Below the pieces are notes generated by a model. The model was not told where the DNA came from. It saw nothing but the letters and a program-made list of their open reading frames with translations, and made no database searches. A program made the translations under genes and the position numbers. This document shows, piece by piece, positions 1 through 64,000 of a stretch of DNA of 64,000 bases (position 1 is its first letter; every line of letters begins with the position of its first letter). Source of the stretch: Betaproteobacteria bacterium. Its GTDB lineage: Bacteria; Pseudomonadota; Gammaproteobacteria; Burkholderiales; Rhodocyclaceae. The stretch is taken from NCBI GenBank assembly GCA_020621865.1, contig JAHRYW010000005.1, forward strand, positions 107,663 through 171,662. Reading direction: 5' to 3'.

Positions 1-929
1 TCGCTGGTGGCGATCTTGTTGATCGCGCTGACGGACTCGGAGAGGGCCGGAAAATCGCTCTTGTGGCGCATTCGCCGCAACAGGAATTCGAGCGTCGCCT
101 GCCGGCCGCTGCCGGTCACTGGCGCTTCTTCAGGTTCCAGGTAATTTTCCAGTGCTTCGGCAAACTGCGCCGCGCTCTGGTAACGCAGCGCCGGATCGCG
201 GGCCACGGCTTTTTTCAAAATCGCCTCTAAATTGCCATCGACCGTAGCATTCTCGGGCAGCACCAGATCTTCGTTGGCGACACGCTGCATGATGACCCGG
301 ATGTCGTTGCCGATGAAGGCGCGCTGGCCGGTCAACATCTCGAACAGGATGACACCGGCCGAAAAGACGTCGGATCGCTCACCGGCCTCGCGGCGCAGCA
401 CATACTCCGGCGCCATGTAGGCCGGCGTGCCATTGATTCGCTCCATGCCGTCCGGCGTACCGTCGACCCGCGCCGCAATGCCGAAATCCATCACCCGCGG
501 CGTGCCGTTGTCGTCGAGCAGGATGTTCGACGGCTTCAGGTCGCGGTGGATGATGCCCTGCCCATGCGCATGGGCGACCGCATCAAGAATCGGGCGCAGG
601 ATGCCGATCGCCTTGACCGGCGATAAGGCTCCGCTTTGGCGGAGAAAATCCGCCAGATTCTTGCCCGGCACGCATTCGAAAACCAGGTACAGATCGCCGC
701 CCTGCTCGCCCGCCTCGAAGATCGGCACGATGTTCGGATGGCGCATCTTGCCGACTGTCCGCGCCTCGCTGAGCAGGGTGCGATTCTGCGCCGGATCGGG
801 ATGGGCGAAGTGCATCGTCTTGATGGCGACTTCGCGCTGCAATTGCGGATCAAAACCGAGATAAACGACGCTTTGCGCGCCACGCCCCAACTCCCCCCGG
901 AGTTCAAAACGACCGATGTAACGCGCCAT
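1..929 (-). CDS. Serine/threonine protein kinase (PknB-like), C-terminus beyond window edge
   Basis: Minus-strand frame from ATG at 929: MARYIGRFELRGELGRGAQSVVYLG...HRDLKPSNILLDDNGTPRVMDFGIA...GTPAYMAPE; Hanks-type kinase motifs. The supplied ORF track shows only shadow frames here. Confidence 0.9.
   Translation of the reverse strand, partial: MARYIGRFELRGELGRGAQSVVYLGFDPQLQREVAIKTMHFAHPDPAQNRTLLSEARTVGKMRHPNIVPIFEAGEQGGDLYLVFECVPGKNLADFLRQSGALSPVKAIGILRPILDAVAHAHGQGIIHRDLKPSNILLDDNGTPRVMDFGIAARVDGTPDGMERINGTPAYMAPEYVLRREAGERSDVFSAGVILFEMLTGQRAFIGNDIRVIMQRVANEDLVLPENATVDGNLEAILKKAVARDPALRYQSAAQFAEALENYLEPEEAPVTGSGRQATLEFLLRRMRHKSDFPALSESVSAINKIATS
210..251 (+). repeat. Dispersed uptake-signal-like element, copy 1 (inside kinase CDS)
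   Basis: TTTTTTCAAAATCGCCTCTAAATTGCCATC-GACCGTAGCATT. Confidence 0.75.
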
Positions 930-1357
930 TATTCCGTTTCTTCAACCCAGACCAGATGCGGCACGCCATCCGGGCCTCCGCAGACGACGGCATTTTGCCC
1001 GTAATCGAGGGCCAATGCACAGGCGTCTTCCAGCACCAGATCGGGGACGAAGCAGCTTTCCTCGATCGGCCAGTCACCGGCATCCGGCACATTCTGGCCG
1101 GCATAGGGTTCGTAGTTGCCTTCGATCAGGTCGCATTCCAGCTGCGCCTGACGCTCGGCGTTGATCACCTCGGCGGTTGGCTGCGAGCCGGGATTGTGCG
1201 CAGTGATGATCGCAAAGGCATCGCTGCCGGCCGTTTCCAGCCAGCAGCGCAGCATCTCGCAGGGTTCATCCAGCCGCAGGTCGCAAATGCCGCCGGGCAG
1301 AAACACCCGGTAGGTCGTCGCCCGGTAGGCGACCTCCAGCTCACTCGTCTTCGCCAT
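929..1357 (-). CDS. DUF3293-like hypothetical protein
   Basis: 142 aa ORF, start overlaps rmuC end; AFAIITAHNPGSQ...NAERQAQLE resembles DUF3293. Confidence 0.7.
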   Translation of the reverse strand: MAKTSELEVAYRATTYRVFLPGGICDLRLDEPCEMLRCWLETAGSDAFAIITAHNPGSQPTAEVINAERQAQLECDLIEGNYEPYAGQNVPDAGDWPIEESCFVPDLVLEDACALALDYGQNAVVCGGPDGVPHLVWVEETE

Positions 1358-2675
1358 CGAAATCCGCCACCCCGATCAATTGTTCCGCATCGGCCGCCGG
1401 CAACGCCTCGACCTCCTTCAGCTTGCGCGACAACTGCCGCGTCCGCGTTTCCGCCTTGGCAATGCTGTTGCTCGCTTCGTCCAGCTTCTTTCGGGTATGC
1501 GCCAGCGCCTCGCCGAACTTGCCGAACTCGGTCTTGACGGCGCCGAGCACGGCCCAAACCTCGGCCGAACGCTGCTCGATGGCCAGCGTCCTAAAGCCCA
1601 TCTGCAGGCTGTTGAGCAGTGCCGCCAACGTCGTCGGCCCAGCCAGGCTGACCCGGTAGTCGCGCTGCAAGGTTTCGGCCAGTCCTGGCCGGCGCAGCGC
1701 CTCGGCATAGAGGCCTTCGAGCGGCAGGTAGAGCATCGCAAAGTCAGTCGTGTGCGGCGGCGAGACGTACTTCTCGTGGATGCTCTTCGCCTCGTTTTTC
1801 AGGCGCGTTTCGATGGCCCGCGAGGCCTCCTCGACGGCTGCAGGATCGGCCCGCTCCTGGGCGTCGAGCAGGCGCTGGTAATCCTCGATCGGATACTTGG
1901 CGTCGATCGGCAGCCACACCACGGCGCCGTCGTCCTTGCCCGGCAGGCGGATGGCGAAATCGACCCGCTCGTTGCTGCCCGGACGGGTCGCTACATTGGC
2001 GGCGAACTGGTCGGCGGTCAGCAACTGCTCAAGCAGCGCCGACAACTGCACCTCGCCCCAGGTGCCGCGCGTTTTCACATTGGTCAGCACGCGCTTCAGG
2101 TCGCCGACGCCGGCAGCCAACGTCTGCATCTCGCCCAGCCCGCGATGGACCTGCTCCAGCCGGTCGCTGACCAGCTTGAACGACTCGCCCAGGCGTTGCT
2201 CCAGCGTCGCGTGGAGTTTCTCGTCGACGGTGCGGCGCATCTCTTCCAACTTGTTGGCGTTATCGGCCTGGATCGCCGTCAGGCGCCCCTCGACGGTCAG
2301 CTTCAGACGTTCGAAACGCTCGTCGAGGCCAAGCGAGAAGCGGTTCAGCTCGCGGGCGAAGGCTTCCAGCCGCTCCGCCTGCAGGGTGCCGAACTGACCG
2401 ACCTGCGTCGTCACCGCCTGGCTCAGCAGATTGGCCGACTGCGCCCGCTCCTCACGGTCGCGGAAGGCCTCCTCGGCATCCTCGCGCCGGCCGCGCGCCA
2501 GCTCCTCGCGCAGTTCACGTTCGAGGCGCATCAAGCCTTTTTCTTGCGTCTCCTGCAAGGCCCGGAAGCGCGCTTCGTCGTCCTGTCGCCGATTGCCGCG
2601 CATCAACAAAGCCACCTGCAGCAGGATGACCACCACCATGCCGGCCACCAGGGCCAGCCCCATCGCTTCACTCAT
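1341..2675 (-). CDS. rmuC: DNA recombination protein RmuC
   Basis: 444 aa, N-terminal TM, coiled coil, then TRGTWGEVQLSALLEQLL...LPIDAKYPIEDYQRL...GPTTLAALLNSLQMGFRTLAIEQRS. Confidence 0.93.
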   Translation of the reverse strand: MSEAMGLALVAGMVVVILLQVALLMRGNRRQDDEARFRALQETQEKGLMRLERELREELARGRREDAEEAFRDREERAQSANLLSQAVTTQVGQFGTLQAERLEAFARELNRFSLGLDERFERLKLTVEGRLTAIQADNANKLEEMRRTVDEKLHATLEQRLGESFKLVSDRLEQVHRGLGEMQTLAAGVGDLKRVLTNVKTRGTWGEVQLSALLEQLLTADQFAANVATRPGSNERVDFAIRLPGKDDGAVVWLPIDAKYPIEDYQRLLDAQERADPAAVEEASRAIETRLKNEAKSIHEKYVSPPHTTDFAMLYLPLEGLYAEALRRPGLAETLQRDYRVSLAGPTTLAALLNSLQMGFRTLAIEQRSAEVWAVLGAVKTEFGKFGEALAHTRKKLDEASNSIAKAETRTRQLSRKLKEVEALPAADAEQLIGVADFDGEDE

Positions 2676-2682
2676 TGTCAGC

Positions 2683-5600
2683 TCACTTCAGGGAGAAATC
2701 GGCGCGGCTGGCCTTCGCCCCGCCATTCTTGTCCTTATCGTCCGCCTCGACCTTCGGCGGCAGCAGGAAAATCCGTTCCGGCGGCACCTTGCCCTGCTCG
2801 ACCAGCCAGGCCTGGACCGTCTCGGCCCGCCGCGTCGCCAGCGCCCTCAGATCGTCGTCGCTGGCCGGGAAATTGGTCAGCATCAGCTTTTCCATTTCCT
2901 CAACCGGCAGTTCCTTCTGCAGGCCGATCATGTTGCGCGGCTTGGGGAACTTCGCTTCCTTGTAGGCCCGGGTCAAATAGACCTTGGTCTCCTCGGGTGC
3001 AATGACGATGTCGTCGAGCGATTTGCCTTCGCCGGACTTCTTCAGGTCTTTCAGTTTTTCGGCTTTCATCGCCCGTGCGATGGTGGCGCGCTTGATGCCT
3101 TCCTTGTCGGCTTCCGGATCGGCCCGGCCGGTGATTTCCAGCTTCAGCGAATTGCGCTCGTTGAGCGCCTTGGCCAGGGCTTCCAGCTTCTTGCCGGCCG
3201 CCTCGTTGATCGCCGCATAGCCGGCGACGAACTCGACGTTGGACAACTCGTCGCCACCGCCGAACAGGGAGCCGAGCAGCGCGAACGGCGAGGTCACCGC
3301 CTTGACGAAGAGATTGACGATAACCTTGATGACCAGGCCGCCAATCGAGAATTGCGGGTCGTCGAGGGAACCGGAAATCGGCAGGTTCAGGTCGATCTCG
3401 CCGCGGTTGTTCTTGAGCAGCGAAATGGCCAGGTTGACCGGGAGCTTGGTCGCATCCGGACTTTCGATCTTCTCGCCGAAAGTGAACTGGTCGATGAACA
3501 GGCGGTTTTCGGCCGCCAACTGGTTGTTCTCCAGTTTGTAGGCAACGTTCAGCGACAGTTTGCCCTTCTCGATCGCGTAGCCGGCGTATTTGCCGGAATA
3601 CGGGGAGAAACCGACCATATCCACGCCGGTGATGTCGGCCTTGAGGTCGAGGTAGGACTTGGCGGCCAGCGGATTCAGCTTGGCCAGGATCTGGACCGGT
3701 GCCGAGTTGGCATACTTGCCGCGAATCTCCAGGTCGGCCACGGTGTCGGCCGCCGATGACAGGCCAGTGACCCGCCCGCCCAGCTTGGTCAGGTTGACCG
3801 TGTAGTTGGGCTTGACGAAAAAGTCCGAGAAATTGACCGAGCCGTTCTGCAGCGTGATCTTGGCTATCTTGATCGGCACTGGCGGTTTGGCCGCCACGCT
3901 CTCCTTGCCGGCTTGCTTGCCGACTTCCTTGACTGCCGGCTTGGCATCGGCCAGCTTGGTCTCACCCGCCTTGACCTCCGGCTTGCTCGCATCCTTGACC
4001 GGCGCCGCTTCGCCGGCCGGCTTCTTGACGATGTCCGCGACGTTAAGCCGGCCTTCCTTGTTGAGGATCAGGCGCGAGTAGAAATCGGTCAGGGCGATTT
4101 CGCCGATATTGATCGCCATCGGCTCCAGGCGGAAATCAATACCGCCGAAATACAGCGATTTCCATTTCAGGAAATCCGCACTGTTCTGCTTGTCGACGGC
4201 AACCAGATCGCCCAGCGTAAAGGAGCCCTTGTAAGCAGCTTTCAGGCCGGCGGAATCGAGCTTGGCCGCGAGTTCGCCTTTGTTGGAGGCGAGGCCGCGG
4301 GTCAGCGAAACATTGAGGAACTGGCCGAAATACGGCTCGACCGGGACCAGCGGAATGCCCACCGTCTCAAGCTTGAGCGCCACGTCGAGCGGAAAGAGCT
4401 GCAAGCTGCCGTCGACCGTCAGGCTACCCTTCTTGTTGATCTGGCTCTTCAGCGCAATCGTGCCCTTCTTGTTCGGCTCGTTGGTCAGGCCCTGGGCGAC
4501 CAGGTTGAAGCCTTCAATCTCCTGCACCGCGGCCGGCTGTGTCGCCTGGTCGTCGAAGCGTAAGCCGAGATCATCGATACTCAGCTTGCCGACCTTGCCG
4601 ATCCACGCCTGTTTGCTCTCGGCCTTGGCTGGCGCCTTGGCCTTGCCATCGTTGCGGACCGTGGTGGCGCGGGCGGTTTTCAGCGCCGGCGGGCTGACCC
4701 ATTCGATCTTGCCGTCCTTGCTACGCTGCATGCGGGCACGGGTGCCGCGGTTGATCACCTCGGCGATATCGACGCGATGCGCCGCCAGGTCGACGCTGAT
4801 TCCCTTGAAAGCCATGTTTTCGACACGCAAGCGTTCGCCGAAATCAACCTGGTAACTGACCTCGCTGATCGCGAGCGGCTCGGCCATTTTGCTGTCGACC
4901 TTGCCGACACTGACCTGCAGCTTGCGCACCTGGCCTTCGACCGGCGTCGGAGTGGATTCGTCCTGCCAGCGGATCAGGCCATTGGTCAGCGCCACCCCAC
5001 CCAAGGACCACGCGAAGGGCTTGGCTGCTTCCGCTTGCGGGGCCGGTGCATCGGCCGCCGGCGCCTTGGCCAGTTTATCCAGCAAGCGCAGGACATTGAA
5101 CTCGCCCTGGCGATTGACGGCCAGCGAAACCTCCAGGCCATCGAGCGCAATCTGCTTGATTGCGACCAGACGGTTGATCGGATCGGCATTCTCCACCTCG
5201 ATATCGAGCCGCTTCCAGCCGGCCAGCGCCCGGCCGTCGCTTTCGGTCACGGCCAGACCGGAGAGGTGCAAGGCGCCGACTACGGACACCGAATAGACCT
5301 GATCGGAAACCTCCCTGAACATCGCCTTCAGTTCGCTGTCGAGCAGGCCGGCAGTCAGGCGGAAGGGCAGCGAATCGGGCAGATAGGGCTGCAAGCCGGC
5401 CAGGTCAAAGCGATCCAGGTCGAGGTTCAGTTGGCTTTCGCGGGACTCCGAGAACGGTTTGCTGTCCCCGGTCAGGGCCAGCGGCGAGCCGTTGATCACG
5501 GCCGAAAACGAAGGCTTGACGACAATCTCCGCCTGATAGGGCAGGCTGGAAACGAAAGGCAGCGCCAGGTTGATATCGCTGACGGTATGCTGCTTGCCCT

Positions 5601-6135
5601 TGGGCTGGTCATCAAAGACGATCTTGCCGTTGATCAACTGGATGTTGTTGATCGAAAAACGGGGCGTTCCCTTTTCCGGCTCGTCTTTCGGCTTCATCCA
5701 CTCGTCGAGCAGGTCGGAAATGTCGTAGCGTCCCTCGGCAACGCGGCTGACGGCAAGCCGCGGCCCCTGCAGCCGGATCTCGTCGACGACGACCGCCAGT
5801 TTGAAAATCGAGGCCGAGGAGACATTGACGAAAAGCTCATCGAAGCCGACGACCTCTTTGCCCTCTTCGGTCTTGACCGAGAAGCCGTTGACCCGGGCAG
5901 ACAAACCGTAGGGGTTGATGTCGATGCCATCGATGCTGACCTGGCGATGCAACTCAGTCGAGAGTTGCTTCAGCAAAATGGATTTGAGCAGGGGCGGCGC
6001 GGCAAAAAAACCAAAAAGACCGAAAACCAGCAGAAAACCACCCAGCCATTTACCGATTTTGACGCTGCGAGGGGATTTCAGCGCCGCAGAAAGGCGTGAC
6101 ATTGTTACGGAATTGCTTGCAGTCTGCTCTGCCAT
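2683..6135 (-). CDS. DUF748/AsmA-like large envelope protein
   Basis: About 1150 aa, N-terminal TM, AsmA/DUF748-type repeats, C-terminal OmpA-like segment (LEITGRADPEADKEGIKRA). Confidence 0.85.
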   Translation of the reverse strand: MAEQTASNSVTMSRLSAALKSPRSVKIGKWLGGFLLVFGLFGFFAAPPLLKSILLKQLSTELHRQVSIDGIDINPYGLSARVNGFSVKTEEGKEVVGFDELFVNVSSASIFKLAVVVDEIRLQGPRLAVSRVAEGRYDISDLLDEWMKPKDEPEKGTPRFSINNIQLINGKIVFDDQPKGKQHTVSDINLALPFVSSLPYQAEIVVKPSFSAVINGSPLALTGDSKPFSESRESQLNLDLDRFDLAGLQPYLPDSLPFRLTAGLLDSELKAMFREVSDQVYSVSVVGALHLSGLAVTESDGRALAGWKRLDIEVENADPINRLVAIKQIALDGLEVSLAVNRQGEFNVLRLLDKLAKAPAADAPAPQAEAAKPFAWSLGGVALTNGLIRWQDESTPTPVEGQVRKLQVSVGKVDSKMAEPLAISEVSYQVDFGERLRVENMAFKGISVDLAAHRVDIAEVINRGTRARMQRSKDGKIEWVSPPALKTARATTVRNDGKAKAPAKAESKQAWIGKVGKLSIDDLGLRFDDQATQPAAVQEIEGFNLVAQGLTNEPNKKGTIALKSQINKKGSLTVDGSLQLFPLDVALKLETVGIPLVPVEPYFGQFLNVSLTRGLASNKGELAAKLDSAGLKAAYKGSFTLGDLVAVDKQNSADFLKWKSLYFGGIDFRLEPMAINIGEIALTDFYSRLILNKEGRLNVADIVKKPAGEAAPVKDASKPEVKAGETKLADAKPAVKEVGKQAGKESVAAKPPVPIKIAKITLQNGSVNFSDFFVKPNYTVNLTKLGGRVTGLSSAADTVADLEIRGKYANSAPVQILAKLNPLAAKSYLDLKADITGVDMVGFSPYSGKYAGYAIEKGKLSLNVAYKLENNQLAAENRLFIDQFTFGEKIESPDATKLPVNLAISLLKNNRGEIDLNLPISGSLDDPQFSIGGLVIKVIVNLFVKAVTSPFALLGSLFGGGDELSNVEFVAGYAAINEAAGKKLEALAKALNERNSLKLEITGRADPEADKEGIKRATIARAMKAEKLKDLKKSGEGKSLDDIVIAPEETKVYLTRAYKEAKFPKPRNMIGLQKELPVEEMEKLMLTNFPASDDDLRALATRRAETVQAWLVEQGKVPPERIFLLPPKVEADDKDKNGGAKASRADFSLK

Positions 6136-6209
6136 GATATTCTGCCCCGATTGCTTTATATCGGTTAAATTTAGCACACCGGCACCACACCAAACTCAGT
6201 AAAAATTAC

Positions 6210-6608
6210 ATGAAGTGGATCGTTGAGGACATCGCGCGAGCTCTGGAACAGCTCAAACTCTGGCAAACCTGGCTGGTTATCGGCCTGCTCGCCATGTTCG
6301 CCGGACTGGCCTATCTGGTCGGCAGCTTTGCCTTCCGGACCGATGCCGTCCTGATATTCCTGAATCGCACGGTCGGTTCCTGCCGCGAACTGAACAATGG
6401 CTCGATTATCTTCATGTTCTGCGGAATGATCTTCTTCCTGTTCACTGCCGTACTGACTCTGGGCGAACTGCAAAGCTACTTCGATTTCCAGGAACGTAAG
6501 GCCTATCACCAGTCCAGGCTAGCCCTGCGCTGGGGCATTTTCTGGGGCTGCACTGCCATTGTGATCGCCATCGCGGCGCTGATATTTTTCAATCAATACT
6601 GCCGCTAG
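6210..6608 (+). CDS. Small membrane protein, unknown function
   Basis: 132 aa ORF with three predicted hydrophobic segments. Confidence 0.6.
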   Translation: MKWIVEDIARALEQLKLWQTWLVIGLLAMFAGLAYLVGSFAFRTDAVLIFLNRTVGSCRELNNGSIIFMFCGMIFFLFTAVLTLGELQSYFDFQERKAYHQSRLALRWGIFWGCTAIVIAIAALIFFNQYCR

Positions 6609-6636
6609 ACTGCATCGATCGCCCACGCCCGCCGCC

Positions 6637-7578
6637 ATGAAAATCCTCGTCGTCGAAGACAATCGCCCCAGCCTTGACGCACTGCTCCAGTCCGTCCGGC
6701 ACTTCGGCGCAGCGGCCATCCCGGCGGAAAGCGGTGGCGCCGCGCTGGCGGCATTCGCCAGCGAGCGGCCAGACCTGGTGCTGCTCGACAGCGCCCTGCC
6801 GGACATCAGCGGCTTCGAAGTCGCGCAGAAAATTCGCGCCCAGGAAACCCCGGGCGACTGGACGCCGATCATTTTCCTGTCCTCGCCGGATGACGAGGCG
6901 GGTATCGAAAAAGGCATCGCAGCCGGGGGCGACGACTATCTGCACAAGCCGTTCAGCGAAATCGTGCTCGGTGCCAAAATTCGCGCCATGCAGCGACTCG
7001 TGCTGATGCGCGCTTCACTGCTTGCCCTGACCCGCAAACTCGATGCGACCAATCAGGAACTGCAGCGTATTTCGTTGATGGACGGCCTGACCGGTGTCGC
7101 CAACCGCCGCTATTTCGACGAAACCATTTCCGTCGAATGGCGCCGTGCTCGTCGCCACTCGAACAGCATGGCCGTGATGATGTTCGACATCGATCATTTC
7201 AAGCTTTACAACGACACCTACGGGCACTTGGCCGGTGACGAATGCCTGCGCCGGATCGCCGCGACTATCCGCCAGAACACCGCACGCCCCTCCGACCTGG
7301 TCGCCCGCTACGACGGCAAGGAATTTGCCGTGATCCTGCCTGAAACGACCATCGGCGGCGCGGTGCTGGTGGCCGAAAAAATTCGCCAGGCTATCCACGA
7401 CCTGAACATTCCGCAGGCGCCAGGTTCCAGCGACCGCATCACGCTCAGCATCGGTGTCGCCTCGGCCGCGCCGGGTTTCGACAATCCGCCGGACGACCTG
7501 ATCCACGCCGCCGACCAGGCACTACGCCGGGCCAAGGCCGAAGGGCGGGATCGCATCTGCCGCGCCGACGCTGCCTGA
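6637..7578 (+). CDS. Response regulator with GGDEF-family domain, degenerate signature (DGKEF)
   Basis: REC domain (MKILVVEDNRPSLDALL...LVLLDSALPDISG) plus GGDEF domain (DGLTGVANRRYFDE...RYDGKEFAVILPET). Confidence 0.9.
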   Translation: MKILVVEDNRPSLDALLQSVRHFGAAAIPAESGGAALAAFASERPDLVLLDSALPDISGFEVAQKIRAQETPGDWTPIIFLSSPDDEAGIEKGIAAGGDDYLHKPFSEIVLGAKIRAMQRLVLMRASLLALTRKLDATNQELQRISLMDGLTGVANRRYFDETISVEWRRARRHSNSMAVMMFDIDHFKLYNDTYGHLAGDECLRRIAATIRQNTARPSDLVARYDGKEFAVILPETTIGGAVLVAEKIRQAIHDLNIPQAPGSSDRITLSIGVASAAPGFDNPPDDLIHAADQALRRAKAEGRDRICRADAA

Positions 7579-7590
7579 ATTAGATAGAAC

Positions 7591-7992
7591 ATGAGCAAAA
7601 AACGCCTTTCCGTCATCATTGCCGACGACAACGACATGATGCGCAGCATCCTGCGCGGCATGCTGCGCGGCGAGGAATACGACGTCATCGGCGAAGCCCG
7701 TAACGGCCTGTCCGCCGTCGAAATGATCGAACGGCTGAGGCCCGATATCGTCTGCATGGACGTCGTGATGCCGGAGAAAAACGGTGTCGAGGCGCTGTCC
7801 GAAATCAAGGCCAAGCTTCCTGAAACCGAGGTCATCATGGTGACCAGCAACTCCGACCCGGAAACCGTTCAGGAATCGATCCAGAACGGGGCCAGTGGCT
7901 TCATCATCAAGCCTTTTAACGCTGCCCGCGTGCTCGATACGCTGGAAAAGATCGGCAACCGGATACGCCAGCGCAAGCCTTCAGCCGGCTAA
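7591..7992 (+). CDS. CheY-like single-domain response regulator
   Basis: MSKKRLSVIIADDNDMMRSILRGMLRGEEYDVIGEARNG...VCMDVVMPEKNGVEAL...MVTSNSD...FIIKPF. Confidence 0.9.
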   Translation: MSKKRLSVIIADDNDMMRSILRGMLRGEEYDVIGEARNGLSAVEMIERLRPDIVCMDVVMPEKNGVEALSEIKAKLPETEVIMVTSNSDPETVQESIQNGASGFIIKPFNAARVLDTLEKIGNRIRQRKPSAG

Positions 7993-8023
7993 AAAGCGCA
8001 GCCGGGCTTGCCGCAAGGCCGGC

Positions 8024-8803
8024 CTAAAAGTTGTTCCGCCATTCGCGGATAAATTTGAAAATTGCCGTTTTTTTGCCGCTTACCGTAGCATTTTGCTGTC
8101 TTGCTGCAGCGATCACGTCCGCTTCCGTGCACCGCAAGAAGGGGTTGGTTGCCTTCTCCTCGCCCAGGGTCGACGGCACGCTCGGCCGGCCGGCGGCACG
8201 CAGCGCGGCGACCCGGGCAATCCGCTCGCGCAATGCCAGGTTGTCCGGTTCGACGGCGAGCGCGAAGCGCAGGTTCATCTCGGTATATTCGTGGGCACAG
8301 TAGATCAGCGTGTCGTCGGGTAAGGCAGCAATGCAGTCGAGCGACGCCGACATCTGTTCCGGCGTGCCTTCGAACAGCCGGCCGCAACCGGCGCCGAACA
8401 GTGTATCGCCGCAGAACAAGCGGCCTGTTGCATAGTAGGCAAGATGCCCGAGCGTATGACCGGGGACCGCCAGAACATCGACCGGCGTACCAAGAATCTC
8501 CAGGCGCTCGCCACCGCTCAGGGGGTGGGTGCAGCCTGTGATAGACTCGTTGCCCGGTGCGTAGACCGCCACCGGCCAGCACGCTTTCAGCTCGGCAACC
8601 CCGCCCTGATGATCGGCGTGGTGATGGGTGATCAGGATGCCTTCGAGCGTCAGCCCCTCGGCCTGCAGGCGCGCCTGGACGGGCGCGGCATCGCCGGGGT
8701 CGACGACAACGGCGCGCTGGCCCCGGGTCAGCAGCCAGATGTAATTGTCCTTGAATGCGGGAATGAACGACACGTCAAACATGCCGGAACTATCGAGCGA
8801 CAC
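8024..8803 (-). CDS. gloB: Hydroxyacylglutathione hydrolase (glyoxalase II)
   Basis: Metallo-beta-lactamase fold motif THHHADHQGGV; AVPGHTLGHLAYY; YCAHEYTEMNLRFAL. Confidence 0.93.
   Translation of the reverse strand: MSLDSSGMFDVSFIPAFKDNYIWLLTRGQRAVVVDPGDAAPVQARLQAEGLTLEGILITHHHADHQGGVAELKACWPVAVYAPGNESITGCTHPLSGGERLEILGTPVDVLAVPGHTLGHLAYYATGRLFCGDTLFGAGCGRLFEGTPEQMSASLDCIAALPDDTLIYCAHEYTEMNLRFALAVEPDNLALRERIARVAALRAAGRPSVPSTLGEEKATNPFLRCTEADVIAAARQQNATVSGKKTAIFKFIREWRNNF
8051..8092 (+). repeat. Dispersed uptake-signal-like element, copy 2 (inside gloB 3' end)
   Basis: AAATTTGAAAATTGCCGTTTTTTTGCCGCT-TACCGTAGCATT. Confidence 0.85.
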
Positions 8804-9539
8804 GCCCCGGATGTCAATTCCCGGACTGGAGGCCTGGCTGGCCTCCGCCCCCGGCCGCTACGTGCTGGACTGGGAACAGCGCCAGCTCGATGCCGTGGTC
8901 GCCGACATCTTTGGCTTCAATGCGCTGCAGATCGGTCTGCCGCAAGGCGACTTCCTTCGCGCTAACCGCATTCCGCTGCGCCAGAAAGCCGGTTGCCAGG
9001 GCGCGGTCGATGTCCTGTGCGATGCCACCGCCCTGCCCTTCGCCTCGAACAGCACCGATCTCGTCGTCCTGCCGCATGTGCTCGAATTCAGCGACGAGCC
9101 GCACCAGATCCTGCGCGAAGTGGAACGCATCCTGATCCCCGAAGGCCAGGTCATCGTCGTCGGCTTCAACCCGCTGTCGCTGTGGGGCATGAAGCGAAAA
9201 ATCGACCGCAGCGGCGAATTCCCGTGGAACGGCAGCTACCTGTCGCTGAATCGCCTCAAGGACTGGCTGCAACTGCTCGGCTTCGAGGTCGACCGCGGCC
9301 AGCTGGGCTGCTACGTGCCGCCGTTCGATCAGCTGAAATGGCTGCAGAACTGGCGCTTCATCGAAAACGCCAGCAACCGCTGGTGGAATTTCTCCGGCGG
9401 CGTCTACGTGCTGCGTGCCATCAAGCGCACGCACGGCATGCGGCTGATCACGCCGAAATGGAAAACCCAGGGCGTACGTGCCAAGGCGCTGCGTCCGATT
9501 GCACAGAAGGAAGGCCAATGGCCACTGAAGAAACCGTAG
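8781..9539 (+). CDS. SAM-dependent methyltransferase
   Basis: [61 protein letters not shown]. Confidence 0.85.
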
Positions 9540-9973
9540 AAATCTTTACCGATGGCGCCTGCAAGGGCAATCCCGGCCCCGGCGGCTGGGGCGCCATCCT
9601 GCGCCTCGGGCCGCACGAGAAGGAACTGTGGGGTGGCGAGAAGGAAACCACCAACAATCGCATGGAACTGACCGCCGCCATCCGCGCCATTGAAGCGATG
9701 AAGCGCCCGGTCGCCGGCAAGATCTACACCGACTCGCAATACGTGCTGAAGGGCATCAACGAGTGGATTCACGGCTGGAAGCGCAACGGCTGGAAGACGG
9801 CCGACAAGAAGCCGGTCAAGAATGCCGACCTGTGGCAGCAGCTCGATGCCGAAGTCAAGAAGCACAAGCTGGAGTGGGTCTGGGTCAAGGGCCATGCCGG
9901 CCACCCGGAAAACGAACGCGCCGACGCCCTGGCCAATCGCGGCATCGAAGAACTGAACAAGGAAGCGGCATGA
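9518..9973 (+). CDS. rnhA: Ribonuclease HI
   Basis: [31 protein letters not shown]...[10 protein letters not shown]...[11 protein letters not shown]...[17 protein letters not shown]. Confidence 0.97.
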
Positions 9974-10686
9974 GACAGATCGTCCTCGACACCGAAACCA
10001 CCGGCCTCGACCCGCGCCACGGCCACCGCATCATCGAAGTCGCCTGCATCGAGATGGTGAACCGCCGCCTCACCGGCCACCACCTGCACAAGTACGTCAA
10101 TCCGGAGCGCGAGATCGACGAAGGCGCCCAGGCAGTGCACGGCATCAGCCTCGAATTCCTGGCCGACAAGCCGAAGTTCGCCGACATCGCCGACGAGTTC
10201 CTGGAATTCATCAGCGGCGCCGAGCTGATCATCCACAACGCCCCGTTCGACATCGGCTTCCTCAACGCCGAACTCGACCGCCTCGGCCGCGTACCGGTCG
10301 GCACCATCTGCAACGGCGTCATCGACACCCTGCGCATGGCCAAGGACCTGCACCCCGGCAAGCGCAACAGCCTAGACGCGCTGTGCGAACGCTACGACAT
10401 CGACAACTCCAGCCGCACCCTGCACGGCGCCCTGCTCGACACCGAACTGCTGGCTGAAGTCTTCCTGGCCATGACCCGCGGCCAAAACAGCCTGATGATC
10501 GAACCCGACACCGCACCGCGCCCGAACATCGGCGCCGACGGTCAGGTCCGCCAGCGCAAGCCGCTGATCGTCCGCCACGCCACGGCCGATGAACTGGCCG
10601 AACACGAGCGTGTACTCAAAGCCATCGACAAGGAGTCGAAAGGCGCCTGCCTCTGGCTGCCCAAGCCCGAAGCCGAAGCCGCCTGA
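9970..10686 (+). CDS. dnaQ: DNA polymerase III epsilon subunit
   Basis: [36 protein letters not shown]...[16 protein letters not shown]. Confidence 0.97.
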
Positions 10687-10694
10687 AAGCCGGC

Positions 10695-11579
10695 ATGGTT
10701 CCTTTTTCGCTGCTCGTCTGGATCGCGCTGGAGGTCGGCGGCTACCTCTATGTCGGCCGGCACTTCCTGCACCTGACCTGGCCGCTGGCCATCGTCGGCG
10801 CAATCAATTGCGTCCTTGGCCTGCGCTTCTGGATCAACGCTGTCACCTGGTTCTACGGCAGCAAATACGCCTCGCCGGCACCGCCGCTGGCGCCGGCCAA
10901 ACGCCTGCGCATGATGGCCGTCGAATACGCGACTTTCCTGCTCAATTTCCTGTTCGTCCTGCCCCTTGAACGGCTGTGGATGCCGAAAGACCGGCTGCGC
11001 CCCGGGCCGCGGCCGGTCCTGCTGGTGCACGGCTATGGCGTCAGCCGCGGCATCTGGTGGCTGCTTCGCCGCCGACTGGAAGCCGCCGGCCATACGGTCG
11101 CCACGGTCAGCCTGGTGCCGCCCTACACCAGCCTGGGCAAACTGGTGCCGCAATTGAACCAGCGCATCGAGGAAGTCTGCACCGCTACCGGCAGCCGCCA
11201 GGTGACGCTGATCGCGCACAGCATGGGCGGCCTGGTCTGTCGCTCCTACCTGGCCCGCCACGGCAATGAGCGGGTCGACCGGCTGCTGACGCTGGCCACG
11301 CCGCACCAGGGCACCGCACTGGCCCGCATCGGCATCGGCCAGAACGCCCGCGAAATGGAACCGGGCTCGCTGTGGCTGACCGACATGGCCGCCGAACCGC
11401 TGAAGATTCCGGTGATCAGCCTGCGCAACCCCTACGACAACTACGCGATGCCGCAGGACAACCAGCGCCTGCCCGGCGCCACCGACATCGAATTGCCGGC
11501 GACCGGCCACCTTGCCATACTCTACGATTCCCGCATCGCCGAGCTGCTGCTCGAACTGCTCAAACAGAGAAGACCATGA
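10695..11579 (+). CDS. Alpha/beta hydrolase (lipase/esterase-like)
   Basis: PVLLVHGYGVSRGIWW...VTLIAHSMGGLVCRSYL; GxSxG nucleophile elbow. Confidence 0.88.
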   Translation: MVPFSLLVWIALEVGGYLYVGRHFLHLTWPLAIVGAINCVLGLRFWINAVTWFYGSKYASPAPPLAPAKRLRMMAVEYATFLLNFLFVLPLERLWMPKDRLRPGPRPVLLVHGYGVSRGIWWLLRRRLEAAGHTVATVSLVPPYTSLGKLVPQLNQRIEEVCTATGSRQVTLIAHSMGGLVCRSYLARHGNERVDRLLTLATPHQGTALARIGIGQNAREMEPGSLWLTDMAAEPLKIPVISLRNPYDNYAMPQDNQRLPGATDIELPATGHLAILYDSRIAELLLELLKQRRP

Positions 11580-12880
11580 ACATTCCCGACACCGCCCGCG
11601 CCCAGGCCCGTGATCTGCTCGACTTCATCGACGCCAGCCCCAGCCCCTGGCACTCCGTACAGACCTGCGAAACGCGACTGCAGGCGGCCGGCTTCTCCCG
11701 TTTGGACGAGACCGAGCGCTGGCTTCTGGCCCCCGGCGGCCGCCACTATGTCGTGCGCGGCGGGTCGTCGATCATCGCGTTCATCGTCGGCAGCCGGCCG
11801 GCCAGCGAAACCGGCCTGCGGATGATCGGCGCCCATACCGACTCGCCCGGCCTGCGCCTGAAGCCGAAGCCGGCCGAAAACGCCGCCGGCATGGTCCGCC
11901 TCGGCGTCGAGGTCTATGGCGGGCCGATCCTCGCCACCTTCGCCGACCGCGACCTGTCGCTGGCCGGCCGCGTCAACGTGCGCGTTCCCGGCGGATTCGA
12001 AACCCGGCTGGTGCGCTTCGCCGAACCGCTGCTGCGCCTGCCCAACCTGGCCATCCACATGAACCGTGAGGTCAACGAGAGCGGCCTGAAATTCAACAAG
12101 CAGACTGAGCTACCCCTGCTGCTCGGCGTTGCCAAAGATGGCACGACGGCCGAAGCGCGCTTCCGCCAGCCGATTGCAGATCTGCTCGGCGTCGAACCGG
12201 ATGCCCTGCTGACCTGGGAGCTGAATGCCTACGACACGCAAAAAGGGTCGTTCTGGGGCGTCGATCAGGAGTTCGTCGCCAACAGCCAGCTCGACAACCT
12301 GGCCTCCTGCCATGCCGCGCTGAGCGCCCTGCTCGCCGCCCAGGAACCTGAAACCACCTGCCTGTGCGCCTTCTTCGACCACGAGGAAGTCGGCAGCGAA
12401 AGCGCTAGCGGCGCCGGCGGCAGCTTTGTCCAGGATGTCATCGCCCGGCTGGCCACCGGTGCCGGACTCGATGGCGAAGACCAGCGCCGGATGCTGGCGC
12501 GCAGTTTTTTCATCAGCGCCGACATGGCGCACGGCTGGCACCCGAATTTCCCGGCCGCCTACGAGCCTTGCCACCATGCGCTGGTCAATGCCGGGCCGGT
12601 GATCAAGAGCAACGCCAACCAGCGCTACAGCACCAGCGCCGAAACGGCCGCCCGCTTCATGGCGCTCTGCGAGCAGGCCGGCGTGCCCTGCCAGCAATAC
12701 GCACACCGTACCGATCTCGGCTGCGGCAGCACCATCGGCCCGATCGTCGCCGCCCGGCTGGGCATCCCCAGTGTCGATGTGGGCTCGCCGATGTGGGCCA
12801 TGCACAGCATCCGCGAAAGTGCCGGCGTGCTCGACCACGGCTACATGATCGCCGCACTGAGCGCCGTTTTCGCTGCCTGA
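11576..12880 (+). CDS. apeB: M18 family aminopeptidase
   Basis: DFIDASPSPWHSVQTCETRLQAAGF...MIGAHTDSPGLRLKPKP...FFDHEEVGSESASGAGGSF. Confidence 0.92.
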   Translation: MNIPDTARAQARDLLDFIDASPSPWHSVQTCETRLQAAGFSRLDETERWLLAPGGRHYVVRGGSSIIAFIVGSRPASETGLRMIGAHTDSPGLRLKPKPAENAAGMVRLGVEVYGGPILATFADRDLSLAGRVNVRVPGGFETRLVRFAEPLLRLPNLAIHMNREVNESGLKFNKQTELPLLLGVAKDGTTAEARFRQPIADLLGVEPDALLTWELNAYDTQKGSFWGVDQEFVANSQLDNLASCHAALSALLAAQEPETTCLCAFFDHEEVGSESASGAGGSFVQDVIARLATGAGLDGEDQRRMLARSFFISADMAHGWHPNFPAAYEPCHHALVNAGPVIKSNANQRYSTSAETAARFMALCEQAGVPCQQYAHRTDLGCGSTIGPIVAARLGIPSVDVGSPMWAMHSIRESAGVLDHGYMIAALSAVFAA

Positions 12881-12954
12881 GCCCGCATCCGCGCCGGCTG
12901 ACCGAGGCGGGCGCTCGCCGATGGATGGTCGTTGCCGGGCAGTGCCGGCGCTCC

Positions 12955-13290
12955 CTACTCCGCGGGCTGCTTCGTCCCCATCATCTCGTTGCAGGTCGCC
13001 CGGCCGAAGGCTTCGGCCTTCTTCGGGCTGGAAATCTGCGGCTCTTCGTAAATGCGCTTGATGATATGGTTGGTGATCCGCGCGCCGTCGCTGCCGTCTT
13101 CGTCGAACAGCTTCATCGGCCGGCCGCGGTCGCGGTTGTAGAAGGCTTGCAGGGCGTGGTCGCGGACGCGTTCGCAGAAGCGAATTTTTTGGGCGTCTGG
13201 CATGCTGTCGTCGACATGGCCGGCGTGGCCATGTGCCCAGGCACCGGAAACGGCCAGCAGGCCGAGCAGCATCAACGAGTAGCGCTTCAT
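12955..13290 (-). CDS. Small exported hypothetical protein
   Basis: MKRYSLMLLGLLAVSGAWAHGHAGH signal peptide, 111 aa; overlaps the cytochrome stop codon. Confidence 0.6.
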   Translation of the reverse strand: MKRYSLMLLGLLAVSGAWAHGHAGHVDDSMPDAQKIRFCERVRDHALQAFYNRDRGRPMKLFDEDGSDGARITNHIIKRIYEEPQISSPKKAEAFGRATCNEMMGTKQPAE

Positions 13291-13949
13291 TCCTTGGGCT
13301 CCTGGATCGAGGTCAGATAGGCCATGATGTCCTGTATATCCTGCGGCTTGAGGGCATTTAGGCGGCCGACCGTGCCGTCTTCGTCGTGCGGCCGGTCGCC
13401 CTTCAGGTAGAGGTCGACCTGGCGCATCAGGTAATTGGTGTATTGCCCGACCAGCATCGGGAACATGCCGCGCCCCTTGCCGGTCTTGCCGTGACAGGCG
13501 GCGCACTGTTTCTGGTAGATCGCCTCGCCGTTGGCCAGATCGCCTTCGGCCCGCGGAATGATCATCACCCGGTCGGCCATCTGCAGCTTGGTCAGCGCAT
13601 CCTCGTTGCCGGTAAAAGTTGGCATCTTGGTATCGAGCACAATGCCCGACAGGTAGGCGGCGATGTCCTTGATGTCCTCGTCGGACAGTTCGCGCTCCTG
13701 GGTGTAGGGGAACATCGGGATGTTGACCCGCGTCCGCGACCGGAAATTCTTTAGCTGGCTTTCGATGTACTTGACCTGTTGGCCGGCAATGCGCGGATAT
13801 TCGCCACGCTTGCCGCCCTGGCCGTTGTCGCTGTGGCAGGCCGCGCAGGTGCCATTGATTTCCTTACCCTTTTCGAGATCGGCTGCAGCCGCGGGGTAAC
13901 TGAGCGCCAAACAGGCGGCCAACAATGAAAATCGCAAACGATGCAACAT
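13287..13949 (-). CDS. Diheme c-type cytochrome (c4-like)
   Basis: Signal peptide plus two CxxCH (CAACH, CAACH). Confidence 0.9.
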   Translation of the reverse strand: MLHRLRFSLLAACLALSYPAAAADLEKGKEINGTCAACHSDNGQGGKRGEYPRIAGQQVKYIESQLKNFRSRTRVNIPMFPYTQERELSDEDIKDIAAYLSGIVLDTKMPTFTGNEDALTKLQMADRVMIIPRAEGDLANGEAIYQKQCAACHGKTGKGRGMFPMLVGQYTNYLMRQVDLYLKGDRPHDEDGTVGRLNALKPQDIQDIMAYLTSIQEPKE

Positions 13950-13971
13950 GCGGGACAACTCCGGAGTTTGA

Positions 13972-13988
13972 TGCGGCGAATTGTCGCA
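13972..13988. promoter_or_regulatory. Putative RegA/PrrA-type site TGCGGCGAATTGTCGCA
   Basis: Imperfect palindrome between divergent cytochrome and regB; fits the YGCGRCR-N4-GNCGC type consensus as I recall it for PrrA/RegA. Confidence 0.5.
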
Positions 13989-14035
13989 CCTCTCAAGCGA
14001 CTGAAAATTGACACAAATCACGCATAATCCTTCCC

Positions 14036-15295
14036 ATGCCTTCAGCCCCCTGCACCAGCGAAACTTCCGACCACCTGGCCACCTTGCGCCGACTGGTCGG
14101 TGGTCGCTGGGTGGTGCTCGCCATCCAGGCCCAACTGACCCTGCTCGGCCCGGGCCTGCTCGACATCCCGGTACCGCAAGTGCCGCTGCTCGGCATTATC
14201 GCCATCGCCGGGCTGGTCAATGGCCTGGCCCAATGGCGCGTCGCCGCGGCGCACGCCGCCAGCGCCTGCGAACTGTTCGTCCAGCTGCTGTTCGATCTCG
14301 GCACGCTGAGCGCCGTCGTCTTCTTCAGCGGCGGCGCCGCCAACCCTCTCGTCTCGCTGCTGCTGCCGCCGGTGGCTATCGCCGCCCTGACGCTGCCGGC
14401 GCGCTTTGTCGCCGTCATCGCCGGCATTGCCATCGCCGCCTACTCGCTGCTGATGTTTTTCTTCGTACCGCTGCCGCTGCCGGACGCCACCCGCGCCACC
14501 CGCCTGCACCTTGGCGGCATGTGGCTGATCTTCGTCGTCTCGGCAGTGATGATCGGCTGGATCATCGTCCGCATGACCGAGCGGATTCGCCAGCGCGATG
14601 CCGAGCTGGCCGCCGCCCGCGAACAGGCGCTGCGCGACGAACGGGTGATGGCGATGGGTACACTGGCCGCCGGCGCCGCCCACGAACTCGGCACGCCGCT
14701 CGGCACGATGGCGCTGCTCGCCGGCGAACTGGCCAATGACGCCAGCCTAAGCGAGCCGGTGCGCGAGGACATCGCCCTGCTCCGCCAGCAGATCGGCGTC
14801 TGCAAGGAGATCATCACCGGCCTGTCGCGCCGGGCCGGTGCCGAACGCCTGGAGAATGCCCAGTCGCAAGCCGCCGACCGCTGGCTGGACAGCCTGCGCC
14901 AACGCTGGCACGCTGCCCGGCCGCAGGCGAGCAGCCGGATGGTCGTAGCCAGCGACGGCCCGGCGCCGGAGATCGTCGCCGACCCGCGCCTGGAGCAGGC
15001 CGTACTGAACCTGCTCAACAACGCCGCCAACGCCACGCCGAGCCCGCTGGAAATCCGCCTGGCCTGGTGCACGGACACGCTATGCATCGACATCCGCGAC
15101 CGCGGCCCCGGTTTTCCGCCCGCGGTCCTCGCCCTTGGCGGCCAGGCCGCTTTTCCGGCCCATGAACGCGGCAGCGGGGTCGGCCTGATGCTGACCCGCG
15201 CCGCCATTGAACAGCTCGGCGGTACGCTGAGCCTGAGCAATCCCGAAGAAGGCGGCGCCCTCGCCCGCATCGAACTGCCCCGAAAGCCCGCATGA
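14036..15295 (+). CDS. regB: Sensor histidine kinase, RegB/PrrB-like
   Basis: Multiple TM segments, then MAMGTLAAGAAHELGTPLGTMALL (H-box), DRGPGFPP, GSGVGLMLTRAAIEQLGG. Confidence 0.85.
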   Translation: MPSAPCTSETSDHLATLRRLVGGRWVVLAIQAQLTLLGPGLLDIPVPQVPLLGIIAIAGLVNGLAQWRVAAAHAASACELFVQLLFDLGTLSAVVFFSGGAANPLVSLLLPPVAIAALTLPARFVAVIAGIAIAAYSLLMFFFVPLPLPDATRATRLHLGGMWLIFVVSAVMIGWIIVRMTERIRQRDAELAAAREQALRDERVMAMGTLAAGAAHELGTPLGTMALLAGELANDASLSEPVREDIALLRQQIGVCKEIITGLSRRAGAERLENAQSQAADRWLDSLRQRWHAARPQASSRMVVASDGPAPEIVADPRLEQAVLNLLNNAANATPSPLEIRLAWCTDTLCIDIRDRGPGFPPAVLALGGQAAFPAHERGSGVGLMLTRAAIEQLGGTLSLSNPEEGGALARIELPRKPA

Positions 15296-15825
15296 GCGAA
15301 CTGACGCTGATCATCGACGACGACCCGAGTTTCAACGCCATCCTGGTCCGTACCCTGGAACGCCGCGGCCACCCGGCGCGTGGCGCGCAGGATGCGGCCT
15401 CGGCGCTGGAAGCCGCCCGCACCACGCAGGCCGGGCGCATCGTCCTCGACCTCAACCTGAATGGCACGTCCGGCCTGGCGCTGATCCCGCAATTGCTGGC
15501 CATCAACCCGGACTGCCGTATCGTCGTGCTGACCGGCTATGCCAGCATTGCCACCGCGGTCGACGCGGTCAAGCTCGGTGCCATCCAGTACCTGGCCAAG
15601 CCGGTCGAGATCGAGGCGATCCTGTCGGCCTTCGACGATGACGACGGCCCGGACTTCGATCTGCCCGCCTCGGACGAACCGCTGTCGGTCGACCGCCTGG
15701 AATGGGAGCACATCCAGCGCGTACTCAACGAAAACGACGGCAATATCTCGGCCACCGCTCGCGCCCTGAAGATGCACCGGCGCACCCTGCAGCGCAAGCT
15801 GTCGAAGCGGCCGGTCAAGACCTGA
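15292..15825 (+). CDS. regA: Response regulator, RegA/PrrA/ActR-like
   Basis: REC domain plus Fis-type C-terminal helix-turn-helix (NDGNISATARALKMHRRTLQRKLSKR). Confidence 0.88.
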   Translation: MSELTLIIDDDPSFNAILVRTLERRGHPARGAQDAASALEAARTTQAGRIVLDLNLNGTSGLALIPQLLAINPDCRIVVLTGYASIATAVDAVKLGAIQYLAKPVEIEAILSAFDDDDGPDFDLPASDEPLSVDRLEWEHIQRVLNENDGNISATARALKMHRRTLQRKLSKRPVKT

Positions 15826-15908
15826 AACGCTCCCCGGCCACCGTCAGCCATCGCCTGAATTGCAACAAGTTGTTGCCAATCGGCCGGAAAAGGTAATTTC
15901 CCGACCGA

Positions 15909-16763
15909 TTGGCCGGCCAGCCAGCCATCTGTCCTCGTACAATGCTGCCGATGTTTTTTCACCCAAACGCTTCCGCACGACGTTCGCTGGCCTGGTCGCT
16001 GGCCGCTTCGGCGCTCGTCCATGGGCTGGTCCTGCTCTTCCCCGACCAGCAGCCGGAAGTCGCAAGCCCACCGCCCCGACTGGAAGCCCGATTTGCCCCC
16101 CGCAACGAAGTACCGAGCGCGGAGCCCAAGGTCCAGCCCGCGGCCAACGCTGCCCCCCGGCCGGCAAAGAGCCGGGCGGATCGGCCGAAGATCCTGAGCA
16201 CCCAATCGCCTTCGCGCGTCGCGGTGGCCCCCGAGCGGACATGGTCTGCGGCCGAAAAAGCCGACATGAACCGCTTTATCGACGAACTGGACAAGGCGCC
16301 CCGGCCAACCTTGGCCGAACGCTCCCTGGCGATGGCCAGGGAGCAGGCGAAAGAGATCGCACGCCAGGACGAAGCCGGCGCCGCCAGCCTGGAATTGCGC
16401 CCCAATGCCGCGCCGCCCGACCCGTTCAGCCTGTCGATGTACGTCGAGGGCCTGCTCAAGCGCCTGAACCGCAGCGCCAGCTTCGTCAAGAACGACCCGC
16501 GCACCAAAGGCGTCAAAACGGCCTCGGTGAAATTCAGGATCAATCCGGATGGCAGCCTGAAATCCTTCGAGGTCATCAACGAAGCCGACCAGGCCGGCGA
16601 AATCGCCTTCATCCGCTCGGTCGTCGAACGGGCCGTGCCCTTCGCCCCCTTCCCGGCCGACATCGACAAATCAGCCCGCTCGCTGACCATGACCATCTGC
16701 ATCCGTCCGGCCGGCTCGGGCGGCGGCTTCGGCTTCAGCCGGTCAAGCGACCGGCATTGTTGA
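15909..16763 (+). CDS. TonB-family C-terminal domain protein
   Basis: N-terminal TM, Pro-rich linker, C-terminal VKFRINPDGSLKSFEVINEADQAGEIAFIRSVVERAVPFAPFP. Confidence 0.7.
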   Translation: MAGQPAICPRTMLPMFFHPNASARRSLAWSLAASALVHGLVLLFPDQQPEVASPPPRLEARFAPRNEVPSAEPKVQPAANAAPRPAKSRADRPKILSTQSPSRVAVAPERTWSAAEKADMNRFIDELDKAPRPTLAERSLAMAREQAKEIARQDEAGAASLELRPNAAPPDPFSLSMYVEGLLKRLNRSASFVKNDPRTKGVKTASVKFRINPDGSLKSFEVINEADQAGEIAFIRSVVERAVPFAPFPADIDKSARSLTMTICIRPAGSGGGFGFSRSSDRHC

Positions 16764-16778
16764 AACCGCTTCCCCGGA

Positions 16779-16820
16779 AAATTTCAATTTTCGGCTTTTT
16801 TTCCGGCTGACCGTAGCATT
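16779..16820 (+). repeat. Dispersed uptake-signal-like element, copy 3 (between convergent genes)
   Basis: AATTTCAATTTTCGGCTTTTTTTCCGGCT-GACCGTAGCATT. Confidence 0.85.
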
Positions 16821-17962
16821 CAGGGCAGCCGCCCGGCCCAGCGCGCGCAGCCCTGGCGCACGACTTCCTCGAGCGATCCCTCGCTGGCGTGGGTGGCGCG
16901 GACTTCGCTGGCGCCGTTGCGACCCTGCAGGACTTCGGTGCGCAGCAGATTGAGCGCTTCGGTCGAGCCGAGATCGTAGGCATGGACTTCGACCAGCGCC
17001 ATGGTGCGCAGGATGTCGTCACGAATCACCCGTTGCTCTGCACTGCCGGGAACGACCAGCCGGCCGTCGTAACCGAAGCGACAGGCCTGGAAGCGGTTGA
17101 AGGTGTAGACCAGGTAATCGTCTTCGCGCGGCTCAACCGGCTTCTCTTCCAGCAGATAGCGCGCCAGCGCCTGGGCATAGGCGGCGATCTGCGCCGCGCG
17201 CTCGACGGTCAGCGGGGTATCCATGACGCGCAGTTCGATGGTGCCGAATTCCGGCTTGGGCCGGATATCCCAGTAAAAGTCCTTCATGCTCTTGACGACG
17301 CCGGTGGCGATCATCTTGCGGTAATAGGCGGCGAAGTCGTCCCAGGTCAGCACGAAGGGCGCGCGCCCGCTGAGCGGGAAGGCGAAGACCGAATTGAGCC
17401 GGGCCGACTGGAAGCCGGTATCGACCCCCTGGACAAAGGGCGAGGCCGCCGACAGCGCGATCAGGTGCGGAATGTAGCGACCGAAGGCGTGCAGCAACCA
17501 GAGCGCCTTGTCCGGGCAGGCACAACCGATATGGACGTGCTGGCCGAAAACGGTGAATTGCTTGGCCAGATAGCCGTAGAGTTGTGACAGATGGTGGAAG
17601 CGCGGCGCATCGAAAATGGCCTGCCGGCCCCAGTGCTGGAAGGGATGGGTCCCACCGCCGGACAGCAGAACGCCGAGGCGGTCTGCCTGATGGACCAGGG
17701 TATCGCGGATGCTGCGCAACTGGCCGAGCGCGTCGACATAATCGACACAGATGCCGGTCGACAACTCGATCATCGAATCGGTAATTTCCGGTTTGACATC
17801 GCCTGGATGCTCGCGGCCGGCCATCTCGCGCAGCAGATCCGGTGCCGCGCCGAGCAGGTCGTAGTCCTGGCCGCTGACGATCTGCAGCTCGAGCTCGATG
17901 CCGAGCGTCAAGGCGGCGGACTGCGAGAATGTGCCCAACTCGTGTTCGGTCTCGTCACTCAC
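16820..17962 (-). CDS. Carboxylate-amine ligase, YbdK/GCS2 family
   Basis: [12 protein letters not shown]...[14 protein letters not shown]...[10 protein letters not shown]...QHVHIGC. Confidence 0.9.
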
Positions 17963-19220
17963 GGCGCTCTCCGCTGAATTTCAGGCACAAGGCAACAATG
18001 ACCGGGCCGACCAGTTCCATGATCGCCGCAGCGCTCATCGCGACCGGGATCAGGGTGCCTTGCAGTTCCGGGTAAAGCTGACCGACATCGGCCGCCGCCA
18101 CCAGCACCGGCCCGGCGGTCGGCGACAGCGCCAGCCCGAGCAGCAAGCCCTGGCGCCAACTGATACCGGCCGGCCGCGCCAGCAGCAGCACGCCGCCCAG
18201 CTTGGCCAGGCTGCGCGCCCCGATCAGGACCAGTGCCAGGATGCCGCCGGTGAGCAGATGATCGATCCGGATCTGCATGCCGACGACCAGGAAGAGCATG
18301 ACGACCAGCACCCCGCCGACCGAACCGAAATGCCGTGGGAAGACCCAGGCCCGCGGCGTGCCGTTGCGCAGGACCAGACCGGCGAACAGCATGCAGAGCG
18401 TCACCGGCAGCCGCAAGGCCTCGATCAGGCCGATCGTCATCAGCACCAGGCCGAGCAGAACGATGGAGGCGTACTCGTCGCGCATTTTGATCAGCCAGCG
18501 ATCGACGCGACTGATCGCCTCGGCCAGCAATTTACCGACGACCAGGCCGGCGCCGAGCAGGTAGAGCGGATGCGAGATGGCCAGCACCCAGTCGCCGCGA
18601 TAGTGCTGGTGCAAGCCGCCGGTCGCCAGATGAAGCGTGACTACGGCATAAATCGTATTCAAGGCCGTCAGCACCAACAGGCGGGTACTGACCTGCCCCT
18701 GCGCCTTGCTCTCGGCAACCACCCGCATGATCACCGCCGGCGACGAAGCCATGCCGATCGCCCCCATCAGCACCGCCGGCACCATGGCCATGCCGAGGTA
18801 GCGGCCGACGGCGAACACCGCACCAAAGGCGGCCAGCGATTCGCAGAAACTGGTCAGCAACAGCCAGCGGTTGTGCCGCAACCAGGCCAGGTCGACCCGG
18901 CTGCCCAATTCAAGCAGCAGGATGGCCAAGGCGACGTTCAGTCCCCAGCGCAGCCATTCGCTGTGTTGGGCGACCAGCGGATCGCCGGCCAGCGCGGCGA
19001 CCACCATGCCGATGACCGGATAGGCCGTAATCCGCGGCAGGCCGAGATTCTGGCGCACCCATTCGCCGGCCAGCGCGGCGCCGACGACGGCCAGCGCAAT
19101 CCACAGCAGCGGGCTGAAGTTGGGCGGCCAGTCGGGCAGGAAAAAAACCGCGTGTTCCAACTCAGTTGCCTCCCCGGTTGCCGTTCCGGTTCGACAGGCA
19201 GAGAATGCGTTCATTGGCAT
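17955..19220 (-). CDS. CPA2 family cation:proton antiporter
   Basis: About 12 TM segments; [26 protein letters not shown]...[10 protein letters not shown]...[12 protein letters not shown]. Confidence 0.85.
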
Positions 19221-19249
19221 TCTGCGCCCAGCTGGGCGGGGAGTTCTCC

Positions 19250-20031
19250 ATGAAACGTACGCTCAAGATCGGCCTGTCGGCCCGCCTGCTCCACCCACGG
19301 CCCGGTGGCATCGGCATGGAAACCAAGACGCTGCAGTATCTGGAGCAGTCGGTTGCCCAGTGGATCATGGCCCGGGACGTGCTGGTCTTCATGATTCCCT
19401 CCATTACGCAGGATGGGATGCTGAATCGTAGCGCCATTCGTTTGAGCGACTACGCCAAGAATCTCGATGGACTGGTGCTGCAGGGGGAGCCGACATCAGT
19501 CCCGCCGCCTATGGTGAAGAGGAACTCCGCCCCGAATGGTCAGGCGACCGAACCCGGGATATGTATGAAATGGAATTGCTCCATGAGTTCCTCGAGATTG
19601 GCAAACCGGTGCTAGGCATCTGCCGCGGCGCCCAGCTGATCAACGTTGCCATGGGCGGCTCGCTGTATCAGGACATCGCCTCGCAACTTCCGGAATCCAT
19701 CGTCCATGTCGCCGAGGCCTATGACCGGCACGCCCACGAGATCACGCTGGAACCCGGCGGGCTGCTGGAAAAACGCCTGGGGAATGCCGCTCAGCGCAAG
19801 GTGATTTCGATCCACCACCAAGGCATCCGCACCCTCGGCCGCGATCTGGTGATTGAAGCGCGGGCAGCCGGCGACGGCATGATCGAGGCAATCCGCGGCA
19901 GCGGCCGCAATTTCCTGCTCGGTCTGCAGTGGCACCCGGAATTCCGGCGCCCGAGCGACGAGGACGTGCTCGACTGCCTGCCCCTGCTCGAAGCCTTTCT
20001 CGACGCCACCCGCAGCCGGCACTGGCTGTAG
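19250..20031 (+). pseudogene. Gamma-glutamyl-gamma-aminobutyrate hydrolase family protein split by a frameshift
   Basis: Frame 1 MKRTLKIGLSARLLHPRPG...LDGLVLQG continues in another frame as GADISPAAYGEEELRPEWSGDRTRDMYEMELLHEFLEIGKPVLGICRGAQLINVAMGG. The break is at a G5 run (19483-19487). Confidence 0.8.
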
Positions 20032-20073
20032 CCACGCCAATCCGTGATGGCCGGGCCCGGTTACCCGGGCTCC

Positions 20074-20110
20074 AATGCTACGGTCAGCGGCAAAAAAAGC
20101 CGAATTTCAG
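20074..20110 (-). repeat. Dispersed uptake-signal-like element, copy 4 (between convergent genes)
   Basis: AATGCTACGGTC-AGCGGCAAAAAAAGCCGAATTTCAG. Confidence 0.85.
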
Positions 20111-20571
20111 TGTTTGTGTTCCATGGCCGGCATACCGGCCGCCATCGGGCGTACCACCTTGGCCTCGACCTGCTTGCTGCTGCCGTCGTCGAAGGTCAGC
20201 GTGATCGGCACGACGTCGCCTTCCTTCATCGGCGCCTTGAGGTCGATCATCATCACGTGCAGGCCGCCCGGCTTGAGCACGGCCTCGCCCTTGGCCTTGA
20301 TGTCGATGGCCGGCACCGGCCGCATCTTCATGACGCCGCCTTCGTTCAGGTGGGTGTGCAGCTCGGTCACCTTGGAGACCGGATTGTCGGCCTTGAGCAC
20401 CTTGACGTCCTTGTCGCCGTTGTTCCTGATCACCATGAAGGCACCGGTTGCCGGCGCATTGGGTGGGGCCAGGCGGACATAGGGGTCCTGCACGGAGACA
20501 TGGTCGGCAGCGCCGGCAAAAACACCGGCCGAGAACAGCAGGCTGGCAGCGAACAGGGACAGGTGTTTCAT
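20107..20571 (-). CDS. PCu(A)C-type periplasmic copper chaperone
   Basis: Signal peptide; HVSVQDPYVRLAPPNAPATGAFMVIRN...VTELHTHLNEGGVMKMRPVPAIDIKAKGEAVLKPGGLHVMMIDLKAP. Confidence 0.92.
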   Translation of the reverse strand: MKHLSLFAASLLFSAGVFAGAADHVSVQDPYVRLAPPNAPATGAFMVIRNNGDKDVKVLKADNPVSKVTELHTHLNEGGVMKMRPVPAIDIKAKGEAVLKPGGLHVMMIDLKAPMKEGDVVPITLTFDDGSSKQVEAKVVRPMAAGMPAMEHKH

Positions 20572-20583
20572 GGCAAATCTCCT

Positions 20584-21186
20584 TCAGGGTTGTTGCAGAT
20601 GTTTGCGGATGGCGACGACGACCTGGTCGGGCGGCGTGGCGTGGGCGATCTTGGCGACCAGTTCCCCGTCCGGGGCGATGACGAAGGTGTCCGACGAGTG
20701 GTCGACGACATAGCCGCCACCGGCCGTAGCGACCTTCTGCTCGGCATAGAACACGCCGTAGCGCTTGGCGATTTCGGCAATAGCTTCAGCCGTGCCGGTG
20801 GCGCCGACGATGGCCGGGTGGAAGAACTCGGCATACTCCTTCAGGCGCTCCGGCGTGTCGCGCTTCGGGTCGACCGAAACGAAGATCATCGCCACCTTGC
20901 CCAACTCCTCCGGCGTCAGCAGCTTGAGGCCTTCGGCGGTGGCAGCCAGCGAGGTCGGGCAGACATCCGGGCAGAAGGTATAGCCGAAATAGACCAGCAC
21001 CAGCTTGCCGCGGTAATCCTTCAAGGACACCGGACCGGCTGCCGACTGCAGCGTGAAATCGCCACCCGCCGCAATCGCAGCCCGGGGAATCGGGCGCTCC
21101 GGCATCTCGGGATGCCAGAACAGTGCCACACCCAGCACGACCAGGGCGAGCAGGCCGGCAATCGCCGTCAGGATTCGTTCGGACAT
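20584..21186 (-). CDS. SCO1/SenC family copper-binding thioredoxin-fold protein
   Basis: GKLVLVYFGYTFCPDVCPTSLAATAEGL (CxxxC) and conserved His in VDHSSDTF. Confidence 0.93.
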   Translation of the reverse strand: MSERILTAIAGLLALVVLGVALFWHPEMPERPIPRAAIAAGGDFTLQSAAGPVSLKDYRGKLVLVYFGYTFCPDVCPTSLAATAEGLKLLTPEELGKVAMIFVSVDPKRDTPERLKEYAEFFHPAIVGATGTAEAIAEIAKRYGVFYAEQKVATAGGGYVVDHSSDTFVIAPDGELVAKIAHATPPDQVVVAIRKHLQQP

Positions 21187-21653
21187 CAGTGCTCTCCCGT
21201 CCCAAAGCGATACGGCACCGCGATGCGCTCGCTGCCGGTTTCGATCAGCACCGTCGCCTGCCAGTCCATGTGTCCGGTGATGCACACCGGCAAGGTCACT
21301 TCGCCGACGAAGCGACCATCGCCGCCGGCCACCAGTTGCGGACGGTTGAGGCCCATGTTCATGTCGATGCCAGCGAAATCGACCTCGACCCGCGCCGGCG
21401 TGAAACCGCGTGTCGCCACCTCGACCTGGAAAGGCTTGACCAGCGGAATCGGCCGCGTCGCCATGTTCAGCTCGATCTGACCGCCGTTCGGCAGCGTCAC
21501 CGCGCAGGCTTGCTGCTGCAGGTTACAGGCCGGATCGGGCTGTACCGTCAGGTCGGCTTTCGGCAACAGCATCGGCGACAGCTTGTAGCCGACCACCACC
21601 ACCAGCGCGATCAGCTCCATGCCAATCAGATCAATCAGGATTTTCTTATTCAC
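21186..21653 (-). CDS. Membrane-anchored FixH-like hypothetical protein
   Basis: N-terminal TM; VEVDFAGIDMNMGLNRPQL resembles FixH/CopC-like conserved core. Confidence 0.55.
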   Translation of the reverse strand: MNKKILIDLIGMELIALVVVVGYKLSPMLLPKADLTVQPDPACNLQQQACAVTLPNGGQIELNMATRPIPLVKPFQVEVATRGFTPARVEVDFAGIDMNMGLNRPQLVAGGDGRFVGEVTLPVCITGHMDWQATVLIETGSERIAVPYRFGTGEH

Positions 21654-21761
21654 AAGTCAGGGCCGGGACTTCAGGCAGCAGAGAAGGCAGCATTTTCGCC
21701 GATGCGGCATTTTCAGATTTAATAAACATCAATTCTTTCACAGACCACGAGGCATACAGTG

Positions 21762-21778
21762 TGCGGCAAATTGTCGCA
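21762..21778. promoter_or_regulatory. Putative RegA/PrrA-type site TGCGGCAAATTGTCGCA upstream of nosZ
   Basis: Differs at one base from the site at 13972-13988; about 70 bp before the nosZ ATG. Confidence 0.5.
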
Positions 21779-21849
21779 GTGGCATTTAGCTGCAGGCGAC
21801 GATGGGGGAATGGGAGTTCCAACTTCTGGTATTCATGGGAGAAACCGAG

Positions 21850-24132
21850 ATGAGAAAATTTGCAGTGAAAACCACCGCGCTGCTGTTGGCCGCAGGCTTT
21901 GCAGCCACGGCGTGGTCCGCCGAATCGCTGCAGGACGTGATGAAGCGTCGCGGCCTTAGCCAGCAGGACCTGCTGGCTGCGTCCAAGACCTACGTCCCGA
22001 CCGGCAAGCGCGACGAATTCGTCGTCTTCAGCTCTGGCGGCCAGTCCGGCCAGATCATCGTGTATGGCATTCCGTCCATGCGCATCCTCAAGTACATCGG
22101 CGTGTTCACGCCGGAACCCTGGCAGGGCTACGGCTTCGATGAAAACTCCAAGGCTGTGCTGAACCAGGGCAGCATCGATGGCAAGACCATCACCTGGGGT
22201 GACACGCACCACCCGGCCATCTCGGAAACCCAGGGCAAGTACGACGGCCAGTTCCTGTTCATCAACGACAAGGCCAATCCGCGCCTCGCCGTGATCGACC
22301 TGCGCGACTTCGAAACCAAGCAGATCGTCGTCAACCCGATCTACAAGTCCGAACACGGCGGTGCCTTTGTCACGCCGAACACCGACTACGTGATCGAAGC
22401 CGCCCAGTACGCCGCACCGCTCGAGAACAAGAAGTTCTACCCGCTCGAAGAGTTCAACGAGAAGTATCGCGGTGGCGTCACCTACTGGAAGTTCGACCGC
22501 AAGGAAGGCCGCATCAACCCGAAGGAATCCTTCTCCCTCGAACTGCCGCCGTACTCGCAGGACTTGTCCGACGCCGGCAAGGGTCCGTCCGACGGCTGGT
22601 CCTTCACCAACTCCTTCTGTTCCGAGCGTTACGTTGGCGGCATCGAAAAGGGCCGTCCGCCGTATGAAGCCGGTTGTTCCGCCAAGGACACCGACTACAT
22701 GCACGTAATCAACTGGAAGAAGGCCGCCGAACTGGTCGCCGCCGGCAAGGCCAAGACCATCAACGGTCACAAGGTCCTGCCGATGGACGTTTCGATCAAG
22801 GAAGGCATCCTCTTCCTGGTACCGGAACCGAAGTCCCCGCACGGCGTTGACGTGACCCCGGACGGCAAGAGCATCATCGTCTCCGGCAAGCTCGACACCC
22901 ACGTTTCCGTCTATTCCTTCGAGAAGATCCAGGCCGCCATCAAGGCCGGCAAGTTCGAATCCAAGGATCCGTACGGCATCCCGGTCATCGGCATGAAGGA
23001 CGCCCTGGACAAGCAGGTTCAACTCGGCCTCGGCCCCCTGCACACCCAGTACGACTCCAAGTCCTGCCTGGCCTACACCTCGCTCTACGTGGATAGCCAG
23101 GTCGCCAAGTGGAACTACTGCGAAGGCAAGGTCGTCGACAAGATCTCGGTGCACTACAACATCGGTCACCTGATGACCATGGAAGGCGATTCCATGGATC
23201 CGAAGGGCCGCTACCTGGTTGCGCTGAACAAGCTGGCCATCGACCGCTTCGTGCCGGTCGGCCCGCTGCATCCGCAGAACCACCAGCTGATCGACATCTC
23301 GAACGACAAGATGCAACTGTTGTACGACATGCCGCTGCCGCTGGGCGAGCCGCACTACGCCGTCGCCATCGACGCCACCAAGCTGAAGCCGGGCGTGCGT
23401 TACAAGGTCGGTACCGATTCCCGCACCGACAAGCAGCATCCGGGCATGGTCCGTGCAGGCGAAGAGCGTATCGAGAAGAAGGGTAACAAGATCACCGTCT
23501 ATGGCACCCTGATCCGCTCGCACATCACGCCGGAAACCATCGAAGCCGACGTCGGCGACGAAGTGACCGTCCATCTGACCAACCTCGAACGTGCCCAGGA
23601 CGAAACCCACGGCTTCACCGTGTCGACCTACAACGTTCACGCCTCCGTCGAACCGGGCAAGACCGTCACGGTCAAGTTCAAGGCCGACAAGGAAGGTGTC
23701 TACCCGTACTACTGCACGGAATTCTGCTCCGCGCTGCACCTCGAAATGCAAGGCTACCTGCTCGTCAAGCCGAAGGGCTGGAAGCCGACCAAGACCGAGA
23801 TTGCCAAGCAGAACTACACCGAGGCTGACTACAAGGCAACGATCAAGAAGGTTGCCGACACCCAGGTCGTCATCGATTCCGTGGTCGGTTACATCACCAG
23901 CGTGAATTACAAGGACTTCCCGGATGTCGTGGCCATGGTCGAAGACGCAACCGACCAGCTTGGCAAGATGAAGGATGCCAAGGCCAAGCACGAAGCCGCT
24001 GCCGCCAAGAAGGACTGGGAACAGGCCAATCTGTGGGCCGAGCAAGTCTGGCAATACCAGGTCAAGGCAGCCGACCTCGGTCTGCGCGCCAAGACCTACC
24101 TCGAGCAGAACGGTGCCAAGAAGGTCAAGTAA
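21850..24132 (+). CDS. nosZ: Nitrous oxide reductase, clade II (Sec-dependent)
   Basis: MRKFAVKTTALLLAAGFAATAWSA (Sec-type, no twin Arg); DTHHPAISETQGKYDG (CuZ); VYPYYCTEFCSALHLEMQGYLLV (CuA). Confidence 0.97.
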   Translation: MRKFAVKTTALLLAAGFAATAWSAESLQDVMKRRGLSQQDLLAASKTYVPTGKRDEFVVFSSGGQSGQIIVYGIPSMRILKYIGVFTPEPWQGYGFDENSKAVLNQGSIDGKTITWGDTHHPAISETQGKYDGQFLFINDKANPRLAVIDLRDFETKQIVVNPIYKSEHGGAFVTPNTDYVIEAAQYAAPLENKKFYPLEEFNEKYRGGVTYWKFDRKEGRINPKESFSLELPPYSQDLSDAGKGPSDGWSFTNSFCSERYVGGIEKGRPPYEAGCSAKDTDYMHVINWKKAAELVAAGKAKTINGHKVLPMDVSIKEGILFLVPEPKSPHGVDVTPDGKSIIVSGKLDTHVSVYSFEKIQAAIKAGKFESKDPYGIPVIGMKDALDKQVQLGLGPLHTQYDSKSCLAYTSLYVDSQVAKWNYCEGKVVDKISVHYNIGHLMTMEGDSMDPKGRYLVALNKLAIDRFVPVGPLHPQNHQLIDISNDKMQLLYDMPLPLGEPHYAVAIDATKLKPGVRYKVGTDSRTDKQHPGMVRAGEERIEKKGNKITVYGTLIRSHITPETIEADVGDEVTVHLTNLERAQDETHGFTVSTYNVHASVEPGKTVTVKFKADKEGVYPYYCTEFCSALHLEMQGYLLVKPKGWKPTKTEIAKQNYTEADYKATIKKVADTQVVIDSVVGYITSVNYKDFPDVVAMVEDATDQLGKMKDAKAKHEAAAAKKDWEQANLWAEQVWQYQVKAADLGLRAKTYLEQNGAKKVK

Positions 24133-24172
24133 TACGCAGCCGAAAAGTCTTGATCTGACTTAAGGCAATTAT

Positions 24173-24199
24173 CGAGGGGCAGAGCGATTCTGCCCCTCG
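24173..24199 (+). terminator. Hairpin after nosZ
   Basis: CGAGGGGCAGA-gcgat-TCTGCCCCTCG followed by TTTC. Confidence 0.6.
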
Positions 24200-24222
24200 T
24201 TTCATTTCAGGAGGGAAAAACC

Positions 24223-24531
24223 ATGAAATTTGTAATGTCTCTGATCGCTGCCGCCCTGGTCGCCAGCCCCGTCATCGCCGCTCCGGACGGCGCCAAGCTC
24301 TACGCCGAGAAGACCTGCAACGCCTGCCACGGCCCCAAGGGTGACAAGCCCCTGATGCCGAACTACCCGAAAATCGCCGGCCAGAATGCTGCCTACACCG
24401 AACAGCAGATGAAGGACATCAAGAGCGGCGCCCGCAACAACGGCCAGACGGCTGCCATGAAGGGCGTCATGCATCTGGTCAACGACGAGGAAATCAAGGC
24501 ACTTTCCGAATACCTCGCCAAGCTTAAATAA
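24223..24531 (+). CDS. Monoheme c-type cytochrome of nos cluster
   Basis: Signal peptide, CNACH, MPNYPKIAGQNAAYTEQQMKDIKSG. Confidence 0.9.
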   Translation: MKFVMSLIAAALVASPVIAAPDGAKLYAEKTCNACHGPKGDKPLMPNYPKIAGQNAAYTEQQMKDIKSGARNNGQTAAMKGVMHLVNDEEIKALSEYLAKLK

Positions 24532-24538
24532 CTTGAAA

Positions 24539-24558
24539 AAGCCCGGCCTTCCGGGCTT
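24539..24558 (+). terminator. GC-rich hairpin downstream of cytochrome
   Basis: AAGCCCGG-cctt-CCGGGCTT; no strong poly-T tract. Confidence 0.45.
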
Positions 24559-24642
24559 ATGACGCACATCAAGGAATGCTGATATAGGTGCATCGATAAT
24601 GCATTCAGCGTTCGGAACCATCTGACACAAAGGACACCAAAC

Positions 24643-25410
24643 ATGAAAGCATCATTTCTGCTGATTGGCCTGCTCTCCGCCGGCATCGCTTTCGCCGCCC
24701 CCCCGGCCCCGAAAACCGAGGGCATCGAAGGCAAGGATTACAAGTGGAATGCCCAGTCCGGCGAAAAGGTCGAGGCACTGACCAAGAAGGGTGACAAGAA
24801 GCGCGGCGAAGAAGGTTATGAAACCTGCGGCGCCTGCCACCTGCCCTCCGGTGCCGGCCGTCCCGACGGCACCTTCCCGCAGCTCGCCGGCCAGCACACC
24901 ACCGTGCTGATCAAGCAGATGGCCGACATCCGTGCCGGCCTGCGCGACAACCCGACGATGTACCCGTTTGCCGCCACGCTGACCGATGCTCAGGAACTGG
25001 CCGACGTTGCCGCCTACATCGAAAGCCTGTGCATTCCGCCTGACCACGGCCATTACGACTCCAAGCCGGGCGACGCCGGCAAGGACTGGAAGGTTCCGGC
25101 TGATACCGACAAGCGCATCGCCGAAGGCAAGGCGCTGTACGAAAAGGAATGCCTGGAGTGCCACGGCAAGAACGGCGAAGGCAACAAGGAAAAGTTCTAT
25201 CCGGTGATCGCCGGCCAGCACTACAAGTACCTGCTGCGCCAGATGACCGAAATTCGTAACGGCCATCGCCGCAACGCCAATCCGGACATGGTCAAGATCA
25301 TCAAGAAATACACCGATGACCAGCTGATTTCCATTTCCGCCTACCAGGCCAGCCTGCAGATGCCGGGCAACATGTGCAAGCCGAAGGCTGGCGCAGGCAA
25401 GAAGAAGTAA
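24643..25410 (+). CDS. Diheme c-type cytochrome of nos cluster
   Basis: Signal peptide, CGACH and CLECH. Confidence 0.92.
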   Translation: MKASFLLIGLLSAGIAFAAPPAPKTEGIEGKDYKWNAQSGEKVEALTKKGDKKRGEEGYETCGACHLPSGAGRPDGTFPQLAGQHTTVLIKQMADIRAGLRDNPTMYPFAATLTDAQELADVAAYIESLCIPPDHGHYDSKPGDAGKDWKVPADTDKRIAEGKALYEKECLECHGKNGEGNKEKFYPVIAGQHYKYLLRQMTEIRNGHRRNANPDMVKIIKKYTDDQLISISAYQASLQMPGNMCKPKAGAGKKK

Positions 25411-25432
25411 GTAGTTTGCAGTAAGCTTGATG

Positions 25433-25456
25433 GGTTGCCCGCCTGAGCGGGCAACC
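25433..25456 (+). terminator. GC-rich hairpin between cytochrome and nosB
   Basis: GGTTGCCCGC-ctga-GCGGGCAACC. Confidence 0.5.
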
Positions 25457-25501
25457 TTCACCCGACGCCGCGGGTGGCGTCAGACCACAGAGAACAGCAA
25501 T

Positions 25502-26476
25502 ATGGAAAAGCAAAACAAAATCATCGGCGGCCTTACCTTGATCTCATTGATCTGCCTGATCGCCGCCTACTTTGCCCCGATCTGGTGGGTTTCGCTGACC
25601 GCCCCGAATTATCCGGCCGATGCCTTCCCCGATGGCATCCGCATCCATTTCCATTTCGACGGTGTCTATAACGGCTGCAAGGTAGCCGGCAAGGGCACGC
25701 GGATGGCCAACGAGATCATCCAAAAGGATCTCGCCCACGACGACGAGCGCTACAACCCCATCCTCGACGCCCAGAAGAACGTCGACAAGGGTGCCGAAGG
25801 CCTCGATTGCGTCCATGAAATGAACACCATCAACCACTACGTCGGCATGTTCCCGATCGCCACCGGTGCGCCGGTCGAAAAGCCGCTGGCCAAATTCTTC
25901 TTCGGCTTCTTCGCGGTGATGATGGTGGCTTTTGCCATCGCCCGCAAAAAAGCGCGAATTTTGACGCTGACCGTAGGCTTTGCTGCCGTCGCCGCCTGGA
26001 TGATCGTCGACCAGTTCGTCCTCGGCCATCTGGCCAGCCATGTCGAGCACTACATGCAGGAAGCCGGCACCTTCTTCAAGGAACCGGACAAGATCAAGGT
26101 CTGGGGCGACAACGTCCTCAGCATCTCGAAGATCGTCATCTTCGGCCTGATCGCCGTGATGGGCGTGGTCATCGCCGGCACCGCCCTGGTTCGCCCCTTC
26201 CAGCTGCTGCTGGCCCTGGTCCCGGCCCTGCTGCCCGTCTTCTTCGTGATCACCTACGCCGGCTGGCTGTGGTTCTTCGGCCACAACCTGCATCCGTGGG
26301 GCGCCTTCACCGTCAAACCCTTCATGCCCACGGTCTTCGGCGAAGGCAAGGTCGCCCAGTTCTCGACCTTCTCCTATCCGTACTGGGGCTACGGCCTGCT
26401 GCTGATCATCTTCGTCTGCATGATGCTGGCCCTGCTGATCCGTCGCAAGCAGCTGCGCGAAGGCGGCGCCGAGTAA
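25502..26476 (+). CDS. nosB: NosB-like membrane protein of clade II nos clusters
   Basis: Polytopic; position between nosZ and nosD; MEKQNKIIGGLTLISLICLIAAYFAPIWWVSLTAPNYPADAFPDGIRIHFHFDGVYNGC. Confidence 0.8.
   Translation: MEKQNKIIGGLTLISLICLIAAYFAPIWWVSLTAPNYPADAFPDGIRIHFHFDGVYNGCKVAGKGTRMANEIIQKDLAHDDERYNPILDAQKNVDKGAEGLDCVHEMNTINHYVGMFPIATGAPVEKPLAKFFFGFFAVMMVAFAIARKKARILTLTVGFAAVAAWMIVDQFVLGHLASHVEHYMQEAGTFFKEPDKIKVWGDNVLSISKIVIFGLIAVMGVVIAGTALVRPFQLLLALVPALLPVFFVITYAGWLWFFGHNLHPWGAFTVKPFMPTVFGEGKVAQFSTFSYPYWGYGLLLIIFVCMMLALLIRRKQLREGGAE
25944..25981 (+). repeat. Weak variant of the dispersed element (inside nosB)
   Basis: GCAAAAAAGCGCGAATTTTGACGCT-GACCGTAGGCTTT. Confidence 0.45.
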
Positions 26477-26480
26477 GCCC

Positions 26481-27836
26481 GTGATCCGCCTGCGCCAACT
26501 CGCCAGCTTCGGCCTGGCCACGTCGCTCCTGCTGGTCATCAGCCAGGGGATCTCCGAAACCCAATCGGAAGTCCCCGCCGGCATGGGCGCCCGCGCCGAT
26601 GTCGACCGCCCGAAGCCGACCTTCATGCTGCACGAGCGCGACAAGCGGGTGCACGGCCTGAAGCCCTTCCAGGAACTGGTCGACCAGGCAGAGCCCGGCA
26701 GCGTGCTGCGCCCCCCCGCCGGCAACTATGCCGGGCCGGTCGTCATCACCAAACCGCTGACCATTGAAGGCGACGGCAAGGTGACCATCGACGCCGGCGA
26801 CCGCGGGACGGTGATGGTGCTTAACGCCAGCGACACGACCATCCGCGGCATCCACCTGACCGGCTCCGGCGATTCGCACGACACCGACGATTCCTGCCTC
26901 GACGTCCGCGGCAACAATAACGTCATCGAGAATGTGATCGCCGACAACTGCCTGTTCGGCATCGACCTCAAGCAATCCAACCACAGCACCCTGCGCCACA
27001 ACCGCATCTCCTCAAAGGATCGCGAACTGGGCGTGCGCGGCGATGGCCTGCGCCTGTGGTACAGCAGCGACAACCTGATCGAAGGCAACGAGGTCATCGA
27101 CTCGCGCGACATGGTGGCCTGGTATTCGCACCGCAACATCTACCGCAACAACCTCGGCAAGCGCAGCCGTTACTCGATCCATTTCATGTTCGCCAACGAC
27201 AACATCGTCGAAGGCAACCGCTTCTACGACAATGCCGTCGGCGTCTATTTCATGTACACCGAGGGCGGTGTCCTGCGCAATAACGTCATCTCGCACGCCA
27301 CAGGTGCCACCGGCATGGGCATCGGCTTCAAGGAGTCGTCAGGCACGCTGGTTGAAAACAATGAAATCATTTACTGCGGCATCGGCGTCGGTTCCGACCT
27401 TTCGCCCTTCCAGCCCGATTCGACCATCGAGTTCAAGGGCAACCGCTTTGCCTACAACGGTATCGGTGTCCTGTTCAATTCGGAAACCGGCGGCAACAAC
27501 CTGCGCGACAACGTTTTCGAAGGCAACCTGACCCAGGTCAGCTACGGTAGTCGCAGCGGCGCCGACAATGCCGCCAAGAACTCCTGGGCGGCCAACTACT
27601 GGGACGACTACCAGGGCTTCGATCGCAACGGCGACGGCATCGGCGACCAGAAGCATGAACTGTATTCCTACGCCGACCAGATCTGGATCGAGCTGCCGAT
27701 GGCCCGCTTCTTCCGCAGTTCGCCCGTCCTCGAACTGCTCGATTTCCTCGAACGACTCGCCCCCTTCTCGACGCCCGACCTGATCCTGCGCGATGAGCAA
27801 CCGCGTTTCGTCAAACCGGAAAGGAAAGCTGCATGA
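26481..27836 (+). CDS. nosD: NosD, periplasmic copper-processing beta-helix protein
   Basis: Parallel beta-helix repeats, SVLRPPAGNYAGPVVITKPLTIEGDGKVTIDAGDRGTV. Confidence 0.95.
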   Translation: MIRLRQLASFGLATSLLLVISQGISETQSEVPAGMGARADVDRPKPTFMLHERDKRVHGLKPFQELVDQAEPGSVLRPPAGNYAGPVVITKPLTIEGDGKVTIDAGDRGTVMVLNASDTTIRGIHLTGSGDSHDTDDSCLDVRGNNNVIENVIADNCLFGIDLKQSNHSTLRHNRISSKDRELGVRGDGLRLWYSSDNLIEGNEVIDSRDMVAWYSHRNIYRNNLGKRSRYSIHFMFANDNIVEGNRFYDNAVGVYFMYTEGGVLRNNVISHATGATGMGIGFKESSGTLVENNEIIYCGIGVGSDLSPFQPDSTIEFKGNRFAYNGIGVLFNSETGGNNLRDNVFEGNLTQVSYGSRSGADNAAKNSWAANYWDDYQGFDRNGDGIGDQKHELYSYADQIWIELPMARFFRSSPVLELLDFLERLAPFSTPDLILRDEQPRFVKPERKAA

Positions 27837-28705
27837 GCGACCAGGAAGACGACCGCCAAGCGCCGGCCGGCACCACCTCAAGCGCCGCGCCTGCCGTATC
27901 GATCGCCAAGCGACAGACCAACCGTCGCCGCGTACTGCGCACCATCCTGCTGACCGGCGGCGTGCTCGGTGCCGCGATGTCCGGTTTCCTGCCGCTGGTT
28001 TACGCCCAGAAGAAACGCCTGCGCCCGCCCGGCGCGCTCGACGAAAAGGACTTCCTGTCGAGCTGCATCAAGTGCGGCCAGTGCGTGCAAGTCTGCCCGG
28101 TTTCGGCCATCAAGCTGGCCGACCTGGTCGACGGCATGGGCGTCGGCGCACCGTACATCGATGCCCGTGAGCAAGCCTGCGATTTCTCCTGCGATGCCGT
28201 GCAATGCATCCTGGCCTGCCCGACCGGTTCGCTGACTTACCACAAGCCCGATTTTCTGCCCGTGCGCAACGGCGCCGCGCTGGCCGCCAAGCCCATCCTG
28301 CTGGCCAAAGAAAAGGACGCCGAACCGACGCTGAACCTCAACGAGCGCATCGGTGTCGCCCGCCTGGTCCGCCCGGAGGCCTGCCTGGCCGTCCAGGGCA
28401 AGGGCTTCAAGGGGCAGACGCGCGGCCCTGGTTTCAAGGGCAAGATGCGCTACATGGCCGTCGATCGCTGGAAGCCGATTCCGATCGCCGAGCACCCCTA
28501 CGACGTCGCCGAATGCGACCTGTGCGCCAGCGAATGCCCGATCAAGGGGGCCATCTCGATCGAAACCGTCTTCGCCCCGGATGGCAGCCAGCGCAAGTCG
28601 CCGGTCGTCCATGAACCCTGCGTCGGGTGCGGCGTCTGCGAAATGGTCTGTCCGGTTGAACCGACGGCCATCGCCATCGAAGCCCGGGAGGTGTGGAAAG
28701 TATGA
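27833..28705 (+). CDS. nosG: NosG (NapG-like) 4Fe-4S ferredoxin
   Basis: Multiple CxxCxxCxxxCP motifs: SSCIKCGQCVQVCPVSAI; ECDLCASECPIKGAI; GCGVCEMVCP. Confidence 0.92.
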   Translation: MSDQEDDRQAPAGTTSSAAPAVSIAKRQTNRRRVLRTILLTGGVLGAAMSGFLPLVYAQKKRLRPPGALDEKDFLSSCIKCGQCVQVCPVSAIKLADLVDGMGVGAPYIDAREQACDFSCDAVQCILACPTGSLTYHKPDFLPVRNGAALAAKPILLAKEKDAEPTLNLNERIGVARLVRPEACLAVQGKGFKGQTRGPGFKGKMRYMAVDRWKPIPIAEHPYDVAECDLCASECPIKGAISIETVFAPDGSQRKSPVVHEPCVGCGVCEMVCPVEPTAIAIEAREVWKV

Positions 28706-29688
28706 GCGAACGCCTGAAACGCCGCTTCGTAGACCAGATCAAGGTGCTGTTCGGCTGGGATCCGGCCAAGCCAAGCAAGCCGGAGGACATCAGTCCCGAA
28801 GCGCAGAAGATTCATTTCTACAAGAAGGGCAACCGCGATCTGATCGAGCAGAAGCTGCATGCACGCGCCCATGCCGAACACGGCAACAAGTGGCGTAACC
28901 GCCGCTGGGCAACGCTGATTTTCGCCAACCTGCTGTTTGCCGTTTCCTTCGCCCTCGACATCCAGATTCTCGAAGGCGCGCTGACCGCCTCGCGCTTCGT
29001 CGGCTTCCACCTGATCGACCTGAATTCAGCGCTGCAGGTCATGCTGGCCCACAAGCACATCATCAACAACCTGCTGATCGGCACCGGCACCGTACTCGTG
29101 CTGTGGGTACTGCTGGGCGGGCGCACCTTCTGCTCCTGGGTCTGCCCCTATCACCTGCTGGCCGAATGGGCGGAAAAGCTGCACCTGTTCCTGGCCAAGA
29201 AGAAACTGGTCACCGACCAGACCATGGACCGTCGCCTGCGCACCGTCTTCTGGATCGTCTTCGCGCTGCTCGCCCTGGCTACCGGCTACACCGTCTTCGA
29301 GGCCATCTCGCCGACCGGCATTCTCTCCCGTGCGCTGATCTACGGCCCGGGACTGGCCGTGCTCTGGGTGCTGGCCCTGCTCTTCTTCGAAGTCTTCTTC
29401 TCGCGCCGCGCCTGGTGCCGCTACGCCTGCCCGATCGGCCTGACCTACGGCGTCGTCGGCATCGTTTCGCCGCTGCGCATCAAGTACAAGCTCGACGGCT
29501 GCTTCCATGAAGGCGACTGCCGCAAGGTCTGCCTGGTGCCGCACGTGCTCGACACGGTGATCAAGGGCCGCGCCGTCGAAACCGAAGTCGCAATCGGCCC
29601 CGACTGCACACGCTGCGGCCTGTGCGTCGACACCTGCCCGACCGGCTCGCTGACTTTCGAGGTCAAGGGCCTGTCGAAACTGATGTGA
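28702..29688 (+). CDS. nosH: NosH (NapH-like) membrane quinol/ferredoxin protein
   Basis: TM segments, FCSWVCPYHLLAEWAEKL, CRYACPIG, CTRCGLCVDTCP. Confidence 0.92.
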   Translation: MSERLKRRFVDQIKVLFGWDPAKPSKPEDISPEAQKIHFYKKGNRDLIEQKLHARAHAEHGNKWRNRRWATLIFANLLFAVSFALDIQILEGALTASRFVGFHLIDLNSALQVMLAHKHIINNLLIGTGTVLVLWVLLGGRTFCSWVCPYHLLAEWAEKLHLFLAKKKLVTDQTMDRRLRTVFWIVFALLALATGYTVFEAISPTGILSRALIYGPGLAVLWVLALLFFEVFFSRRAWCRYACPIGLTYGVVGIVSPLRIKYKLDGCFHEGDCRKVCLVPHVLDTVIKGRAVETEVAIGPDCTRCGLCVDTCPTGSLTFEVKGLSKLM

Positions 29689-29721
29689 TTTTGGCCAAAA
29701 TTTCCGGCTTACCGTAGCATT
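29686..29721 (+). repeat. Dispersed uptake-signal-like element, copy 5 (nosH 3' end)
   Basis: TGATTTTGGCCAAAATTTCCGGCT-TACCGTAGCATT. Confidence 0.8.
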
Positions 29722-30037
29722 TACGGCGGTCCGCCGGGCAGCTGCAAAATCTCGACTAGGTTGACCGCCTGATCTCACGACATCTGACCACGCAATATGG
29801 TTGCCTTGACCTGTTGCCGACAGACAGCAGTCGGCCAATTGCCGCCGGTCGCAGAAGCTTACACATAGCGGACGCTCAAACTTTCCAAATGCATAATGCT
29901 TGTTCATCGGCCCCAATGCCGATAATCTCTTTGTCATTCAATGTTTGAGGCCCCATTCAATGTCTCCGCATGATTTCAAGAACCTGCCGCTTATGAACCT
30001 GAAACGCAATACAAGCAATCACTTGGATTGATGCCTG

Positions 30038-31150
30038 ATGCTAAATATTGCCCTTGCGCTCGCTTTTGCATTTTCATCACTGCTATCACCAGGAGGGCGA
30101 ATTCTTCGCTTGGCAATTGAAGAGCCCGTTCTACATAGCCTCCCTCCCTACCAAGGGCATTTGCTTTTGGCATTCGCGAACTATTGGGTTCCAGCCGTTA
30201 TAGCGTATTTAGCGCTGCGCTTATTACGTGCTAATTCTTGGCTCTGGCCACGTCCAGCCATTCACGTTTTACTAGGGCTGGCAAACGCTCTAATTGTGTT
30301 TTATTTTGCTGCAAGGGTGTTTGCGTCCACGGTACAGGGTGGTGGCGCGAGTTTCGCAGTAATGTCATTTGCTCCGCTTGTGATTTTTCCAGCATGGGCA
30401 ATGCTGGCCGCGGGGCTTATTTGGTTGGCATTTCGTTCAATCCGCAATCGACAAGAAACCCAACCTATCGGTTCTAGGGCGCTTGGCATTGGCGAGGGAA
30501 TTGCGATAGCAATGGCGCTAGGCATCCCTGCTGTAGCAGTTGCATCAACTTTGTTTCTTACAGAAAACGCTCCCTTTAGACTCGCAAAAGAAGCGGATAA
30601 GTTGTTCAATGAAAAATGCAAGAGTGCCGGTGAAGTCATTATCAATCACCCTCAAAATGTCCAGAGCATCTACCTCGACCAAGACGGAGGGCAGTACTTT
30701 GACAACATAGTCAACGGTGTCTATGGCAGCTATGGAAGCAGCATTCTTGGTGAACCGCTGGTGAATAGCGGGTTGCTGTTGTACTTCGAAAAGAAAAATG
30801 ATCGGCAACAAATTGATGGAGGTATCGCCAAGTACCATAAGCATGGTCTCAAGGACTGGAAAGGCGAGCCAGTAGAGGAACTCACAAGCGAATACGGCGT
30901 GTTCCAAAAATCTCTAGTTAGCGACAGCGATGAGAAGAGACTGGGAGTTCGCGGGATGGAGATTACGATAAAGAATATGAAGACTGAACAGACTGTCGCA
31001 ACTCTCACGTTCTTTACGAGTAGCCGCCATAGAAAAATTTGCGGTCAGTCTAGCGATGGGCGTTTTGGTGTGAGTGATTTCATTAGAAAGTCACTGAACC
31101 TGACGAGGCAGTTTCCCGATGCGTTTCCAGCGGCTACGCAGCGTCCCTGA
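30038..31150 (+). CDS. Hypothetical membrane protein, lower-GC ORF
   Basis: 370 aa ORF with N-terminal TM segments; visibly lower GC than neighbours. Confidence 0.6.
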   Translation: MLNIALALAFAFSSLLSPGGRILRLAIEEPVLHSLPPYQGHLLLAFANYWVPAVIAYLALRLLRANSWLWPRPAIHVLLGLANALIVFYFAARVFASTVQGGGASFAVMSFAPLVIFPAWAMLAAGLIWLAFRSIRNRQETQPIGSRALGIGEGIAIAMALGIPAVAVASTLFLTENAPFRLAKEADKLFNEKCKSAGEVIINHPQNVQSIYLDQDGGQYFDNIVNGVYGSYGSSILGEPLVNSGLLLYFEKKNDRQQIDGGIAKYHKHGLKDWKGEPVEELTSEYGVFQKSLVSDSDEKRLGVRGMEITIKNMKTEQTVATLTFFTSSRHRKICGQSSDGRFGVSDFIRKSLNLTRQFPDAFPAATQRP

Positions 31151-31289
31151 TCTATCGCATTGAAGGTCCGCATTCGAAAAACTTGATCGGCAGCTATGGG
31201 TCGATTCGAGCCGGCCAGGTAGATGCGACTCTGTGGTCAGCTTGGTTGAGCATGCAGGGTCTGGCCAGCGCGATTCTGCAGGTAGCGCC

Positions 31290-32195
31290 TCAGCGCTCCC
31301 CGCCCCGCCATGCGGCCAGGGCCGCCGTTGCATCTTCCAGCGTGACCAGCCGTTTGATCCCGGGCACGTCAGCCAGCCGCCGGATACCACCGCCGCCCAC
31401 CCACAGCGCCACTTCATCCGGCAACGCCGCCCGTAGCTGTTGCAGCAGCATCGGTATCTGGCGCTGGGGAAAAGCCACCGAAAACGAGAGCGCGACGATA
31501 TCGGCACGATGGGCCGTCGCCGCACGGCTGATCTCGAGCAGCGGCATCTGCGTCCCCAGCGGGATGCACTCCGCCCCCTCCAGCGCGAACAGCGCTTCGA
31601 CCATCAACAGCCCCAGCACATGTTGCTCGTCCGGTACGCTGGTCAGCAGGATGCGCGGGTCGCGCGGGCCGGTTGGCAAGGTGGCGACCGCCTGGCGGAG
31701 CAAACGCTTGGTCAGTTCGGTGAACAGGTGTTCCTCGAAGACCTCGAAAGTGCCGCGCTCCCAGTATTCACCGACCTGACTGGTCAACGGCGCCACAGTG
31801 TCCTGGACAAAACCCTGCAGTCCCTGGCGGGCCAGACGCTGTTGCATGGCCTGCTGGTAAGCGGCGACGTCGTGCCGCTTGATCAGCGACAACAGTTCGT
31901 CGAGTTCGCTGGCGGCAACCGGATCGGCTGACCTGATCGGCTCCTTCCGGCGCGGCGCCAGCACGGCCAGTTCGGCGACCGGCGTCGCAATCAGCTTGCC
32001 AGGGCGATGCCCGGCATCCATCAGCCGCTTGATCAGGCGTAGCCGCTCGACCTGCTCGGGCGGATAGCAGCGCTCGCCGTTGGCGTCGCGCTCCGGTACG
32101 GGGAATCCATAGCGGCGTTCCCACATGCGCAGGACGTCCTTGGACAGGCCGGTATCGCGCTCGACAGCGGCGATATTGAAATGGGTGGCATTCAT
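31290..32195 (-). CDS. MerR-family regulator with cobalamin-binding domain (CarH/LitR-like)
   Basis: MNATHFNIAAVERDTGLSKDVLRMWERRYGFPVPERDANGERCYPPEQVERLRLIKRLMDAGHRPGKL (MerR wHTH); Wx9EH motif W-ERGTFEVFE-EH; EQHVLG ([D/E]xHxxG). Confidence 0.92.
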   Translation of the reverse strand: MNATHFNIAAVERDTGLSKDVLRMWERRYGFPVPERDANGERCYPPEQVERLRLIKRLMDAGHRPGKLIATPVAELAVLAPRRKEPIRSADPVAASELDELLSLIKRHDVAAYQQAMQQRLARQGLQGFVQDTVAPLTSQVGEYWERGTFEVFEEHLFTELTKRLLRQAVATLPTGPRDPRILLTSVPDEQHVLGLLMVEALFALEGAECIPLGTQMPLLEISRAATAHRADIVALSFSVAFPQRQIPMLLQQLRAALPDEVALWVGGGGIRRLADVPGIKRLVTLEDATAALAAWRGGER

Positions 32196-32204
32196 ATTTG
32201 TCCT

Positions 32205-32237
32205 GTACAAACGTTAGACAAACCATTGACAAACGAT
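32205..32237 (+). promoter_or_regulatory. Three tandem 11-bp direct repeats (CarH-like operator)
   Basis: GTACAAACGTT / AGACAAACCAT / TGACAAACGAT, head to tail; overlaps the -35 element. Confidence 0.75.
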
Positions 32238-32254
32238 TCTTTGATGTCTATCTT
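32226..32254 (+). promoter_or_regulatory. Sigma70-type promoter for the light/stress operon
   Basis: TTGACA-N17-TATCTT. Confidence 0.75.
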
Positions 32255-32303
32255 ACGAACAAGAACTCGATTTGTCCAGGACAAAACAAACAAGGAATAT
32301 TCC

Positions 32304-32864
32304 ATGACCAAGCTGCCCAAAAAAATTCTTGCGCTGGCCGCCCTGGTTTCAGCCTGTCTCGCTGGCCCGGCCTACGCCGCCCCCTGCCCGCCCTTGCTGA
32401 ACCAAGCGCTGACCAGTTTGCAGGACGGCAAGCCAATGCCGCTCTGCCAATACGCCGGCAAGGTCATCCTGGTCGTCAATACCGCCAGCTACTGCGGCTT
32501 CACCTCGCAATACGACGGCCTGGAAAAGCTCTACGCCCGGCTCAAGGACAAGGGGCTGGTCGTGCTCGGTTTTCCGTCCAACGACTTTGGCGAACAGGAG
32601 CCGGGCAGCGAAAAGGAAATCGCCGAGTTCTGCCGCCTGACCTATGGCGTCGAGTTCCCGATGGCTGGCAAGACCGTGGTCAAGGGCAAGAACGCGCATC
32701 CCTTCTACCTCAGGCTGGCCGAGATCACCGACAGCCGCCCGAAGTGGAATTTCCACAAGTATCTGATTAACCGCGATGCCACGCAGGTCGTCGCCTTCGG
32801 CAGCTTCACCAAGCCGGACGATGCCGACCTGCTGAAGACCATCGACCGCTTCCTGGCCCAGTAA
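32304..32864 (+). CDS. Glutathione peroxidase-like, exported
   Basis: Signal peptide; VNTASYCGFTSQYDGLEKLY, GFPSNDFGEQEPGS. Confidence 0.92.
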   Translation: MTKLPKKILALAALVSACLAGPAYAAPCPPLLNQALTSLQDGKPMPLCQYAGKVILVVNTASYCGFTSQYDGLEKLYARLKDKGLVVLGFPSNDFGEQEPGSEKEIAEFCRLTYGVEFPMAGKTVVKGKNAHPFYLRLAEITDSRPKWNFHKYLINRDATQVVAFGSFTKPDDADLLKTIDRFLAQ

Positions 32865-32874
32865 GGAGACTGCC

Positions 32875-34203
32875 ATGACGACCAGAAAACGCATCGCCGT
32901 CGTCGGCGCCGGCATTTCCGGACTGGCCAGCGCCTGGCTGCTGAGCCGCCACCACGACGTCACGCTGTTCGAAGCCGGCAGCTACCTCGGTGGCCACACC
33001 AACACCGTCGACGTGACGCTCGAAGGCCGTACGCATCCGGTCGATACCGGCTTTCTCGTCTTCAACGAAAAAACCTATCCCAACCTGATCGCGCTGTTTG
33101 AGCACCTCGGCGTGGACAGCGTCGAGACCGAAATGTCCTTTGCCGTCAGCCTGGAGAATCCGCGCCTCGAATGGGCCGGCAGCAACCTGGCGACAATTTT
33201 CGGCCAGAAGCGCAACCTCGTTCGCCGCGAATTCTGGCGCATGCTGGCCGACATCCTGCGCTTCAACCGCGACAGCAACGCCTGGCTGCTCGCTCACCCC
33301 GACAACCGGCGCAGCCTGCGCGAATTCCTGTCCGAAGGTCGCTACTCGGCCGCCTTCGCCGACTGGTACCTGCTGCCGATGGCCGCCGCCATCTGGTCCT
33401 GCCCAACCGGCCAGATGCTCGACATGCCGCTCGCCACCTTCATCCGCTTTTGCCAGAACCACGGCCTGCTGCAGGTCTTCGACCGCCCGATGTGGCGCAC
33501 CGTGTATGGCGGCGGGCGCGAATACGTCCGCCAACTGGCCGCCGAAATCAAGGCCAACGGCTCGCACTGTCGCCTCGCCTGTCCGGTCAGCGCCGTCACC
33601 CGCGACGGCGGCGGCCTGCGCGTCACCCATGGCCGCGGCAGCGAAAGCTTCGATCAGGTCGTCATGGCCTGCCACAGCGACCAGTCGCTGGCCATCCTCG
33701 GCTTCACGGCCAGCGATGCCCAGCGCGAGGTGCTGTCGGCCATCCGCTACCAGCCCAATCGCGCCGTGCTGCACACCGACCCGGCCCTGCTGCCGCGCGA
33801 CCGCAAGCTGTGGTCGGCCTGGAACTACTTTGCCGCTGCCGGCCAGCCCGGCGAGCAGCCGGTCGGCGTCTCCTACCTGATCAACAAGCTGCAGCCGCTG
33901 CCGTTCCAGACGCCGGTCGTCGTCACCCTCAACCCGGCCCGCGAACCGGATCCGGCCAAGGTGCTGGCCGAATTCGACTACGCCCACCCGATCTTCGACG
34001 GCCCGGCCATCGCCGCGCAGCAGCGTCTGCGCGACCCGGCCAGCGGCATCCAGGGCGAGGGCGGCATCTGGCTGGCCGGCGCCTGGGGCAGCTACGGATT
34101 CCACGAAGACGGTCTCAAATCGGCGCTGCGCGTCGCCAACGGCCTGGGCATCCAGGCGCCGTGGCAAGCCGGCAGCGGCAGTTCGCAGCAAGCCCAGGCC
34201 TGA
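32875..34203 (+). CDS. FAD-dependent amine oxidase-like oxidoreductase
   Basis: RIAVVGAGISGLASAWLLSRHHDVTLFEAGSYLGGHTNTVDV. Confidence 0.92.
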   Translation: MTTRKRIAVVGAGISGLASAWLLSRHHDVTLFEAGSYLGGHTNTVDVTLEGRTHPVDTGFLVFNEKTYPNLIALFEHLGVDSVETEMSFAVSLENPRLEWAGSNLATIFGQKRNLVRREFWRMLADILRFNRDSNAWLLAHPDNRRSLREFLSEGRYSAAFADWYLLPMAAAIWSCPTGQMLDMPLATFIRFCQNHGLLQVFDRPMWRTVYGGGREYVRQLAAEIKANGSHCRLACPVSAVTRDGGGLRVTHGRGSESFDQVVMACHSDQSLAILGFTASDAQREVLSAIRYQPNRAVLHTDPALLPRDRKLWSAWNYFAAAGQPGEQPVGVSYLINKLQPLPFQTPVVVTLNPAREPDPAKVLAEFDYAHPIFDGPAIAAQQRLRDPASGIQGEGGIWLAGAWGSYGFHEDGLKSALRVANGLGIQAPWQAGSGSSQQAQA

Positions 34204-34210
34204 CCCCGCC

Positions 34211-34975
34211 ATGACCGCCCGCCCCCGGCTCTTTCTCGGTAACGTGATGCACCGCCGCCTGCGGCCGGTGGTCAATGCCTTCGTCTATCCGGTGTTCTAC
34301 ATCCAGTTGCCGCTGCGCGATCTGGAATCCGCAATTTGCCCGTTTTTTGCCATCGACCGTAGCTATCTGCTCAGTTTCTGGCAAAAGGACCACGGCCCGC
34401 GCGACGGCAGCCCGCTGCTACCGTGGATCACCGCCCGCCTGCGCGAACGCGGCCTGCCCGACGACGGCGAGATCATCCTGCAGACCTTCCCCCGCCTGTT
34501 CGGCTACGTCTTCAACCCCGTCAGCTTCTGGTTCTGCCACGACCGCAGCGGGGCGCTGATTGCCGTGCTGGCCGAGGTCAACAACACCTTCGGCGGCACC
34601 CACGCCTACCTGCTGCACAACCCCGGCGGCGCGCCCCTGCGCGATGGCCAGTTACTGCGCGCCGACAAATGCTTCCATGTCTCGCCGTTCAACGAGATCG
34701 TCGGCGGCTACCGCTTCCGCTTCCATCTCGACCGGCCGGCCCAACTGGCCCGCATCGACTACGACGATGCCGACGGCGAACTGCTGCGCACCGCCATCGC
34801 CGGTAAACCGCGCGAGTGGCGTTCGAGCGCGCTGCTCGGCGCCTTCCTGAAAATGCCCGTCATGACGGCCGGCGTAATGCTGCGCATCCACTGGCAGGCC
34901 CTGAAACTCTGGCTCAAAGGCGTGCCCTTCCGTGGCGCCCGCGTCCCTCAACCTCTCCGGGAATCGACCAAATGA
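34211..34975 (+). CDS. DUF1365 family protein
   Basis: RLFLGNVMHRRLRPVVNAFVYPVFYIQLPL...YVFNPVSFWFCHDRSG; linked to FAD oxidoreductase and cfa. Confidence 0.9.
   Translation: MTARPRLFLGNVMHRRLRPVVNAFVYPVFYIQLPLRDLESAICPFFAIDRSYLLSFWQKDHGPRDGSPLLPWITARLRERGLPDDGEIILQTFPRLFGYVFNPVSFWFCHDRSGALIAVLAEVNNTFGGTHAYLLHNPGGAPLRDGQLLRADKCFHVSPFNEIVGGYRFRFHLDRPAQLARIDYDDADGELLRTAIAGKPREWRSSALLGAFLKMPVMTAGVMLRIHWQALKLWLKGVPFRGARVPQPLRESTK
34331..34366 (+). repeat. Dispersed uptake-signal-like element, variant copy 6 (inside DUF1365 CDS)
   Basis: GCAATTTGCCCGTTTTTTGCCATC-GACCGTAGCTAT. Confidence 0.7.
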
Positions 34976-36156
34976 ACCATACGATGATCCTGCGCGGCGG
35001 CGAAACCCTGGCCCGCGACACCCGTCTGATTTTCGACCTGCTGGAGAACCTGCACGGTGGCCTGCTGGAAATCCGCCTGCCCAACGGCTGCTGCGCCTTG
35101 TTCGGCGACGGCGAACACCCCATTGCGCTCCACATCCACGACGAAGCGGTCTTCAGCCGGGTGCTGGCGCGCGGCGACATCGGCCTGGCCGAAGCCTACC
35201 TCGACGGTCTCTGGGACTGCCCCGACATCACCGGCCTGCTGACCCTGCTGGCGCGCAACCGCGCGGCACTCGGCAAAGCGGTGTACGGCTCGTGGCCGCG
35301 CCTGCTGGCGGCCCGCGTCCGGCACTGGCTCAACCGCAACAGCCGCATCGGCAGCCAACGCAACATCATGGCCCACTACGACCTGGGCAACGATTTCTAC
35401 AAACTCTGGCTGGACCCGAGCATGAGCTACTCGGCCGCCATCTACCGCGACGCCGATGACGGCACGCTGCAAACCGCCCAGCACGCCAAGTACCGCCGCA
35501 TCCTGCAACGGCTGAAGGCCGAACCGGGCGAGCGCGTGCTGGAAATCGGCTGCGGCTGGGGCGGCTTTGCCGAAATGGCCGTGGCGCAAGGTCTGGCCGT
35601 CACCGGCCTGACCCTGTCGCCGGCCCAGCTCGCCTGGGCGCGCAAGCGCGTTCCAGCCGCCGACCTGCGCCTGCAGGACTACCGCGACACGAACGAGCGC
35701 TTCGATCACATCGTCTCCATCGAAATGTTCGAAGCCGTCGGCGAACGCTTCTGGCCCGGCTATTTCAAGACCGTGGCCAAGGCGTTGAAGCCGGGCGGCC
35801 GGGCGGTGATCCAGAGCATCACCATCCGCGACGACCTGTTCCCCAGCTACCGCAAGGGCACCGACTTCATCCAGCAATACATCTTCCCCGGCGGCATGCT
35901 GCCATCGCGCAGTGCCTTCCGCGCCGCTGCCGCCCGGCAGGGGCTGGCCGTCCGTCACGAATACGCCTTCGGCCTCGACTACGCCCGCACCCTGGCCGAA
36001 TGGCGCCAGGCCTTCGAAGCCAACTGGCCGGCCATCGCCGCGCAAGGCTTCGACGACACCTTCCGTCGCCTCTGGCGAATGTACCTGTGCTACTGCGAGG
36101 CCGGCTTCCTGGCCGGCAACGTCGATGTCGTCCAGTTCGAACTTTCCCATCGCTGA
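34972..36156 (+). CDS. cfa: Cyclopropane-fatty-acyl-phospholipid synthase family protein
   Basis: NIMAHYDLGNDFYKLWLDPSMSYSAAIY...GERVLEIGCGWGGFAEMA...YIFPGGMLPS. Confidence 0.95.
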   Translation: MNHTMILRGGETLARDTRLIFDLLENLHGGLLEIRLPNGCCALFGDGEHPIALHIHDEAVFSRVLARGDIGLAEAYLDGLWDCPDITGLLTLLARNRAALGKAVYGSWPRLLAARVRHWLNRNSRIGSQRNIMAHYDLGNDFYKLWLDPSMSYSAAIYRDADDGTLQTAQHAKYRRILQRLKAEPGERVLEIGCGWGGFAEMAVAQGLAVTGLTLSPAQLAWARKRVPAADLRLQDYRDTNERFDHIVSIEMFEAVGERFWPGYFKTVAKALKPGGRAVIQSITIRDDLFPSYRKGTDFIQQYIFPGGMLPSRSAFRAAAARQGLAVRHEYAFGLDYARTLAEWRQAFEANWPAIAAQGFDDTFRRLWRMYLCYCEAGFLAGNVDVVQFELSHR

Positions 36157-36170
36157 GCATCCCGGCTGCG

Positions 36171-36212
36171 AATGCTACGGTCGGCGGCAAAAAATGGCCA
36201 AAATCGAAATCT
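36171..36212 (-). repeat. Dispersed uptake-signal-like element, copy 7 (overlaps start of chalcone isomerase-like gene)
   Basis: AATGCTACGGTC-GGCGGCAAAAAATGGCCAAAATCGAAATC. Confidence 0.85.
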
Positions 36213-36733
36213 TCTCGGCGCCGCGCCGTCGCCTGCTGGCGGCCCTAGCCGCGCTACCCTTGGTCGTCCGACCTATCGTCGCCCTGGCCAGCACCGACCC
36301 GACCACCGGCCTCGCCCGCTGGGGCAGCGGCGAATTCCGGCGCTTCGGCTTTCTCGTCTATGAAGCCACCCTGTGGGCCGGCGACGACCCGCAACGCCCA
36401 CCGCTGGCCCTGAAGCTCACCTACCGGCGCAACATCGCCGGCCAAGCCATTGCCGAAGCCAGCGTCAAGGAAATCCGCCAGCTCGGCCTGGCGGACGAAG
36501 CCACGCTAAAGCGCTGGGGCCTGCAAATGACCGCACTGTTCCCGGACGTCAAACCCGGCGACCAGATCACCGGCCACTACCGGGCCGAGGGCGCCGAATT
36601 CCGTTTCAACGACCGCCCACTCGGCCGCCTCGACGACCCGGCCTTCGCCCGCGCCTTCTTCGCCATCTGGCTCGACCCGAAGACCAGCGCACCCGACCTG
36701 CGCGCCGCGCTGCTCAAGCGCCCGGCAGCCTGA
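36194..36733 (+). CDS. Chalcone isomerase-like domain protein
   Basis: WGSGEFRRFGFLVYEATLWAGDDPQRPPLALKLTYRRNIAGQAIAEASVKEIRQLG. Confidence 0.8.
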   Translation: MAKIEIFSAPRRRLLAALAALPLVVRPIVALASTDPTTGLARWGSGEFRRFGFLVYEATLWAGDDPQRPPLALKLTYRRNIAGQAIAEASVKEIRQLGLADEATLKRWGLQMTALFPDVKPGDQITGHYRAEGAEFRFNDRPLGRLDDPAFARAFFAIWLDPKTSAPDLRAALLKRPAA

Positions 36734-36734
36734 A

Positions 36735-37958
36735 ATGACCACCGGCCGCGTCCTCGCCTACGGCCTGCTCGGCCTGCCGCTCGCCTTCGCGGCGTTGCCG
36801 GTCTACGTCCATGTGCCGCGCTTCTACGCTGAAACGACCGGCCTGCCGCTGGCCCTGCTCGGCGTCGTCCTGCTCGGCGCCCGTTTGCTCGATGCCGGCA
36901 TCGACCCCTGGCTCGGCTGGCTGGCCGACCGCGTCTCCCGCCGGCGCATGCTCGCCCTCGCCCTGCTGCCCTTCGCCATCGGCTTCGTCGCCCTGCTCAA
37001 CCCGCCGAGTGCCTCGCCTGCCCTCTGGCTGCTCGCCTCACTTGCCCTGACTTATCTTGGCTTCTCGGCCGCCACCGTCGCCTACCAGGCCTGGGGCGCC
37101 GACCTCGGCCATGATGCCGGGGAGCGCACCCGGCTAACCGCTGCCCGCGAAGGCTTCGGCCTGCTCGGCGTGGTTCTCGCCGCGGCGCTGCCCGGCCTGC
37201 TCGCCAGCCACCTCGACGCAGGCATCGCCCGCCTGAGCTGGGTGCTGCCGCCGCTGTTGCTGATCGCCGCCGCGACCACCTTTTCGCGGGTCGCCGCTGG
37301 GCCGACCGTCGAAACGCTCAGCCAGCCGCTGCTGCCCAGCCTGCGCCGCGTCGTCGCCGATCCGGCCTTCCGCCGCCTGCTGCTGGTCTTCGTCGCCAAC
37401 GGCATCGCCGCCGCGCTGCCGGCCACGCTGTTCCTCTTTTTCGTCGCCGATGTGCTGCAACTGACCGCCGCCAGCGGCGCCCTGCTTGCCCTCTATTTCA
37501 TCGCCGGTGCCGCCTCGCTGCCACTCTGGGTACGCGCCGCCGCCCGCCATGGCCGGGTCGCTGCCTGGCTGGCGGCCATCGCCCTGTCGATCGCCGCCTT
37601 CGCCGGCGCCAGCCTGCTCGGCCCCGGCGATCTCTGGCCCTTCGCCGCCATCTGCCTGGCCTCCGGCCTGGCCCTCGGCGCCGACCTGACACTGCCCGCC
37701 GCCATGGCCGCCGACCTCGGCGAACGTCAGGGGCAGGCCGGTGCCTGCTTCGGCGTCTGGAACTTCGTCGCAAAACTCAACCTGGCGCTGGCCGCCGGTC
37801 TATCCCTGCCGCTGCTCGGCAGCCTTGGCTATGTGCCGGGCAGCGGCGCCGGCCTGCCTGCCCTGACTTTCGCCTACGCCCTGCTGCCACTCGCCTTCAA
37901 GGCCCTGGCCGGCCTGCTGCTCTGGCGCTGGCGCCATTTCCTGGAGAACATCCGATGA
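36735..37958 (+). CDS. MFS transporter (GPH/MelB-like)
   Basis: About 12 TM segments; DPWLGWLADRVSRRRMLALALLPF. Confidence 0.85.
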   Translation: MTTGRVLAYGLLGLPLAFAALPVYVHVPRFYAETTGLPLALLGVVLLGARLLDAGIDPWLGWLADRVSRRRMLALALLPFAIGFVALLNPPSASPALWLLASLALTYLGFSAATVAYQAWGADLGHDAGERTRLTAAREGFGLLGVVLAAALPGLLASHLDAGIARLSWVLPPLLLIAAATTFSRVAAGPTVETLSQPLLPSLRRVVADPAFRRLLLVFVANGIAAALPATLFLFFVADVLQLTAASGALLALYFIAGAASLPLWVRAAARHGRVAAWLAAIALSIAAFAGASLLGPGDLWPFAAICLASGLALGADLTLPAAMAADLGERQGQAGACFGVWNFVAKLNLALAAGLSLPLLGSLGYVPGSGAGLPALTFAYALLPLAFKALAGLLLWRWRHFLENIR

Positions 37959-38476
37959 AACTCATGCTTGCTGCCGCCCTGTCGCTGGGCCTCGCCGGCT
38001 GTGCCGCGACCGGCGTCGAACAATACCGCGCCGAACAACCGGCGCTCGACCTCAAAACCTACATGAACGGCACGCTCGACGCCTGGGGCATGTTCCAGGG
38101 CCGCTCGGGCGAGGTCAAAAAGCGCTTCCACGTCGTCATCGAGGCCCGTTGGCAGGGCGATACCGGCGTGCTCGACGAGCAGTTCAAGTGGTCCGATGGC
38201 ACCACCTCGCGCCGGGTGTGGACGCTGACCCGGCAGGCCGATGGCAGCTTCCGCGGCAAGGCCGACGACGTGATCGGCGAGGCAATCGGCGAAGTCGCCG
38301 GCAATGCCCTGCGCTGGCGCTACGTGCTAGCCCTGCCGGTCGACGGCAAGGTCTATCACGTCGATTTCGACGACTGGATGTTCCTGATGGACGACAAGGT
38401 GATGCTGAACCGCTCGGCCATGTCGAAATGGGGCTTCCATCTCGGCGAAGTGACCCTGACCTTCGTCAAGCGATGA
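37955..38476 (+). CDS. DUF3833 lipoprotein
   Basis: Lipobox LGLAGCAA; VEQYRAEQPALDLKTYMNGTLDAWGMFQGRSGEVKKRFHV. Confidence 0.88.
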   Translation: MKLMLAAALSLGLAGCAATGVEQYRAEQPALDLKTYMNGTLDAWGMFQGRSGEVKKRFHVVIEARWQGDTGVLDEQFKWSDGTTSRRVWTLTRQADGSFRGKADDVIGEAIGEVAGNALRWRYVLALPVDGKVYHVDFDDWMFLMDDKVMLNRSAMSKWGFHLGEVTLTFVKR

Positions 38477-39228
38477 ACCCGGCCATCACCGACTGGAAAG
38501 GCAAGCGCGTCTGGCTGATCGGCGCGTCGAGCGGCATTGGCGCCGCGCTGGCCGGCGAACTGGCCCGCCGTGGCGCCCGCCTGGCGATCTCGGCGCGCAA
38601 CGCCCGCAAGCTGCAACGCATCGCCATCAACGGCGCCCTGCCGGTCCCCTGCGACGTTACCGACACCGACAGCCTGGCCGCCGCCCGGAGCAGCGTGCTG
38701 GGCGCCTTCGGCAGCATCGACCTGGTGATCTACCTGGCCGGCGACTACGTGCCGATGCGCGCCGACGACTTCAACCTGGCCGTCGCCGAGCAGATCATCA
38801 ACGTCAACTTCATCGCCGCCATGCATGTCGCCGCCGCCGTCCTGCCCGACCTCCGGCCCGGCGGCGGCATCGCCTTCGTGGCCAGCGTCGCCGGCTACCG
38901 TGGCCTGCCCAAGGCGCTGTGCTACGGGCCGGGCAAGGCGGCGCTGATTCACTTTGCCGAAGTCCTGCACCTCGATCTGGCGCCCAAGGGCATCGGCGTC
39001 TGGGTCATCAACCCCGGCTTCGTCGCCACGCCGCTGACCGCGCAGAACGATTTCTCCATGCCGGCGCTGCAAACGCCCGAAGAGGCGGCCAATGCTACGG
39101 TCGAAGGCTTTAAATCGGGAAATTTCGAAATCCATTTCCCGAAGCGCTTCACCCGCCTGATGAAACTGCTAGCCATCCTGCCCTACCGCTGGTATTTCCC
39201 GCTGATCCGCCGCTTGACCGGAGGCTGA
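38473..39228 (+). CDS. Short-chain dehydrogenase/reductase
   Basis: VWLIGASSGIGAALAGELARRGARLAISARN; catalytic YGPGK region (CYGPGKAAL). Confidence 0.92.
   Translation: MNPAITDWKGKRVWLIGASSGIGAALAGELARRGARLAISARNARKLQRIAINGALPVPCDVTDTDSLAAARSSVLGAFGSIDLVIYLAGDYVPMRADDFNLAVAEQIINVNFIAAMHVAAAVLPDLRPGGGIAFVASVAGYRGLPKALCYGPGKAALIHFAEVLHLDLAPKGIGVWVINPGFVATPLTAQNDFSMPALQTPEEAANATVEGFKSGNFEIHFPKRFTRLMKLLAILPYRWYFPLIRRLTGG
39091..39131 (-). repeat. Dispersed uptake-signal-like element, copy 8 (inside SDR CDS)
   Basis: AATGCTACGGTC-GAAGGCTTTAAATCGGGAAATTTCGAAAT. Confidence 0.8.
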
Positions 39229-39229
39229 C

Positions 39230-39652
39230 ATGAGCATCGACACCCTGATTCGTTTCTACGAAACCCTGACCCCGGCCGACATCGCCCGCTTTCCCGAGTT
39301 CTATGCCGACGACGCCTTCTTCAAGGACCCGTTCAATGAAGTCCACGACGTCGCCGCCATCCAGCGCATCTTCAGCCACATGTTCAAGCAGGTCGGCGAA
39401 CCGCGCTTCGTGGTCGGCGAGCGCGTCGTCGATGCCCGCGGCGCCATGCTGGTGTGGACCTTCCATTTCCGCATCCGCCCGTGGTGCGGCGAACCGCTGA
39501 CCCTGCGCGGCGTCTCGCACCTCAAGTTCGACGCCCACGGCAAGGTCAATTACCACCGCGACTACTGGGACGCCGCCGAGGAGCTATACATGAAACTGCC
39601 CGGCCTGGGCCTGCTGATGCGCGGCCTGCAAAAGGCGCTGGGCAGCCGTTAG
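39230..39652 (+). CDS. NTF2/SnoaL-like protein
   Basis: 140 aa; FYADDAFFKDPFNEVHDVAAIQRIFSHMF. Confidence 0.85.
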   Translation: MSIDTLIRFYETLTPADIARFPEFYADDAFFKDPFNEVHDVAAIQRIFSHMFKQVGEPRFVVGERVVDARGAMLVWTFHFRIRPWCGEPLTLRGVSHLKFDAHGKVNYHRDYWDAAEELYMKLPGLGLLMRGLQKALGSR

Positions 39653-39748
39653 ACCCGGCGCTCCAGGGCCTTGAATGGCGGCTGCCAGGCCGCGGATTTT
39701 TGATCGAAATTCAATGTCGGCCCTGCCGCCCCTTCTATAATCCGGCCC

Positions 39749-40600
39749 ATGATCCAGTTCACCCAAGTCGCCAAGACCTTTCGCAAAGCCCGCGTGCTCG
39801 ATGGCATCAGCCTGAACATCGGCCTCGGCGAACGCGTCGCCCTGATCGGCTCCAACGGTGCCGGCAAGACCACCCTGATCCGCTGCCTGCTCGGCGAATA
39901 CACCTACGACGGCAGTGTCGCCATCAACGGCCTCGACCCGCGCAGCAATCGCACAGCCGTGCTCGGCAGCATCGGCTTCGTGCCGCAGCTGCCGCCGCCG
40001 CTGAAGATGCCGGTCGGCCAGCTGATCGACTTCTCGGCCTCGCTGTGCGGCACCGACCCGCAGCGCATCCACGCCATCGCCAAGCGCCTCGGCCTCAACC
40101 TCGACGACATCCTGTCCCGCCAGTTCGTCCGCCTCTCCGGCGGCATGAAGCAGAAGCTGCTGATCGCCATCGCCCTCGGCCGCGACGCCAAGGTGCTGGT
40201 CATGGACGAGCCGGCCGCCAACCTCGACCCGGAAGCGCGCAAGATTTTCTTCGACCTGCTGGCCGAACGCCTCGACGACGCGACGATGATCATCTCCAGC
40301 CACCGCCTCGACGAAGTCTCGGCGCTGGTCAATCGCGTCATCGAAATGGACATGGGCAAGGTCGTCCTCGACGACAAGGTGGCCGACGCGGTCACGCTGA
40401 CCGCCCGTCTGGCCTGCCGCGTCGTGCTCAGCCGCTTCGAGCCGGCCTTCGCCAAGGCGCTCGACGGCTGGAAGCTGCAGAGCAGCGACGACAACCGCGT
40501 GTGGACCGGCGAGATCGCCGGGCCGGACCGCCTGCGCTTCCTCGGCATCGTTTCCCGTTACACGGCGCTGGTCAGCGACCTGTCGCTGTCCGAGATCTGA
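39749..40600 (+). CDS. nosF: NosF ABC transporter ATPase
   Basis: Walker A IGSNGAGKTT, signature LSGGMKQKL, Walker B VLVMDEP. Confidence 0.93.
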   Translation: MIQFTQVAKTFRKARVLDGISLNIGLGERVALIGSNGAGKTTLIRCLLGEYTYDGSVAINGLDPRSNRTAVLGSIGFVPQLPPPLKMPVGQLIDFSASLCGTDPQRIHAIAKRLGLNLDDILSRQFVRLSGGMKQKLLIAIALGRDAKVLVMDEPAANLDPEARKIFFDLLAERLDDATMIISSHRLDEVSALVNRVIEMDMGKVVLDDKVADAVTLTARLACRVVLSRFEPAFAKALDGWKLQSSDDNRVWTGEIAGPDRLRFLGIVSRYTALVSDLSLSEI

Positions 40601-40602
40601 CC

Positions 40603-41094
40603 ATGTGCGACAGCCATCGCCGCCAGTTCATCGGCCGGCTCGGCCTCGGCGGCCTGCTGCTGACCCCGCTTGCTGCCGCGCTTTCCGCTTGCGGCAGCAA
40701 GGGCGGCTGGCCGGACGGCATGGCCGAGATCAAGTGGGACCGCGATACCTGCGCCCGCTGCAGCATGGTCATCTCCGACCGCCGCTTCGCCGGCCAGATT
40801 CGCGGCGGCCCGGACGGCACCGTCTTCAAGTTCGACGACCCCGGCTGCCTCGCCTTCTGGCTCAAGGAAAAGGCCGACAAATACCCGTGGCTGGCCGATG
40901 CCGGCACGAAAATGTGGGTTGCCGATTTCAACAGCAAGAGCCGCGACGAGATGGTCTGGCTCGACCCGCGCCGCGCCTACTACGTGACGCGCACCTCGCC
41001 GATGGGCTATAACTTCGCCGCCGTCGCCGCGCCGCTGGCCGGCGCCATCGATTTCACCGACATGCGCCAGCACGCGCTGGCCAAGGGTAAGTAA
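40603..41094 (+). CDS. nosL: NosL copper chaperone lipoprotein
   Basis: Lipobox LSACGS; DTCARCSMVISDRRFAGQI. Confidence 0.93.
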   Translation: MCDSHRRQFIGRLGLGGLLLTPLAAALSACGSKGGWPDGMAEIKWDRDTCARCSMVISDRRFAGQIRGGPDGTVFKFDDPGCLAFWLKEKADKYPWLADAGTKMWVADFNSKSRDEMVWLDPRRAYYVTRTSPMGYNFAAVAAPLAGAIDFTDMRQHALAKGK

Positions 41095-41922
41095 ATGAAA
41101 CAACTGTGGCTGACCGCCAAACTGGACATCGTCGAATCGCTGCGTGCCCGCTGGTTCCAGATCTACACGCTGGTCTTCGGCGGCATCGTCGCCCTGCTCT
41201 TCCTCTTTGGCCTGACCGAATCGCGCGTCCTCGGCTTCATCGGCCTGTCGCGCCTGCTCGTCACCTACATCCAGCTGACCATGGCCATCCTGCCGATCTT
41301 CGTGCTGATCACCACGGTCCGCTCGGTAGCCGGCGACCGCGAGGCCGGCGTCTTCGAATACCTGCTCTCGCTGCCGGTGTCGCTGTCCGCCTGGTTCTGG
41401 GGCAAGATCGTCGGCCGCTACATCGTCGTCTTCGCGCCGGTCTTCCTGGCCATGCTCGGCGCCGTGATCTGGGCAACGATCAGCGGCATCGAAGTGCCGT
41501 GGGACATGTTCGGCTACTACACCGCGCTGCTCGCCGTCATGGCCATGTGTTTCCTCGGCATCGGCATGCTGATCTCCTCGGTGGCCCGCACCACCGACAT
41601 GGCCCAGGGCGCCGCCTTCATGGTCTGGCTGTTCCTGCTCCTCTTCCTCGACCTGATCCTGCTCGGCATCATGATCCAGGGCAAGGTCGCCCCGGAAATC
41701 GCCGTCACCCTGGCCCTGGTCAACCCGCTGCAGGTCTTCCGCACCGCCGCGCTGGCCTTGTTCGACCCGCAACTGATCGTCCTCGGCCCTTCGGCCTACG
41801 TCATCCTCGACCTGTTCGGCACGGCCGGCTACAAGGTCTTCGCGCTGGCCTACCCGGCGGCGCTCGGCCTGGTCAGCGCAACGGTCGGCTACTTCCTGTT
41901 CCGCCGCGGTGACCTGCCGTGA
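41095..41922 (+). CDS. nosY: NosY ABC transporter permease
   Basis: Six TM segments, position after nosF-nosL; VRSVAGDREAGVFEYLLSLPVS. Confidence 0.93.
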   Translation: MKQLWLTAKLDIVESLRARWFQIYTLVFGGIVALLFLFGLTESRVLGFIGLSRLLVTYIQLTMAILPIFVLITTVRSVAGDREAGVFEYLLSLPVSLSAWFWGKIVGRYIVVFAPVFLAMLGAVIWATISGIEVPWDMFGYYTALLAVMAMCFLGIGMLISSVARTTDMAQGAAFMVWLFLLLFLDLILLGIMIQGKVAPEIAVTLALVNPLQVFRTAALALFDPQLIVLGPSAYVILDLFGTAGYKVFALAYPAALGLVSATVGYFLFRRGDLP

Positions 41923-42413
41923 AAAAGCTGTTCGCGCTTTTCGTTTTTGGCCTTTTTTCCGGGCTGACCGTAGCCAATGACCAGCCGTCGTCGGCCCCGC
42001 TGTTCGCCGCGACGCTGAGCGACCTCGACGACAAGCCGGTGGCGCTGGAGCGCTACAAGGGCAAGCCGCTGGTCGTCAATTTCTGGGCCCGCTGGTGCGG
42101 CCCCTGTCGGGCCGAAATCCCCGAGTTGATCAAGTTCCGCGCCGACCAAAAGGGCAAGGTCGAGGTGCTGGGCATCGGCATCGAGGACAAGGCCGAACCG
42201 GCCAAGGAATTCGCCAAGGCCTACGACATGGACTACCCGGTGTTCGTCGCCAAGGCGCAGGGCATCCCGCTGATGCAGGCGCTGGGCAACAGCAAGGGCG
42301 GCCTGCCCTACACGCTGTTTATCGACCGCCACGGCCAGGTCGTGCACAAGAAGATGGGCCTCGTCAGGAAGGCCGATCTCGATGCCGTTCAGGAAGCCTT
42401 GCTGAAGAAATAA
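41919..42413 (+). CDS. TlpA-like periplasmic thioredoxin
   Basis: GTG start overlapping nosY; signal peptide; FWARWCGPCRAEIPEL. Confidence 0.92.
   Translation: MKKLFALFVFGLFSGLTVANDQPSSAPLFAATLSDLDDKPVALERYKGKPLVVNFWARWCGPCRAEIPELIKFRADQKGKVEVLGIGIEDKAEPAKEFAKAYDMDYPVFVAKAQGIPLMQALGNSKGGLPYTLFIDRHGQVVHKKMGLVRKADLDAVQEALLKK
41938..41978 (+). repeat. Dispersed uptake-signal-like element, variant copy 9 (inside tlpA signal peptide)
   Basis: TTTTCGTTTTTGGCCTTTTTTCCGGGCT-GACCGTAGCCAAT. Confidence 0.7.
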
Positions 42414-42443
42414 GCTTCGGCCACGGCCAAGGACAAATAAAAC

Positions 42444-42472
42444 GGGGAAGGCAGCTGCCTTCCCCGTTTTTC
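42444..42472 (+). terminator. Strong intrinsic terminator
   Basis: Palindrome GGGGAAGGCAGCTGCCTTCCCC followed by GTTTTT. Confidence 0.9.
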
Positions 42473-42534
42473 AATTTTGGGCAAAATTTCCGGCTGACCG
42501 CGCCCCAACGGAAGTCCCCTTGGGGGATAGCATT
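42471..42534 (+). repeat. Dispersed uptake-signal-like element, interrupted copy 10
   Basis: TCAATTTTGGGCAAAATTTCCGGCT-GACCG-[27 bp]-TAGCATT. Confidence 0.75.
42501..42527. repeat. 27-bp palindromic unit inserted into a copy of the dispersed GACCGTAGCATT element
   Basis: cgCCCCAAcggaagtccccTTGGGGga splits GACCG | TAGCATT. Confidence 0.7.
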
Positions 42535-42536
42535 CG

Positions 42537-42845
42537 CTACTTGATGGCATCCAGAAACTGCTGGCGCACCTCGGCCAGCGCATTCCGGCTGCCTTCCGGC
42601 ACCAGCCGTTCGCAGGATTCGTAAAAACGCTCGAAGGCCGTGCGTACCCGCACCGCCTCCAGCCGCCCCTTGACCGACGAGGGGTTGCTCTCCGCCGCCG
42701 GCACGTCGAGCGGCTTGAGGATCGCGTAGCGCGGAATGATGCGCTGCCCGCCCTCTTCCGACGCTGCCGTGAGCGGCCCGGTCTTCACATACACCACGCC
42801 TTCGTATTCGAAACGGGCGCCGATGGCCAGATGCTGAAGTTTCAT
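42537..42845 (-). CDS. Small conserved hypothetical protein
   Basis: 102 aa; MKLQHLAIGARFEYEGVVYVKTGPLTAASEEGGQRIIPRYAILKP. Confidence 0.6.
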   Translation of the reverse strand: MKLQHLAIGARFEYEGVVYVKTGPLTAASEEGGQRIIPRYAILKPLDVPAAESNPSSVKGRLEAVRVRTAFERFYESCERLVPEGSRNALAEVRQQFLDAIK

Positions 42846-43080
42846 GTGTTTTCCCTGAAATGAAGCGGTAACCAGGCGTTTGCCCCCAACCACTCTCCGG
42901 ACATTGTACCGGGCCAGCCCGCCCGGCACGGCATTTGCCAATTTCGACACGGGCCAATCTGATCCCGGCGCCGGAATTATTTTCCCGGGCATCGGTCGAA
43001 CAACAACAGGAAAAATTCTTCTCGTCAGCGGGGCTCCTGAAGCATCGGCAAATCTGGCGATTCCATCGAGGGCGTTCGAT

Positions 43081-44211
43081 ATGGACATGAAGGCAGCAGA
43101 TAGCGAAGCCTCCGAAGACAACGCGAGTTCGTCCACCGGACACGGTTGCCCGGTATTGCCGGGAATGCCGAGCGGCAAGCAGTTGGGAGAAGATTCGTTT
43201 CGTCGGGTCGTCGAATGGGCGCCCAGCGCGATGGTCATGATCGACCGCGAGGGCATCATGGTCATGGTCAATACACAGACCGAGAAAATGTTCGATTACG
43301 GCCGCCAGGCCCTGATCGGGCAATCGGTGGAAATGCTGGTGCCTGAACGTTTTCGAGCCAACCATCGCCACTTTCGCGGGGGCTTTTTCGACGACCCGCA
43401 ACCACGCCCGATGGGTGTCGGCCGCGACCTGTTCGGCTGCCGTGCCGACGGCAGCGAATTTCCGGTCGAGATCGGCCTCAACCCGATCGATACCGAAGCC
43501 GGCGCCATGGTCCTTGCCTCGATCATCGACATCACCGAACGACGGCGCGCCCAGCAATCGCTGGAAAGCGCCCTGCGCGAAAAAACCGTTCTGCTCAACG
43601 AAGTCCACCATCGGGTCAAGAACAACCTGCAGGTGATCACCAGCCTGCTCAACCTGCAGGCCGATTTTGCCGCCGACCCACGCATCCGCGCCATCCTGGC
43701 CGAGAGTTGCGGCCGGGTCAGGGCCATGGCGCTGACCCACCAGCTGCTTTACGAACGCAAGGATTTCTCGCGCCTCGAACTGGGCGACTATCTTGAACGC
43801 CTGGTGCAGTCGATCCGCGCCACCTACCGGTCGACCGGCGACCGCATCGGCCTGCGTCTCGAATCACCGCCCGACGGGGTGCAACTCGACCTCGAACGAA
43901 CCATCCCCTGCGGCCTGCTGGTCAATGAGCTGGTGACCAATTCGTTCAAGCACGCCTTTCCCGGGGAACGTACCGGGGAAATTGTCATCGAACTCAAGGA
44001 AGACAGCGACGGCCGAATCGCCTTCAGCGTCGCCGACAACGGCATCGGCCTGCCGCCCGACGAGAAGCTGGCGAAAAGCAACTCGCTCGGCCTGCAACTG
44101 GTCCAGTTGTTCATCGAACAATTGCACGGCGAATTGCAGACCGACCGCCAGGACGGCTGTCGATTCACTGTCAGCTTCCCGAAAAACCTCGCAGGAAAGG
44201 ATGCCCCATGA
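43081..44211 (+). CDS. PAS sensor histidine kinase (HisKA_2/HWE-like)
   Basis: PAS domain; VLLNEVHHRVKNNLQVITSLLNLQ; VADNGIGLP. Confidence 0.9.
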   Translation: MDMKAADSEASEDNASSSTGHGCPVLPGMPSGKQLGEDSFRRVVEWAPSAMVMIDREGIMVMVNTQTEKMFDYGRQALIGQSVEMLVPERFRANHRHFRGGFFDDPQPRPMGVGRDLFGCRADGSEFPVEIGLNPIDTEAGAMVLASIIDITERRRAQQSLESALREKTVLLNEVHHRVKNNLQVITSLLNLQADFAADPRIRAILAESCGRVRAMALTHQLLYERKDFSRLELGDYLERLVQSIRATYRSTGDRIGLRLESPPDGVQLDLERTIPCGLLVNELVTNSFKHAFPGERTGEIVIELKEDSDGRIAFSVADNGIGLPPDEKLAKSNSLGLQLVQLFIEQLHGELQTDRQDGCRFTVSFPKNLAGKDAP

Positions 44212-46652
44212 GCGCAAGACTGCCGGTCAACCTGATGCTGGTCGAGGACGAACGGATTGTTGCCTTCGATCTCAAGCGGCAACTGCAGGGTTTCGGTTAC
44301 GAGGTCGGCAGCATCGTCGCCAGCGGCGAGCTGGCCATCGACCGCGCCGAAGCCGACCGACCCGACCTGGTACTGATGGACATCCATCTCGAAGGCAAGC
44401 TGGACGGCATCGAGGCCGCCATCGAAATCCGCAACCGCTGCCGGATACCGGTCGTCTTCCTGAGCGCCTATGCCGAGGACGACACCTTGCGCCGCGCCCT
44501 CGACAGCCGCCCCTTCGGCTACCTGGTCAAACCCTGCGAGGGCCGCGAACTGCACGCCACCATCCAGATGGCCCTGGCCCGGCGCGAGGACGAAGCGGCG
44601 GTGCAGGAAAGCGAGGAACGCCTGAAACTGGCCCTCGATTCGGCTTCGCTCGGCGTCCTCGAATGGAATCCGGCCCTGAACCGGCTGAAGGGCGACAGCT
44701 ATCTCGGCGTGCTGTTCGAAAACGAGGCCAAGCCGATCGACGAATCGTGGGAAGCCTTCATAGCTCACGTGGACGAAGCCGACCGCGACCGGGTGCGCAA
44801 GACCCTGAACTCGGCGGTGCAGGAAGGCCAGGCGGTCTGCATCGAGTTCCGCACCACCGGCAACGGCTTGCCGCCCCGCTACATGGAAGCCCATGCCAAG
44901 GCCTATGGCGGCAAGGGTGAAGTCAGCCGGGTGGTCGGCATCCTCAAGGACATCACCCAGCGCCACCGCGATGAGGAACAGCTACGGCAGTCCGGCGTCG
45001 TCTTCGACACCACGGCGGAAGCTCTGGTGATCACCGACGCCGACCGGCGCGTGGTGGCGGTCAACCGGGCTTTTTCGCGGATTACCGGCTATGAAGAAAC
45101 GGAAATCATCGGCAACGACCCGGACCGGATGCTGCGCGTCACGCCTTGCCTGGAACACTACGCCGCCTTCCTGCAGTCCGATGCCGCCGGCTTCTGGCAT
45201 GGCGAAGTGCGCTGCCACCGCAAGGACGGCACGGCTTTTCCGGCCTGGCAGAGCGTCAGCGCGGTACGCGACACCAAGGGTCGGCTGACTCACTACGTCA
45301 GCGCCTTTTCCGACGTCACGGCGATCCACGATGCGCATCGGCAACTCAATCACCTCGCCCACCACGATCCGCTGACCGGCCTGCCCAATCGCCTGCTCTT
45401 CGACGACCGCCTGGAAAACGCCATGGAGCAGGCCTTGCGCAACGAACAGCGCTGCCTGCTGATGTTCCTCGACCTCGACAGCTTCAAGGTCATCAACGAC
45501 ACGCTGGGACACGCGGTCGGCGACGAACTGCTGCGCATCGTCGGTGACCGGCTGCGCAGCGTGCTGCGCGCCAGCGACACCGTCGCCCGCCTGGGCGGTG
45601 ACGAATTCGTGATCCTGACCGGCACCGCCAACCCGGATTACGCCGCGCAACTGGCGCAAAAAATCCTCGACCAGCTCAGCCTGCCGATCGAGATTTCCGG
45701 CGAGCCGCTGTCGATCACCGGCAGCGTCGGCATCGCCATCTTTCCCGACAACGGCAGCGACGGCCAGCAACTGATGCGGGCCGCCGACATGGCGATGTAC
45801 ACGGCCAAGGCTGAAGGCCGCAATCGCTTCAATTTCTACGCCAAGGACATGTCCGAGCGGGCGCACGAGCGGATGTACATCGAGCAGGGCCTGCGCCGCG
45901 CAGTCGCCACCGATGCGCTGGCCGTCTATTACCAGCCCCGCGTCGATCTCGCCGACCAGCACATCGTCGGGGTCGAGGCGCTGGTCCGCTGGCCGCACCC
46001 GGAACGCGGCCTGGTCATGCCGAGCAGCTTCATCGCCATCGCCGAAGACAGCGGCGTCATCGAAGCGCTGGGCCGCTGGGTACTGTTGCGCACCTGCCGG
46101 GAAATGCTGGGCATCGTCCAGGAAGCGATGGCGGCCGGCCGGCATTTCCATGTCGCGGTCAATGTGTCGGCCCGTCAGTTCCTGAGCAGCGACTTCGTCA
46201 GCATCGTCAGATCGGCGCTCGACGAAACCGGTTTCCCGGTCGCCGCGCTGGAACTGGAAATCACCGAGAGCACGCTGCAGGCCACCGAACGCAGCCTGGC
46301 CGTCCTCCATGCACTCAGGGCGCTCGGCGTCTCGATCAGCATCGACGACTTCGGCACCGGCTATTCGTCGCTGAGCGTCTTGCGCGACCTGCCGATCAAC
46401 CGCATCAAGATCGACCGTTCCTTCATCGTCGACATGCCGGCCAGCGAAGGCCAGCGGGCGGTCATCGAAGCCATCGTCGGACTGAGCCGGGCGATGGGCA
46501 TGGCGATCACCGTCGAAGGCATCGAAACGCCGGAACAGGCAGCCATCCTGCAACAACTGGGCTGCCAGGAAGGCCAGGGCTTTCTCTACGGCCAGGCAAT
46601 CAGCTTCGGCAGCCTGGTTCGTCTGCTCAGCCCGGGCGGCGGCCGGCAATAG
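44208..46652 (+). CDS. REC-PAS-GGDEF-EAL protein
   Basis: REC (VLMDIHLEGKLDGIEAA); LARLGGDEFVIL; EALVRWPHPERGLVMPSSFI; DDFGTGYSSLSVLRDLPINRIKID. Confidence 0.95.
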   Translation: MSARLPVNLMLVEDERIVAFDLKRQLQGFGYEVGSIVASGELAIDRAEADRPDLVLMDIHLEGKLDGIEAAIEIRNRCRIPVVFLSAYAEDDTLRRALDSRPFGYLVKPCEGRELHATIQMALARREDEAAVQESEERLKLALDSASLGVLEWNPALNRLKGDSYLGVLFENEAKPIDESWEAFIAHVDEADRDRVRKTLNSAVQEGQAVCIEFRTTGNGLPPRYMEAHAKAYGGKGEVSRVVGILKDITQRHRDEEQLRQSGVVFDTTAEALVITDADRRVVAVNRAFSRITGYEETEIIGNDPDRMLRVTPCLEHYAAFLQSDAAGFWHGEVRCHRKDGTAFPAWQSVSAVRDTKGRLTHYVSAFSDVTAIHDAHRQLNHLAHHDPLTGLPNRLLFDDRLENAMEQALRNEQRCLLMFLDLDSFKVINDTLGHAVGDELLRIVGDRLRSVLRASDTVARLGGDEFVILTGTANPDYAAQLAQKILDQLSLPIEISGEPLSITGSVGIAIFPDNGSDGQQLMRAADMAMYTAKAEGRNRFNFYAKDMSERAHERMYIEQGLRRAVATDALAVYYQPRVDLADQHIVGVEALVRWPHPERGLVMPSSFIAIAEDSGVIEALGRWVLLRTCREMLGIVQEAMAAGRHFHVAVNVSARQFLSSDFVSIVRSALDETGFPVAALELEITESTLQATERSLAVLHALRALGVSISIDDFGTGYSSLSVLRDLPINRIKIDRSFIVDMPASEGQRAVIEAIVGLSRAMGMAITVEGIETPEQAAILQQLGCQEGQGFLYGQAISFGSLVRLLSPGGGRQ

Positions 46653-46676
46653 GCACCTGCCGCCCGTACCAAGCGA

Positions 46677-47915
46677 TCAGGGCGCGCGGCCCATTTCGAC
46701 AAAAGCTTCCATCAGCAGCTGCGGATTGTCCATCAGCCGCTGCTTCCACTTGCCGAGCTTGCGCCGCGTCTGGATCAGGCCACGAATGGCGCCGACGTGC
46801 TGGGTGCGGCCGATGGTGATGGCACCGATCAGGCAGTCGTCATGGAAACACAGGCGGGTGTAGAGATACTTGCCCTCGTCCACCTTCTCGACGATCTCGC
46901 CGCCCTCGCGCCCCTGCCACAGGCCGAAGGTATGGGAGACCAGGCCGACCGTGTCGAGCACGTTCATGCTCAGGCTGCCGCGATAAGGCACGCGCTTGCC
47001 GATCATGTTGAGTGCCGCGACACGGCCATGCTCGGTAGCCGTCGGCTGCAGCGCGTGGACGACCCACTCGCCGGTCGAGAAATCGCGCCCCTGCGCCACG
47101 TCGCCGGCCGAGTAGATGCACGGCACCGTCGTTTCCATGAATTCGTTGATCACGATGCCCTGGTCGATTTCGGCCCCGGTGCCTTCCAGGAAGGAAATAT
47201 TCGGACGCACGCCGGTGGCCAGGATGATCAGGTCGGCATCGATCGTCCGGGTATCCATGACCAGTCGCGGGCCGGCCTCGATGCGTTCGACCTTGCCCTT
47301 GGTGATGATCTCGACACCCTTGTTCTCCAGCCAGCGCTGCAGCATCGAACTGCCTACCGGCGTCATCATCGAGCGCAGGATCTGCCCGGCGCGGCCGGCG
47401 ATCACCGACAGCTGCACCCCGCTCTGGACCAGCGACTTCATGCACACCCCGGCGACAAAGCCGGCGCCGAGCATGACCACCCGGTTGCCCGGCTTGAGCT
47501 TCTCGGCAATCGCCCGGGCGTCTTCCAGCGTCCAGCAGGTCACCACACCCGGCAGATCGGTGCCGGCCACCGGCGGCAAGGCCGGCGACGAGCCGGTCGC
47601 CACCAGCAGGCGGTCGTAGGCGATGCTTGATCCGTCATCCAGATCGACCGTGCCGCCCGTTGGGCCGGCATGCACCTTCAATGCCTTGCGATTGAGGTAA
47701 CGGACCCCGAGCGACTCGAAATGGCCGACGGTCTTGCGCTGGGCAGCGCCCGCCTCGTCGATCCGGCCGGTCAGGATGTAGGGAATCGCCATGCGCGCAT
47801 AGGGCTCGCCCGGCTCGCCGCTGATCAGGGTGACTTCGCCGGACGGGTCCTGCTGGCGAAGGGTTTCGGCGGCCCTGACGCCAGCCGGGCCGGCGCCGAT
47901 AAGAACGTATTTCAT
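46677..47915 (-). CDS. NAD(P)/FAD-dependent oxidoreductase
   Basis: MKYVLIGAGPAGVRAAETLRQ; VVMLGAGFVAG; CIYSAGDVAQG. Confidence 0.9.
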   Translation of the reverse strand: MKYVLIGAGPAGVRAAETLRQQDPSGEVTLISGEPGEPYARMAIPYILTGRIDEAGAAQRKTVGHFESLGVRYLNRKALKVHAGPTGGTVDLDDGSSIAYDRLLVATGSSPALPPVAGTDLPGVVTCWTLEDARAIAEKLKPGNRVVMLGAGFVAGVCMKSLVQSGVQLSVIAGRAGQILRSMMTPVGSSMLQRWLENKGVEIITKGKVERIEAGPRLVMDTRTIDADLIILATGVRPNISFLEGTGAEIDQGIVINEFMETTVPCIYSAGDVAQGRDFSTGEWVVHALQPTATEHGRVAALNMIGKRVPYRGSLSMNVLDTVGLVSHTFGLWQGREGGEIVEKVDEGKYLYTRLCFHDDCLIGAITIGRTQHVGAIRGLIQTRRKLGKWKQRLMDNPQLLMEAFVEMGRAP

Positions 47916-48043
47916 GGAAACGGCTTTCATTTGAATGACCGCCAATTCTATCCATCCGGATCGGGAATGACAGCGTTTGCCGCATTGATTTCTGGCGCTT
48001 TGCTAAGCTGTAAGCATCGATGCATTTTTATGGATGGCGGATC

Positions 48044-50074
48044 ATGAAAATCCTACGTCGCCTGGCCCTCGTTGCCGGGGCGCTGCTGCTTCTGGTCGGG
48101 ATAGCCGTTGCCGCCCTGTTCGCGCTGTTTGACGAGAACAAGCTCAAGGCGCAACTGATCGACGGCGTCTACGCTTCGACCCAGCGCAAACTGGCCATCG
48201 ACGGCGAGCTGGCGCTGTCGGTGTGGCCCGATGTCGGCGTCCGGGTCGGCCGGCTGACGCTGACCGAGCGCGGCAACGACACGCCGTTCGCCAGTGTCGA
48301 GTCGGCCCGCCTGGCTGTCGCCGTCCTGCCCTTGCTGAACAAACGCGTCGAGGTTCGCCGCATCGAGATCGATGGCCTGGATGTCAAGCTGATCAAGAGA
48401 AAGGACGGCAGCCTCAACATCGACGACCTGGCCGGCGACAAAAAGGCATCGGCAAGCGCCGAACAGCCGAAAGCCAGCCGGCCGCTGCAGATCGACATCG
48501 CCGGCGTCGAACTGCGCAATGCCCGCCTGACCTGGCGTGACGAGATGGCCAACACGACGACGAGCATTGCCGACCTCGATTTCTCCAGCGGCCGCCTGCT
48601 CGGCGATCCGGCGGCCCGCCGCTTCCGGGTCGAGAAGCTGACGCTGGCGACCACGGGCAGCCACGGCGCCGATCCGTTCGAACTGAAACTGGCGGCACCG
48701 CTGCTCAGTCTGGAAGGCGAAACCCTGGAAAGCAAGGCGGTCGATCTGCTGGCCAGGCTGAACGGTACCGACCGGAGCGTCGAGGCACGCCTCGGCCTGG
48801 CCGGCATGAGCGGCTCGGGCAAGGCGCTCAAGGTCGCTGATTTCCGCTTCGCGCTCGACGCCAAGTCCGGCGATGCGACGATCAAGGCGCAACTGGCTTC
48901 GCCGGTGGCCGTGGATAGCGAAACCCGGGTCATCGCGCTGGAAAAACTCGCCGGCACCATTGACCTGGCCAGCCCAAAAATGCCGATGAAGCAGCTGAAA
49001 CTGCCGCTATCCGGAAAGCTGCGCACCAATCTTACCAAGCAAACGGCCGACCTCGATCTGGCGACGGCAGTGGACGATTCGAAGATCGCTCTGCAAGCCA
49101 GGGCCGGCAAATTTTCGCCCCTCGATCTCGAATTCGCACTGGATATCGACCGCCTGAACCTCGACAAATACCTGCCGCCTGAACCCGCCGGGGCCGCGAA
49201 GCCTGCGGCCAAGGCCGCCGGAAGCGACGCGAAAATCGACCTGAGCGCCCTGAAGACGCTCAATCTGAAGGGCAGCGTCAACATCGGCCAATTGACGGCA
49301 CACCGCATCGACGTCTCCCGGCTGTCGGCAAAGCTTTCGGCGACAAATGGGCACCTCGACATCGCGCCGCTGACGGCCGGGCTCTATGGCGGCACGCTGA
49401 ACGGCAGCGTCGGCATCAATGCCCACGACAACCGGTTCGCCATCCGCCAGAACCTGGCCGGTATTCAGATCGCGCCGCTGCTCAAGGCCCTGATCGACAA
49501 GGACCCGCTGGAAGGCCGCGGTTCGGTGTCGGTGGACGTGACCACCCGGGGCGATACCGTGCCGGCGCTGAAGAAGGGCCTGGCCGGGCAGGCCGCGCTC
49601 GACCTGCGCGATGGCGCGGTCAAGGGGATCAACATCGCCAAGTCGTTGCGCGACCTGCAGGGGATGCTCGGCACCAAGAAGACGACGACCGTCGCCGCCA
49701 GCAGCGCCGAGAAAACCGATTTCTCCGAACTCTCGGCCAGTTTCCGGATCAATGCCGGCGTCGCCCACAACGACGACCTGCAAATGAAATCCCCGCTGCT
49801 ACGCCTGACCGGCAACGGCGACATCGACATCGGCGAGGACCGGCTCGACTACCTGGCCAAGATCAGCGTCGTCAACACGACCACTGGCCAGCAGGGCAAG
49901 GATCTCGCCAAGCTCAAGGGGGTCACGATACCGCTGCGCATGCGCGGCCCGTACTCGCAGATTTCCTACTCGCTGGAGTTGGGCAACGTCGTCGAGGAAG
50001 TGGTCAAGGAGCAGATCAAGGAGAAGGCGAAGACAGAGCTGGGCAACAAGTTGAAGGGTCTGTTCGGCCGTTAG
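48044..50074 (+). CDS. AsmA family protein
   Basis: N-terminal TM; LAIDGELALSVWPDVGVRVGRLTL; DLRDGAVKGINIAKSLRDLQ. Confidence 0.88.
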   Translation: MKILRRLALVAGALLLLVGIAVAALFALFDENKLKAQLIDGVYASTQRKLAIDGELALSVWPDVGVRVGRLTLTERGNDTPFASVESARLAVAVLPLLNKRVEVRRIEIDGLDVKLIKRKDGSLNIDDLAGDKKASASAEQPKASRPLQIDIAGVELRNARLTWRDEMANTTTSIADLDFSSGRLLGDPAARRFRVEKLTLATTGSHGADPFELKLAAPLLSLEGETLESKAVDLLARLNGTDRSVEARLGLAGMSGSGKALKVADFRFALDAKSGDATIKAQLASPVAVDSETRVIALEKLAGTIDLASPKMPMKQLKLPLSGKLRTNLTKQTADLDLATAVDDSKIALQARAGKFSPLDLEFALDIDRLNLDKYLPPEPAGAAKPAAKAAGSDAKIDLSALKTLNLKGSVNIGQLTAHRIDVSRLSAKLSATNGHLDIAPLTAGLYGGTLNGSVGINAHDNRFAIRQNLAGIQIAPLLKALIDKDPLEGRGSVSVDVTTRGDTVPALKKGLAGQAALDLRDGAVKGINIAKSLRDLQGMLGTKKTTTVAASSAEKTDFSELSASFRINAGVAHNDDLQMKSPLLRLTGNGDIDIGEDRLDYLAKISVVNTTTGQQGKDLAKLKGVTIPLRMRGPYSQISYSLELGNVVEEVVKEQIKEKAKTELGNKLKGLFGR

Positions 50075-50137
50075 GCACAAGCTGCGGCTGGCACGGGATA
50101 TGCTGAATACACTCACCTCATTTTAGCGGAGTCACTC

Positions 50138-50353
50138 ATGTCGATCAGTTCCATCCTCAGCTCGGGCATGCAAAGCATGCAGGCCAGCATCAACCGCACG
50201 GCCATCGCCGGCAGCGGCCTGAACGTCGAAAACGGCGATCTGGCGGCCAAGATGGTGGCCATGCGCCAGGGCGAGATCGAGGCCAAGGCGGCGGCCAACG
50301 TGATCAAGACCGGCGACCAGATTCTCGGCACGCTGATCGATATCCGCGGCTAA
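50138..50353 (+). CDS. Small protein with flagellar rod/hook-like termini
   Basis: 71 aa, MSISSILSSGMQSMQASINRTAIAGSGLN...AAANVIKTGDQILGTLIDIRG. Confidence 0.6.
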   Translation: MSISSILSSGMQSMQASINRTAIAGSGLNVENGDLAAKMVAMRQGEIEAKAAANVIKTGDQILGTLIDIRG

Positions 50354-50410
50354 GCCGGCAAGAGTTGCCGGCCGGGGGTTCCGGCGCAGAGCAAATCTCG
50401 AGCCGTAACC

Positions 50411-50451
50411 TATTTGCAATTTCGGTTTTTTTGGGGGCCGACCGTAGCATT
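50411..50451 (+). repeat. Dispersed uptake-signal-like element, copy 11 (intergenic)
   Basis: TATTTGCAATTTCGGTTTTTTTGGGGGCC-GACCGTAGCATT. Confidence 0.85.
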
Positions 50452-50670
50452 TGCCGGAAATACGGATGGACGAAGTGCCATGAAGCAGAGTGTCGCGCCC
50501 CCTGGTCCAACAATCAATTCAGTACCTGCTGCCCGTGGTGGCTGCCCTCCCGCCGAGGTGCCGCCTTTCATCTTCAGTCACGGCAGCACATCGGGCGTAT
50601 CGCCATTTGCTGATTCGGGGTAAGGTTGGGAGTTGGGGAAACACACCAACCATCTACAGGAGACTGAATC

Positions 50671-51462
50671 ATGAAAAGGTCAACCTGGTCGGCTGTTGTC
50701 GCCCTGACGCTGATTGGCGGGTTTGCTGCCTATCTCAACCTGCACCCGGATGTCGAGCCGCCATCCGCGCCCCTGCCGCAGGTTGAGGCTCCACCTCCCC
50801 TGGCGCCGATGGCACCCGAGCCGGCCATCCGTCATCCATTGACGATCGCACCTGAAACCACGCCCCTGCCGTCGCTGAACGATAGCGATGCTCCTTTCCT
50901 GAAGGCCGTGGGCGAGTTGCTCGGTAAGCGCTGGATGGCGGTTTTTCTCGACTACGATGTCATTCACCGGCTGGTCGTCACAATCGACAATCTGCCACGC
51001 AGGCAGATGTCGTCGAGCAATGTGCCGCTCAAGTCACCGCCACGTGCCTTTGTGACCGTAGGCAAGGATGAGTCCCTGGCGATCGCCCCCGGCAATGCGG
51101 CGCGGTACGCCGGTTATGCCAAGCTGGCTGGCGCACTTGATGCCACCCGGGTGGCGGATCTCTATTTCCGCTTCTATCCGCTGTTCCAGAAGGCCTACGA
51201 TGAATTGGGCTACCCCAACGCCTACTTCAACGATCGACTGGTCGAAGCCATCGACGATCTCCTGGCGGCGCCGGAACCCGCTGCACCGATTAAGCTGGTT
51301 CAGCCCGGCATCCTGTACAAATTCGCCGATCCCGAGTTGGAGGCCCGCTCCGCCGGGCAGAAGATCATGATCCGCATGGGGCGCGAGAATGCCCTCCGGA
51401 TCAAGGCCAAGCTGCGTGAAATCCGGCAAATTGTGGCCCGGGGGCCGGCCACGCCGTCCTGA
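50671..51462 (+). CDS. DUF3014 domain protein
   Basis: N-terminal TM; SDAPFLKAVGELLGKRWMAVFLDYDVIHRLVVTIDNLPRRQMSS. Confidence 0.85.
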   Translation: MKRSTWSAVVALTLIGGFAAYLNLHPDVEPPSAPLPQVEAPPPLAPMAPEPAIRHPLTIAPETTPLPSLNDSDAPFLKAVGELLGKRWMAVFLDYDVIHRLVVTIDNLPRRQMSSSNVPLKSPPRAFVTVGKDESLAIAPGNAARYAGYAKLAGALDATRVADLYFRFYPLFQKAYDELGYPNAYFNDRLVEAIDDLLAAPEPAAPIKLVQPGILYKFADPELEARSAGQKIMIRMGRENALRIKAKLREIRQIVARGPATPS

Positions 51463-51522
51463 TTTTCAAGGCAATGACAATCCGGCGGTTTCGGCCACGC
51501 AAATAGGGAAGCCATTCGCCAA

Positions 51523-52470
51523 TGACCGATCTGATCGTTGCTTCGCTGACTGGAAAACCGGTCATCACCTTTTTTGAGCTGCCGCTGGACGGCATCAACG
51601 CGCTGCATCCGGGGCGATGATCATGGCCACCGTCGGGTTCCTGACCAGCACCGTCCTGTTCACCCTGACCACCTCCTTCGCGCTGCCACTCACCCTGCTC
51701 CAGGCGGCGATCCTGGCCGTTCCGTTCGCCGTCATGAGCAGCGCAGTCGCCATTCCCAGCAGCAACTTCCTGCCGCCTCAGGGGCGCGAGTTCGTGGTTT
51801 GCGAAAGCGCCTTTTCCGACATCCTCGGGGCACTTGTCTTCTTTTCGCTGCTCAACTCGAACGGCACCGTGGTCAGCACCTTTCTCGGCCTCATTGGCGG
51901 CGACATCCTGTCGCTGCTGCTGGCCTGCCTGTTCGGTCTCTATGCGGCAGGTAAACTAATGCACCTGTCGCCCCTGATCCTGGTCTTGCTGTTCGGGCTG
52001 GCGCTGAACAATCCACGGCTTCTTGCCCGGCTTCCACCTTTCCGCAAATGGCTGAATGGCAACTACGATGCGACGCTCAATGAATTCGAGGTCCTGACCT
52101 CGGAACTGACCTTTGCCGTGCGCGGCGGCCTCTTCATCCTGCTCGGCTACTGGACAAATTTGTCCGACCTGGCGTCGCTGGAAGCCTGGCTGGCAGCCAT
52201 ATTGATACTTGGCGTGGTTTGCGGCAGCCGTTACTACATGCTGCGCATGATCCGCTTCGAATACTCGATCCCCCTGACCTGGATCGCCCCTCGGCCTGAT
52301 CACCGTGCTGCTATTCCCTGGTGGCCACAAAAAGCCTTCCTTTACCAAGCTATCTGGAAGGAACCGTCATGCTTGTCATAATGGTCTCGACAACGCTGAT
52401 CGGCGTCGGACGTCTGCAGTGGACAGCCGACTATCCGTCCGAATCCACGGAAAGCCCGGAACCTACCTGA
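51523..52470 (+). pseudogene. Degraded cation:proton antiporter gene
   Basis: Polytopic ORF 51617-52381; C-terminal reading continues in another frame (LITVLLFLVATKSL...SYLEGTVMLVIMVSTTLIGVG) and the N-terminus is broken upstream. Confidence 0.65.
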
Positions 52471-52486
52471 CCTGAAGGAGAAACAA

Positions 52487-52888
52487 ATGCAACTTGCCAT
52501 CATCTCTGCAATCCTCACGGCCATCGTTGCCGTCTTCTTCGCCATGCAGAACAATGTGCCGGTCACCGTCAATTTCCTCTTCTGGCGCTTCGACAGCTCC
52601 CTTGCCATGGTGTTGCTACTCGCCCTGGCCTTGGGAGCGATTGTCGTCGCATTGCTGAGCACCCCGGCGACCCTCAAAGCCCAATGGCGACAATCGCGTC
52701 AGAAGCGCCGAATCGAAGCGCTGGAAAAAACCGTCGAGGACCAGCAACGGAGAATCGCCGACCTCGAAAGTCACCTTCCCGCCGATCCGGATGGCACAGC
52801 GCCGCGCCCGTATGTCGGACTCAAGCAATTGCTCGCTGGCAGTGGTGACGAAACCCTGGTCAATCAGCCGCCACCGGACCAGAGATGA
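52487..52888 (+). CDS. LapA-domain (DUF1049) inner-membrane protein
   Basis: FFAMQNNVPVTVNFLFWRFDSSLAMVLLLALALGAIVVALLSTP. Confidence 0.85.
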   Translation: MQLAIISAILTAIVAVFFAMQNNVPVTVNFLFWRFDSSLAMVLLLALALGAIVVALLSTPATLKAQWRQSRQKRRIEALEKTVEDQQRRIADLESHLPADPDGTAPRPYVGLKQLLAGSGDETLVNQPPPDQR

Positions 52889-52968
52889 TCCACGTTCGCC
52901 GGCCTTCGATTGGCCGTCGCGGCAAAAATCTGCCACACTGAAAATGGCCTTACCATCGGGAGACCAAG

Positions 52969-53256
52969 ATGAGCACGAAAGACGAATACATCCGGAAAAT
53001 GCACTCGCGACTGGATCAGCTCAACAGCGAGATCGACAGACTCGTCGCCCGCAAGGACCAGCTTCAGGAAGCCGGGCACAGCGAATTCAACAAGCAGATG
53101 GAAGAGCTTCGCCACCGCCGCGAAGATGCCATGGAAAAACTGAAACAGCTTCAGGGCGCCAGTGAAAGCGCTTGGGGCGACATCAAGAGCGGCATCGAGA
53201 TGGCCTGGGAAGCCCTCGCCCAAGCCACTGAATCGGCCCGCTCCCGGTTCAAGTAG
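52969..53256 (+). CDS. Coiled-coil hypothetical protein
   Basis: 95 aa, strongly charged heptad-like sequence. Confidence 0.65.
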   Translation: MSTKDEYIRKMHSRLDQLNSEIDRLVARKDQLQEAGHSEFNKQMEELRHRREDAMEKLKQLQGASESAWGDIKSGIEMAWEALAQATESARSRFK

Positions 53257-53647
53257 ACAGCCTTTTCCTCTGGCTGGTGCACGGGGTGAGTAACGCACGC
53301 CCATTGCTCGCCTGACGCCCCACGTCGGTACCGATTCCGGTGTGATTGCGCCCATGTGGCAGCGAAAACAGGAGACGGAAAACGTGGCCAACCCCGAAAG
53401 TGCTTGCTTTGCCAGCACCAGCGACCAGCCAGGGCAGGAATTGAGCAACTCTTTGCCTTTGCGGGGCAAATATTGATTGGTCCGTCATTTGATTAGACAA
53501 GGGCTGGGTGGGCATCCGCGGGCACGGACTCAATCAGAAGCTGCCACCACTTCCGAAAACGATCTGAACGAAACGCTGGCGCTGGCGAGGAGTTTGCCCC
53601 GCATGAGGTTCAAACAGTGCTTGAAGCTAAACGTATCCGGTGGTCAT

Positions 53648-53825
53648 TCAAGAACCGGCCCTGCTTCCAGCATTAACTGGCCCACCATTTCCGGCGTCTT
53701 GCTGCGCAAGATGAAATCACCCTTTGAGCGTGGTCTTGATCCCAAGAAAAGTGGTTTCAATCATCCAGCGCGCCTGATATAGCGCCGCTGATTCTTGCGC
53801 GGGCGCCTTGGCCGGGGCCAGCCGT
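53648..53825 (-). mobile_element. Degraded IS4-like transposase C-terminal remnant
   Basis: Minus strand LYQARWMIETTFLGIKTTLKG, then frameshift to DFILRSKTPEMVGQLML; matches the IS4 Y..RW.IE..F...K pattern. Confidence 0.7.
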
Positions 53826-53960
53826 GTCGCTATCGGACGGTAGATCGCTCTACGCCAGGCAGCCGATAGTCAATGACGCGCACCGTCAGGGACTGTGGAT
53901 ATCCCGAGATTCCGTCTTCTTGGGGGCTAGGGGGCGGGTTGAAATTGAGAGAGATACGAT

Positions 53961-54887
53961 CTATCTGTCAGACGTTCTTGGGCCGGCAAGAGTAGCCAGC
54001 TCGCCGTCAGCAGCAGCCTCGACCAGCCACGCTTTGACCAGCGCTGCCGCATGACGCAGCGGCTGCCGGGCGGGGTGCACGACGTAGTAGGCGTTGGCCA
54101 GCGGCAGACGATGCCCGAAAGGTTCGCATAGCAGGCCGTCGGCCAGTTCGGCGGCGACCAGCAGCGGGCTGGTCATCACGGCGCCCTGCCCCTGCTTGGC
54201 GGCCTCGATGGCCATCAAGGCCTGATCGAAGTGGATGCGTGGCAGAGCGGCCACAGCCATCGGCGCCAGGTTGCTGAATCCGCTGAACCAGCGCTCCCAG
54301 AAGGGCAGCATGGTAGTGACCAGCAGCGTGGCGCGGCGCAGGTCGTCGGCTTCGCGCAGGGCCAGCGAGGCGGCATAGGCCGGCGTGCAATAGACGCGCG
54401 CCTGGTCGGTGTACAACAGCGTGGCGTCGAGTTGCGGCGCCTTGCCGTCGAAGTAGCGGATGGCCAGGTCGATGGCGTCGCGCTCGAAATCGACCAGTTG
54501 GGCCGAGGCATTGAGGTGCAGTTCCAGCCCCGGATAGCGAGTCAGCAGACCGGCCATCCGGCTGGTGAACCACTTGGCCGCAAAACTCGGTGGCATCGAC
54601 AGCCAGACGGCCATGCTGCGACTATCGCGGACCTTGCGGCTGGCGTCGGCGATCTCGGCCAGCGCCGGCTGGATGCGTTGCCAGTAGGCGCGCGCCTCTT
54701 CGGTCGGCAGCACCTGGCGAACCTCGCGGACGAACAGCGCAACACCCAGCCAGTCTTCCAGCTTGCGGATCTGCTGACCGACGGCGCCGGGGGTCACGCA
54801 CAATTCGGCTGCGGCCATAGAAAAACTATGGGTGCGCATCGCTGCATCGAATACCAGCAGGGATTTGAGTGGCGGGTATGAATTCAT
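53961..54887 (-). CDS. LysR-family transcriptional regulator (GcvA-like)
   Basis: PPLKSLLVFDAAMRTHSFSMAAAELCVTPGAVGQQIRKLEDWLGVALF. Confidence 0.92.
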   Translation of the reverse strand: MNSYPPLKSLLVFDAAMRTHSFSMAAAELCVTPGAVGQQIRKLEDWLGVALFVREVRQVLPTEEARAYWQRIQPALAEIADASRKVRDSRSMAVWLSMPPSFAAKWFTSRMAGLLTRYPGLELHLNASAQLVDFERDAIDLAIRYFDGKAPQLDATLLYTDQARVYCTPAYAASLALREADDLRRATLLVTTMLPFWERWFSGFSNLAPMAVAALPRIHFDQALMAIEAAKQGQGAVMTSPLLVAAELADGLLCEPFGHRLPLANAYYVVHPARQPLRHAAALVKAWLVEAAADGELATLAGPRTSDR

Positions 54888-54982
54888 AATGTAGAAAAAC
54901 TATCACATACCACATATTAAATCAGTTGCCCGCGAGCCGCTCGCCGGCCACAATCAAAACACCCCAACACGAATAAAACATC

Positions 54983-56200
54983 ATGTTCCATTCCCTGCGC
55001 CGCCCGGACGTTCTCGCCGTGACCCTCGCCGCTGCCGGCATCCTGATGGTCACCATGGGCATCCGCCAATCCTTTGGCCTCTTCGTCAGCCCGATCAACA
55101 CCGCCACCGGCATGGGCATCGCCGCGATCAGCCTGGCGCTCGCCGTCGGCCAGTTCGCCTGGGGCGCCATCCAGCCCATCGCCGGCGCCGTCGCCGACCG
55201 CTATGGCCCGCGCGCCGTGCTGATCGGCGGCCTGATCCTGCTCGCTGCCGGCTGCGCGGCGACCCCCTTCATCGATGGCGGCTTCGGCCTGACCGTCACC
55301 CTCGGCCTGCTCGCCGCCATGGGTTCCGGCGCCGGCAGTTTCTCGGTGCTGATCGGCGCCGCAGCACAGCGCCTGCCGCTCGAATCGCGTGGTGCCGCCT
55401 CGGGCGTCATCAACGCCGGCGGCTCCTTCGGCCAGTTCGTTTTCGCCCCCGTCCTGCAAAAGCTGATCCAGAGCATCGGCTGGATGGGCGCCCTGTGGGC
55501 GATGGCTATTGCCGCGCTGGCCACGTTGCCGCTGGTCGGCAAGCTGACCGCCGGCAGCGCCCCGCCGCCGCCCCGCGCCGACGGCGAGGCGCATCTCGGC
55601 CGGGTCGTTCTCGACGCCCTGAAGGATCCGAGCTACCTGCTGCTGCACGCCGGCTTCTTCACCTGCGGCTTCCACATCGCCTTTCTGGTCACCCACTTGC
55701 CCGGCGAAGTGAACCTGTGCGGCCTGCCGCCCACGGTCGCCAGCTGGTCGCTGGCCATCATCGGCCTGGCCAATATCTTCGGCAGCCTCTACGCCGGCGG
55801 CTGCATCGCCCGCTACCGCAGCAAGCACGTGCTGGCCGCGATGTACGCCTCGCGCGCCGTGCTGATCGCCCTCTATCTGATGGCGCCGCGCACCGAACTG
55901 ACCTATTACCTGTTCGCCGCCGGCCTCGGCTTCACCTGGCTGGCCACTGTACCGCCGACTGCGGCGCTGGTCGGCAAGCTGTTCGGTACCCGCTACCTGG
56001 CGACGCTGTTCGGCCTGACCCTGCTCTCCCACCAGATCGGCGGCTTCCTCGGCGCCTGGCTGGGCGGCATCGCGATCACCCGCTACGGCGACTTCACCTG
56101 GATGTGGTACGCCGACATGGTGCTGGCTGCGCTGGCCGCGCTGGTCAACCTGCCGATCCGCGAGGCGCCGGTCGCCCGCCCGGTGGCGCAGCCGGCCTGA
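54983..56200 (+). CDS. MFS transporter
   Basis: About 12 TM segments; GIRQSFGLFVSPINTATGMGIAAISLALAVGQFAWG; divergent from LysR. Confidence 0.9.
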   Translation: MFHSLRRPDVLAVTLAAAGILMVTMGIRQSFGLFVSPINTATGMGIAAISLALAVGQFAWGAIQPIAGAVADRYGPRAVLIGGLILLAAGCAATPFIDGGFGLTVTLGLLAAMGSGAGSFSVLIGAAAQRLPLESRGAASGVINAGGSFGQFVFAPVLQKLIQSIGWMGALWAMAIAALATLPLVGKLTAGSAPPPPRADGEAHLGRVVLDALKDPSYLLLHAGFFTCGFHIAFLVTHLPGEVNLCGLPPTVASWSLAIIGLANIFGSLYAGGCIARYRSKHVLAAMYASRAVLIALYLMAPRTELTYYLFAAGLGFTWLATVPPTAALVGKLFGTRYLATLFGLTLLSHQIGGFLGAWLGGIAITRYGDFTWMWYADMVLAALAALVNLPIREAPVARPVAQPA

Positions 56201-56205
56201 GCGGA

Positions 56206-56244
56206 TTCCAATTTTGGCTGTTTTTTCGGGCTGACCGTAGCATT
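56206..56244 (+). repeat. Dispersed uptake-signal-like element, copy 12 (between convergent genes)
   Basis: TTCCAATTTTGGCTGTTTTTTCGGGCT-GACCGTAGCATT. Confidence 0.85.
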
Positions 56245-56292
56245 TGCCTGTCGGCCCGCAAGCGGGCTGCGAGTAACGTCGCAGCGCTAAAA

Positions 56293-56598
56293 CTACGCAG
56301 CCCTTTGCAGCGGGCGCACTTCTTCGGCGATCTGGCTGCCGGCTTCGTTTTCTGCCCGCTTCAAATCAAATGCGCTTTGCAGGTTCAGCCAGAACTGCGC
56401 CGTCGTGTCGAAATAGCGCGCCAGGCGCAGGGCCGTATCCGGCGTCACAGCGCGCCGCTCACGCACGACGTCGTTAATCCGCGGCGCCGGCACGTGCAGC
56501 GCCATCGCCAGGGCATTGGCGCTCATCCCCAAGGGGGCGAGATATTCTTCCCGGAGGATTTCGCCGGGATGAATCGGTCGCATGTTGTTGGTCGCCAT
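56293..56598 (-). CDS. higA: HigA-family antitoxin
   Basis: MRPIHPGEILREEYLAPLGMSANALAMALHVPAPRINDVVRERRAVTPDTALRLARYFDTTAQFWLNLQ. Confidence 0.95.
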   Translation of the reverse strand: MATNNMRPIHPGEILREEYLAPLGMSANALAMALHVPAPRINDVVRERRAVTPDTALRLARYFDTTAQFWLNLQSAFDLKRAENEAGSQIAEEVRPLQRAA

Positions 56599-56612
56599 CT
56601 GGTGCCTCTCGT

Positions 56613-56894
56613 TCAGTGATAATCCACAATCTCGACATTCATCGGCCCGTTGTCGGTCCACACAAAGCACACGCGCCACTGGTCGTTGATGCGAATGCTG
56701 TGCTGACCGGCCCGGTCACCGCTTAGCCCTTCAAGGCGATTGCCCGGCGGCGAGCGCAAATCCCGCAACTCCAGCGCATCGTCCAGCATTTGCAACTTGC
56801 GCTGCGCGACGCTCTCAATGTTCCGAAACCGCCTCGGGCTGCCACCTTCGTAAATGGCTTGGGTGTCGGCGCAGCGGAATGAACGTATCGTCAT
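56613..56894 (-). CDS. higB: HigB-family toxin (RelE superfamily)
   Basis: MTIRSFRCADTQAIYEGGSPRRFRNIESVAQRKLQMLDDALELRDLRSPPGNRLEGLSGDRAGQHSIRINDQWRVCFVW. Confidence 0.95.
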   Translation of the reverse strand: MTIRSFRCADTQAIYEGGSPRRFRNIESVAQRKLQMLDDALELRDLRSPPGNRLEGLSGDRAGQHSIRINDQWRVCFVWTDNGPMNVEIVDYH

Positions 56895-57021
56895 GGATGA
56901 ATGCTAGAACGAGAGCGGTTAAACGTCAAGCGTTAAACGAATGGCGATTACTACGCCATTTTCTCGCTTGAGTAAGCGAATGAATTTAATTCGAGCCCCT
57001 TTGGCGCTTTGGCGGCTCGTG

Positions 57022-57465
57022 CTATTCGCCCATGGAAGGCAGCGTGACACGACCATCACCATATCGGCGCATGTACGGATACAACACAAGACGGCCTTCG
57101 CTATCAGCACCTACTTTGGCAATGATTGTACCTTCGTCGCCGTTTCTGTGATTGGGGCCACAACTGGTGAACTCGAATTTCATGGCAATTTTGTCGCCTT
57201 GATGAACCTTTGCATCAGAAGCCTTTAGAAGCTGAACGACCTTTGCCGTAGCCGTTCCATCATTTACGTCTGACAAGGAAATTTTCGCAATCACATCCGC
57301 CTCAGGTTGCAGATTGGGAATGGTCTCAAAAAAAAGCGTGTTTTCCATACCAAGTCCTCGACAAGCATGGACTTGCGGAGAAACCAGCAGGAAGCCAAAG
57401 GCCAATGCAATGCTTGTCAAAGAGGTCAAAGACATTTCCTGTTTTCGTATTTCCGCGTTGGCCAT
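57022..57465 (-). CDS. Small exported hypothetical protein
   Basis: Signal peptide (LTSIALAFGFLLVSPQVHAC). Confidence 0.55.
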   Translation of the reverse strand: MANAEIRKQEMSLTSLTSIALAFGFLLVSPQVHACRGLGMENTLFFETIPNLQPEADVIAKISLSDVNDGTATAKVVQLLKASDAKVHQGDKIAMKFEFTSCGPNHRNGDEGTIIAKVGADSEGRLVLYPYMRRYGDGRVTLPSMGE

Positions 57466-57589
57466 TCCGACTCTCCTGGAGCCTTATGAAGTTTGGGCAT
57501 TCTGGTTGTGCGTTAGCACAGCGTCAATATTGGCCAACCGCATAAATACGGGATTTGTCATTTCGGTTGGCGGCAGGCCAGCGACCGAG

Positions 57590-57630
57590 AATTTCGTTTT
57601 TGGCCATTTTTTCGGGTCGACCGTAGCATT
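57590..57630 (+). repeat. Dispersed uptake-signal-like element, copy 13 (intergenic, upstream of nifE)
   Basis: AATTTCGTTTTTGGCCATTTTTTCGGGTC-GACCGTAGCATT. Confidence 0.85.
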
Positions 57631-57678
57631 CGCCTAATAGGGCCACGCGCACCGGCAGAAGCGCCACCGACCGTCCAT

Positions 57679-57694
57679 TGTCAGATAAACGACA
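57679..57694 (+). promoter_or_regulatory. NifA upstream activating sequence TGT-N10-ACA
   Basis: TGT CAGATAAACG ACA, upstream of the -24/-12 element. Confidence 0.7.
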
Positions 57695-57738
57695 GCCCCC
57701 GCCGCCCGCGTCCCCTATAAAATTCAACCACTTACATT

Positions 57739-57754
57739 TGGCACCGTTCTTGCT
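57739..57754 (+). promoter_or_regulatory. Sigma54 (-24/-12) promoter of nifE
   Basis: TGGCAC-N5-TTGCT, about 30 bp before the nifE ATG. Confidence 0.85.
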
Positions 57755-57782
57755 GAACTCCCTGCAGTTCAAGGAGAACGCC

Positions 57783-59183
57783 ATGAAAGCCAGCGAAATC
57801 CAAGCCCTGCTCGATGAGCCGGCCTGTACGCACAACAAGAAGGAAAAGTCCGGCTGCGCCCGGCCCAAGCCCGGTGCCACCGCCGGCGGCTGTTCCTTCG
57901 ACGGGGCGCAGATCGCCCTGCTGCCGATTGCCGATGTCGCCCACATCGTGCACGGCCCGATCGCCTGCGCCGGCTCCTCGTGGGACAACCGCGGCACGCG
58001 CTCCTCCGGCGTCACCCTCTACCGCATCGGCATGACCACCGACCTGTCGGAAACCGACGTCGTCATGGGGCGCAGCGAGAAACGGCTGTTCCACGCCATC
58101 AAGCAGGCCATCGACAGCTATTCGCCGGCCGCCATCTTTGTTTACAACACCTGCGTCACCGCCCTGGTTGGCGACGACGTCGGCGCTGTCTGCAAGGCCG
58201 CGACCGAACGCTGGGGCACACCGGTGGTGCCGGTCGATGCCGCCGGCTTCTACGGCACCAAGAATCTCGGCAACCGGCTGGCCGGCGAGGCGATGTTCAA
58301 GCACGTCATCGGCACCCGCGAGCCGGCACCGGCCAAGCCGCGCGCCGACGGCCTGCCGACCTACGACGTCAACCTGATCGGCGAATACAACATCGCCGGC
58401 GAGTTCTGGCATGTCGCGCCACTGTTCGACGAACTCGGCCTGCGCATCCTGTGCACGCTGTCCGGCGACACCCGCTTCCACGAGTTGCAGACCATGCACC
58501 GCGCGAAGGTGAACATGGTGGTCTGCGCCAAGGCGCTGCTCAACGTGGCGCGCAAGATGGAGGAGAACTACGGCATCCCGTTCTTCGAAGGCAGCTTCTA
58601 CGGCGTCCAGGACATGAACAACGCCCTGCGCGACTTCGCCCGGATCATCGGCGACCCCGACCTGATCGCCCGCACCGAAGCGCTGATTGCCCGCGAGGAA
58701 GCCAAGTCCAGCGCCGCCCTCGACCCCTGGCGCGAAAAGCTGCGCGGCAAGCGCGTGCTGCTCTACACCGGCGGCGTCAAGTCGTGGTCCATCGTCTCGG
58801 CGCTGCAGGATCTCGGCATGAAGGTGGTGGCCACCGGCACCAAGAAGTCGACCGAAGAGGACAAGGCGCGCATCCGCGAGCTGATGGGCGACGACACCAA
58901 GATGATCGACGACGGCAGCCCCAAGGCCCTGCTCTCCATCTACCGCGAATACCATGCCGACATCCTGATCGCCGGCGGCCGCAATCTCTACACGGCGCTG
59001 AAGGCGCGCATTCCCTTCCTCGACATCAACCAGGAACGCGAGTTCGGCTACGAAGGCTACGCCGGCATGGAAGAACTGGCCCGGCAGCTTGCCCTGTCGA
59101 TGAACAGCCCGGTCTGGGAAGCGGTGCGCCGGCCGGCCCCGTGGGCGCGTCAGAAGGCGGCCGGAACGGTGCTCGCCGCCTGA
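57783..59183 (+). CDS. nifE: Nitrogenase FeMo-cofactor scaffold NifE
   Basis: [53 protein letters not shown]...[11 protein letters not shown]. Confidence 0.95.
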
Positions 59184-59186
59184 ATC

Positions 59187-60392
59187 TCAGCGCTCGCTGT
59201 TCAGCTCGATGGCCAGCGTGGTATTGCCCAGCTTGGCTTTGACCGGGGCGGCGAGGATGTCGCCCTTGGCCGGCTCGGCCGATCCGGTCTTGGATATCTT
59301 CGCGCTGATCTGTACTTCGGGGAACTGCGAAATCGTCCGCCCCGGCATGATCGCCGCGCTGTCGTCGAGGCGGAACTCGATCGGGAAATCGCTGCCCTTG
59401 TAGCGGCCGACGGCCAGCGGCGGGCCGCTGCCATCCGGCGCCTTGGCGACGACAAACAGGGTATCCCCGGCCGACACCTTGCCCTTCAGTTTCGGGCTGA
59501 TCGTCACGACACCGCCGACCGCGCCATTCGGCACGCCCGGCTCGGCGCCTGCCGGTTTCTTGCCGGACAACATGCTGTTGGCTTCGGCGATGTTGGCATC
59601 GGCCAGCTTGGCATCCATCGAATCGGCCGGGGCCACCGCCTTCATGCGCTTCCAGAAATCGATGGCGGCCTTGTAGTCAGCCCGGTCGAAGGCCTCGCTG
59701 CCGGCCAGGGCCAGCGCCTTGACGTGCTTGGGATCGGCCGCCACGGCGCGCTTGACGATCTTGCGGCCTGCCTCGTCCCACTGACGTCCCTTGGCCATCA
59801 CGTGGGTGTCGGCCCAGTCGGCCAGCATCGCGGCATCCGGCGGCAACAGTGCGGCAGCTTTTTCGTAGGCGGCATCGGCTTCGCCATACCTTCGCAACTC
59901 GCCATAGGTCTTGGCCAGCAGGAGCCAGCCTTCGCCATTGTTCGGATCAGCCGCCATCTTGTCGGCCAGTCGCTTGACCACGGTGTTCAGGTCGCCGCCC
60001 GAGGGCGCCTTGGCTGTTTGTTCCGCTCCCGGCACCTTGAACGCCTCCTCCGGAGCGGCGCCCTTGTCGGCGCCCTTGAATGCCGCATAGCCCACGGCAA
60101 CCAGGATCAGCACAGCGATGACTGGCAGGCCACGGCGTAGCAGCGGCGGGGTCAACCATGCCTTTTCCGCAGGCGACTCCAGCACGGCGGCGTGCAACGC
60201 TGCCTGCCGGCGGTCGAATTCTTCCTGGCTGATCCGTCCTTCGGCCCTGGCCAACAGCAGCTCCCGCAACGATGTCGCAATATCGACCTTGGGCTCGGAC
60301 GATGACTTCCGCTGCGCGGCATATTTCCCGACCGCCAGAAGCATGACCAGCGAAAGAATGATACTGGCCAAGCCGATGTATACGATTTCCAT
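59187..60392 (-). CDS. ccmI: CcmI/CycH-like cytochrome c biogenesis protein
   Basis: N-terminal TM; ARAEGRISQEEFDRRQAAL; TPR region (NNGEGWLLLAKTYGELRRYGEADAAYEKA); C-terminal SPKLKGKVSAGDTLFVVAKAP. Confidence 0.85.
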   Translation of the reverse strand: MEIVYIGLASIILSLVMLLAVGKYAAQRKSSSEPKVDIATSLRELLLARAEGRISQEEFDRRQAALHAAVLESPAEKAWLTPPLLRRGLPVIAVLILVAVGYAAFKGADKGAAPEEAFKVPGAEQTAKAPSGGDLNTVVKRLADKMAADPNNGEGWLLLAKTYGELRRYGEADAAYEKAAALLPPDAAMLADWADTHVMAKGRQWDEAGRKIVKRAVAADPKHVKALALAGSEAFDRADYKAAIDFWKRMKAVAPADSMDAKLADANIAEANSMLSGKKPAGAEPGVPNGAVGGVVTISPKLKGKVSAGDTLFVVAKAPDGSGPPLAVGRYKGSDFPIEFRLDDSAAIMPGRTISQFPEVQISAKISKTGSAEPAKGDILAAPVKAKLGNTTLAIELNSER

Positions 60393-60462
60393 GATTTCCT
60401 ACCTGACTTCAGGGTGTTAAGCGAACTGTCCGTCGAGCCGACGACGATGATGCTGAGACAGT

Positions 60463-62817
60463 TTATCGATAGTCCCAGCGAATACCGAGGTAAAGGTATT
60501 CGCGCCTGAACTGGCTGGAAGTCGGACCGGTACTCCGGTTGTTGTTCATGCCGACTTCGGTTTCCAGGAAGAGGCTGTTCCGCCACTGGTGGGCGAGTTT
60601 CACGCTGGGCGAAAAATCCGTCGAACCCGAGCCATCGTCGCGGTTTTGCCGGAAATAGCGAAGGTTGCCTTCCAGGCGCCAGTTTTCCGCCAGGGGATAG
60701 ATGTAATTCAGGCCAAGATTCTGGCCGCTGACGCCGGGGCTGAAGAAAAACCCGGCCGTGGCGACGCCGACGGCATTGGGCACGAACAGGTTGGTGCCAA
60801 TGGCTTGCAGCGAAACCATGTGGGTACGTCCGGTGGCGTTCTGGCCGGCCTGGCAGGTGTTGGTCGATGCATCGTAGCTGTTGGGCGCGCATAGATCGTA
60901 AACCGAGGTATCGCCGCGCGGCCCGCCAAGGCAGCGCGGATCGTTGGTTTCCCGGTTCTCGACGCCGCGCGAACAGATCTGGTCCAGCGACAGCAGTGCA
61001 TTGGTCGCACCGATCGACGACATCCGATAATCGACGCCGAATTGCCAGCGGTCACCGTAGGGCATGGTCATGCCGGCCGCAAACATCGTCGAGGCCGCGG
61101 TCGAGTCTGCCGCCAGCTTGCGTGCCTGGCTGATCCCGAGATTGTTCACCAGGTCAGTTACGTTGCTGTACCCAGATACGCCCAGCGCATTGATCAGGCT
61201 GTAGGACGGGCTGTTCCGGTAGTCGTAGGAAACGAAGTAATTGTTGCCCGAAGAACCAAGGTAATTTCCCTGCAGCGCCACGATATTCAGGCCCTTGTAC
61301 AGCACGTCGTAATCGACGGTGCCGTATCCGGAAAACTGGCCGTCGAAATAACGAAACTCCGAACCGAGCGCTCGCCGATTCAGGTAACCATCGATATTCT
61401 GCTCGATCGCATACAGGCTGGCACCGGGGCGCCCGAGTTGCGGCAGCAATTCGACACTGGCGCCATAAAAATCCTTGTCGAACGGCGAGTTGAACTCGAC
61501 CGCCTTGCCGTAAACCGCATTGATGCGCCAGTCGTTACCGAAGGTATAGCCGCCGTTGATACCATCGAAGCGTTCCAGCACGCCGGCACCGTTGGGATTC
61601 TGACGGCCGGCGCGGACGAAATAGCCGACTTCACGGTCGGTCCGCTCGGCGTAGGCTGCGTACACCCGGTTGTAGCTCCGGTCGGGCTGCATGAAATTAC
61701 GAAAATCGGTGTCGCGGAAGACAATACGGGTATCGGTCACGGCATCGCGTAAGCGGGCATTGAGGCTGGCAGAGGAGACCAGGGTCTCCTGATCCTTGTT
61801 CTTCGGGCCGGAGTCGACTTGCGAGCGGCCGGTGAAGAAGTACGACGACAGACTGCCGGTCACCTGCCATTCGGCCGGCTTGTCGTCGCGCACGATACGT
61901 GCGGGCTGCCGCCTGACGACATCCGCCGCCGGCAATCCGGCCAGGCGCTGCTTGAGCCTGGGCACTTCGGCACTGGCCGGATAAAGCTTGATAAACAGCT
62001 CATATTCGGCTCGCGCCTTGGCAATTTCACCGTTCTGCTCACGCGCCTCGCCGATCAAGGCCTGAGCCGCTTCGGTCTGGCTGTTGGCGGGCAAACCGAG
62101 AATGCGATTCAGGCGATTGATGGTCTTGTTGTAATCCTTGCCAGCGAAAGCCTCGCGCGCCTCGGCCAGATAAGCCCGAGCCAGGGATTCAAGCTTCTCC
62201 GGCGACAGCGGGGGCGGTGCAGCCCCCTTGTCGGCGTCCGGAGTTTGGACAGGCTCGACCAGCTCAGCAGTGGGCTCAGGCGCGACGGCCTGTAGTTTTT
62301 CCGGAGTTGCTACCGGCTGTTTCTCCGGTTTTTCCGGCGCCTTGGCGGCCGGCTTGCTTTTCTGATCGGCGGGCAGCGGCACGAAGATCAGGATGCTGCG
62401 ATTGTCGCTGCCCGGGCGCACCGAATACTGCGTTGTTTTGGCAAAGGTGATCAACATGCCGTTGACCACTTCGGGATAGGCCACGGTGAACCGGGGAATC
62501 AGATCGCTTTTCGGCGAGCGCATGGTTTCCTGCATGACTTCGTTTTCGACGAAGCCGGGCTTGGTCACCCGAAAAAAGACCCTGAGGAACTTGCCCTCGT
62601 CCTCCGGGCCATGGCGCAGATACTGGATCTCCGTCGTGAAGCGGATGGTGACCTGTGCTTGGTCGGCCAGCCGGGCAATCTCGATCGAATCGATAACGTT
62701 TGCATGAGCATTGGCGGCCATCAGGAAAGCTGCGGCCAGGAGGCCAGTCAGCTTGGCAAAGACCGCAAAAAAGCGCTCTCCGAAGAGAGCGAACCAGACT
62801 GTATTTTTTCTCAACAT
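60463..62817 (-). CDS. Outer-membrane protein: N-terminal AMIN-like region, TPRs, C-terminal beta-barrel
   Basis: Signal peptide; periodic aromatic strands; terminal ...FRREYLYLGIRWDYR; start codon overlaps the stop of the multiheme gene. Confidence 0.8.
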   Translation of the reverse strand: MLRKNTVWFALFGERFFAVFAKLTGLLAAAFLMAANAHANVIDSIEIARLADQAQVTIRFTTEIQYLRHGPEDEGKFLRVFFRVTKPGFVENEVMQETMRSPKSDLIPRFTVAYPEVVNGMLITFAKTTQYSVRPGSDNRSILIFVPLPADQKSKPAAKAPEKPEKQPVATPEKLQAVAPEPTAELVEPVQTPDADKGAAPPPLSPEKLESLARAYLAEAREAFAGKDYNKTINRLNRILGLPANSQTEAAQALIGEAREQNGEIAKARAEYELFIKLYPASAEVPRLKQRLAGLPAADVVRRQPARIVRDDKPAEWQVTGSLSSYFFTGRSQVDSGPKNKDQETLVSSASLNARLRDAVTDTRIVFRDTDFRNFMQPDRSYNRVYAAYAERTDREVGYFVRAGRQNPNGAGVLERFDGINGGYTFGNDWRINAVYGKAVEFNSPFDKDFYGASVELLPQLGRPGASLYAIEQNIDGYLNRRALGSEFRYFDGQFSGYGTVDYDVLYKGLNIVALQGNYLGSSGNNYFVSYDYRNSPSYSLINALGVSGYSNVTDLVNNLGISQARKLAADSTAASTMFAAGMTMPYGDRWQFGVDYRMSSIGATNALLSLDQICSRGVENRETNDPRCLGGPRGDTSVYDLCAPNSYDASTNTCQAGQNATGRTHMVSLQAIGTNLFVPNAVGVATAGFFFSPGVSGQNLGLNYIYPLAENWRLEGNLRYFRQNRDDGSGSTDFSPSVKLAHQWRNSLFLETEVGMNNNRSTGPTSSQFRREYLYLGIRWDYR

Positions 62818-64000
62818 CAATCCCATTTGGTATAGGGCGTGCCTTTGCGGCCAAGCGGTTTGTGGCAACCGGCCATGGAGCAATCGTTGCCCGCCTTCGA
62901 TCCTTCATGGCTGCCAATTCTGATTTTCTCCATGGATCCCATGTAGGTCGCCGTCGAACTGTGGCAGGTGGCACAGCCGGTCTGCATCGCACCGTGGTTC
63001 ATGCGCTCGACGGTAAAGGATGTCGTACTCGAGTGGCAGTTCGAGCATTCGTTGCCGAGCAGGCCGGCCAGCGTCGTCGGGACATGGTTTACCGGCTTGG
63101 CGACAACGCCCGGATACCTGACGTCATGGCAGCTCTGGCAACTGACGGCACCGATGTGATTGAAGGTATACGGCCCGGTCCAAGTCGTCTTCTTGTGGCA
63201 GGCATCGCAACTGGCTGTGGTCGGCAGGTGGTTGCCCGGCTTGAAATCCATCTCGGGGTAGGTGCTGACATGGCATGTCGAGCAGCTGCCCGCTGCGACG
63301 CCAGTGTGCGCATAGGGCGTAATCAGCGGCAACCAGGATATGCCGGTCCGGTGACAGACATCGCAGGATTGCGTGGTCGGAATATGCGGGACCGACTTGC
63401 CGGCCGCGTTGATGCCGTTGTGGCAGGTCGAGCAGCTGCCCGGCGCAACCCCGGTGTGCTTGAAGCTGGTCGGCCTCCATTGCACGGTGGTATGGCAGGT
63501 GTCGCAGGACTGCGTGGTCGGAATATGAGTGACCGGCTTGGCATCGGCGCCCAGCGTCGTGTAGGCGCCGCCGTGGCAAGTTGCGCACTTGCCGGTCGTG
63601 CCGGAGTGGTTCATGGTCGCCGGGGCGAAGGCCGTGAAATTGGTGTGGCAGGTGTCGCACTGCGCGGTCGTCGGTACGTGGTTGGTCGACTTGCCCAGCG
63701 CATTGGTGCCGTTGTGGCAGGTCGAGCAGCGCCCGGCTACGGCCGGCACGGCAGTCGTATGGTTGAAGCTGCCAGTCGCCCAGGTCGTCGTCGAGTTGTG
63801 GCAGGTCGAGCATTGCGCCGTCGTCGCGATGTGCGTCGTCGGCTTCATCTGGGCGTTTTGCGACAGGTAGGCGCCGCTGTGGCAGGTCGAGCACTGGGTC
63901 AGCCCGGTATGGCTCATCGCCGACGGCGACCAGGAAACAAAACCGTTGGTGTGGCAGGTGTCGCACTGGCTGGTGACCGGGATGTGCGATGCCGGCTTGC
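62817..64000 (-). CDS. Multiheme c-type cytochrome, partial (N-terminus beyond window)
   Basis: At least 14 CxxCH plus one CX4CH (CSMAGCH) in repeated modules; frame open to the window edge (...SQCDTCHTNGFVSWSPSAM). Confidence 0.93.
   Translation of the reverse strand, partial: KPASHIPVTSQCDTCHTNGFVSWSPSAMSHTGLTQCSTCHSGAYLSQNAQMKPTTHIATTAQCSTCHNSTTTWATGSFNHTTAVPAVAGRCSTCHNGTNALGKSTNHVPTTAQCDTCHTNFTAFAPATMNHSGTTGKCATCHGGAYTTLGADAKPVTHIPTTQSCDTCHTTVQWRPTSFKHTGVAPGSCSTCHNGINAAGKSVPHIPTTQSCDVCHRTGISWLPLITPYAHTGVAAGSCSTCHVSTYPEMDFKPGNHLPTTASCDACHKKTTWTGPYTFNHIGAVSCQSCHDVRYPGVVAKPVNHVPTTLAGLLGNECSNCHSSTTSFTVERMNHGAMQTGCATCHSSTATYMGSMEKIRIGSHEGSKAGNDCSMAGCHKPLGRKGTPYTKWD

Follow-up and report, generated by a model that had tools for sequence, protein, structure and literature searches.

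A predicted CarH-type operator-promoter with direct repeats and flanking palindromes in a putative betaproteobacterial light-response locus

Described CarH-type systems and the locus

The operator repeat of CarH has been defined experimentally as 5'-nnnnTnnACAn-3'; CarH of Thermus thermophilus uses three such repeats at 11-bp spacing, one of which contains the -35 element of the target promoter (PMC9304148). The Thermus protein (PDB 5C8D/5C8E) comprises a MerR DNA-binding domain, a four-helix bundle with a Wx9EH motif and a Rossmann B12 domain, and its targets are carotenoid genes. The myxobacterial CarH/CarA operators are likewise built from 11-bp repeats, with degenerate copies overlapping the -35 element, and the inverted repeats found in some species were judged unnecessary (PMC9304148). 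In Pseudomonas, the class II LitR proteins PplR1 and PmlR2 recognize T(G/A)TACA-N12-TGTA(C/T)A at a pair of operator sites, the first on the -35 element and the second between the transcription start and the start codon, and the light-regulated genes include those for furan fatty acids and photolyase; in P. putida, LitR proteins mediate the light induction of UfaM and photolyase (PMC9758184). A further point of comparison is promoter geometry. The commonest bacterial bidirectional promoters have a symmetric -10 element with reciprocal -11A/-7T and transcription starts 18 bp apart, and in the acrR/acrAB type the gene of an autorepressor is divergent from its target operon, with AcrR repressing both directions (PMC12825309; PMC10268837).

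We analyzed a 64,000-nucleotide stretch of DNA (the window) in which a CarH-like gene lies divergent to an operon with predicted roles in lipid and peroxide protection. It is probable that positions 32197-32285 constitute the operator-promoter of a CarH-type, B12-based light-sensing repressor, which would act on a bidirectional promoter and repress it in both directions in the dark. We regard it as a variation on the CarH operator already described, and not as an operator of a new kind. As in Thermus, three TnnACA repeats are spaced by 11 bp and one contains a -35 box, but here palindromes are added, which are lacking in the characterized Thermus and Bacillus operators, and the promoter appears to be bidirectional around a shared -10 element. 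In contrast to the inverted repeats of myxobacteria, judged dispensable, those of this locus are the most conserved element. The locus resembles the Pseudomonas systems in its gene content and in having two operator sites similarly placed, but the spacing between its half-sites is 11 bp, the protein has both B12 domains, and the class II LitR operator is absent from the window's promoter sequence. Like acrR/acrAB, it pairs a shared -10 element and predicted starts 18 bp apart with a divergent candidate autorepressor; it differs in that each of the two -35 boxes lies within a half-site for a predicted light-sensing repressor. By its description, the Vibrio PhrR regulon (a RegPrecise annotation mentioned in PMC12971978) is also similar, with a MerR-family regulator and genes of the light-response cluster type. 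The PhrR of PMC5343134 was rejected as a related regulator, being an unrelated TyrR-family protein. The features of the locus are as follows.

31290-32195, minus strand: gene for a CarH-like, B12-binding, MerR-family predicted repressor, divergent to the operon (Pfam, motifs, PDB match)
32197-32211, no strand: palindrome 1, TTTGTCCTGTACAAA, imperfect, overlapping the carH Shine-Dalgarno sequence (AGGA) and repeat 1
32204-32209, plus strand: repeat 1 core, TGTACA (TnnACA)
32215-32220, plus strand: repeat 2 core, TAGACA (TnnACA), a clade-specific middle repeat
32226-32231, plus strand: repeat 3 core, TTGACA, also the -35 box of the operon promoter (promoter scan, orthologous promoters)
32243, minus strand: predicted carH transcription start, placed from the -10 position
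32249-32255, no strand: shared -10 element TATCTTA, read as TATCTT on the plus and TAAGAT on the minus strand (promoter scan, conservation)
32261, plus strand: predicted operon transcription start, placed 7 bp after the -10 element
32271-32285, no strand: palindrome 2, TTTGTCCAGGACAAA, perfect, at about +11 to +25 of the predicted operon transcript and conserved in most orthologous promoters
32273-32278, minus strand: predicted carH -35 box TGGACA, an opposite-facing TnnACA half-site inside palindrome 2 (promoter scan, conservation)
32304-32864, plus strand: gpx, glutathione peroxidase with a leader peptide (Pfam GSHPx)
32875-34203, plus strand: FAD amine-oxidase-type desaturase, UfaD-like (Pfam Amino_oxidase; UfaD role, PMC7380195)
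34211-34975, plus strand: DUF1365 protein, UfaO-like (Pfam DUF1365; UfaO is a DUF1365 protein, PMC7380195)
34972-36156, plus strand: cyclopropane-fatty-acid-synthase-type methyltransferase, Cfa/UfaM-like (Pfam CMAS; NCBIfam Cfa models below cut-off)

A first-pass annotation of the sequence had singled out the product of the gene at 31290-32195 for a binding test on a CarH-like operator, and the domains, motifs and predicted fold of this protein all mark it as CarH-like. It carries the Pfam domains MerR_1, B12-binding_2 and B12-binding, and its best PDB relative by sequence is Thermus CarH (E = 2e-29; ~31% identity). The top Foldseek matches of the predicted model (pLDDT 86.7) were all Thermus CarH (E = 1.4e-18), with a B12-domain rmsd of ~3 Å. 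The recognition helix RxWERRY is present as RMWERRY at residue 23, every residue being kept in nearly all 90 family orthologs, and the Wx9EH motif of the four-helix bundle (W145...E155-H156) is kept in 90/90. The B12 motif (E190-x-H192-xx-G195, 41 residues, S237-F-S239, 27 residues, G267-G268) fits the class I pattern D/ExHx2G/P-x41-SxT/V-x22-27-GG, save that the third residue of SxT/V is Ser and not Thr or Val; ExHxxG, S-F/C-S and GG were found in 90/90 orthologs. The score against the best NCBIfam model, TransRegCarH, was 124.6 bits and missed the CarH equivalog cut-off of 400. Judged by its sequence and predicted model, the protein is of the CarH-like, B12-binding class I kind. In an alignment with Thermus CarH, the Arg and Asp that pair at its subunit interface are matched by Gln191 and Gln216. 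Trp145 also lacks the His that follows it in the Thermus protein; among the orthologs, this position is mostly Glu, Met or Leu. Its oligomeric state and photochemistry may therefore differ from those of Thermus CarH.

Direct repeats and flanking palindromes

Three 11-mers (32205-32215, 32216-32226 and 32227-32237) had been annotated as a CarH-like operator overlapping the promoter of the operon. All three read exactly so in the sequence, the promoter is present as TTGACA (32226-32231), 17 bp and TATCTT (32249-32254), and the core of the third repeat is its -35 box. Aligned to the published CarH repeat, positions 32204-32231 read TGTACA-N5-TAGACA-N5-TTGACA, three exact copies of TnnACA every 11 bp; taken as at least three tandem nnnnTnnACAn with one on a promoter element, a CarH direct-repeat operator is present here. 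Three TnnACA at this spacing are found at one place in the window, 100 dinucleotide shuffles gave no match, and the tighter pattern of three ACAAAC likewise has a single match in the window. Across the 2.9-Mb genome, the array ending in TTGACA had a single match, and its control had 0.

For phylogenetic footprinting, promoters were sampled as 29 orthologous promoters, then 90 family promoters and then 80 named loci; after duplicate removal, the set comprised 160 non-redundant carH promoters. Among orthologous carH promoters, a pair of 15-bp palindromes (TTTGTCCWGGACAAA) usually flanks the promoter and is better conserved than the repeat array. The pair was present in 127/160 non-redundant promoters (shared ancestry uncorrected) and in 0/3200 shuffled regions. 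Its spacing was 62-64 bp in 63 promoters, 72-77 bp in another 63 and 86 bp in one, and none of the 127 paired promoters had a spacing of 65-71 bp. The two spacing classes are thus 11 bp apart, equal to one repeat and about one helical turn. Palindrome 1, imperfect in the window, is perfect (TTTGTCCTGGACAAA) in the window's two nearest relatives (L141 and L142). A reading of palindrome 1 as merely the carH ribosome-binding site was rejected because the palindrome persists in promoters that place it 10-40 bp farther from the aligned start of carH. The strict pair was found in just 1 of 369 genomes sampled across the class from other families (the window's genome excluded), so the paired arrangement belongs mainly to the family of the window and to some Burkholderiales. 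A search of the literature for the exact palindrome as text gave no relevant match. In L024, L028, L029, L030, L116, L118, L119 and other loci, a third palindrome of the same kind is often present ~200-250 bp from the carH start, far past the promoter and either ahead of the first operon gene or close to it.

Loss of the 11-bp register in orthologous promoters had been proposed as grounds for refuting the operator, but the register is kept. Counted from palindrome 1 in the 54 promoters of the window's type (74-type), TnnACA lies at offsets 0, 11 and 22 in 48, 37 and 49, respectively, with both n positions varying at repeat 1. In the 49 promoters of the 63-type, TnnACA lies at offsets 0 and 11 in 41 and 29, and TTGAC itself at +11 in 47. 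An opposite-strand half-site follows at offset 69 (54/54, 74-type) or 58 (45/49, 63-type), and no other offset in a TnnACA scan of that stretch came near the counts of the register positions. Repeat 2 is missing from 63-type promoters, which are shorter by 11 bp, exactly one repeat, and about half of the related carH promoters have two repeats only. Where present, the middle repeat lies outside the promoter boxes and the palindromes, and its T and ACA are retained in variants that differ at the n positions (TAGACA, TGAACA, TGTACA, TCGACA). This makes a good case that it is read as a CarH repeat. The first-pass reading of a CarH operator thus stands as regards the match to the consensus and the conserved register, and its core claim is well supported for the window's clade; it overlooked the palindromes and the bidirectional carH promoter, and the array is only part of a larger operator.

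A narrower version of the CarH operator is that the protein binds the palindromes as a classical MerR-type dimer, with the 11-bp repeats of this clade serving as secondary contacts. The palindromes are common to both promoter types and to an unlinked regulon site (below), and the two Gln residues at the Arg-Asp interface positions suggest a different oligomer, both of which would suit a dimer. However, promoter spacing changes by 11-bp steps, and the middle repeat is retained as TnnACA outside any palindrome or promoter box, which makes this version rather unlikely.

Operon, regulon and bidirectional promoter

The gene set of the window's operon matches that of the furan-fatty-acid pathway (PMC7380195). 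To the left of this light module lies a Sec-type (clade II) nosZ cluster (nosZ, nosD and ferredoxin-type maturation proteins; 21802-29688), and to its right an ABC ATPase, a NosL-like ORF and an ABC permease (39749-41922); the module therefore seems to split a nos cluster. In the relatives L141 and L142, nosD-G-H adjoins carH as well. Between the nos genes and carH, the window has a 370-aa ORF (30038-31150) with no Pfam match.

Across genomes, the exact palindrome was found in 98/109 with carH (11/109 lacked it) and in 13/141 others, an odds ratio of 88 with ancestry uncorrected; the reversed-pattern control gave 1.98. In the window's genome and two genomes of the same genus, a lipocalin-photolyase operon also has the palindrome upstream. 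This is the one other clearly relevant site in the window's genome and consists of a single palindrome with no array; a second 11-mer array, for which a search near phr or folE, for example, had been proposed, has 0 matches in the genome. The other palindrome matches in this genome (L031, L034 and L038) were treated as background, since no reference light genes are nearby and two lie inside genes. In Accumulibacter-like genomes (L052, L054), the palindrome is upstream of a separate gpx gene. In L156, L162, L194, L195, L207, L212 and L217, carH is followed immediately, in the same orientation, by a photolyase-like gene (cryB), which likely represents a carH-photolyase operon in those relatives.

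Might the palindromes instead belong to some other regulator, such as a redox or stress repressor, while CarH uses the direct repeats only? Characterized CarH operators are direct repeats, with the inverted repeats of Myxococcus judged dispensable (PMC9304148). In the window's clade, palindrome 1 also loses its symmetry where the middle repeat is present, its symmetric GG being found in 3/37 promoters with that repeat and 58/89 without (Fisher p ~1e-9, ancestry uncorrected). Yet the palindrome tracks the carH gene across the 250 genomes compared and extends to the carH promoters of Ramlibacter, Noviherbaspirillum and Rubrivivax. Moreover, each palindrome holds a TnnACA half-site consistently oriented towards the promoter, and the centre base of the left sites is T in 92/103, that of the right sites A in 103/103. 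We consider a separate regulator improbable.

The promoter between the palindromes appears to serve carH as well as the operon. In the window, TGGACA-N17-TAAGAT is read on the minus strand at 32278-32250 (score 9 of 12), such that the TTGACA of the plus strand and the TGGACA of the minus strand are both 17 bp from the shared -10 element. Among related promoters, TTGAC-N16-18-TAnnnT occurred in 120/126 (ancestry uncorrected); the minus-strand -35 was TRGACA in 114/120 and lay exactly 17 bp from TAnnnT in 110/120. The sequence of the TAnnnTA element shows the reciprocal -11A/-7T, and the two starts, both predicted, are 18 bp apart. Given this geometry, with the minus-strand -35 inside palindrome 2, both -35 boxes are, as read from sequence, TnnACA half-sites pointing at the shared -10. 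In 63-bp-class promoters (e.g., L095, L029, L028), bases beside the shared -10 match as complements across a dyad more often than column composition would give (pair 8/22: 40 observed, 20 expected), e.g., GAACCTATCTTAGGTTC; the window's promoter lacks this dyad.

Bidirectional function is deduced from sequence only, and with a minus-strand score of 9 of 12, the minus-strand boxes could be a by-product of palindrome 2 and TATCTTA, with the carH promoter elsewhere and this one unidirectional. We give this little credence: the A after the -10 hexamer, which rightward transcription does not need, is kept in 109/120 promoters although the three bases in the middle of the element vary, and the 17-bp spacing on the minus strand is equally well maintained. 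Lastly, repeat 3 is a -35 box and the ribosome-binding site of carH shares sequence with the left half of palindrome 1, but chance or mere promoter by-product is a negligible explanation of the repeats, given their absence from the shuffles and the conservation in register of non-promoter repeats in the clade.

Proposed regulation and its significance

From the arrangement of the sites and its conservation, the protein family and the pairing of carH with the palindrome across genomes, we infer the following cycle for this predicted CarH operator. A sigma-70 promoter with the shared -10 TATCTTA would drive gpx-ufaD-ufaO-cfa to the right (-35 TTGACA) and carH to the left (-35 TGGACA), the rightward -35 being the last of the three 11-bp direct repeats and the leftward -35 one half of a palindrome of 15 bp. 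With AdoCbl bound in the dark, CarH would sit across repeats and palindromes alike and keep RNA polymerase off either -35 box, leaving the operon repressed and carH autorepressed. Illumination would break the AdoCbl bond and free the DNA of CarH, and both transcripts would then be made until newly made CarH restored repression. More tentatively, and as a possibility that we hold with some doubt, one repressor may read two half-site geometries, head-to-tail in the 11-bp repeats and head-to-head in the 15-bp palindrome, and the two may substitute for each other in evolution by steps of one helical turn around a shared-(-10) promoter whose -35 boxes are both half-sites.

The locus provides a precise, testable predicted operator for B12-based light control in betaproteobacteria not known for photobiology, among them Azonexus, Dechloromonas, Accumulibacter, Zoogloea and other genera, wastewater bacteria included. 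It also supplies a candidate autorepressor on a bidirectional promoter, a promoter class described as hardly studied (PMC12825309). The natural series of operators, with two repeats, three repeats and palindromes, offers material for asking how a single MerR-type protein can recognize direct as well as inverted repeats. For these bacteria, the predicted control would tie light to membrane lipids of the furan-fatty-acid type, to peroxide and to photolyase functions.
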